This document shows, piece by piece, positions 1-36,975 of a DNA stretch of 36,975 bases (the first letter of the stretch is position 1; each line of letters opens with the position of its first letter). The position numbers and the translations under genes are program-made. Source of the DNA: Thermanaeromonas sp. (GTDB taxonomy: Bacteria > Bacillota > DSM-521 > Neomoorellales > Neomoorellaceae); NCBI RefSeq assembly GCF_021890735.1, contig NZ_JAKKUR010000014.1, positions 1 through 36,975 on the forward strand, written 5' to 3'. Under the pieces are notes generated by a model. That model did no database searches. It worked only from the letters and a program-made list of their open reading frames with translations, and was not told the origin of the DNA.

Positions 1-1049
1 CGTGTGCAGGGGGAGCGGTATATTCACCTGCGCTTATGGACTTTATTTTCATGGTCCAGGGAACCAGCGAAATGTTTATCACTGGGCCGCAGGTCATCAA
101 AGCCGTAACGGGAGAAGAAGTGAGCGGTCAGCAATTAGGGGGTGCTCTTACCCATAACCAGGTAAGCGGGGTAGCCCATTTTGCAGCCGAGAACGAAGAC
201 CATTGCTTTATGCTCATCCGCACCCTTTTAAGCTATCTTCCCAGCAACAACATGGAAGACCCGCCTATCCAAGATACTGGGGACGACCCAGGTCGGGAAG
301 AAGAAGAGTTGCTCAATATTGTGCCTGACGACCCCAACAAAGCCTATGATATGCGGGAGATCATAGTACGAGCTATAGACCAGGGCACCTTCTTTGAAGT
401 CCAGCCCCTTTATGCGCCCAACATTATTACAGCATTTGCTCGCTTAAACGGCCGTACCATAGGCATTATAGCCAACCAGCCCAGGGTCATGGCTGGCTGC
501 CTGGATATAAACTGTTCCGACAAGGCAGCCCGCTTCATACGTTTTTGCGACGCCTTTAACATTCCCATCATCAACTTTGTAGATGTTCCAGGTTTTTTGC
601 CTGGGACCAACCAGGAATATGGGGGTATCATCCGGCACGGGGCCAAGATGCTCCACGCTTATTCTGAAGCCACAGTGCCCAAGATCACCTTAATAATACG
701 CAAAGCCTATGGTGGAGCATATCTGGCTATGTGCAGCAGGGACCTGGGGGCAGACATAGTATATGCCTGGCCGTGTGCAGAGATAGCGGTGATGGGGCCG
801 GAAGGTGCGGCCAATATAATCTTCCGTAAGGAAATAGAAGCGGCGGCAGATCCGCAAAAGGCGCGGCAGGAAAAAATAGGAGAATACCGGCGCTTGTTTG
901 CCAATCCCTATGTAGCGGCAGAGAGGGGTTACATCGATGCGGTGATAGATCCCAGGCAGACCAGGAGATATCTCGTCCGAGCCCTGGAACTACTCTCCAC
1001 GAAACGGGAGAGCCGGCCGGCAAAGAAACATGGAAATATTCCTCTGTAA
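1..1049 (+). CDS. mmdA: Carboxyltransferase (alpha) subunit of a methylmalonyl-CoA decarboxylase-type complex, 5'-truncated
   Basis: The reading frame is open from base 3 and enters the window already inside the conserved CAGGAVYSPALMDF segment, so the true start lies upstream. The ATG at 36 is internal. The visible 348 residues are the C-terminal two thirds of a PccB/MmdA-type acyl-CoA carboxyltransferase: the oxyanion-loop region (GGAVYSP), an ENE motif near residue 55, a second crotonase-like domain with NIPIINFVDVPGFLPG, and the RKAYGGAYLAMCS segment. These enzymes move carboxyl between an acyl-CoA (propionyl/methylmalonyl) and biotin. The downstream genes encode sodium-pump beta and gamma subunits and a biotin carrier, which points to a sodium-translocating methylmalonyl-CoA decarboxylase rather than a plain carboxylase. 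Glutaconyl-CoA decarboxylase is possible, but the dicarboxylate genes nearby make it less likely. Confidence 0.93.
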   Translation, partial: CAGGAVYSPALMDFIFMVQGTSEMFITGPQVIKAVTGEEVSGQQLGGALTHNQVSGVAHFAAENEDHCFMLIRTLLSYLPSNNMEDPPIQDTGDDPGREEEELLNIVPDDPNKAYDMREIIVRAIDQGTFFEVQPLYAPNIITAFARLNGRTIGIIANQPRVMAGCLDINCSDKAARFIRFCDAFNIPIINFVDVPGFLPGTNQEYGGIIRHGAKMLHAYSEATVPKITLIIRKAYGGAYLAMCSRDLGADIVYAWPCAEIAVMGPEGAANIIFRKEIEAAADPQKARQEKIGEYRRLFANPYVAAERGYIDAVIDPRQTRRYLVRALELLSTKRESRPAKKHGNIPL

Positions 1050-1271
1050 CTTCTTGCTGGTAGCTGGCTGGGGCTAGAGGTTAATCTTTCGTGGGGTTAG
1101 TATGATTGCAAGGCGACCTTTAGCTGGGAGGGGGGCCAAGATATAGGGGAGCTTAATAGTCTTTAATCTTGTTAGCGGTTTATCCTGGCGGGAAGGAGAG
1201 GGGGTGAGAAGCCATTCTAAAGCAACCGAAAGCAAAAACTCCCAAAATTTAAGATGAAAGGGGTGTAGGGG

Positions 1272-2576
1272 ATGTCACCAGCGACCATTACCTTATTAAT
1301 ACTTTTGCTAGCCTTGATACTTTTCGTGACTGAGAGGATACCGCTAGCAGTGACGGCTATCTTGGTAGATGTATTGCTTGTGTTTACAGGCGTACTTCCG
1401 GCAAAAGATGCCTTCTCCGGTCTATCAAACTCTACAGTAGTGTTGTTTGCCGCCACCTTTGTTATCGGTGCCGCTCTGTTCCGGACGGGCGTAGCTAAGC
1501 TGATCGGCGACACCGTAATAAAAGGTGCGGGTAAAAGCGAACTGAGGCTTCTTTTGGCAGTAATGATCGTGGCTGGAGGCCTTTCCGCTGTCCTCAGCAA
1601 CACTGGCACGACAGCAGTACTGCTGCCCATTGTCATGGCTATAGCGGCTAGCGCCGGTCTGTCCAATAAGAGGCTCTTAATGCCGCTAGCGTACGCTACC
1701 AGCCTTGGTGGTATGCTCACCCTGGTAGGAACACCTCCCAACGTCATAGCCAAGGCCACCTTAGATCAAGCGAAACTTGCCTCCTTCGGTTTCTTTGAAT
1801 ACGCCAAGATTGGTATTCCCATGGCTATTATCGGTACTATCTATATGTTAACTCTGGGCAAGAAGCTACTTTCTACCGGGGATGCGGCCGAAGTGGAGGA
1901 TGTGGCTAAGGCCAGTGCAGCCCAGCTAGAGTCCGAGGGTTTGAGCCAGGAAACTTCTGGTCGGGGGAAGGCTGATGTAATACGTATGTGGATCTCGGGC
2001 CTGGTCCTGCTGGCAGCTGTAGTGGTTATGGCCTGGGGGAAATACCCCTTGGAAGTCGTTGCGGTTACCGGCGCTCTTATTGTAGTTATCACAGGGTGTC
2101 TTAAGATAGAGGAAGCTTACAAAGCCATCGATTGGACTACTATCTTTCTCTTTGCTGGTATGTTACCTATGAGCAAGGCTTTAGAGAAAACTGGCGCTGG
2201 AAAAATGATAGCCGAAGCCGTTATCGGAGTAATGGGCAGCAATCCGAGCCCTTATCTGATTACCGCGGTGTTGTTTATCCTGGCCTGCGGTCTGACCAAC
2301 TTTATGTCTAACACCGCTACCGCAGCCCTGCTCTGCCCCATCGGGCTGGCTATCGCTCAGGGCTTAGGAGCTGACCCCCGGGCTGTGGTCATGGCCATAG
2401 CTGTTGGATGCTCCTGCGCCTTTATGACGCCGGTGGGTACACCGCCCAATACTATCGTATTGGGCCCTGCCCGGTACCGCTTCACGGACTATGTAATAGT
2501 GGGTGCACCTCTAACCTTGCTGACCTTTATAGTTGCGGTTATACTTTTGCCGCTGCTGTGGCCCTTCTATCATTAA
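1272..2576 (+). CDS. DASS/SLC13-family sodium-coupled anion (dicarboxylate-type) transporter
   Basis: A 434-residue, very hydrophobic protein with about eleven membrane segments in two halves. Each half carries the DASS signature: SNTGTTAVLLP near residue 115 then GTPPNV near 155, and SNTATAALLCP near 348 then GTPPNT near 390. The paired SNT motifs bind sodium and substrate carboxylates in this family. The ATG at 1272 follows a G-rich ribosome site. It lies between the alpha and gamma subunits of the decarboxylase, 222 bp after the former and 81 bp before the latter. Import of succinate or another C4-dicarboxylate, or succinate/propionate exchange, would suit the pathway, but the substrate is inferred. 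A sulfate or other anion carrier of the same family cannot be excluded. Confidence 0.88.
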   Translation: MSPATITLLILLLALILFVTERIPLAVTAILVDVLLVFTGVLPAKDAFSGLSNSTVVLFAATFVIGAALFRTGVAKLIGDTVIKGAGKSELRLLLAVMIVAGGLSAVLSNTGTTAVLLPIVMAIAASAGLSNKRLLMPLAYATSLGGMLTLVGTPPNVIAKATLDQAKLASFGFFEYAKIGIPMAIIGTIYMLTLGKKLLSTGDAAEVEDVAKASAAQLESEGLSQETSGRGKADVIRMWISGLVLLAAVVVMAWGKYPLEVVAVTGALIVVITGCLKIEEAYKAIDWTTIFLFAGMLPMSKALEKTGAGKMIAEAVIGVMGSNPSPYLITAVLFILACGLTNFMSNTATAALLCPIGLAIAQGLGADPRAVVMAIAVGCSCAFMTPVGTPPNTIVLGPARYRFTDYVIVGAPLTLLTFIVAVILLPLLWPFYH

Positions 2577-2597
2577 GCCTAAAATTTACAGCAACGG

Positions 2598-2640
2598 GGG
2601 CCCGCTGGAGGTCAACGTGAGGGCCCTGGCGGGCCCTTTA
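2598..2640 (+). terminator. Terminator-like hairpin between the transporter and the gamma subunit
   Basis: GGGCCCGC at 2598-2605 pairs perfectly with GCGGGCCC at 2629-2636, followed by TTTATT and then directly by the AGGAGG site of the next gene. The T-tract is short, so it may act as a partial terminator or attenuator that lowers expression of the downstream pump subunits, or as an RNA-processing hairpin. Confidence 0.55.
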
Positions 2641-2657
2641 TTAGGAGGTGCTGGTAG

Positions 2658-3035
2658 TTGGAACACCAGATGGATGCTCTCCTTCTCTCGCTAGTTAACA
2701 TTACCATCGTTTTTGCCGTTCTCTTTTTCCTGGCTCTAGTTATCAACCTCATTAAGTTTGCGGCTGACGCCCTGGGAACGAACCGCAAGACCAAGGGCCA
2801 GGCAACTGAGGTGGCTCGAGAAATCCAAGCCGTAGAAACACGGGAGAAGGATAGAGCGCCGGGAGTGAGCCCGGCCAAGGTAGCGGCAGCCTGTGCTGCC
2901 GTAGCCGCCTGCCTAGGTGAAGAGGGCTTTAAGGTAGTAAGCATGAAGAAGCCAAGCCCTTTCGATCCCTGGGCACACATGGGGCGGTTAGAAAACATGA
3001 CTTCGTCGCAAATACCAAGGGATAGGAGGTACTAA
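2658..3035 (+). CDS. Sodium pump decarboxylase gamma (OadG/MmdD-like) subunit
   Basis: A 125-residue protein beginning at TTG 2658, preceded by AGGAGGTG at 2643-2650. The ATG at 2670 has poorer spacing. Residues 10-32 form one membrane helix (NITIVFAVLFFLALVINLIKF), followed by a charged linker and an alanine-rich segment (KVAAACAAVAACLGEEGF). This is the architecture of OadG/MmdD, the small subunit that ties the carboxyltransferase to the membrane beta subunit. It ends 2 bp before the biotin carrier gene. The family is poorly conserved in sequence, so the call rests on size, topology and position between alpha and BCCP/beta genes. Confidence 0.82.
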   Translation: MEHQMDALLLSLVNITIVFAVLFFLALVINLIKFAADALGTNRKTKGQATEVAREIQAVETREKDRAPGVSPAKVAAACAAVAACLGEEGFKVVSMKKPSPFDPWAHMGRLENMTSSQIPRDRRY

Positions 3036-3037
3036 AG

Positions 3038-3430
3038 ATGAGACGATTCCGGGTAACAGTAAATGGCGAGACCTTTGAAGTGGAGGTAGAAGAGATCAAA
3101 GGGGGTGCAGTTAAACAAACGAGCACACCATCACCAGTAGTTGAACTTCCTAATAGAGTGCCAAATGTTACTCCTTCCGCTCCTCCTGCAGCTCCTACAG
3201 CAGGATCGGCTAGTGCTGGAGGCAATGTAACTGCCCCTATGCCGGGCAACATTTTAAGCATCAAAGTAAAAGAAGGCGAAGAGGTCAAAGCGGGCCAAGT
3301 GCTGCTGATCCTGGAGGCTATGAAAATGCAAAATGAGATCGTAGCCCCCAGGAACGGGAAAGTAAAGAAGATTTATGTAAGCGCTGGTCAGTCTGTGAAC
3401 ACCGGAGACCCCTTAATAAGTATAGAATAG
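3038..3430 (+). CDS. mmdC: Biotin carboxyl carrier subunit of the sodium-pump decarboxylase
   Basis: 130 residues: an N-terminal strand region (residues 1-30), a Pro/Ala/Thr/Ser-rich flexible linker (about 30-62) and a C-terminal biotinyl domain. The biotinylation motif EAMKM places the acceptor lysine at residue 96. The protein carries CO2 on biotin from the carboxyltransferase to the membrane beta subunit. ATG 3038 follows AGGAGG with good spacing. The Pro/Ala linker is the usual swinging arm of MmdC/OadA/GcdC-type carriers. Confidence 0.94.
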
Positions 3431-3470
3431 GGTTATAGAGGATAGGCTCACAAAGGGGAGAGAAGCGGCG

Positions 3471-4589
3471 ATGGATTTTGTCGAAAAGCTCTTCGACCTA
3501 ATCAATACCACCGGCTTCCTGCAATTGACCTGGGGAAACCTTATTATGATCGGTGTCGGCTGCGTCCTCCTGTACCTGGCCATCAAGAAAGAATTTGAGC
3601 CGCTACTGCTAATGCCCATTGGGTTCGGGTGCATTTTGGCTAACTTACCGGCCACAGGCATTATGGACGAAGGAGGTCTACTGCGCTATCTCTTCTTTGG
3701 CGTAGAAAAAGAGATCTTTCCCTGCCTAATCTTCTTGGGCGTAGGAGCCATGACAGACTTTGGACCATTGTTGGCCAACCCTATGACCATCCTGTTGGGA
3801 GCTGCTGCCCAAGTCGGTGTATTTGTGGCCATTTACTTGGCAGAGCTTCTGGGTTTTAACATCAAGGAGGCGGCGAGCATCGGTATTATCGGTGGGGCGG
3901 ACGGGCCCACGGCTATCTACCTAAGCATGAAACTAGCTCCCCACCTTCTAGGAGCCATTGCCGTGGCCGCTTACACCTACATGTCCCTGGTTCCCTTGAT
4001 TTTGCCTGCGGCCATAAAACTTTTGACCACCAAGCGGGAAAGGCAGATCGTCATGGAGCAGCTCCGTCCAGTATCGAAACTGGAGAAAATATTATTTCCC
4101 ATCCTGTGTACCATAGTAATTGTTCTGGTGCTGCCGCCGATTGCGCCTTTGCTGGGTATGCTTATGCTGGGCAACCTCATGCGGGAGTGTGGAGTAACAG
4201 AGAGGTTATCCAAAACAGCCCAGAATGAGCTTATCAACATTGTGACTATTTTCCTAGCTACATCTGTCGGGGCTACCATGGACGCCGCCAGTTTCCTTAC
4301 CTTACGAACCGTCGAGATTATTATCTTAGGAGCGGTAGCTTTCTTCTTCGGTGCTGTAGGGGGGGTACTGCTGGGCAAGCTGATGTGCGTGATAACCGGA
4401 GGCAAGGTAAACCCCATGATCGGAGCCGCCGGAGTCTCTGCTGTGCCCATGGCTGCACGGGTGGTGCAGCGGTTGGGTCAGCAGGAGAACCCCGCAAACT
4501 TCCTGCTTATGCATGCTATGGGACCCAACGTGGCCGGCGTTATCGGGACTGCCACAGCGGCTGGTGTTATGCTGGCCCTGCTGCAATAG
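3471..4589 (+). CDS. mmdB: Sodium-translocating decarboxylase beta subunit (OadB/MmdB/GcdB family)
   Basis: A 372-residue polytopic membrane protein with the family hallmarks: [15 protein letters not shown] near residue 85, the [12 protein letters not shown] stretch near residue 140, and a conserved C-terminal [12 protein letters not shown] plus [17 protein letters not shown]. In this family the [10 protein letters not shown] region carries residues that couple carboxybiotin decarboxylation to export of sodium ions. It closes the decarboxylase cluster. Length and motifs are normal. The sequence alone does not separate oxaloacetate, methylmalonyl-CoA and glutaconyl-CoA pumps; the PccB-like alpha subunit upstream rules out the oxaloacetate type. 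Confidence 0.95.
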
Positions 4590-4763
4590 ATAATTAACCA
4601 GCGCACTCTAGGAGAGTTGGATCAGCAGTGGTCCGTGGTGGGCCTCTCAATAAGCGAGAGTGCTGTGGCGCAATCCTGGGTACATTATGGGGAGGAGGCC
4701 TTAGAGGGGAGGGCTTCCTCCCAATTGTGGCTATGCCCAGGGCGGTAGGGGGGCGTACGAGTT
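4590..4763 (+). other. Intergenic region with possible hairpins
   Basis: Between mmdB and coaD, a short arm near 4602-4611 (GCACTCT) can pair with AGAGTGC near 4656. GGAGGAGGCC near 4691 can pair with GGCTTCCTCC near 4712 with one mismatch. No T-run follows either, so neither is a clear terminator. No known riboswitch or T-box was recognised. Confidence 0.3.
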
Positions 4764-5237
4764 ATGCGAGTGGCAGTGTTTCCAGGAACCTTTGATCCCA
4801 TAACCTTGGGTCATATGGATTTAATTCGGCGCTCCTGCAAACTGTTCGATAAAGTGATTGTGGCTGTAGGCGATTATCCCTTTAGGGACACTCTTTTTAG
4901 CGTAAAGGAAAGAGTGACCATGGTGCGAGCGTGCACCGAGCATCTTCCTTCTGTGGAGGCTAAAACCTTAAGGGGTCTGTTGGTTGAATTTGCCCGTAAG
5001 CATGGAGCTTGTGCCATTATACGTGGCCTACGAGCTGTTTCTGACTTTGAGCAGGAATTTCAGGTTTCGGTGATGAATAAACAGTTAGCCGATGATATAG
5101 AAACAATTTTCCTTATGCCAGCTACCGAGTATTGTTTTTTGAGTTCCCGAGTGGTGCGACAGGTGGCTTCTGTGGGAGGAAGTGTTAAGGGGTTGGTCCC
5201 GCCGGTGGTGGAGATAGCCCTTAAAGCTAAATTTTAA
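4764..5237 (+). CDS. coaD: Phosphopantetheine adenylyltransferase
   Basis: 157 residues, the usual CoaD length. The N-terminal nucleotidyltransferase motif GTFDPITLGH (residues 8-17) contains the T/HxGH signature that binds ATP. The family block AIIRGLRAVSDFEQEFQ lies near residue 87 and EYCFLSSRVVRQVA near 124. The enzyme transfers AMP from ATP to 4'-phosphopantetheine, the penultimate step of coenzyme A synthesis, in the cytoplasm. It is separated from its neighbours by more than 170 bp on each side and is probably transcribed alone. Confidence 0.97.
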   Translation: MRVAVFPGTFDPITLGHMDLIRRSCKLFDKVIVAVGDYPFRDTLFSVKERVTMVRACTEHLPSVEAKTLRGLLVEFARKHGACAIIRGLRAVSDFEQEFQVSVMNKQLADDIETIFLMPATEYCFLSSRVVRQVASVGGSVKGLVPPVVEIALKAKF

Positions 5238-5427
5238 TATGTCGAAGTCGGAGTCTATACTGGTGACTACAAAAGTGTAAGTATACAGTACTAAGAGGGA
5301 GTACCAGAGAAGGGGTAGGTTAAAGGGTTTGTGAGGTGTGGGTATCTGTGTTCAGAACCTGGGGTTTTCTTTTTAGCCCAAAGGCAATGCATTAGGAAAA
5401 GCGAGACAAAGAGGGATGGTGGGTGTT

Positions 5428-6066
5428 ATGAAAATTTTGGCCATCAATGGTAGCCATCGTAAAGGACGTAATACAGCTAAGATGTTGGAGACGGTCTTAG
5501 AGGAAGTACGTAGTCTGGGAGCAGAAACAGAGCTCTTGGAACTTAGCGATTATAATATAAAACCTTGCCGGGCCTGCAACCATTGTCTGCGGGTAATAGA
5601 ATGTTCTATCGAGGATGACGATATGAAACTGATCGCGGATAAGATGCTGGCCGCCGACGCTATTGTGTTGGGCTCTCCGGTGTATATCTCAAACGTTACG
5701 GGACTAATGAAAAACTTCATGGACCGGACCCGTTGGTTGCATATGTGCCGCAACACTCTCCAGGGTAAGGTAGGTGCAGCGGTTACCCATGCGGGGCTAA
5801 GAAACGGAGGGCAGGAATTTACACAAATGATAATGGAACGTTTCTTGGCCAGCCACGGCATGATTGTAGTCGATAGCCGGGACCAAGAGGGTAGGATTTA
5901 TAACCATGGGCCCATGGGCACTCTATTTGAACGGCTGGAAGATGGCAGGGTGATATGGAAGAAAGATGTAGAAGACGATCCTCTGGCCCTACATGAGTGC
6001 CGTACGTTGGGGAGGAACATTGTAAGACAAGTGCAGCTCATGAAAGCTGTTCGCAGGGAAGTGTGA
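5428..6066 (+). CDS. Flavodoxin-fold iron-sulfur flavoprotein-like (Isf / NADPH-dependent FMN reductase family)
   Basis: About 212 residues from ATG 5428; an in-frame ATG at 5416 is possible. The N-terminus MKILAINGSHRKGRNTAKM has the flavodoxin-like FMN phosphate loop GSxRxGxNT. A compact cysteine cluster follows near residues 47-58, with pattern CX2CX2CX5C (CRACNHCLRVIEC), and then ADAIVLGSPVYISNVTG, typical of FMN binding. The spacing matches the iron-sulfur flavoprotein family, in which the cysteines hold a [4Fe-4S] cluster that shuttles electrons with FMN. The physiological partner is unknown. The C-terminal 70 residues (basic/acidic, HECRTLGRNIVRQ) are typical of the NAD(P)H-dependent oxidoreductase variants of this family. 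Confidence 0.85.
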   Translation: MKILAINGSHRKGRNTAKMLETVLEEVRSLGAETELLELSDYNIKPCRACNHCLRVIECSIEDDDMKLIADKMLAADAIVLGSPVYISNVTGLMKNFMDRTRWLHMCRNTLQGKVGAAVTHAGLRNGGQEFTQMIMERFLASHGMIVVDSRDQEGRIYNHGPMGTLFERLEDGRVIWKKDVEDDPLALHECRTLGRNIVRQVQLMKAVRREV

Positions 6067-6161
6067 CGGCCAAATATTCCGTCATGGGAGGCCGCCTTAA
6101 CCCAATTTAATCCAGCAGTACCCTGTTTGGGAGAGCAGGAAAAGAATCGAGGAGAGGATGT

Positions 6162-7088
6162 ATGAGCACGGCGCAACTGGTGAGCAGTTTTTCCGAAGCT
6201 GAACTCTACCTTATTGAATTACCCCTCGAGCGGCAGGGTTTCCACAAATTCATTGGGTCTTGGCTGCTTAGGAGCGAGGATAGTCAGATTCTGATAGACG
6301 TGGGTCCCGCCGTTGCTTTGCCGCAACTGCTAGCTGCCCTCCAGGATTTGGGCGTTTCCCAATTAGATTATATCCTTCTGACTCACATTCATCTGGATCA
6401 TGCTGGTGGTGTAGGGGAGTTATTGCAGTATTTCCCTGAGGCCCGTGTGCTTACCCATCCCAAGGCGCGGCAGCATTTGCAAAGTCCTACTAGTCTGTGG
6501 GAGGCCAGTGTTAGGGTTTTAGGTGATTTGGCATACTTCTATGGGCCGATTAAGCCGGTATCTCCCCAAAACTTCGTCGACCAAGTACCTCAAATAAAGA
6601 CTATAGAAACCCCCGGCCATGCTCCTCACCATTTAAGCTTCCTCTGGCGAAATTTTTTGTTTTTAGGGGAGGCAGCCGGAGTTTATTTAGATTTAGACCA
6701 TAGTTTTTATCTACGACCGGCTACCCCTCCTAAATTCTTTCTAGAAACCGCAATCGGCTCGTTGGATGGCCTTTTGAAGTTAGTGGACGATGAGACTAGC
6801 ATTTGTTTTGGGCACTTTGGTTGGGTACCAGGAGCCAAGAGAGTTCTGAAGCTTGCTCGCCAGCAGTTATACCGCTGGGAGGAAATTATCAGCGCTGTCT
6901 GTACGGGCTTTCAGGTCAGAGAAGAAGAGGAGCTATTAGTTCTTCTTATGCAGGAATTGTTGAACAGGGATCCCCTGCTGGAAAGCTTTTACCGGTTAGA
7001 TCTCGATATTCAGCAGAGAGAAAGATATTTCTTAAGCAATAGCCTTAAAGGGTATTTAGACTACTTGAGGTCTCGGCTGGTTCGCTAA
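6162..7088 (+). CDS. Metallo-beta-lactamase-fold hydrolase
   Basis: 308 residues from ATG 6162 behind GAGGAG. The metal-binding signature THIHLDHAGG (HxHxDH) lies near residue 74. Further likely ligands are the histidines of PGHAPHH near 151, an acidic residue in the FLFLGEAAGVY region near 168, and FGHFGW near 220. The C-terminal 80 residues are helical and lie outside the core fold. The family covers glyoxalase II-like thioesterases, ribonucleases, lactonases and other two-metal hydrolases. Nothing here identifies the substrate, and the neighbours (flavoprotein, cobO) do not settle it. Confidence 0.88.
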   Translation: MSTAQLVSSFSEAELYLIELPLERQGFHKFIGSWLLRSEDSQILIDVGPAVALPQLLAALQDLGVSQLDYILLTHIHLDHAGGVGELLQYFPEARVLTHPKARQHLQSPTSLWEASVRVLGDLAYFYGPIKPVSPQNFVDQVPQIKTIETPGHAPHHLSFLWRNFLFLGEAAGVYLDLDHSFYLRPATPPKFFLETAIGSLDGLLKLVDDETSICFGHFGWVPGAKRVLKLARQQLYRWEEIISAVCTGFQVREEEELLVLLMQELLNRDPLLESFYRLDLDIQQRERYFLSNSLKGYLDYLRSRLVR

Positions 7089-7161
7089 TGGGTGAGGTGC
7101 CGCGGGCCTACATAAAACACTCATCAAATATTTAGGGCATAAAGTGGTAGGGGGAATTCGG

Positions 7162-7683
7162 ATGAGGAAGGGATTGACTTTAGTCTATACCGGCAACGGT
7201 AAAGGGAAAACTACAGCCGCTTTGGGGTTGGCCTTGAGGGCTATAGGGCATGGGCAACGGGTTTTTATGATTCAATTTATGAAAGGGAGCGCCGAATATG
7301 GAGAGATTCAAGCGGCCCGGTATCTCCCCCATTTCACCCTGGTGCAGAAAGGGCTCCCTACTTTTGTAAAAAAGGGAGAGCCTAGCCCAGAAGATTTAAG
7401 GCTGGCAAGGGAAGGGTTAGAGTTGGCCAAGCAGGTGATCCAGGCCGGAGAGCATGAACTTATTATTCTAGATGAAGTTAATGTGGCAGTTGATTATGGA
7501 TTATTAAGGGAGCAGGATGTCTTAGAATTAATAGATCTCAAGCCTGAAGGAGTTACCCTAGTCCTCACGGGACGCTATGCCTCGGATAGCCTCTTGGGAA
7601 AGGCTGATATGGTCAGCGAAGTTAAGGATGTTAAACATCACTTTCAACGAGGGATACCCTCTCAACCTGGCATAGAATATTAG
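7162..7683 (+). CDS. cobO: Cob(I)yrinic acid a,c-diamide adenosyltransferase (CobO/BtuR type)
   Basis: 173 residues from ATG 7162, which has a GGGGG ribosome site 7 bases upstream. The GTG at 7144 is in frame but less likely. It shows the P-loop YTGNGKGKTTAALGLALRA at the N-terminus, FMKGSAEYGE, the Walker-B-like LIILDEVNVAVDYGLL, and the LVLTGRYA block, all conserved in the CobA/CobO/BtuR family. The enzyme transfers the adenosyl group of ATP to cobalt in corrinoids to give adenosylcobamide. Adenosylcobalamin is the cofactor of methylmalonyl-CoA mutase, the expected partner of the decarboxylase at the left end of the window; that link is inference. Confidence 0.96.
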   Translation: MRKGLTLVYTGNGKGKTTAALGLALRAIGHGQRVFMIQFMKGSAEYGEIQAARYLPHFTLVQKGLPTFVKKGEPSPEDLRLAREGLELAKQVIQAGEHELIILDEVNVAVDYGLLREQDVLELIDLKPEGVTLVLTGRYASDSLLGKADMVSEVKDVKHHFQRGIPSQPGIEY

Positions 7684-7779
7684 AGGAGAAATATCAAGCA
7701 ACATTGGTTTGAAGTTTATCTCTGCTGGGGTAGGTTGAGCCCTGACTCATATCCTGGCTACGTGGGAGTACCTTGGGCG

Positions 7780-9174
7780 ATGGTATACGATCTTACAGCA
7801 TGGCATGTGATTGCTGTTATTTTGACTTTGAGCGGTATTACTTTGGTAGGAAAATACGCGGGAAGAAATATCCGGGGCTCTTCGGACTTTTTGGTAGGGG
7901 GCCGTAGAGCCAACGCCCTTATTGTGGCTGGTACCATTGTGGGTACCCTCGTAGGGGGTGCGTCCACTATCGGTACCGCCCAAATGGCTTATCTTTATGG
8001 CTTTGCCGCCTGGTGGTTTACTCTGGGAGCTGGGATTGGCTGTTTATTTTTAGCTCTTTTTTTTGTAAAGCCGCTCTACCAAGGCCGAAAAGATACAGTA
8101 CCAGAAATATTGATTGCTGAATTCGGACCTGCTTCTGGTCCTATATCCACCCTATTCGTTTCTTTGGGTATATTTCTGAATATTGTGGCCCAAGTCCTTT
8201 CGGCTATTGCTCTGTTAACCACCATGTTTAAAATATCCCCTTTGCCTGCCGCTCTTTTGTCTTTGTTGCTTATGGCCTTTTATGTTGTTTTTGGGGGAGT
8301 ATGGGGAACCGGCCTGGTAGGTATGGCCAAACTATTTCTTATCTATATGGCCATGATCATCGGAGGGCTTATGGCTTGGTTGGGAGGAGGGGGTTGGCCG
8401 GGATACCGGGCTTCGTTCCCAGCCTATCCATATTTTAGCCTTTTTGGCCGAGGTTTCTGGCAGGATTTCGCCAGTGGCCTTTCCCTGGTCATCGGAGTTT
8501 TGTGTACGCAAACTTATATCCAAGCAGTGGGTTCGGGAAAGAGCCTAAACCACGCCAGACTAGGGGCGCTGCTAAGTGCGATACTGGTTCCGCCCATTGG
8601 CCTGGCGGGTATTTTTGTGGGCCTATATATGAAAATGCGCTTTCCCGACATCGAACCTGCGGCGGCTTTTCCCCTCTTCATCCTAACCCATATGAATCCC
8701 TGGCTGGGTGGAGTTATTCTGGCTACCCTCTTGATAGCGGTAGTAGGTACGGGAGCTGGCCTGACGTTGGGTATCAGTACCATTTTGGTGAAGGATATCT
8801 ACCAGCGTTACCTAAATAAAAAAGCCAGTGACGTTACTCTTTTAAGGGCTTGTAGGTTTATGATTGTGATTATATTGGCCCTTACACTTTTGTTCATCAC
8901 TGGCAACGTAAAATCTCTGGTGCTAAAATGGAGCTTCATGTCCATGGGATTGAGAGGGGTAACAGTTTTTCTGCCCCTGTGTGCCGCCCTCTTTGCCCGG
9001 GGCAAGGTCAATAGAACAGCGGCCATTGTGTCCATGGTTGTGTCCCCTCTATCCGTGCTGGCAGGGAAATTTCTCTTACCGGATTACCTAGATCCCCTTT
9101 TCTTGGGCTTATTAGTAAGCTTTATTGTCGTAGGATACGGTTACGGAATAAACCGGATACGCTGCTATTCTTAA
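7780..9174 (+). CDS. Sodium:solute symporter (SSS) family transporter
   Basis: 465 residues from ATG 7780. The frame is open to a TTG at 7735, but the ATG start gives the normal short N-terminus before helix 1. About thirteen membrane segments are visible. The conserved SSS blocks are SSDFLVGGRRAN after helix 1, GTIVGTLVGGASTIGTAQMAYLYG (sodium-site region, unwound helix 1/2) and GVWGTGLVGMAKLFLIY in the middle. The substrate cannot be read from the sequence; close relatives move pantothenate, proline, sugars or organic acids. It follows cobO by under 100 bp, so they may be co-transcribed. Confidence 0.9.
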   Translation: MVYDLTAWHVIAVILTLSGITLVGKYAGRNIRGSSDFLVGGRRANALIVAGTIVGTLVGGASTIGTAQMAYLYGFAAWWFTLGAGIGCLFLALFFVKPLYQGRKDTVPEILIAEFGPASGPISTLFVSLGIFLNIVAQVLSAIALLTTMFKISPLPAALLSLLLMAFYVVFGGVWGTGLVGMAKLFLIYMAMIIGGLMAWLGGGGWPGYRASFPAYPYFSLFGRGFWQDFASGLSLVIGVLCTQTYIQAVGSGKSLNHARLGALLSAILVPPIGLAGIFVGLYMKMRFPDIEPAAAFPLFILTHMNPWLGGVILATLLIAVVGTGAGLTLGISTILVKDIYQRYLNKKASDVTLLRACRFMIVIILALTLLFITGNVKSLVLKWSFMSMGLRGVTVFLPLCAALFARGKVNRTAAIVSMVVSPLSVLAGKFLLPDYLDPLFLGLLVSFIVVGYGYGINRIRCYS

Positions 9175-9329
9175 AGTTCCATGCCAGCTTTAATTTGGCT
9201 GAAGTGGGAGGATTCAATGTTATAAAAGCGAATAATATATCTATCAATTCCCGAAAGGTTGGCGAGAAGGAAAGAGCCACTTTGCTCGTGGGAGGATAGA
9301 TAGGCCTTATCCTCCAATGAAGCGGGTAA
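9175..9329 (+). promoter_or_regulatory. Structured leader region upstream of sdhA
   Basis: Two hairpins precede the terminator at 9330: CCAC 9277-9280 with GTGG 9288-9291 (loop TTTGCTC), and a perfect 8-bp stem GGAGGATA 9291-9298 with TATCCTCC 9308-9315 (loop GATAGGCCT). The loop sequence AGGCC could compete with the terminator arm at 9330-9338 only weakly. The region may be an attenuator leader for the sdh genes or simply the 3' end of the symporter transcript. It was compared by eye with cobalamin, T-box, THF, c-di-GMP, glycine and fluoride motifs and no convincing match was found. Confidence 0.4.
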
Positions 9330-9386
9330 AGCCTGGCATATAGGACGTGATAGCGTCACGGTCCCGTGTGCTAGGCTTTTTGTTTA
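9330..9386 (+). terminator. Strong intrinsic terminator / attenuator before sdhA
   Basis: AGCCTGGCA at 9330-9338 pairs with TGCTAGGCT at 9369-9377 (one G-U). An inner stem GGACGTGA 9343-9350 pairs with TCACGGTCC 9356-9364 (one bulge), and TTTTTGTTT follows from 9377. It lies about 200 bases after the symporter stop and 70 bases before sdhA. Confidence 0.85.
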
Positions 9387-9448
9387 TTGTCAGGAGGTTA
9401 CTAAACGTACCTGAGAAAAAGGGGAAAAGGGGGTCGCCAGCACATCTT

Positions 9449-11165
9449 ATGGAAATTGTTACTCACGACCTCATCATTCTTGGCGCTGGCCTGGCGGGGC
9501 TTCGAGCAGCTATTGAAGCAGCGAGGGTGGGCCAGGGCAAACTTGACATAGCAATAATAGCCAAGACCCAGCTGGTGCGGCCTCATTCGGTCTGTGCGGA
9601 GGGTGGTACGGGAGCGGTAATGCGACCCGAAGAGGGGGATAGCCTGGAACTTCACGCTTGGGACACGGTGAAGGGGAGCGACCTTCTGGCCGACCAGGAC
9701 GCCGTAGAGCTGTTTGTACAGACCATTCCTCAAGAAATATTACAGCTTGAACATTGGGGCATACCCTGGGCGAGGCGAGGGGATGGAAGGATCAACCAGC
9801 GTCCTTTTGGTGGCCATAGTTTCCCGCGGGCGGTTTTCGCTGCTGATAAGACTGGATTCTTTGAAGTGCACACTCTCTATGACACTCTGCAGAAATACCC
9901 CGACATTACTAAGTATGAAGAATGCATGGCCACCTCATTGCTAGTAGAGGAAGGCCAGTACTGTGGCCTTACAGCGATAGATCTAAAGAGCGGGGAGTTT
10001 TTAGTTTTTCGTTCCAAAGCCTTAATTATTGCCACGGGCGGAGCGTGCCGGATATACGGCTTTACTACTTACTCCCACACCGTGACCGGGGACGGAATGG
10101 CCATAGCCTACCGAGCGGGATTGCCTGTAAAGGACATGGAGTTTGTTCAGTTTCACCCCACGGGGCTTGTTCCTTCGGGCATCCTCAATTACAGAGGCGG
10201 CTCGCGGGGAAGGGGGATATCTGATCAATAACCGTGGCGAACGTTTTATGAAAAAGTACGCGGAAAAGATGATGGAACTCGCCCCGAGGGACATTGTATC
10301 GCGGTCAGAAATGCTGGAGATCGAAGCGGGTAGGGGTTTTTCCGGGCCCCAAGGGCTGGATTATGTACATCTGGATTTAAGACACCTGGGAAGAGACAAG
10401 ATAAACGAAAGACTTCCGCTCATAAGGGAAGTGGCTATAAAATTTGCTGGCCTGGACCCCATAGACGAGCCTTTACCTGTGAGGCCAGTAGCGCACTATT
10501 CCATGGGGGGCATTCATGTGAACAAGGAAGGAGCCACGCCTGTGGAAGGTATCTGGGCGGCAGGTGAAGTAGCTTGTGTGTCAGTCCATGGAGCCAACCG
10601 GCTGGGTACCAACTCTACAGCTGAATGTCTAGTTTGGGGTGCTATTACTGGTAAGAAAGCAGCCATACATGCTATGAAGCAAACATCCCTACCTGATCTG
10701 CCTTTAGATAGAGCTCGTGCTGAGGAACACCGGGTCATGGAAGAAATATTCAATCGCAAAGGTACCGAAAACCTCTATACCATAAGGCGGGAACTACGCG
10801 AAACCACGGATACGTACGTTGGAGTATTTCGCACAAAAGAAGGGCTAGAGAAGGCCTTAGAACGAATTAAAGAACTAAAAGAACGATTTCGAGAGTGTGG
10901 CCTGCGAGACCAGAGTAAAATATACAACACGGACCTTGTATCATATTTGGAAATGGAGAACATGCTTGAACTAGCCGAAGTCATAACTGCAGGCGCCCTG
11001 GCAAGAGAAGAATCACGTGGTGGTCATGCACGGCGAGACTTTCCCCAAAGAGATGACAAAAATTGGCTTAAACATACTCTCGCTTACTATACACCCTCAG
11101 GGCCGAAACTAGAGTATATTCCTGTAAACATAACCATCTGGGAGCCGACCGAAAGAAAATACTAG
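9449..11165 (+). pseudogene. sdhA: Succinate dehydrogenase/fumarate reductase flavoprotein subunit, with a single-base frameshift
   Basis: The two halves read in different frames: 9449 to about 10186, then from 10188 to 11165. One extra A at about 10187 (context ATCCTCAATTACA) separates PTGLVPSGIL from TEAARGEGG; removing it restores about 571 residues of continuous homology. Features are the N-terminal FAD fold DLIILGAGLAGLRAA, HSVCAEGG whose histidine is the covalent FAD site in this family, QFHPTGL, RGEGGYLINNRGERFM with the catalytic arginine region, and HYSMGGIHV. The protein oxidises succinate or reduces fumarate at the membrane. The in-frame extension up to 9347 runs into the terminator and is not a credible start; ATG 9449 is preferred, although its GGGGG site is rather far upstream. 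It is either a real mutation, a sequencing error or a recoded site. Confidence 0.85.
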
Positions 11166-11193
11166 GAGGGGACAGTATAAGAAGGTGAATACC

Positions 11194-11619
11194 ATGCGGC
11201 GCTATAATAATCGCCTATGGGTCAAAGGATGGATTTATGGGGGTAACTATGGTATAGAACGCTACCTTTACACCCTGCACCGCATAAGTGGCCTAGGCCT
11301 TATCCTTTACCTGCTCATGCATATTTACGTGACTGCGGCACGTATCTATGGGGCTGCTGCCTGGGAACAAACCATGGCTTTCCTTTACGGACCAGCCTTT
11401 AAACTTGGCGAATATCTACTTATAGCGGGGGCCATATTTCATGCTGCCAACGGCCTATGGCTTATCATAATCGAACTCGGTATGTGTATAGGCAAACCCC
11501 AGCGCCAAGAATATCCCTATGTTCCATCCGTAAAAAAACAGCGTCCACTTATGGTTGCACTTATGCTTCTTGCTGCCGTCCTCATAATAGTCAGTGGGCT
11601 GGACTTCTTTATAATCTAA
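11194..11619 (+). CDS. sdhC: Succinate dehydrogenase/fumarate reductase cytochrome b (SdhC) subunit
   Basis: 141 residues from ATG 11194, which has AAGGTGA 5 bases upstream; GTG 11185 is the alternative. Three membrane helices are visible, starting near residues 30, 70 and 115. Histidines in LHRISGLGLILYLLMHIYV and in IFHAANGLW are in positions typical of haem b ligands in Sdh cytochrome b subunits, and HRISG is the family signature at the quinone site. It anchors the flavoprotein/iron-sulfur dimer and passes electrons to or from the quinone pool. It sits between sdhA and sdhD, with the AAGGAGG of sdhD overlapping its stop codon. Confidence 0.9.
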   Translation: MRRYNNRLWVKGWIYGGNYGIERYLYTLHRISGLGLILYLLMHIYVTAARIYGAAAWEQTMAFLYGPAFKLGEYLLIAGAIFHAANGLWLIIIELGMCIGKPQRQEYPYVPSVKKQRPLMVALMLLAAVLIIVSGLDFFII

Positions 11620-11632
11620 GGAGGCGAAATCC

Positions 11633-12000
11633 TTGCGGGAATCGCGTTATTGGTTGCTCTCGCTTATTGCTGCCGCCTGCCTGATTATTCTTTTGGGCGT
11701 ACACCTTTTCCTGATGCATCTTAACACCCTAGCAGTTACATGGGCATAACGACCCCTGAACCCTTAGACTACACCTCAGTTATGGCCAGAGGGAAAAGTT
11801 TGGGTTGGGTGGTAGGCTACGTGGCCCTGTTGGGCTTGGGCCTTTATCATGGGCTTTACGGGCTACGTTCTATACTCTGTGAAATTGTGCATCCCGGGAA
11901 AGAACGCTTGCTGACATGGGCTATAATCGGCATTGGCCTTGTAGCTTTTGCCTTTGGAAGCTACGTCGTCATCATGTCCTATGCTATGGAGGGAATATAA
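11633..12000 (+). pseudogene. sdhD: Succinate dehydrogenase membrane anchor (SdhD-like), with a single-base frameshift
   Basis: TTG 11633 follows AAGGAGG at 11618-11624. The first 38 codons encode a membrane helix (SLIAAACLIILLGVHLFLMHL) and stop at TAA 11747. The +1-related frame continues from about 11740 with ITTPEPLDYTSVMARGKSLGW and two more helices ending at 12000. Adding one G to the GGG run at 11742-11744 would join the parts as one protein of about 122 residues and three helices, the size of an SdhD anchor. HLFLMHL in the first part and LGLYHGLYGLRSIL in the second supply the expected haem/quinone histidines. As written, no full-length anchor would be made. Confidence 0.72.
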
Positions 12001-12801
12001 GTGGCTACCTTCAGAATACAGCGGTATAATCCTGAAAAGGATACGCGACCTTACCTGCAAACCTACGAAGTACCCGTTGAGCGCGGCATGAGCATATTGG
12101 ATTGTCTATTTTACATCAAAGAAAATCTGGATGCCACTTTAAGTTTTAGAGCCTCCTGCCGGATGGGCATTTGCGGTTCGTGTGCCATGTACATTAACGG
12201 CTTGCCGAGGTTGGCCTGCGAAACCCAGGTCGAGTCCCTGCGTACAGATACTATAGAAATAAGGCCGCTACCTAACTACGAGATTATAAAGGACTTGGTA
12301 GTCGATCTGTCGCCCTTGTTCGATAAGCACCAGAAAGTAAAACCCTGGATTATTTCTTCCGACGCCGTTGAGGTCGACCGGCCGACGAAAGAATACTCTC
12401 AGTCTCCAGCTCAGCTTGAAGGGTATTTACAATTTGCCTATTGTTTAAAATGCGGTATATGTCTTGCCGCCTGTCCCACCGTGGCCACCGACAAGGAATT
12501 CCTAGGCCCCCAAGCGCTGGCCCAAGCCTTCCGGTACAGCTCCGACAACCGGGATAACGGCTTTAAAGAACGTATCTCCGTAGTGGATACCCTACATGGC
12601 CTTTGGCGCTGCCACATGGCCGGTGCCTGCGCCGAAGTCTGCCCCAAAGGAGTAGACCCTGCCCTAGCTATACAACTCATGAAGCGAAAGGCTATTTTCG
12701 GCCATAAGGAAGAGCAGGCCAGGCTATTGGAAGCTTTACTAGAAGCAACCCCCATACCCGGTATACCTAAAGCACCAGAACCTACCGTAAAAAAGAAGTA
12801 A
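12001..12801 (+). CDS. sdhB: Succinate dehydrogenase/fumarate reductase iron-sulfur subunit
   Basis: 266 residues from GTG 12001, which directly abuts the sdhD stop. The [2Fe-2S] ligands lie in CRMGICGSCAM (about residues 57-67) with a further cysteine in RLACETQV. The C-terminal domain has CLKCGICLAACPT near residue 150 and CHMAGACAEVCPKGVDP near 204 for the [4Fe-4S] and [3Fe-4S] clusters. The protein relays electrons between the FAD of SdhA and the quinone-binding anchor. It is intact, in contrast to sdhA and sdhD, and is followed by a 116-bp gap before the fumarase genes. Confidence 0.95.
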   Translation: MATFRIQRYNPEKDTRPYLQTYEVPVERGMSILDCLFYIKENLDATLSFRASCRMGICGSCAMYINGLPRLACETQVESLRTDTIEIRPLPNYEIIKDLVVDLSPLFDKHQKVKPWIISSDAVEVDRPTKEYSQSPAQLEGYLQFAYCLKCGICLAACPTVATDKEFLGPQALAQAFRYSSDNRDNGFKERISVVDTLHGLWRCHMAGACAEVCPKGVDPALAIQLMKRKAIFGHKEEQARLLEALLEATPIPGIPKAPEPTVKKK

Positions 12802-12825
12802 AAGCCTAAAGGAGGTAAAACCAAG

Positions 12826-12840
12826 ATGAAGATGAATTAA
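12826..12840 (+). other. Four-codon minigene with a strong ribosome site
   Basis: AAAGGAGG precedes ATG AAG ATG AAT TAA in the sdhB-fumarase gap. It may be a vestige of a gene start or a translated leader that holds ribosomes upstream of the fumarase genes. A GGGGAAAACCCC hairpin follows near 12857. The role is speculative. Confidence 0.3.
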
Positions 12841-12917
12841 AACAGGAATTATAAAGGGGGAAAACCCCAAGAGATTAACCTTTAAAGAAAAAGCCATTAA
12901 AGAGGGGTGATAAACCA

Positions 12918-13760
12918 ATGAAGGAGATACACGTAAGCCAGATAGCTAACACAGTAGAGCGCCTCTGTATAGAAGCATGCACCATTTTAAGCGAAGACTG
13001 GTGGCAGGCTATGGACAAGGCAATAGCTCAAGAAGAGTCACCTTTGGGCCGAGAGATTTTGGAGCTTCTTAAGGAGAACGCTAGGCTGGCAGCTTCTACC
13101 AGTGAGGCCATCTGCCAGGACACAGGCATAGCTGTAGTCTTTTTAGAAATAGGGCAAGATGTACGCATAACCGGGGGAAGCCTATATGAAGCTATAAACG
13201 AAGGAGTATGTAGGGGGTATACCCGTGGCTACCTCCGGAAGTCAGTGGTGAAAGACCCCTTAATCCGGCAGAATACGGGTGACAACACTCCCGCCATAAT
13301 CCACACCGAAATAGTTCCTGGCTCTAATCTAAAGATAACTGTAGCTCCCAAGGGCATTGGCTCCGAAAACACCTCGGGCCTAAAAATGCTAAAGCCGGCC
13401 GACGGTAAAGAAGGTATTATCCGCTACGTATTAGAAGTAGTAGAACAAGCAGGGCCTAACCCTTGCCCACCTATAATAGTAGGGATAGGGCTGGGAGGCA
13501 ACTTTGAAAAAGCAGCCCTTCTAGCCAAAAAAGCCCTCCTTAGGCCTTTAGGCCAAAGACATCTTGCACCCCATATAGCTGAGCTAGAAGAAGAGCTTCT
13601 TCAGAAAATAAATGCCACAGGCATTGGTCCTCAGGGACTGGGCGGCCGTATCACTGCTTTAGATGTACATATAGAGACCTATCCTACCCATATAGGGGGG
13701 TTGCCTGTAGCTGTAAACATCCAATGCCATGCTGCTAGGCATGCAGAAGCCCTACTTTAG
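12918..13760 (+). CDS. Fumarate hydratase, class I, alpha (N-terminal) subunit
   Basis: 280 residues from ATG 12918. It matches the two-subunit iron-sulfur hydro-lyase family (fumarase / L-tartrate dehydratase alpha): AICQDTGIAVVFLEIG near residue 72 with the first cluster cysteine, RQNTGDNTPAIIHTEIVPG near 117, IGSENTSGLKMLKP near 148, and NPCPPIIVGIGLGGNFE near 182. The alpha subunit holds the oxygen-sensitive [4Fe-4S] cluster. With the beta subunit next door it interconverts fumarate and malate. The neighbouring sdh and malic enzyme genes favour fumarate over tartrate as substrate. Confidence 0.95.
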   Translation: MKEIHVSQIANTVERLCIEACTILSEDWWQAMDKAIAQEESPLGREILELLKENARLAASTSEAICQDTGIAVVFLEIGQDVRITGGSLYEAINEGVCRGYTRGYLRKSVVKDPLIRQNTGDNTPAIIHTEIVPGSNLKITVAPKGIGSENTSGLKMLKPADGKEGIIRYVLEVVEQAGPNPCPPIIVGIGLGGNFEKAALLAKKALLRPLGQRHLAPHIAELEEELLQKINATGIGPQGLGGRITALDVHIETYPTHIGGLPVAVNIQCHAARHAEALL

Positions 13761-13775
13761 CGAGGTGAACCTGGC

Positions 13776-14330
13776 ATGAAAAGGATTACCACGCCTCTTA
13801 ACCCTGAGATTATACAAGAGCTTAAAGCTGGGGAAAGGGTAAGCCTAAGCGGAATAATCTATACAGCCCGGGATGCAGCCCACAAAAGGCTGGTGGAGGC
13901 CTATCTGGCGGGAGAAGAGCTGCCCATAAATTTAGAAGACCAGATTATTTACTACGTAGGACCCTGCCCAGCGAAACCGGGAAGAGTGATCGGGTCGGCG
14001 GGTCCTACCACTAGTGGACGGATGGACCCCTATACCCCACTCTTAATCCGTGAGCTAGGCTTAAAGGGCATGATAGGTAAGGGTAGCCGTAGCCAGGAAG
14101 TTATCGAAGCCATAAAGGAGAAGGGAGCAGTATATTTTTTAGCTATAGGAGGTGCGGGAGCGCTGCTGGCACAAAGGATAAAGAAAGCTCAAGTAGTGGC
14201 CTACGAAGACTTAGGCCCGGAAGCCATCTACCAGTTAGAAGTGGAAGACTTCCCCTTGATAGTCGGTATCGATTGTTATGGTAAAAACGCATATCTTGAG
14301 GGGAAAGTACAATACAGGCTACACACCTAA
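13776..14330 (+). CDS. Fumarate hydratase, class I, beta (C-terminal) subunit
   Basis: 184 residues from ATG 13776, 15 bp after the alpha subunit, with GAGGTGA upstream. Conserved blocks are GIIYTARDAAHKRL near residue 24, YVGPCPAKPGRVIGSAGPTT near 57, and GMIGKGSRS near 94, as in FumA/TtdB C-terminal domains. It forms the swivelling domain that completes the active site. The tight spacing implies co-translation with alpha. Confidence 0.95.
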   Translation: MKRITTPLNPEIIQELKAGERVSLSGIIYTARDAAHKRLVEAYLAGEELPINLEDQIIYYVGPCPAKPGRVIGSAGPTTSGRMDPYTPLLIRELGLKGMIGKGSRSQEVIEAIKEKGAVYFLAIGGAGALLAQRIKKAQVVAYEDLGPEAIYQLEVEDFPLIVGIDCYGKNAYLEGKVQYRLHT

Positions 14331-14385
14331 AAAATGAAGGATTATTACTTTAAAACCATTTTCAACATTAGGAGGGAATGCCTAT

Positions 14386-15609
14386 ATGGATCTTCGCACT
14401 AAAGCCCTAGCCTTGCATAAAGAAAACCAAGGTAAGATCGCCATCCAGAGCAAAGTAGCGGTCAAAAACCGGGAGGACTTAAGCCTGGCTTACACTCCCG
14501 GAGTAGCCGAACCTTGCAAAGAGATCCACCAGAACAAAGAACTCGTATGGGAGTATACCTCCCGGGGCAACCTCATAGCTGTTGTTACTGACGGAAGCGC
14601 TGTACTAGGCCTAGGAGACATAGGCCCGGAAGCTGCACTACCGGTCATGGAAGGAAAATGCGTCCTCTTTAAAACCTTCGCTGGCGTAGATGCTTTCCCC
14701 TTGTGTCTGGCCACCCAAGACGTAGACAAAATAGTAGAGACCGTAAAGCTGATTTCCCCCACCATAGGTGGAGTTAACCTAGAAGACATATCCGCCCCCC
14801 GCTGTTTTGCCATAGAAGAGCGGCTTAAAAAAGAGACGGACATACCCATCTTCCACGACGACCAGCACGGCACAGCCATAGTAGTAGCTGCTGCCCTAAT
14901 CAATGCCCTTAAAGTAGTAGACAAAGAGATGGCTGAGGTAAAGATTGTCATCAATGGCGCTGGGGCAGCAGGTATTGCAGTGACCAAGCTTCTTTTAGAC
15001 ATGGGGGCAGGGGATATAATTCTGTGCGACAGCAAGGGAGCCATATATAGAGGCCGAGTAGAAGGTATGAACCCTTACAAAGAAGAGATAGCCCATAAGA
15101 CCAACCGGGAAGGGGCCAAAACACTAGCCGAAGCCCTAAAGGGCGCTGATGTTTTCATAGGATTATCGGTAGGTGGAGCGGTAACCCAGGATATGGTAAG
15201 GAGCATGGCCAAAGACTCCATAGTGCTGGCCATGGCCAATCCTGTCCCTGAGATATATCCTGAGGAAGCCAAGGCAGCTGGGGCCAAAGTAGTGGGCACT
15301 GGCCGTTCGGACTTTCCCAATCAGATAAACAATGTTCTAGCCTTTCCGGGGGTTTTAAGGGGGGCACTGGATGTACGGGCGCGAGACATAAATGAGAAGA
15401 TGAAGATTGCTGCGGCTTGTGCTTTGGCAGCTTTAGTGGATGAAGAGAGATTGAGCCCTGACTTTATCATCACTGATGTATTTGACCCCAGGGTAGCCCC
15501 TGCTGTAGCTTCGGCTGTGGCCCGGGCGGCCATGGAAAGCGGCGTAGCTAGGGTAAAAAAGGACCCTAAGGAAGTGGAGGAGAACACTAGGAGGATTGTA
15601 GGAGCTTAG
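14386..15609 (+). CDS. Malic enzyme (malate dehydrogenase, oxaloacetate-decarboxylating)
   Basis: 407 residues, typical of the short bacterial malic enzymes. ATG 14386 is preceded by AGGAGG. The N-terminal domain has SLAYTPGVAEPC, VTDGSAVLGLGDIGP and GVNLEDISAPRCF, including residues for malate and divalent metal binding. The NAD(P) fold has INGAGAAGIAVTKLL near residue 187. It converts malate to pyruvate, CO2 and reduced pyridine nucleotide, and completes the succinate-fumarate-malate-pyruvate series encoded here. Cofactor preference (NAD or NADP) is not decided by eye. Confidence 0.95.
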   Translation: MDLRTKALALHKENQGKIAIQSKVAVKNREDLSLAYTPGVAEPCKEIHQNKELVWEYTSRGNLIAVVTDGSAVLGLGDIGPEAALPVMEGKCVLFKTFAGVDAFPLCLATQDVDKIVETVKLISPTIGGVNLEDISAPRCFAIEERLKKETDIPIFHDDQHGTAIVVAAALINALKVVDKEMAEVKIVINGAGAAGIAVTKLLLDMGAGDIILCDSKGAIYRGRVEGMNPYKEEIAHKTNREGAKTLAEALKGADVFIGLSVGGAVTQDMVRSMAKDSIVLAMANPVPEIYPEEAKAAGAKVVGTGRSDFPNQINNVLAFPGVLRGALDVRARDINEKMKIAAACALAALVDEERLSPDFIITDVFDPRVAPAVASAVARAAMESGVARVKKDPKEVEENTRRIVGA

Positions 15610-15993
15610 TAGGATGTAAGGGAAAGATGACGGCAGGACAACAATGATAGCAAGTAGCTAGTTGGTGAATTACCTGAGGATGTTTCTTATATTAGAGTTG
15701 CTGAGCGAGAGGCCCAAACTTTTTCGGGGGAAGAAACCAGCGGGGCTGGCCTCCTTAGGTACAAAAACCCAGCGACAACTGAGCGGAAAAGAGGCCAACC
15801 CTGCTGGTGCAGGATTGAATAGCTTCCCCGACGCACTCTTCCGAGTAGTGCACCTGGCTTTGAATACTTGTAACTCCAAGACGGTTAGAACGTGCTCAAG
15901 TGAGTCCTGGGGTCCAAGTGGCTCCGCCTGAAGAAGCCCTCTACTAATAAGTACTCAGAGACCTGGGGCAACAGTCGACCTGTGTTGTTAATA
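15610..15993 (+). repeat. Intergenic region with a large nested inverted repeat; possible mobile-element remnant
   Basis: CCAGCGGGGCTGGCCTC at 15737-15753 is the near-perfect complement of GAGGCCAACCCTGCTGG at 15791-15807 (two G-U pairs). These arms sit inside CGGGGGAAG 15725-15733 and CTTCCCCG 15823-15830, giving one long stem-loop of about 106 bases. The following stretch 15880-15960 (TCCTGGGG..., then AAGCCC, then TACTCAGAG) resembles by eye the 3' ends of IS200/IS605 TnpB-type elements, but no TnpB coding remnant was recognised. A short open frame across it looks like chance. Confidence 0.4.
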
Positions 15994-16023
15994 TTGGAAA
16001 TCCTATGTTTTCCAGGATATAAT
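15994..16023 (+). promoter_or_regulatory. Candidate SigA promoter of the mntA-hepT pair
   Basis: TTGGAA at 15994-15999 and a perfect TATAAT at 16018-16023 are separated by 18 bases, 28 bases before the ATG at 16051. Confidence 0.55.
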
Positions 16024-16050
16024 ATTTCTAAGAGGGGGACTACAATAGAC

Positions 16051-16332
16051 ATGGGAAAAAATAAGAGAAATAGCCCTCCCAATACTGGACGGCACGGTGT
16101 AGCGAAAACGTTTGTTTTCGGTTCTTATGCAAAAGGAGAGCAGGCTGAAGACAGCGACATAGATATCCTGATTGAATACGCCCCGGGAGCGAGAAGATCT
16201 CTTCTTACCCATGCAAAGCTGATAAGCGAACTGAGGGAGGCCCTGCAGAAGGACGTGGACGTGGTGACGGAAGCATCTTTGTCTCCGTATTTCCGGGAAA
16301 AGGTGCTGCGTGAGAGAAAGGCGATTTTATGA
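16051..16332 (+). pseudogene. MntA-type minimal nucleotidyltransferase antitoxin with scrambled N-terminus
   Basis: The frame from ATG 16051 is open for 93 codons. It contains the MNT signature VFGSYAKGEQAEDSDIDILI (GSxAxG...DxD, metal and nucleotide site) and ends LSPYFREKVLRERKAIL, as in MntA partners of HEPN toxins. Residues 4-13 (NKRNSPPNTG) do not fit the family. Read in the next frame, the same DNA gives KIREIALPIL, exactly the expected helix before RHGVAK. So an extra A in the A-run at 16056-16061 and a missing base near 16090 seem to compensate each other. The ORF survives, but its first helix is altered. Its stop overlaps the ATG of the hepT remnant. Function may be impaired. Confidence 0.75.
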
Positions 16333-16565
16333 AAGTGGAAGGCGAGAAGGCCCGGCTAAGCCATATCTTGGAGAGTGCCAGGTTGATTTCGGAGTGGATC
16401 GCAGGGGTAAAGAAAGAGCAGTTCTCTTGAGACATAATGCTCCAGGAAGCGGTTGTTAGGCGGCTTGAGGTAATTGCAGAACCAGCCAAAAACGTGTCGC
16501 CACAACTTAAGGAAAAGTATCCCGATATATCCTGGAAAGAGATGGCTGGAATGAGGGATATGTAA
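16329..16565 (+). pseudogene. HepT-like HEPN toxin (DUF86) remnant
   Basis: ATG 16329 overlaps the mntA stop (ATGA). The frame reads MKVEGEKARLSHILESARLI and then hits TGA at 16428, codon 34. It continues in frame as DIMLQEAVVRRLEVIAEPAK and YPDISWKEMAGMRD, then stops at 16563. This is clearly the HepT/DUF86 family. The catalytic RX4-6H motif that normally follows GMRD (RNxxxH-type) is absent, and the protein would be about 78 residues instead of 110-140. Both the internal stop and the missing 3' end argue that the toxin is dead. Confidence 0.85.
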
Positions 16566-16585
16566 AGGAGCCGGGATTTAAGATA

Positions 16586-16622
16586 ACTTCCTTCCTAACT
16601 TGTAAAGAAGTAGGGAGGAAGT
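16586..16622. repeat. 12-bp inverted repeat after hepT remnant
   Basis: ACTTCCTTCCTA 16586-16597 pairs with TAGGGAGGAAGT 16611-16622 with one wobble. No T-run follows, so it is not a normal terminator. It lies at the broken end of hepT and may mark a deletion endpoint. Confidence 0.4.
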
Positions 16623-16661
16623 CGCACAAACTTAAAATTGGAAACCCTCAGGAGGAGTGAC

Positions 16662-17348
16662 ATGTTTATGGCAGAAGAAGTAATCCGCGCCAGGTGGCTT
16701 GGGCACGCAGCAGTAGAGCTATGGTCTTCCAAGAAGACGCTGCTTTTTGACCCGTACATTACTGACAATCCGCTGGCTCCTGTTAAACCCAATGAGCTGA
16801 AGGCAGATTACATACTCATTTCTCACGCACATTTTGACCATCTGGGTGATACAGAAGCTATTGCTAGGGCGAGCAACGCCTTGGTAATTAGCACTGCCGA
16901 GGTAGTACGCCTTTGCGAAAGCAAGGGGTTAAGGACCCACGCCATGCATATTGGAGGCAAGCGTTCCTTCGATTTCGGGTACATCAGGGTCACTCCAGCT
17001 TTTCACGGTGCGGGCATTGAAGGAGGCCATGCGTGCGGGTTCGTAGTGCAGTTTTATGGTAAGCGGATATATTTTGCTGGCGATACCGGGCTGTTCTCTG
17101 ACATGAAGCTCATTGGCGAACTGGAGCCTCTCGATCTGGCCTTTCTTCCCATTGGGGGCAACTTCACCATGGGGGTAGAGGACGCGGTAATCGCGACCGA
17201 ATACCTTAAGCCAAAGGCAATTGTCCCGGTACATTATAACACCTGGCCGTTGATTGAGGCGGACCCGTATGACTTTCAGAAGAAAGTAGAGGCGCGTGTT
17301 GGTGCCCGGGTAGTAGTGCTCCGTCCAGGAGAAGTGTTCGAGTTCTAG
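16662..17348 (+). CDS. UPF0173-type metal-dependent hydrolase (metallo-beta-lactamase fold)
   Basis: 228 residues from ATG 16662, 6 bases after AGGAGG. It shows the UPF0173 pattern: RWLGHAAVEL at the N-terminus, LLFDPYITDNPLAP, ISHAHFDHLGD (HxHxDH) near residue 50, the YFAGDTGLFSDMKLIGE block near 140, and IVPVHYNTWPLIEADP near 190. All expected metal ligands are present, so the gene seems intact, unlike its neighbours on both sides. The physiological substrate of this widespread family is not established. Confidence 0.93.
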   Translation: MFMAEEVIRARWLGHAAVELWSSKKTLLFDPYITDNPLAPVKPNELKADYILISHAHFDHLGDTEAIARASNALVISTAEVVRLCESKGLRTHAMHIGGKRSFDFGYIRVTPAFHGAGIEGGHACGFVVQFYGKRIYFAGDTGLFSDMKLIGELEPLDLAFLPIGGNFTMGVEDAVIATEYLKPKAIVPVHYNTWPLIEADPYDFQKKVEARVGARVVVLRPGEVFEF

Positions 17349-17854
17349 AGTTTGCATAGGGAACGAGGTTGCTGCATAACCCGGCAAGCGTGGCAACATA
17401 TGGGCTTCTGGAAGAGCGACTATAAGGCCCCTGGAATTCCAGGGTGGCGGGGTGGGGATAAAAAGGTTTACTGTCCTATTTCCTGGGCTTGCCGGGGAAA
17501 ATAAAGAGGTACTCTGTTTTGTTGCTGCAGTGAAGCGTAGCGGATTCTCTATCGGTACAGTTAACGCGGCGAGCGACGTGCCTCGCAGGAGCACCTGGGG
17601 TTCGCTTACCTCAATGGGTTCTGTTTCCTGCCGGACAGTGATTATCCTAGCTAGGACTTGTTCGCTGATATAAATCTTTTAGCTTCTTTTTCGTCCAAAA
17701 AGGTTTTTCTTCCCGTACTGACATTTTCTCAGTCCGCTTAAATATGAATTTGCTGTACTTCGGTACCGGGATCTTACTAGAGATAGCTTTACTACTTCGA
17801 GTTCCTTATAGCATACTTTGTTTAAAGTAAGATACACATCGGAGGTAAGTCTCT
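17349..17854. other. Intergenic region without a recognised gene
   Basis: 506 bases. A 14-bp palindrome CCTGGAATTCCAGG lies near 17430. A 73-codon frame at 17452-17673 starts at GTG without a good ribosome site and matches nothing recognised. The last 200 bases are AT-rich and probably carry the promoter of the AbrB-type gene. Confidence 0.4.
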
Positions 17855-18046
17855 GTGCATAAAGTTACCATTTCGGAAAAAGGTCAAATCTCCATTCCTG
17901 TTGCCTTGCGAAGGCGGTATGGGTTGAAAAAAGGAGATAAACTAGTCCTCGAAGAGATAGAAGGGGCCATCGTTCTACGCCCTTTGCCGCGACACCCTCT
18001 GTTGGCCCTTAGGGGTAGCTTAAAAGGCGTAAACGCGGAAAACTGA
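17855..18046 (+). CDS. AbrB/MazE/VapB-type antitoxin
   Basis: 63 residues from GTG 17855 with GGAGG upstream. The swapped-hairpin DNA-binding domain is clear: KVTISEKGQISIPVALRRRYGLKKGDKL, followed by the usual EEIEGAIVLRPLP strand. The C-terminal tail would bind and neutralise a PIN toxin. The domain is complete. Its partner toxin directly downstream is broken, so this may persist as an orphan regulator. Confidence 0.88.
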   Translation: MHKVTISEKGQISIPVALRRRYGLKKGDKLVLEEIEGAIVLRPLPRHPLLALRGSLKGVNAEN

Positions 18047-18095
18047 CGGGTCTTCTCCTTAAGGAACGTGCGGCGGATAGGGAGAGGGAGTAGAC

Positions 18096-18454
18096 TTGGT
18101 AGAGGATGAACCGGGTGCGCAGGTAGTGGCAGACATTCTTTCTGAAGAAGGTACCGAGTTGTACCTCAGCGTGGTCAGTTTGGGGGAGGTTTACTACATC
18201 ATTTCGCGGGAGCGGGGTGAGCGGGCGGCTGAGGAGGTTGTGCGTGGTATTATGGAGGGGTAGTTGTAGTCGAAGTTTCCTGGCCGAGGACCCGGGAGGC
18301 AGCCCGCATTAAGGCTAAAAGTGGACCTACGTATGCTGATGCTTTTGTCTTAGGGCTGGCTCTGGAAATGAAGGCGCCTGTAGTTACTGGCGATCCCGAG
18401 GTTCAGGCTATAGCCGAGAGCCTGGGAACGGAAATAGTGTGGGTGGGCGAATGA
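18096..18454 (+). pseudogene. VapC-like PIN-domain toxin remnant
   Basis: The first segment reads LVEDEPGAQVVADIL through SLGEVYYIISRERGERAAEE to a stop at 18261. One base back in frame, VVVEVSWPRTREAARIKAK continues through TYADAFVLGLALE and APVVTGDPEVQAI to TGA 18452. Restoring one G in the GGGG run at 18257-18260 joins them. The conserved E (GEV), D (YADA) and D (TGDPE) of the PIN catalytic centre remain. The N-terminal segment with the first aspartate (usually a DSS/DTS-ALLAYL type motif) is missing: only GVD precedes LVEDEPG, as if about 25-30 bases were deleted. Two independent lesions suggest a dead toxin. Confidence 0.85.
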
Positions 18455-18710
18455 CAAGGGCAGGCTAACCGAAGCGGGGCTGAATTACGCGAGAGTAAAG
18501 GAGTACTTGTTTGGGTACTATTTTGTTTCTAGTGGTAGAAAAAACTGTAATGGAGTTAGCTGAACTCTTGAGGCCTAATTAGCTTTGGGGGCCTGTATAT
18601 CCTTATCTAGCCAAGCAGGTACGAGAGGTTCTGCCATCTAGTTCCCCCTGAAAAACTTTAGGGCAAAAACGGCCTGGTGTGTAAGGAAAGGAAATAGTTT
18701 TAGCAAAACG

Positions 18711-18778
18711 GAAGGAGTTCCATCCTCTGGATCGAATTTTGTAGTAAGACCAAACAAAAAACCCAGAAGGAGGAACTC
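18711..18778. repeat. Inverted repeat near the left end of the IS
   Basis: GGAAGGAGTTCC near 18710 and GGAGGAACTCCT near 18768 are inverted copies about 60 bases apart inside the element. The right arm could occlude a ribosome site for the lost transposase start. Confidence 0.45.
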
Positions 18779-18897
18779 CTACGAATAACATTGCCGCCTG
18801 GCCTCCTTTTCCTGCCGGATGATCTTATGTATCAGCCGCACGGAAAGGATAATAACCCGAACGGCGGCCATCCAAGAGGGCAATTTGCATCTTTCCT

Positions 18898-19419
18898 GAC
18901 CGGGTGGTGAGTATCTTTGACCCCCTACGCCCGGCTCATTAAAAGGGACAAGGCCAATGCCCCGGTAGAGTTTGGATACAAGGTGTTGCTTCAGGAAGCA
19001 GAACAACAATATAATCAGTCACCGGCTATGAGGTGTTGAGAGGGAACCCTGCGGATGATACCCTGCTCCTTGACGCAGTAGAGGACCATACTGAGACTTT
19101 CAAACGTCCACCCCGTGCCCTGGCTACCGATAGAGGTTTTGGCAGTTCCGGGAACGAAAAGGGTTGCCGTCAACTGGGGGTAAAGCAGGTCAGCCTACCA
19201 CGGAAAGGTAAAATTAGTAAAGCCCGCAAAGCCTATCAATTGCAGGGCTGGTTCAAACGACTTCAACGCTGGCGCGCTGGAGGAGAGGCTACTTTCAGTC
19301 TTTTGAAACGCAAATACGGTTTACGCCGCAGCTTTTCCAGGGGATATGAAGGCACTGCTACCTGGGTGGGCTATGGAATTCTGGCCCATAATTTGGTCAG
19401 ATTGGTTGCACTGATATAA
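18898..19419 (+). pseudogene. IS transposase (DDE, ISNCY/IS5-like) C-terminal fragment with frameshifts
   Basis: Three pieces in frames 1-2-1 give a continuous protein: DRVVSIFDP (18898), then ARLIKRDKANAPVEFGYKVL (18929), then TGYEVLRGNPADDTLLLDAV (19021) to the stop at 19419. The last piece has ALATDRGFGSSGNEKG (an expected catalytic D) and WRAGGEATFSLLKRKYGLRR (expected catalytic E with the YG/R helix), ending in GILAHNLVRLVALI. Frameshifts lie near 18921-18928 and near 19005-19020, and the N-terminal half is absent. The family call is by motif resemblance only. Confidence 0.82.
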
Positions 19420-19585
19420 CAATATGAATGAATGTAACGGGAAAACTACCGGACTATAAAGAACACAGAAATGAGACTCCCCTTGGAGTATACAAAAAGA
19501 GGACTTTTTCAGGGGGAACTAAGTAAGGGTTTTAAAGGGGTATTGTGTTTTATGATGCGGGTTTAACTCAAGGTAAAAATTTTAC

Positions 19586-19613
19586 ATCCTCGGGGGTACC
19601 CGAGGATTTTTTG
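19586..19613 (+). terminator. Intrinsic terminator
   Basis: Perfect stem ATCCTCGGG 19586-19594 with CCCGAGGAT 19599-19607, loop GGTA, then TTTTTTG. It stands about 65 bases right of the IS and shields guaB from read-through. Confidence 0.85.
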
Positions 19614-19703
19614 TGTAAGCGTTTTAGACTAGGGAAGATGTGTCCTTGTCTGGCTTTTGCGGGTTTATTGAGGAGTTTAATTTAGCTTTACTTTATGTTA
19701 CAT

Positions 19704-19757
19704 ATGTCCGGAAAGCGGAGTAGAAGTGGAGTGAAAGCGGAGATGTCCGGAAGACGG
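19704..19757. repeat. Short direct repeats, possible remnant of a transposon end
   Basis: ATGTCCGGAAAGCGGAG at 19704-19720 is partly repeated as GAAAGCGGAGATGTCCGGAA at 19733-19752. Repeated TGTCCGGAAAGCGGAG-like blocks occur at the ends of some IS21-type elements; no transposase gene is present here. The rest of 19522-19876 shows no gene. Confidence 0.4.
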
Positions 19758-19876
19758 GGGTCAAATCCAGCTTAAATTTGAGGATAGCTCAATTACCAAG
19801 GTTGCTTTAATTAGTTCATGCCCAGGCTGTTTCAAGAAATCGGGTACAAAGCAGGATGCCTCATCTATTCGTTGCC

Positions 19877-21400
<1,524 letters not shown>

Positions 21401-21448
21401 AAAGTCTGAAGATACTTTCTTTATGAGGGAGGAGAAGGGGAGGAAGAG

Positions 21449-22546
21449 ATGGTAGCCGAAGTTTTTTGGACGGATATGCGTACCGAAAAGGGCAAGAGCC
21501 TGGCGGATAAGGTGGAAAGGCTTTGGCGGAGGGCGGGATTTGATAAAACTATATCTTCCGGAGATATGGTAGCTGTAAAGCTTCACTTTGGGGAGAGAGG
21601 TAACTTAGCCTATATCCATCCCGCCTTAGTCCGCAGGGTAGTAGATTTGATCCGGCAGCAAGGGGGTAAGCCTTTTTTAACGGATACTAATACCTTGTAT
21701 GTCGGCTCGCGCTCTAATGCAATCGATCACCTGGAGACGGCTATAGAACACGGGTTTGTTTATGCTGTAGTGGGTGCTCCCGTAATTATTGCTGATGGCC
21801 TACGGGGGAAGGATTATTTAAATGTACCGGTAAACTTGAAGCGTTTTAAGGAAGTAAAGATCGCCAGCGCCATATATCATGCTGATGCGCTGGTGGTTTT
21901 GAGTCATTTTAAGGGTCATGAGCTAGCAAGCTTTGGGGGGACAATAAAAAATTTAGCCATGGGTTGCGCAAGCCCTAGCGGGAAACAAATGATGCACTCT
22001 GATGTTCTCCCGGTAGTAAAGGAAGAGAAATGTACAGGATGCGGCCGGTGCCGGGAATGGTGCCCGGCAGGCGCTATTACTGTGAAAGATAAAGCCGCAA
22101 TCGATCCGGAGAAATGCATAGGCTGTGGCGAATGTACGGTGACCTGTACCCGCAAAGCCATAAAACCCAACTTTAAGTCCGAACCAGAAGTCCTCCAAGA
22201 AAAAATGGTTGAGTACGCTTACGGAGCGTTAAAAAATAAGACGGGTAAAGCGGCCTTCTTTAATTTTGTGATGCATGTATCTCCTGATTGTGATTGTAAC
22301 TCTTGGAATGACGCCGCCATTGTGCCTGATGTGGGGATCCTGGCTTCGCATGACCCCGTAGCCCTGGACCAGGCCAGCCTAGACCTAGTAAACGCCCAGC
22401 CGGTTTTACCGGGTAGCGCCCTGGAAGGCAAGGGTAAAGAAGGGGATAAATTTTTGGCTTTGACTGGGTACGATGGGACCAGGTTACTGGCTTATGCGGA
22501 GGAAATAGGCATGGGAAGTAGACAATATAATTTAGTTCGTATTTAG
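21449..22546 (+). CDS. DUF362-domain ferredoxin-like protein
   Basis: 365 residues from ATG 21449 behind GGGGAGGAAGAG. The DUF362 domain fills residues 1-190 and 260-365 (VAVKLHFGERGNLAYIHP, FLTDTNTLYVGSRSNA, LVVLSHFKGHELASFGGTIK). Two [4Fe-4S] ferredoxin motifs are inserted at about 192-238: CTGCGRCREWCP and CIGCGECTVTC. Such proteins are common in anaerobes. The domain is suspected to take part in electron transfer or cofactor modification, but no reaction is established. It lies 49 bp after guaB and 29 bp before the PPC-domain gene, so co-transcription is likely. Confidence 0.9.
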   Translation: MVAEVFWTDMRTEKGKSLADKVERLWRRAGFDKTISSGDMVAVKLHFGERGNLAYIHPALVRRVVDLIRQQGGKPFLTDTNTLYVGSRSNAIDHLETAIEHGFVYAVVGAPVIIADGLRGKDYLNVPVNLKRFKEVKIASAIYHADALVVLSHFKGHELASFGGTIKNLAMGCASPSGKQMMHSDVLPVVKEEKCTGCGRCREWCPAGAITVKDKAAIDPEKCIGCGECTVTCTRKAIKPNFKSEPEVLQEKMVEYAYGALKNKTGKAAFFNFVMHVSPDCDCNSWNDAAIVPDVGILASHDPVALDQASLDLVNAQPVLPGSALEGKGKEGDKFLALTGYDGTRLLAYAEEIGMGSRQYNLVRI

Positions 22547-22574
22547 GAGCCGATAAGGAGGAGGTTACGAAGAA

Positions 22575-23018
22575 ATGGAGAATCTATATGTTAAGAAGTG
22601 GGAAGCTAAGCCGGGACGCGTTTTGGCCTTCCGTCTAGCGTACGGATGCGATTTGCTTAAGGCTTTACAGTCGGCAGTAGAGGAAAACGATATCCGGTTC
22701 GGGTGGCTTCATTTCCTGGGAGGTGTTCAGAAAGCCAGGGTAGCCTACTACTTGCAGGATCGTAAAGAATTTGTTACTCTGAGTTTAGAGGAGCCTATGG
22801 AAATATTGTCTGGATTGGGTAACATAAGCTTGAAAGACGGCAAACCTTTTGTCCATGCCCATGTCACATTTATGGATAGAGAAGGGAAGGCATGGGGAGG
22901 CCACCTGCTAGAGGGCACGGTGGTCTTCGCCGGCGAGGTGTTTGTACAGGAATTGCTTTTACCCGCACCGCCTGAGAGAGTACATGATGAGGTAACGGGT
23001 CTATTCCTTTGGGTGTAA
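22575..23018 (+). CDS. PPC-domain (DUF296) protein
   Basis: 147 residues from ATG 22575 with AGGAGG upstream. It matches the PPC/DUF296 fold: GRVLAFRLAYGCDLLKALQS near residue 14, GWLHFLGGVQKARVAYY near 43, and the conserved PFVHAHVTFMDREGKAWGGH near 92, whose histidines bind metal in some members. In plants the domain accompanies AT-hooks; stand-alone bacterial forms have no settled function. It sits between the DUF362 and DUF151 genes, all with short gaps. Confidence 0.88.
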   Translation: MENLYVKKWEAKPGRVLAFRLAYGCDLLKALQSAVEENDIRFGWLHFLGGVQKARVAYYLQDRKEFVTLSLEEPMEILSGLGNISLKDGKPFVHAHVTFMDREGKAWGGHLLEGTVVFAGEVFVQELLLPAPPERVHDEVTGLFLWV

Positions 23019-23044
23019 GGTGAAGGGGCAGGGAGGTGGGTTGC

Positions 23045-23524
23045 GTGCTTATACCTGTTAAGGTAAAGCAGATTGTCCTGGACCAAAGCATGAGCCCCGT
23101 AGTGTTGTTGGTGGACCAGGAGGAGTCCCAAGTCCTCCCCATTTGGGTAGGTCCCTTCGAGGCTCAGGCTATTGCTATGGCCTTGCAGGGAATTTTGACA
23201 CCCCGTCCCATGACCCACGACCTGCTGCGGTCCCTATGCGAGAGCCTTGGGGCTAAAGTAGAACGCGTGCTGGTCCAGGACATAAGGGACGGTACCTATT
23301 ATGCCGAGCTCTACCTAAACCACCAGGGCAAAGAAGTGGTGGTGGATGCCCGGCCCAGCGATGCCATTGCCTTGGCGCTCCGGACTAATGCGCCTCTATA
23401 CATTACAGAAAAGGTGGCCGCTTATACTTTATCCATGGAAGATCTCATGGGAGAAGAGCAGGGCGAGGGAGCACAAGACCTGTTCCAACCCAGACCGGAT
23501 ATAGATAAGAAGTCTCTGCACTGA
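23045..23524 (+). CDS. Bifunctional-nuclease-family (DUF151) protein
   Basis: 159 residues from GTG 23045, 8 bases after GGAGGT; the GTG at 23036 overlaps the ribosome site. Family markers are VVLLVDQEESQVLPIWVGPFEAQAIAMAL near residue 20, RPMTHDLLRSL near 50, and VVVDARPSDAIALALRTNAPLY near 98. DUF151 proteins are ascribed DNase/RNase activity in a few plants and are very widespread in bacteria and archaea; the bacterial role is unclear. Last gene before a terminator. Confidence 0.9.
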   Translation: MLIPVKVKQIVLDQSMSPVVLLVDQEESQVLPIWVGPFEAQAIAMALQGILTPRPMTHDLLRSLCESLGAKVERVLVQDIRDGTYYAELYLNHQGKEVVVDARPSDAIALALRTNAPLYITEKVAAYTLSMEDLMGEEQGEGAQDLFQPRPDIDKKSLH

Positions 23525-23571
23525 AATGATTTAGATTCCTTATGGCCTTTTGTGGTAGGTAATGGTGCCAT

Positions 23572-23605
23572 GGCTTCTTCCGGAAGGAGGAAGCCTTTTT
23601 CTTTG
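23572..23605 (+). terminator. Intrinsic terminator after the DUF151 gene
   Basis: GGCTTCTTCC 23572-23581 pairs with GGAGGAAGCC 23586-23595 (one G-U), loop GGAA, followed by TTTTTCTTTG. Confidence 0.88.
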
Positions 23606-23631
23606 TTGCGGAGAAAAAAGCAGGTTATAAT
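23603..23631 (+). promoter_or_regulatory. Candidate SigA promoter for miaB-mutS-mutL-miaA-hfq
   Basis: TTGTTG 23603-23608, 17-base spacer, TATAAT 23626-23631, 56 bases before the miaB start. It begins inside the T-tract of the previous terminator. Confidence 0.6.
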
Positions 23632-23687
23632 TATGGTATAGCAGGGTACAGTAAACTTAAATATTCATCCGGGAGGAAATTTCTCCA

Positions 23688-25007
23688 GTGAAAGGGTACT
23701 GGATTAAAGTTTATGGTTGTCAGATGAATGAGCGGGATGGCGAGATTATCGCTGGTCTTTTAGAGGATGCCGGCTACTTTAAAGCTCCGGCCATGGAAGA
23801 GGCCGATATTGTTATTTTGCATACCTGCTGCGTTCGCGAGAAGGCGGAGAACAAGGTATATGGCCGCCTGGGGCAATTGGCCCGCCTTAAAAGCAAAAAG
23901 CCGGATTTGATTATCGCTGTAGGGGGCTGTATGACCCAACAGCCGGGCGCCGCGGAGAAGATGAGGGAAAAAGCGCCCCATGTGGATTTGATATATGGTA
24001 CCCATAACCTCCATGAGCTTCCGGAGCTTCTTAAAAAAGTGGAACAAGAAAGAAGGCCCGTGGCCGTTGTATGGGAAAAGGAAGGGCCTGTGGTGGAAGG
24101 GCTGCCCCTTCGCCGGACTCATAAAGCAAAAGCCTTGGTGACTATTAGTTACGGCTGTAACAATTTTTGCACCTACTGTATTGTGCCTTATGTACGGGGG
24201 CGGGAGCGGAGCCGGAGGCCAGAAGACATAATAAAGGAAATCAAGGCCTTGGTGGCTGACGGAGTACTAGAGGTAATGCTTTTAGGCCAGAACGTCAACT
24301 CTTATGGTAAGGATTTAGAGGACGGGATAGATTTTGGTTGGCTTCTGGAACGGGTCAACGCTATTCAAGGCCTTAAGCGAATCCGGTATATGACTTCCCA
24401 TCCTCGCGACTTTACTTTTAAATTGGTAGAAACCATAAGCCGGCTGGACAAGGTTTGCGAGCATGTACATTTACCCGTCCAGGCCGGGAGCAATAGAGTC
24501 TTGGAGCTTATGAACCGGGGGTATACGCGGGAGCATTATTTGGAACTGGTAGAGGTCTTGCGCCGGCATATACCCGGAGTAAGTATTACTACGGATCTGA
24601 TAGTGGGGTTTCCAGGAGAGACGGAAGAGGATTTTCAGGACACCTTAAGTTTAGTAGAGCAAGTTCAATTTGATAATGCCTTTACCTTTATGTTTTCTCC
24701 ACGGAAGGGAACAGTAGCTGCTAGTTTACCCGAGCAGGTACCGTTGGAAGTTAAGAAGGAGCGGCTTTACCGGCTTATGGAGGTTCAGAACAGGATAAGC
24801 CGGGCTAAAAATGAAGCCTTGGTAGGCCAGGAGATGGAGGTTTTGGTGGACGGACCTAGTGAGACGGATCCTAAAAACTTAAGCGGGCGCACCCGGACGA
24901 ACAAGCTGGTAATCTTCCCCGGACCCGAGGAGCTAACGGGTAAACTTGTTAAAGTAAAGATTACCCAAGCCCAAACTTTCCTGCTTAAAGGGGAAGTTGT
25001 TTCATGA
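23688..25007 (+). CDS. miaB: tRNA-2-methylthio-N6-dimethylallyladenosine synthase
   Basis: 439 residues from GTG 23688 after GGGAGGAAA. The N-terminal UPF0004 domain has cysteines in [10 protein letters not shown] (C11), HTCCVREKA and VGGCMTQ for the auxiliary [4Fe-4S] cluster. The radical-SAM motif CNNFCTYC (CX3CX2C) lies near residue 157, followed by [14 protein letters not shown]-terminal TRAM domain ends the protein. It adds the 2-methylthio group to i6A37 of tRNAs, the product of MiaA encoded downstream. It overlaps mutS by ATGA. Confidence 0.96.
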
Positions 25008-27664
25008 AGCGCAATACGGGACAGTCCCTTACCCCTATGATGCAGCAATATAAGGAGCTTAAGGAGCAACATAGGGACGCTATATTGTTTTTTCGCTTAG
25101 GTGATTTTTATGAGATGTTCTTTGAAGATGCGGTTATAGCTTCGCAAGAGCTAGGGCTGGTTTTAACCTCCAGGGAATCCGGAGAAAATGCACCCCCTAT
25201 GTGCGGTGTGCCTTACCATGCTGCGGACACTTATATTGCTAAATTAGTGGCCAAAGGTTATAAGGTTGCCATATGTGAGCAGATGGAGGATCCCCGCCTG
25301 GCTAAAGGCCTGGTAAGGCGGGAAGTGGTGCGGGTAATAACCCCTGGCACCATTACAGATGACAAAGTACTACCGGAGAAGGGTAACAACTTTTTGGCTG
25401 CGGTAGTACCCGAGGGAGAAGGGTACGGCCTGGCATGGGCTGATGTGTCTACCGGGGAATTTCATGTGAAAACCTGTGCTTCTTTTTTGGAGCTGGCTGA
25501 TGAGCTGGCGCGGCTTAATCCAGCAGAGTGCCTCTTACCTTCTCATTGTCTAAGGGAAAATAATATAGTAAAAAGGCTTCAAACTTGGTATACAGGTGTA
25601 TTTACTCCTTGGGACGAGGGTTTAGAGCCAGAGGAAGGGTTAGAGCTTTTGAGGAAACGGTTCGGCCCTCTGGGGTATCTGGAGGAAAAAACTTTAACAT
25701 TAATTGCCTGTAGCCTGCTTTTAAGCTACCTTCTGGCTACCCAGAAAAACAGCCTTCCCCATTTGAAAGCACCTTCGCTGGTAGAAGATGTGGCTTATAT
25801 GGCCCTCGATCAGGCCACGCGTAGAAACTTAGAATTATTTGTAGCTGGCCGGGAGGCTGGCCGGCGGGGTTCTCTTCTTTGGGTACTGGATAAGACGGCC
25901 ACGGCCATGGGAGGGCGGACATTAAGGCGGTGGCTGGAACGGCCTTTAGTTAAACTGGAAGCCATCCGGGAAAGGCAGGACGCGGTCAGGGAGCTGGTAG
26001 ATAATTTTATTTTACGCCAAAAGGTCGAAGTCCTTCTTAAGAAGGTCAAGGACCTTGAAAGGCTTACCGCACGGGTAGCTTATGGCACAGCGGGAGGCCG
26101 GGAACTGCAGGCCCTGCGCCATTCCCTGGAGGTTGTCGGCCCCCTCAAGGAGGCTCTTAAGGAAACGAAGGCCCGCTTGCTTAAAAGTTTGACCCAGGAG
26201 CTGGACGCTATTCCTGAGATCACGGACCTTATAGCTCGGGCCTTGGTCGACGACCCACCGGCAGGGGTAAAAGAGGGAGGGATCATCCGTTCCGGCTACC
26301 ATCCCGAGGTAGACCGTCTGCGGGAAGCTGTCGCCCATGGCCGGGAATGGATAGCCCAATTGGAAAATGAAGAGAGAGAGCGTACAGGCATCAAATCTTT
26401 GAAAATAGGTTTTAACCGGGTTTTCGGTTATTATATAGAGGTTACCCGGCCTAATCTATCTTTAGTCCCGGCGGATTACGAAAGAAAACAGACCTTGGCC
26501 AACGCTGAACGTTTTATCACTCCTCGCTTGAAGGAATTAGAAAGCCAAGTTCTGGGAGCCGAGGAAAGGCTGGTAGAACTGGAATATGAGCTTTTTCAGG
26601 AGGTCCGTTCTCAGGTATTAGCTGTGCTACCACGTATCCAGACTACAGCTAGAGCTATAGGAGTGCTGGACACGCTTTACTCCCTGGCTTGTGTAGCTTA
26701 TGAGTACAATTATACTTGCCCGGTGGTAGACGAAGGGGACATCATCGAGATTCGTCAGGGCCGCCACCCCATGTTGGAAAGGGTAGGGGAGGGGAAAAGC
26801 TTTGTTCCCAACGATACTTTTCTAGATTGTGGCAACCAGCGCGTACATATTATCACAGGTCCTAACATGGCCGGGAAATCTACCTACATCCGGCAGGTAG
26901 CCTTGATAGTGCTTCTCGCACAGGTAGGGAGCTTTGTGCCTGCTAGCTGGGCCAGGGTAGGGCTAGTAGACGGTATATTCACCCGGGTGGGTGCTGCTGA
27001 TGACCTTTTTGCCGGCCAGAGCACTTTTATGGTGGAGATGCAGGAGGTAGCCCATATCTTAAACCGCGCGACCCGCCGCAGCCTTATTATATTAGATGAA
27101 GTGGGCCGGGGCACCAGTACTGCGGATGGTCTGAGCATAGCCAGGGCTGTAGTGGAGTACATTCATGACCGTATAGGTGCCCGTACCCTCTTTGCCACTC
27201 ATTATCACGAATTAATAGAACTGGAAAAACGGCTTCCGGGGGTTAAGAATTACAGTGTGGCTGTACGGGAGAAAGGCAAAGATATTTTATTCCTTCATAC
27301 CATAGTACCCGGTGGAACGGACAAAAGTTACGGGATCCATGTGGCGAGACTTGCCGGACTACCTGAACAAGTGGTCCGGCGGGCAGAAGAACTTTTAAAG
27401 AATATTTATCAAGAGGGGGACAGGGGGATTTCTAAAGCCAGAGGTGAGGAGCTGGAGCAGGAAGATTCAGCTCATGCCCAGGAACGGGAGTTATCCAGGT
27501 CTAAAAAGAATATCGAAGAAGAGGTATTGAAGGAATTAGAAAACTATAATCTATGGAATAAGACACCCTTGGAGGCCATGCAGGCTATTTTTAACTGGCA
27601 AAAAAGGCTCGCCGGGCGGAAGAAAGTGGCTTGCGACCAGCAACAGCTAAGGTGGTGGGGGTGA
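25004..27664 (+). CDS. mutS: DNA mismatch repair protein MutS
   Basis: 886 residues starting at the ATGA overlap with miaB. The N-terminal mismatch-reading motif FYEMF lies near residue 32. Connector, core and clamp domains follow. The ABC-type ATPase has Walker [14 protein letters not shown] near residue 620, the [12 protein letters not shown] signature region, Walker [14 protein letters not shown] near 697, and ATHYHEL near 735. It recognises mismatches and small loops and recruits MutL. Length is normal for MutS1. Confidence 0.97.
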
Positions 27665-27674
27665 GGGGTAGCCC

Positions 27675-29480
27675 ATGTCACGACCCCGTATTGCTGTTTT
27701 AGATCCCGAGACCGCCTCCAAAATTGCAGCGGGTGAGGTAGTAGAAAGTCCGGCCTCCGTAGTAAAGGAACTGGTAGAAAATGCTCTGGATGCCGGAGCG
27801 AGCCGGATAGTAGTAGAAATAGGAGAAGGGGGGAAAAAATATATCCGTGTTCAAGATGATGGATGGGGTATGGAGGCAGAGGAGGTCAGGCTAGCCTTCG
27901 CCCGTCATGCCACAAGTAAAATCCGTCGGGCGGAGGATCTTTTTTCTCTAAGGACCTTGGGTTTTCGTGGCGAGGCCCTTCCTAGTATTGCTGCCGTAGC
28001 CCGGGTAGAATTGGTAACCAGGGCTCGGGGGCGCCCTCTAGGGACTAAAATTTGGGTAGAAGGAGGTAGTGAAAAGGCGATAGAAGAAGCCGGTTGCCCC
28101 GAGGGAACTACAGTTACTGTCACGGATCTATTTTTTAATACCCCGGCCAGGAAGCGATTTTTAAAAGGGTCTTCCCGGGAAGCAGCCAGGGTAGTGGCTG
28201 TGGTAGAACGTTTAGCCTTGGCTCACCCGGAAGTTGCCTTTCAGCTCTTGGTGGAGGGGCGCCGGACTTTGTCCACCCCTGGCAATGGCGACTTGCGTTC
28301 CACGGTGACCGCAATCTGGGGTTTGGAACTGGGGGAAAATTTGCTATATGTGGAAGGGGAATTAGAAGAGGTTTCCTACTGCGGTTTCCTTTCGCCGCCC
28401 TGGCTGCACCGTTCCAGCCGGCATTACCAGGTGTTAGTTGTGAACGGAAGGTATATAGTGAGCAAAATTTTGGTACGTGAAATTGAAGGGTTATATAACA
28501 ACCTTATTCCGGCTAATCGGTACCCTATTTTTGTTTTACACCTGACTTTGCCGCCTAAATGGCTAGATGTAAATGTACATCCGGCCAAACTGATCGTGCG
28601 AATTAGGGAAGAAGAGAAACTGGCAAAAAGCTTGGGGCAATCCTTAGGCCGGGCATTAGATACTCCGCGGGCGGTGGCTCCGGCCATACCTCCTAATTTG
28701 CCTCGTGGTTCTGGCCGTTCCCGTATTACTTTTACTGATATGTGGCAGGTAGGAGAGCAGGAAAGCCTGAGCTTTTATCCAGAGGTAGCAGATGTGGGGG
28801 AGATAGAAGATTGTAAGCTAGAATTTCGGGAAGGCCCAAGGTTTAACTCCCTAGAAACAAAAACGTTACCCCCTTTGCATCTTATTGGCCAGGTATTTAA
28901 TACCTATATACTCGCGGAGGGACCGGATGGGCTATACATAATAGACCAGCATGCTGCCGACGAAAGGATAAGGTTTCAAAAACTTAAGGAGCGCTGGGAC
29001 AGGCTGGAGAAGCCCGGGCAGGTTCTGGAGCCGCCCCGTGTATTAAGGCTTAATGCTTCTATGGCTTTAGAATTATTATCCAGGCTTACCGTATGGGAGC
29101 ATTTAGGTTTTAAAATAGAACCCTTCGGCTCCAACACCTTTTTGCTACGGGAGGCCCCCTACGGGATCCCACCGGGCAAGGAAACAGAGGTATTGGAGGA
29201 ACTTTTGAGCAAGGGGTGGAATGAGGCTTTACCGGAGATGGAGGAGGCGCTGCTTAAAGTTATAGCCTGTCATGGCGCTGTGAAGGCAGGCCAGAAGTTG
29301 GCCCAACAGGAGATGGAGAACTTGATAAGGGAGCTAAGTGAAAGTTTTCATCCCTACACGTGTCCCCACGGTCGCCCGGCCATCGTAAAAATTCAAGTAG
29401 GAGAGCTATCCAAATACTTCAGCCGTACAAACATCCTTGAAGAAGGAGGAGCTGTTATCTTTGGGAGAAGGGGCGGATAA
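27675..29480 (+). CDS. mutL: DNA mismatch repair protein MutL (endonuclease type)
   Basis: 601 residues. The N-terminal GHKL ATPase has ENALDAGASRI, DDGWGM, RHATSKI and TLGFRGEALPSI. The C-terminal domain has the metal motif DQHAADERI near residue 425, ACHGAVKAGQ near 535 and CPHGRP near 568, so it belongs to the nicking MutL class of organisms without MutH. The usual DQHAx2Ex4E motif ends in Q here (DQHAADERIRFQ). It starts 10 bp after mutS, and its end overlaps the start of miaA. Confidence 0.96.
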   Translation: MSRPRIAVLDPETASKIAAGEVVESPASVVKELVENALDAGASRIVVEIGEGGKKYIRVQDDGWGMEAEEVRLAFARHATSKIRRAEDLFSLRTLGFRGEALPSIAAVARVELVTRARGRPLGTKIWVEGGSEKAIEEAGCPEGTTVTVTDLFFNTPARKRFLKGSSREAARVVAVVERLALAHPEVAFQLLVEGRRTLSTPGNGDLRSTVTAIWGLELGENLLYVEGELEEVSYCGFLSPPWLHRSSRHYQVLVVNGRYIVSKILVREIEGLYNNLIPANRYPIFVLHLTLPPKWLDVNVHPAKLIVRIREEEKLAKSLGQSLGRALDTPRAVAPAIPPNLPRGSGRSRITFTDMWQVGEQESLSFYPEVADVGEIEDCKLEFREGPRFNSLETKTLPPLHLIGQVFNTYILAEGPDGLYIIDQHAADERIRFQKLKERWDRLEKPGQVLEPPRVLRLNASMALELLSRLTVWEHLGFKIEPFGSNTFLLREAPYGIPPGKETEVLEELLSKGWNEALPEMEEALLKVIACHGAVKAGQKLAQQEMENLIRELSESFHPYTCPHGRPAIVKIQVGELSKYFSRTNILEEGGAVIFGRRGG

Positions 29481-30441
29481 GAAGAGGCCACCTGTAGGCG
29501 CTATAGTAGGTCCCACCGCGGTAGGGAAATCAGAAATAGCTCTAGAGGTTGCCGCAAGGCTAAAAGCAGAGATAATTTCGGTGGATTCCACCCAGGTGTA
29601 CAGGGGCCTAGACATTGGTACGGCCAAACTTCTTCCCCACCAGCGTATAAGTAGATCAGGTGTTTATATACCCCATCACCTCATAGATATAGTAGATCCT
29701 GATGAACCCTTCAGTGTAGCTGATTATCAGAGGATGGCCAGAGAAGCTATCCGAGATATTCATGCTCGGGGACGTTTACCCCTTTTGGTGGGAGGCACGG
29801 GACTCTATTTTCAGGCCGTGATCGATCCTTATGTCTTCCTTCCTGGGGCCAGGGATATTTCCGTTAGAGCCAGGTTAAAAAAAGAGGCTGAAGAGCGGGG
29901 TCTTGGCTATCTTTACCGTGTTTTAGAGGCAGTAGATAAAGAAGCAGCCCGTCGTATCCACCCGCATGACCAGCGTCGTATTGTCCGCGCCTTGGAGTTC
30001 TATTATTTGACCGGAGAGCCTATATCCAGTACTTGGGTGAAGAACAAAAAAGAATCTCCTTACAGGTTAGCCTTGGCCGGGCTAAGCATGGAGCGCAGGC
30101 TCCTTTATGAGCGGATAAACCTCAGGGTGGATAAGATGCTTGAAGCAGGACTGGTAGAGGAGGTGAGGGGGCTACTACGGAAAGGTTATAGCCCCGATCT
30201 TCCGGCCTTGCAGGCATTGGGCTATAAGGAAATAATAGCTTATCTTCAAGGAAAAGTATCTTTGGAGGAGGCCATCTACATTTTAAAGCGCAACACGCGC
30301 AGATACGCTAAACGGCAGCTTACCTGGTTTAGACGGGATCCGAGGATAAGGTGGTGGGAAGTCGAGCCTGAAAAATTCGAGGAAATTTCTAGCTCGGTTG
30401 CCTTATGGATGGCAGGACAATTGGGTATCGACGTAGAATAA
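29461..30441 (+). CDS. miaA: tRNA dimethylallyltransferase
   Basis: Probably 326 residues from TTG 29461, which has AAGGAGG 11 bases upstream; TTG 29437 lies before that site and is less likely. Either choice overlaps mutL. Motifs are P-loop VGPTAVGKS, SVDSTQVYRGLDIGTAK, HHLIDIVDPDEPFSVADY, VGGTGLYFQAV, and the C-terminal LGYKEI and RNTRRYAKRQLTWFRRD. It adds dimethylallyl to A37 of tRNAs reading UNN codons; MiaB then thiomethylates the product. Confidence 0.96.
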   Translation: MGEGADKKRPPVGAIVGPTAVGKSEIALEVAARLKAEIISVDSTQVYRGLDIGTAKLLPHQRISRSGVYIPHHLIDIVDPDEPFSVADYQRMAREAIRDIHARGRLPLLVGGTGLYFQAVIDPYVFLPGARDISVRARLKKEAEERGLGYLYRVLEAVDKEAARRIHPHDQRRIVRALEFYYLTGEPISSTWVKNKKESPYRLALAGLSMERRLLYERINLRVDKMLEAGLVEEVRGLLRKGYSPDLPALQALGYKEIIAYLQGKVSLEEAIYILKRNTRRYAKRQLTWFRRDPRIRWWEVEPEKFEEISSSVALWMAGQLGIDVE

Positions 30442-30490
30442 GGTTTATGTGAGCGATAAATACTAGATACTAGAATCTGGAGGGAAAAAA

Positions 30491-30742
30491 ATGAGCAAAG
30501 CCCCAGGGAATTTACAAGATGTTTTTTTGAACCAGGTCAGGAAGGAAAATGTACCCGTAACTGTCTATCTCGTTAATGGTTTTCAGTTGCGAGGGACGGT
30601 ACGGGGTTTCGATAATTTTACTGTTTTGCTAGACTCGGAGGGCAAGCAACAGATGATATACAAGCATGCTATATCAACCATAATGCCCCACCGACCGGTA
30701 ACCATTGCGGTGAAAACTGAAAGTGAGCCGGCGAATACATAA
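30491..30742 (+). CDS. hfq: RNA-binding protein Hfq
   Basis: 83 residues, normal for Firmicute Hfq. Sm1 motif region [25 protein letters not shown] and Sm2 region YKHAIST are complete; the proximal-face residues in [15 protein letters not shown] are also present. A hexameric ring binds small RNAs and A-rich mRNA. ATG 30491 follows GGAGGG. Its place after miaA is the widely conserved order. Confidence 0.97.
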
Positions 30743-30768
30743 AAAATATAGACTTTAAGAAGGCAGGA

Positions 30769-30794
30769 CCCCCTACACGGGGGTTAATTTTTTG
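30769..30794 (+). terminator. Intrinsic terminator after hfq
   Basis: CCCCC 30769-30773 pairs with GGGGG 30779-30783, loop TACAC, followed by TTAATTTTTTG. Confidence 0.8.
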
Positions 30795-30891
30795 TTTAAG
30801 CGAGAGGGAGCATAAGCTGGCATTTAGGGGACCACACTAGCCATAGAGGCCTTTGGAAATTATAAATTTTAAGGAGGTAGGGTAGGAAATT

Positions 30892-31278
30892 ATGGATGGT
30901 CCCCAAGTAAAATGTGTGGTAAACACTTGTACGCACTGGTTGAAAGGAGACTTATGCGGAGCAGGAAATATTGATATTACCCATGAAGAAGAAGGTAAAA
31001 TGGCCCAAAATCCGGAACACACGCAGTGCAAGACTTTCTACCAGCGCCGGGGATTAGCGAATACCTTAGGCTCCTTGGACAATGTTAATTGGGGCGGACT
31101 CTTAGCGAAGACCTTTCTCCCGGAAACCCAAATTTATCCTTCAGTAACTTGTATAGTAAATAGTTGTAAGTATTGGCAGGAGGGGAACAAGTGTTCGGCG
31201 GATAAAATCGATATCGTCGGTATGAACGCCGATGAATGCCAGGATACAAATTGCTATACCTTTATGCTGAAGAGTTAA
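30892..31278 (+). CDS. Twin DUF1540-domain small cysteine-rich protein
   Basis: 128 residues from ATG 30892 after AAGGAGG. Two similar halves each have a DUF1540-like cysteine pattern: VKCVVNTCTHWLKGDLCGAG (residues 6-25) then HTQCKTF, and VTCIVNSCKYWQEGNKCSAD (about 86-105) then DTNCYTF. Four cysteines per half suggest a metal-binding or disulfide module. DUF1540 proteins are common in spore-formers and often lie near sporulation genes; here the next gene is spoVK. No enzymatic function is known. Confidence 0.88.
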   Translation: MDGPQVKCVVNTCTHWLKGDLCGAGNIDITHEEEGKMAQNPEHTQCKTFYQRRGLANTLGSLDNVNWGGLLAKTFLPETQIYPSVTCIVNSCKYWQEGNKCSADKIDIVGMNADECQDTNCYTFMLKS

Positions 31279-31298
31279 AGGAGATGCCAGCTTCAAGG

Positions 31299-31330
31299 CA
31301 CCCCCGCATATATATGTTTGTATGGGGGTG
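31299..31330. repeat. Inverted repeat at the start of spoVK
   Basis: CACCCCC 31299-31305 pairs with GGGGGTG 31324-31330, with AT-rich centre GCATATATATGTTTGTAT. It includes the first candidate start codon of spoVK (ATG 31322), so a hairpin here could control translation or force use of ATG 31337. Confidence 0.45.
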
Positions 31331-32305
31331 GGCGGGATGCAGGTCAAAATAGGTCTTACAGGGGGTAGGGGCGGGAACCGAGGGGGGCCGAGGGCTGCAG
31401 CGTCCTCCAAGCTGGAGGAACTTTTGCAGCAGCTAGATAAACTGGTGGGGCTATGGCCTGTTAAAGAGTTGGTTAGGGAGATAAGAGCATACGTAGAGAT
31501 ACAGAGAAGGAGGCGGGAGGAAGGGCTTTTTTCTTCTCCTATGGCTCTTCATATGATTTTTAAAGGTAATCCGGGAACAGGGAAAAGCACGGTAGCGCGG
31601 CTTTTGGGTCGTATCTTCAAAGAGATGGGGATTTTGTCACAAGGGCACCTGGTGGAAGTAGAGCGTGCCGACCTTGTGGGCGAATATATAGGACACACCG
31701 CTCATAAGACGCGGGAACAAATGCGTAAGGCCCTGGGAGGTATACTTTTTATCGATGAAGCTTACTCCTTAGCCAGGGGAGGGGAGAGAGATTTTGGCCG
31801 TGAGGCTATAGATGTACTGGTAAAGGGCATGGAAGACCACAGGGACAACCTTATCCTGATTTTGGCGGGTTATAAAGAAGAAATGGAATACTTTTTGGAA
31901 ACTAATCCAGGCCTGCGGTCCCGCTTTCCCATCCATATAGATTTTCCTGATTATTCAGTACCTGAGCTTATGAGTATTGCTGAGTTGATGTTCCAGGAGC
32001 GCCAGTATTATTTAACAGTAGAAGCGAGGGTGGAGCTAGAACGTATTTTGAGGCGGGAAGCCATTTTTGGCCACCGGTATAACGGAAATGCCCGGTTGGT
32101 GAGAAACATTGTGGAGAAAGCCATGCGTAAACAAGCTGTAAGGTTATTAGATAAGGCACATCTAACCCGGGAAGAATTGATGACGATTACCAAAGAAGAC
32201 CTGTTGGGTATTGTGAATAATTGTAGAGAACAAGAGTTTCTGGGCGATGTAGAACGGTTACCGCTTAAGGAACGATGCCAGATCTGTTATAATAATGCTT
32301 CGTAA
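31322..32305 (+). CDS. spoVK: AAA+ ATPase, stage V sporulation protein K (SpoVK/CbbX family)
   Basis: 327 residues from ATG 31322, or 322 from ATG 31337, which has a G-rich site and lies outside the hairpin. The AAA+ core has LDKLVGLWPVKELVREI, Walker A KGNPGTGKSTVARLL near residue 82, DLVGEYIGHTAHKT pore-loop region, Walker B GGILFIDEAYSLARG near 140, the sensor/arginine-finger region NPGLRSRFP near 200, and a C-terminal lid. SpoVK is needed for spore maturation in Bacillus subtilis, where it follows the miaA-hfq region as here. The last 30 residues, with CQICYNNAS, are an unusual extension. Confidence 0.9.
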   Translation: MGVGGMQVKIGLTGGRGGNRGGPRAAASSKLEELLQQLDKLVGLWPVKELVREIRAYVEIQRRRREEGLFSSPMALHMIFKGNPGTGKSTVARLLGRIFKEMGILSQGHLVEVERADLVGEYIGHTAHKTREQMRKALGGILFIDEAYSLARGGERDFGREAIDVLVKGMEDHRDNLILILAGYKEEMEYFLETNPGLRSRFPIHIDFPDYSVPELMSIAELMFQERQYYLTVEARVELERILRREAIFGHRYNGNARLVRNIVEKAMRKQAVRLLDKAHLTREELMTITKEDLLGIVNNCREQEFLGDVERLPLKERCQICYNNAS

Positions 32306-32345
32306 TACTTATTAAGCTGTGCAGCTAAAGGAGTGGAATTAATAG

Positions 32346-33632
32346 GTGGATGGAAGGGAAGGTGTTTTGACTTACTTTCCTGTGGAATCTTGGCTTGTTG
32401 AAAAGATGGCTGAGGCTGAAAAAGAAGTTAAAGAAAGCGGGTTGTTCTGTAGGATAGAGGAGACATGTGCTTTAAATCACTATAAGGTGCTCAGAGCCTT
32501 TCAACAAGTAGGTGTAACCGATTTTCACTTTCAGGACTCCACAGGTTACGGATACGGGGATGTGGGGCGGGAGGCTTTAGAAAGGCTTTTTGCCATTGTG
32601 TTTGAAGGGGAAGATGCGCTAGTCAGGCCGCAGATTGTTTCGGGAACCCATGCCTTAAGTGCTTGTTTGAATGCCGTTTTGCATCCCGGGGATACGTTAC
32701 TTGCAGCATGTGGTAAGCCCTATGATACTTTGGCGACAGTCATCGGACTGGGTAAACGTGTAAGTGGTAGTCTTATGGAACGAGGTATACGTTATGCTGA
32801 AGTTGAGTTAACGCCTGAGGGGCGACCAGACCTAGAAAAACTTGCCGAGCAAGTCGAACGCTTAAAACCGCGGGTATGCTTCATTCAGCGCTCCCGGGGA
32901 TACAGCCAGCGTTCTGCCCTAAGCGTAGATACTATAAGGAAGATGATAAAGGTTGTTAAAAGTGCATACCCCGGAGCCGTATGCTTGGTGGATAACTGCT
33001 ATGGGGAGTTGGTAGAGATAGAGGAGCCTGGTGCGGCAGGAGCGGATTTGGTGGCGGGATCCCTTATAAAGAATCCGGGGGGTACTTTGGCCCCGGGGGG
33101 AGGATACATAGTAGGGAGGAAGGAATTGGTAGAAGAAGTTTCCTATTATCTTACAGCTCCCGGCCTGGGACGGGAGATGGGAGCTTTTTCCGGGAAACGC
33201 CTTTTATTCCAGGGTCTTTTTCTGGCACCTCTTGTCGTGGAGCAAGCTTTAAAGGGTGCGGTGTTGGCGGCGAGTTTTTTTCAAAAGCTGGGCTATACTG
33301 TGGATCCTTTACCAGAAGAAGTCCGGTACGATATAGTCCAAACCGTTACTTTAGAGGATAAAGAGGCGCTCTTAGCCTTTTGCCGGGGACTTCAGAAAGC
33401 GTCTCCAGTAGAGGCTGGCAGCGTGCCTGAGCCCGCCGTTTTACCCGGGTATGAAGATCCGGTAGTTATGGCCGGAGGTACTTTTGTACAGGGAGCCTCC
33501 CTCGAATTAAGCGCCGACGCCCCGGTACGCCCTCCATATACGGTGTTTCTGCAGGGCGGCGTCTCGTTATATTATACTAAGATAGGTTTATTGCTCGCGG
33601 CACAAGAGGTGCTACGTACTTGTAGGAGGTAA
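32346..33632 (+). CDS. YnbB-like PLP-dependent enzyme (methionine gamma-lyase / 'aluminium resistance' family)
   Basis: 428 residues from GTG 32346. It belongs to the fold-type I PLP enzymes: VSGTHALSACLNAVLHPGDTL near residue 97, CLVDNCYGELVEIEEPGAAGADL near 212 with the aspartate that contacts the pyridine nitrogen, and AGSLIKNPGGTLAPGGGYI near 238 carrying the likely Schiff-base lysine. The family includes B. subtilis YnbB, found after spoVK in the same order, and is annotated as aluminium resistance or methionine gamma-lyase; the true substrate is unproved. Confidence 0.9.
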   Translation: MDGREGVLTYFPVESWLVEKMAEAEKEVKESGLFCRIEETCALNHYKVLRAFQQVGVTDFHFQDSTGYGYGDVGREALERLFAIVFEGEDALVRPQIVSGTHALSACLNAVLHPGDTLLAACGKPYDTLATVIGLGKRVSGSLMERGIRYAEVELTPEGRPDLEKLAEQVERLKPRVCFIQRSRGYSQRSALSVDTIRKMIKVVKSAYPGAVCLVDNCYGELVEIEEPGAAGADLVAGSLIKNPGGTLAPGGGYIVGRKELVEEVSYYLTAPGLGREMGAFSGKRLLFQGLFLAPLVVEQALKGAVLAASFFQKLGYTVDPLPEEVRYDIVQTVTLEDKEALLAFCRGLQKASPVEAGSVPEPAVLPGYEDPVVMAGGTFVQGASLELSADAPVRPPYTVFLQGGVSLYYTKIGLLLAAQEVLRTCRR

Positions 33633-34143
33633 TACACGTTAGGTGTTGGCGGAAGGAGCCTGGTACCAGAAGAAAGAGGCGGCTAAAAATAGGTTATTTA
33701 ACTTCGGATAATAACTTCCGATAATAAGTATTATGTAAACCAAAAGTTCATATCGGGCTTTCCGGGCAATTCAAAAAGAAAAGGACCCGCTACTTATTTT
33801 CCGGGCCCCTTTCTGGGTCAACTATAATTTGATTACCCCGGATTTTATGCCATTCTCGGGCATGTATTTTGCTGCGCCTGTCGTGATTGGGTCCCTCGCG
33901 GCTTAAGCGGAACTTTTTTGTCATTCCAGTAACCCCTTCGTTTTACGTAAGTTTTATAGTTTTTCCCTATCTTTCCATATGGTATTTAGCTATATTGTAT
34001 TAAGGGGACGTCTTTTTGGATTTCATTTTTAGTATATCGCATTTGTAAAGGTTTAATTGATAATCATAGTGCGTAGATGGTGGAAATTAATTCCTAAATA
34101 GAGTGAATTATGTTGACAAATACTATATGCGGGAGGGATCGCT
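33633..34143. other. Long AT-rich intergenic region with tandem repeat and hairpin
   Basis: 511 bases without a recognised gene. A 13-bp tandem repeat, CTTCGGATAATAA then CTTCCGATAATAA, occupies 33702-33727. A GC-rich hairpin near 33782-33812 (AAGGACCCG with CGGGCCCCTT) followed by TTTC could be a weak terminator for the YnbB-like gene. TTGACA at 34113-34118 looks like a -35 box, but no good -10 lies 17 bases downstream. Confidence 0.5.
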
Positions 34144-34296
34144 GTGTTCCGAGCTCGTGCAGCAAGGGCTTACAGGCCCTGGAGAGGTTGGTTGCGCTGG
34201 CTCGCATGGTTAGCTTACCCCATGGGCTTGTTACACGGAGCTCTTCTCATGCGTTTCTTCTTCCACCCGAAGCAGGAGGCAAGCCCTCAGGGGTAA
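34144..34296 (+). CDS. Small Arg/Trp-rich, possibly membrane-associated protein (50 aa), unrecognised
   Basis: GTG 34144 is preceded by GGGAGG at 34131-34136. The frame encodes 50 residues beginning VFRARAARAYRPWRGWLRWL, then LAWLAYPMGLLHGALLMRFF, and a short polar tail ending in SPQG. The N-terminal part has six arginines and several tryptophans, followed by one hydrophobic segment, as in small amphipathic membrane proteins. The TAA stop lies inside the loop of an intrinsic terminator, so gene and terminator fit closely. A competing 103-codon frame (34110-34421) runs through the terminator and is less credible. It could instead be an sRNA. Confidence 0.5.
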   Translation: MFRARAARAYRPWRGWLRWLAWLAYPMGLLHGALLMRFFFHPKQEASPQG

Positions 34297-34314
34297 GCCC
34301 CTCCTTTTTGCTTT
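34290..34314 (+). terminator. Intrinsic terminator overlapping the small ORF stop
   Basis: AGGGG and CCCCT form a stem around TAAG (34289-34302), with an outer GGAGG 34275-34279 / CCTCC 34300-34304 alternative, followed by TTTTTGCTTTTT. Confidence 0.75.
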
Positions 34315-34392
34315 TTGGCATATATCTCCGTTTCCCCTTTTATATTTTTACTGAGACTAAGTTTATGAGTTTTGACGGGGGAACAGAAGTAA

Positions 34393-35394
34393 GTGTTTTT
34401 GTTTACGACTCCAGACTGTGATATGTGGAAGATATATTCTTCTAGACGGTCGCTTTTTTACACTTACACTTTAGTAGGTTATCCTCTAAAAGGAATTTCT
34501 TCCTTTCTGGGAGCTATAGACAAGAGAGGACATTTGCACTTAATCCTCAAGTTGCATGATAATCAGCATGTTTATTCTTTTTGGGAAGGGCAGCGTTGGC
34601 ATACTCTCCCTCTCCCCCTTCAGGGGTGCGAACGAGTACATGGTTTAGTAGTAGACAATACTGGAAAGACGCATATTTTGTTGAGGCTACAAGGAGAAAC
34701 GATACACCTTATCCGCTACCGTGGGCAATGGTTTATAAAAAACCTTCCTTTTAAGTTGTATGGAGAACCTTTATGTATTCAACTTTGGGAAGGAGAATAT
34801 CTCTTTGTCTGCTGGGAGGAGACAAAGCAAAACGTAAAGAAGATATTTTATACTTTTTATCAAAAGGGAAATTGGTCCTCCCCTTCCCTATTGCTAGAAC
34901 AGCGTAATGAGGCTAAGTGTTATGTCTACTTTATAGATATTTCTAACAAAAGTTTCGAGATTTACTCTTTTGTTTGGGAACCTCAGGGACAAGAATATCA
35001 ACTGTACTGCTACACAGAGGCCAATAGAAAGACTCAATTAGCAACCCATATACTGGGGAAAACTTTAGGGTTTCCAGACAGTTATCCCCTTCTCTTAAGT
35101 AGTAGGAGTAATTATCTCCTCTGTTGGACAGTAAACGGCCAATTTACTTTTTCCCTTAAGGCAAAAAGGGGCTCTTGGAGCCGGCCCCAAGGAGATTATC
35201 TCTTCTTCCCCACAAGTATAAAACCACTTTTTACCTGGAACGGTTGGGAACATGATAAGGCTGCCTTTACCCGGGTGAATGGGTTAGACCTGGACTGGCC
35301 TTTGATCATAGGGGTTGATCAGATTTTACCCTACTGCAAGGCTGTTTTGGCCCTTTCCAACCCTTTTCGGCAATTAGAAGTACCACAAGGTTAG
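34393..35394 (+). CDS. Unrecognised 333-residue protein with beta-propeller-like repeats
   Basis: GTG 34393 directly follows an in-frame TAA, and the only upstream purine tract (GGGGG) is 11 bases away; ATG 34423 is the alternative start. The protein is rich in aromatic residues and beta-strand-like segments. Loosely repeated units of the form G(H/K)xHLxLxL (GHLHLILKL near residue 46, GKTHILLRL near 92) are followed by aromatic strands such as LIRYRGQWF and KIFYTFYQKGNWSSP. This suggests a beta-propeller or sialidase-like scaffold. No signal peptide or membrane helix is evident. The DNA is more AT-rich than the housekeeping genes, hinting at transfer or relaxed constraint. Function unknown. 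Confidence 0.7.
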   Translation: MFLFTTPDCDMWKIYSSRRSLFYTYTLVGYPLKGISSFLGAIDKRGHLHLILKLHDNQHVYSFWEGQRWHTLPLPLQGCERVHGLVVDNTGKTHILLRLQGETIHLIRYRGQWFIKNLPFKLYGEPLCIQLWEGEYLFVCWEETKQNVKKIFYTFYQKGNWSSPSLLLEQRNEAKCYVYFIDISNKSFEIYSFVWEPQGQEYQLYCYTEANRKTQLATHILGKTLGFPDSYPLLLSSRSNYLLCWTVNGQFTFSLKAKRGSWSRPQGDYLFFPTSIKPLFTWNGWEHDKAAFTRVNGLDLDWPLIIGVDQILPYCKAVLALSNPFRQLEVPQG

Positions 35395-35460
35395 CAGGAA
35401 AGCTACTTCTTTTTTACGGACCAGTTAGTGGGCGGTATCCTTGGCGAGGTTTGTAACAAT

Positions 35461-35485
35461 AAAAAATCCGGCCTGTTTGCCCGGA
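35461..35485 (-). terminator. Possible minus-strand terminator
   Basis: Read on the minus strand, TCCGG and CCGGA (35485-35467) form a short stem followed by TTTTTT (35466-35461). No minus-strand gene lies to its right, so it may only block antisense transcription. Confidence 0.35.
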
Positions 35486-35606
35486 AGCGTTGGAATTATT
35501 AGCCTTGGTAGCCCTACAATAAGCCAGCACATAAAGACTGTAAAAACTGCGGCGCAGTGAAAGAAGAAGCTATTATTTGCAACGAGGAGCAAATACGAAA
35601 GAAAAC

Positions 35607-35625
35607 GTTATACTTGGTGTATAAC
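35607..35625. promoter_or_regulatory. Palindromic operator candidate
   Basis: GTTATAC 35607-35613 and GTATAAC 35619-35625 form a perfect 7-bp inverted repeat with a 5-base centre, touching the -35 box of the next promoter. It could be the binding site of the small HTH protein encoded just downstream. Confidence 0.55.
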
Positions 35626-35655
35626 TTGACTTTGTAGGCCAAAACGGCGTATAAT
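35626..35655 (+). promoter_or_regulatory. SigA promoter of the small HTH gene
   Basis: TTGACT 35626-35631, 18-base spacer, TATAAT 35650-35655, about 30 bases before the ATG. Confidence 0.75.
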
Positions 35656-35685
35656 TGAACCAGGCTATTGAAAGGAAGCATAACG

Positions 35686-35862
35686 ATGTCTGTAAGATTT
35701 TGGACGGTCACTGACTTAACGAAGGAGCTCAACATCTTGAGGAGGGTTATTTACAACGCGGTAACGAAAGGCCGGTTGTACGGAACCAGATTGGGTCCGC
35801 GGTTTTACATCCCCCATGAAGAGGTCAAGCGTATTCTCGGGACCGCCACGGGTCACAAATAA
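35686..35862 (+). CDS. Excisionase/MerR-like helix-turn-helix DNA-binding protein
   Basis: 58 residues from ATG 35686, with AAAGGAAG upstream. The sequence RFWTVTDLTKELNILRRVIY then NAVTKGRLYGTRLGPRFYIP and HEEVKRIL is the layout of the small winged-helix excisionase domain: recognition helix, wing with GPRFYIP, final helix. Such proteins regulate site-specific recombination or act as small repressors. No integrase lies in the window. A strong promoter with a palindrome directly upstream suggests autoregulation. Confidence 0.8.
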   Translation: MSVRFWTVTDLTKELNILRRVIYNAVTKGRLYGTRLGPRFYIPHEEVKRILGTATGHK

Positions 35863-36192
35863 TATGTATACTCAAAGTAGTCATGCATACTCGGTCGCAG
35901 GTTGCTCATTCCCAGAAGCTAGCTGGAACGGCTACTCAGCAGGATGCAAAACGAAAAAGGCCCGGAGTTTGCCGGGGCACTCTACAGTATGCTGGCTCGC
36001 TATCGAACCCCATGTATAGAGCAGAAAGCTCCTTTGGATCATAGGACCGGAAAAGGGGGTTAGCCTTGCGGCTTAAGCAAGCCGACCCGGAGACTTGCTG
36101 GTCTACGTGCCCGATGAGGAACAAGACCGCTAGTGAGCTTGTGGCTCATGAGCTTGAACCCATAGCGATTAACGGCTAAGGAGGAGTATAGT
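35863..36192. other. Intergenic region, no gene recognised
   Basis: 330 bases. Small inverted repeats are visible (GGCTTAAGC near 36070; GAGCTTGTGGCTCATGAGCTT near 36137). A 21-codon frame at 36114-36179 lacks a ribosome site. No tRNA was recognised. Confidence 0.4.
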
Positions 36193-36399
36193 ATGAAGCT
36201 CCCAGTAATCCTCGCCAAAGGCGAAGACGGCTACATTGTAGCCGAGTGCCCTGTCCTTCCTGGGGGTGTATCCCAGGGAAAAACACGGGACGAAGTACTT
36301 GCAAATATCCGGGAAGCGATTGAGCTATACTTGGAGACAAAAGAAGCACCTAAACTGCCCACAGCCTTCGAGATTGCCGAAGTGGAAGTTGCCATATAA
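36193..36399 (+). CDS. HicB-family antitoxin (first copy)
   Basis: 68 residues from ATG 36193 with AAGGAGGAG upstream. It is a partial-RNase-H-fold HicB: LPVILAKGEDGYIVAECPVL, GGVSQGKTRDEVLANIREAI then ELYLE, and the EVEVAI end. The protein should bind and block a HicA toxin. The overlapping downstream frame begins like HicA but breaks off after about ten codons, so this antitoxin now seems unpaired. It may cross-bind the HicA2 product. Confidence 0.88.
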   Translation: MKLPVILAKGEDGYIVAECPVLPGGVSQGKTRDEVLANIREAIELYLETKEAPKLPTAFEIAEVEVAI

Positions 36400-36480
36400 T
36401 GCCCAGGCTGCCGGTGTGTTCAGGTAAGAGGCTATCAGGACTTGTGAATATATCCCACAAGGGTGGGGGGTTAAACAGTT
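36399..36480 (+). pseudogene. Truncated HicA toxin remnant
   Basis: ATG 36399 overlaps the hicB1 stop (TAATG), the usual hicBA junction. It reads MPRLPVCSGKR, which matches the HicA N-terminus (compare MSPKLPGVSGREV of the complete hicA at 36678). Homology then ends (LSGLVNISHKGGG). The helix and the GSH catalytic motif are missing. The frame runs on into hicB2 without resemblance to HicA. Confidence 0.6.
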
Positions 36481-36681
36481 ATGCGCTTTACGGCAGTGAT
36501 AACGAAAGAGGGTCAATGGTATGTGGCTAGGGCTGTTGAGGTAGAGGTCGCCAGCCAGGGCAAGAACATCGAGGAGGCCCTTGCGAACTTGAAAGAGGCC
36601 CTAGAGCTTTATTTCGAGGATGAGCCTTTACCGGAGGCCCTGCCTGAACCCATAATCGCCACGGTTGAGGTAGCGTTATGA
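36481..36681 (+). CDS. hicB: HicB-family antitoxin (second copy)
   Basis: 66 residues from ATG 36481, 11 bases after GGTGGGGGG. HicB pattern: FTAVITKEGQWYVARAVEVE, VASQGKNIEEALANLKEALE then LYFED, ending ATVEVAL. It overlaps hicA by ATGA, so toxin translation depends on antitoxin translation. It is only distantly similar to the first HicB, so not a recent duplication. Confidence 0.9.
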   Translation: MRFTAVITKEGQWYVARAVEVEVASQGKNIEEALANLKEALELYFEDEPLPEALPEPIIATVEVAL

Positions 36682-36902
36682 GCCCTAAACTGCCTGGGGT
36701 ATCAGGTCGGGAGGTCATCAAAGCCCTTACAAAGGCAGGGTTTCGTCAGGCCAGCCAGCGAGGGAGCCATGTCAAAATGCGTCACCCTAGCGGCAGAACG
36801 GCTATAGTGCCTTTGCATGATGCGCTTGCTCCTGGGACGTTACGCTCAGTGCTCAAGCAGGCGGGCCTCACTGTGGAAGAGTTTATTACGCTTCTGGGCT
36901 AA
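36678..36902 (+). CDS. hicA: HicA-family mRNA interferase toxin
   Basis: 74 residues. The double-stranded-RNA-binding-like fold is complete: LPGVSGREVIKALTKAGFR, then GSHVKMRHP with the catalytic histidine (about residue 31), TAIVPLHDALAPGTLRSVLK, and AGLTVEEFITLL. HicA cleaves mRNA when HicB is lost. It starts inside the hicB stop region and is followed by a strong terminator. Confidence 0.93.
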   Translation: MSPKLPGVSGREVIKALTKAGFRQASQRGSHVKMRHPSGRTAIVPLHDALAPGTLRSVLKQAGLTVEEFITLLG

Positions 36903-36943
36903 AAACCGCTTTCTTCTAGGAGCCTCTAGGAAGGGCGCAAAAT

Positions 36944-36975
36944 GGCCGGGAGGTAATTTGGTATCCCGGCCTTTT
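36944..36975 (+). terminator. Intrinsic terminator after hicBA
   Basis: Perfect 8-bp stem GGCCGGGA 36944-36951 with TCCCGGCC 36964-36971 and a T-run that meets the end of the window. Confidence 0.85.

Follow-up and report, generated by a model that had tools for sequence, protein, structure and literature searches.

What kind of gene, if any, lies in the 760-bp gap downstream of ynbB in Thermanaeromonas sp.? In the window we analyzed, the whole 36,975-nt stretch of contig NZ_JAKKUR010000014.1, ynbB (Met_gamma_lyase family) ends at position 33632, and the long frame that follows begins at 34393. A preliminary description had proposed that the gap may hold a small, so far undescribed gene ending in a terminator of its own, and had compared its product to small membrane-acting peptides, either the toxin of a type I system or a regulator.

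A conserved small gene in Moorellaceae

The frame is present as described, on the plus strand at 34144-34296 (GTG...TAA), preceded by the Shine-Dalgarno (SD) sequence GGGAGGGAT at 34131-34139 and translated into 50 residues, MFRARAARAYRPWRGWLRWLAWLAYPMGLLHGALLMRFFFHPKQEASPQG. Its TAA stop (34294-34296) does lie within the loop of an intrinsic terminator, AGGGG-UAAG-CCCCU-CC-UUUUU, at 34289-34309 on the plus strand, whose hairpin (AGGGG-TAAG-CCCCT, 34289-34302) is followed by CC and TTTTT. The mRNA is short, with its own ribosome-binding site and its own terminator.

When 101 genomes were searched in six frames at the protein level, orthologs came up in 13 Moorellaceae genomes besides this one. 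Identity is 80% in the sister genome G001, 67% in G006 and 45-56% in genus g7, Moorella (including M. stamsii, M. mulderi and M. thermoacetica), each of whose 11 genomes has a copy. These orthologs conserve the start codon, the SD, the reading frame, the stop and the terminator, and dN/dS values are mostly 0.1-0.4, reaching ~0.5 for the window gene against G006. Conservation in these 13 genomes, together with purifying selection, shows that the frame is a real gene and not a product of chance; the homologs that the preliminary description had asked for exist, and close relatives retain the frame on which its proposal depended. Profile searches gave one match per Moorellaceae carrier genome, at E values of 1e-22 to 1e-31, and found the gene absent from G002-G005 of the same family. 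In nearly all cases the ortholog sits 0.5-3 kb downstream of a DUF1540-spoVK-ynbB block, which is preceded by mutL-miaA wherever the locus extends that far; for G012 and G013 the gene position was confirmed by profile. The gene is vertically inherited, and Moorella-like spore-formers have long retained it.

Two other readings of the locus were discarded. A 103-aa open frame at 34110-34421, in another reading frame, overlaps the candidate promoter, and searches showed the 50-aa frame to be conserved instead. A leader peptide or attenuator of the next gene is at odds with neighborhoods that vary by lineage, and an Rfam search of the locus returned no leader, or anything else, above the gathering score. 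The downstream DNA offers two observations of its own. The 333-aa frame at 34393-35394, which has no Pfam or NCBIfam match, is 73% identical in G001 and only 40% identical in G006 over its first 89 residues, and is a lineage-restricted protein. Near the contig end, a 64-aa frame (35668-35862) preceded by a good sigma-70 promoter-like site (35626-35655) gives a weak match, below cut-off, to an excisionase-type DNA-binding domain (TIGR01764, E 2e-4).

The encoded peptide is basic and Trp-rich, with the one hydrophobic segment that had been noted before; AF2 models it as a single helix over residues 12-39 (mean pLDDT 68), and from its hydrophobicity we infer a membrane placement for this segment of a peptide shorter than 60 aa. 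Twelve residues are invariant across 12 aligned sequences, with the core WL..(L)AYPMGLL.G.L, represented in the window by LAYPMGLLxG. Neither the Pfam, NCBIfam and PADLOC profiles nor the phage and plasmid records searched gave a significant match.

Relatives extend beyond Moorellaceae. The Moorellaceae profile retrieved 45-60-residue open frames from five remote genomes (G134, G058, G129, G067 and G023; E 5e-6 to 1e-4 per genome), with an SD in place in 5/5 and CCTCC after the stop in 4/5, and iteration added G099, G105, G170 and G139 together with a second group, f17 and its relatives (MTRYRTTDGKED...AIPIAFINGLFFGGYALRKIRQYWEGGPMD). By these searches the family reaches about eight more Bacillota families, as a single-copy gene for a basic, single-helix peptide of 36-53 aa; 31 of the 398 genomes in a phylum sample are carriers, each with one significant match. 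Gene neighborhoods differ between lineages, and the gene therefore stands alone. Profile comparison by hhalign linked the Moorellaceae sequences to the f40/f49 group (probability 96%, E 1e-9) and f40/f49 to f17 (A4-A5; 94%, E 1e-7), whereas the direct comparison of Moorellaceae with f17 (A1-A5) gave just 34%. Homology of the f17-type proteins to the Moorellaceae gene is accordingly tentative, because it depends on iterated profiles and this indirect link.

Complementarity between the Shine-Dalgarno sequence and the 3′ end

Just past the stop codon, the window gene carries the anti-SD CCCCTCC (34298-34304, plus strand), the partner of the SD at 34131-34139 in the predicted pairing. An anti-SD of this kind, CCCTCCTTT, follows the stop codon in most family members and is far commoner there than in control genes: CCTCC occurs within 45 nt of the stop in 24/31 homologs, representing 9/11 lineages, versus 12 of 201 strong-SD genes drawn from the same DNA (binomial p 5e-10 by lineage), and the longer CCTCCTT in 20/31 versus 1/201. 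Seven of the 31 members have no CCTCC. This complementarity, like the depth of conservation, is new beyond the preliminary description, which saw neither. Whether the motif could instead serve a minus-strand gene as its SD was also considered, a reading rejected when the copies were inspected by eye and the minus strand had no start codon at the usual spacing. Separately, a Moorella protein gene with a hydrophobic N-terminus and the ending '...EQLDLSKF..' (L038, 13320-13940, minus strand; also in L033, L035 and L040) carries, in a conserved C/T-rich 3′ UTR, CCTCC motifs that are complementary to the SD of that gene (GAAGGGAGGTGAG/CTCATACCTCC); it may be another case of complementarity between SD and 3′ end.

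Equilibrium folding of whole messages predicted pairing of the SD with the 3′ end at a probability of ~1 in most members; the mean in 27 SASP mRNAs was 0.24. Trimming the 3′ end of the CCTCC-bearing members lowered predicted SD pairing from 0.99 to 0.63, and pairing of the SD remained fairly frequent (0.80) when the 3′ end was shuffled. The window transcript has a folding z of -2.3.

Could the complementarity be functionless, a by-product of GC-rich terminators in an ordinary gene for a small membrane protein? We consider this unlikely, though it deserves real weight. Every strong SD is complementary to CCTCC, and in several members the motif shares bases with the local terminator stem or sits right beside it. 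Compensatory changes are missing as well: no SD/anti-SD covariation beyond the generic consensus was found, the sole clear matched change being that in L089 (GGAGGCA/UGCCUCC), and pairing an SD with its own 3′ end is predicted at -13.7 kcal/mol versus -13.2 kcal/mol with the 3′ ends of other lineages. Against a by-product, CCTCC is commonly placed after the hairpin stem and before the T-run, a position in which termination does not require it, and in L062, L094 and L122 the local stem is slight. It was likewise missing from all 16 control genes with terminators and rare after the stop of SASP genes (2/29).

A candidate forespore promoter

Upstream of the window gene, a promoter candidate resembling those read by forespore sigma factors spans 34096-34125 on the plus strand, with AAATA (34096-34100) and AATACTA (34119-34125) separated by 18 nt, and is conserved in the alignment. 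The Moorellaceae consensus is [GA]NATA-N18-[GA]A[TA]A[AC]TA, with GNATA-N18-GATAATA in Moorella, and f40 genes carry GAATT-N18-CATACTA or TATACTA; no clear site was seen upstream of the f49 and f17 copies. A promoter-like score of 9 was reached by 59% of genes versus 5% of shuffles, a comparison among phylogenetically dependent genes, and individual sites each have p about 0.03 against shuffles.

SASP-type forespore genes (SigF/SigG) offer a likeness, being monocistronic genes of spore-formers with a strong SD and a similar promoter-like GNATA...ATANTA. They differ in encoding a DNA-binding rather than a membrane-type protein, in having no 3′ anti-SD, and in the promoter itself, which within the same family reads GCATA-N17-CATACTA, with a spacer of 17 rather than 18. 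Although sigG is present in 31/31 carriers, it is weak evidence because 330 of the 398 sampled genomes (83%) also have it, and its presence was set aside as an uninformative discriminator; G002, G003 and G005 have sigG and lack the small gene. Given the partial N18 matches and the prevalence of sigG, a forespore role is a weak lead rather than a result.

A proposed self-locking message and the type I toxin comparison

In the reading we prefer, which we hold at about even confidence, the gene stands alone in single copy and encodes a small basic membrane peptide with one helix; its mRNA would be locked, and the peptide is possibly made in sporulation or dormancy. Once transcription is complete, the 3′ end would fold back onto the SD and close the transcript, and translation would be restricted to nascent or 3′-trimmed mRNA, as in hok and aapA. 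More speculatively, a forespore-type sigma factor (SigF/SigG) might drive transcription, and the peptide might work in the spore membrane during development or dormancy, a setting that a locked mRNA held in store would suit.

Such a message recalls type I toxin loci, of which a non-translatable primary transcript is a hallmark, and hok and aapA mRNAs likewise use long-distance SD/anti-SD interactions (PMC6733600). The earlier comparison with type I toxins therefore survives in part. The size of the peptide, its single hydrophobic helix and its charged ends agree with a toxin; TxpA/BsrG, BsrE, YonT and the Clostridioides difficile CD toxins have 28-60 aa, one membrane segment and a charged C-terminus (PMC6563280). 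The predicted closure of the mRNA from 5′ to 3′ end agrees too: as with AapA/IsoA and hok/Sok, a small membrane peptide is encoded by an mRNA whose SD is predicted to be sequestered by an anti-SD in the 3′ end (PMC6733600), a likeness drawn on predicted mRNA folds, with the anti-SD of the present gene located at the stop codon and terminator.

The remainder of the comparison is so far unsupported. Neither consensus scans nor conservation of the flanks revealed the antisense RNA that had been suggested as a check: the scan saw no antisense promoter or terminator at the window locus, and the flanks are conserved only at the promoter and terminator of the gene. An antisense RNA may lie inside the frame. 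A single strong antisense promoter came up near a Moorella copy (L007 1855-1826) and was rejected, as it reads tRNA-like sequence that is absent from other Moorella species. This tRNA-like sequence lies on the opposite strand ~150-200 bases past the small gene in L005, L006, L007, L012 and L013; some Moorella species have it and others do not. Whereas Gram-positive type I toxins sit mostly in prophages (PMC6563280), and TxpA/BsrG, BsrE, YonT and the CD toxins have overlapping antisense RNAs, neither feature was seen here. Distribution also lacks the multicopy, sporadic pattern of mobile elements: the gene is chromosomal, with one match per genome, syntenic in Moorellaceae, and has neither phage or plasmid relatives nor Pfam, NCBIfam or PADLOC similarity. 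Single copy, chromosomal location and the absence of a detected antisense RNA or mobile-element link argue against an ordinary type I pair, and a locus comprising a membrane toxin, a locked mRNA and an unseen antisense RNA seems to us quite improbable.

C-rich regulatory RNAs of Gram-positive bacteria act on the SD sequences of other mRNAs. A dual-function RNA whose C-rich 3′ end mimics the 16S rRNA tail and acts in trans in this way would suit the anti-SD, a generic sequence (CCCTCCTTT) without adaptation to the gene's own SD, but folding predicts full pairing of that end in cis, and we judge this explanation very improbable.

A bolder and doubtful step is to see here a family of developmental membrane peptides across about ten families of spore-forming Bacillota: their mRNAs would close on themselves from 5′ to 3′ end and could be stored in the forespore or spore until germination or stress brought the 3′ trimming that unlocks them, an RNA switch in the style of type I toxins but lacking an antitoxin. 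For the acetogens and their relatives, our results add a deeply conserved, apparently unnamed membrane peptide, and they suggest that a chromosomal core gene without an evident antitoxin uses the long-distance SD lock known from type I toxin mRNAs.
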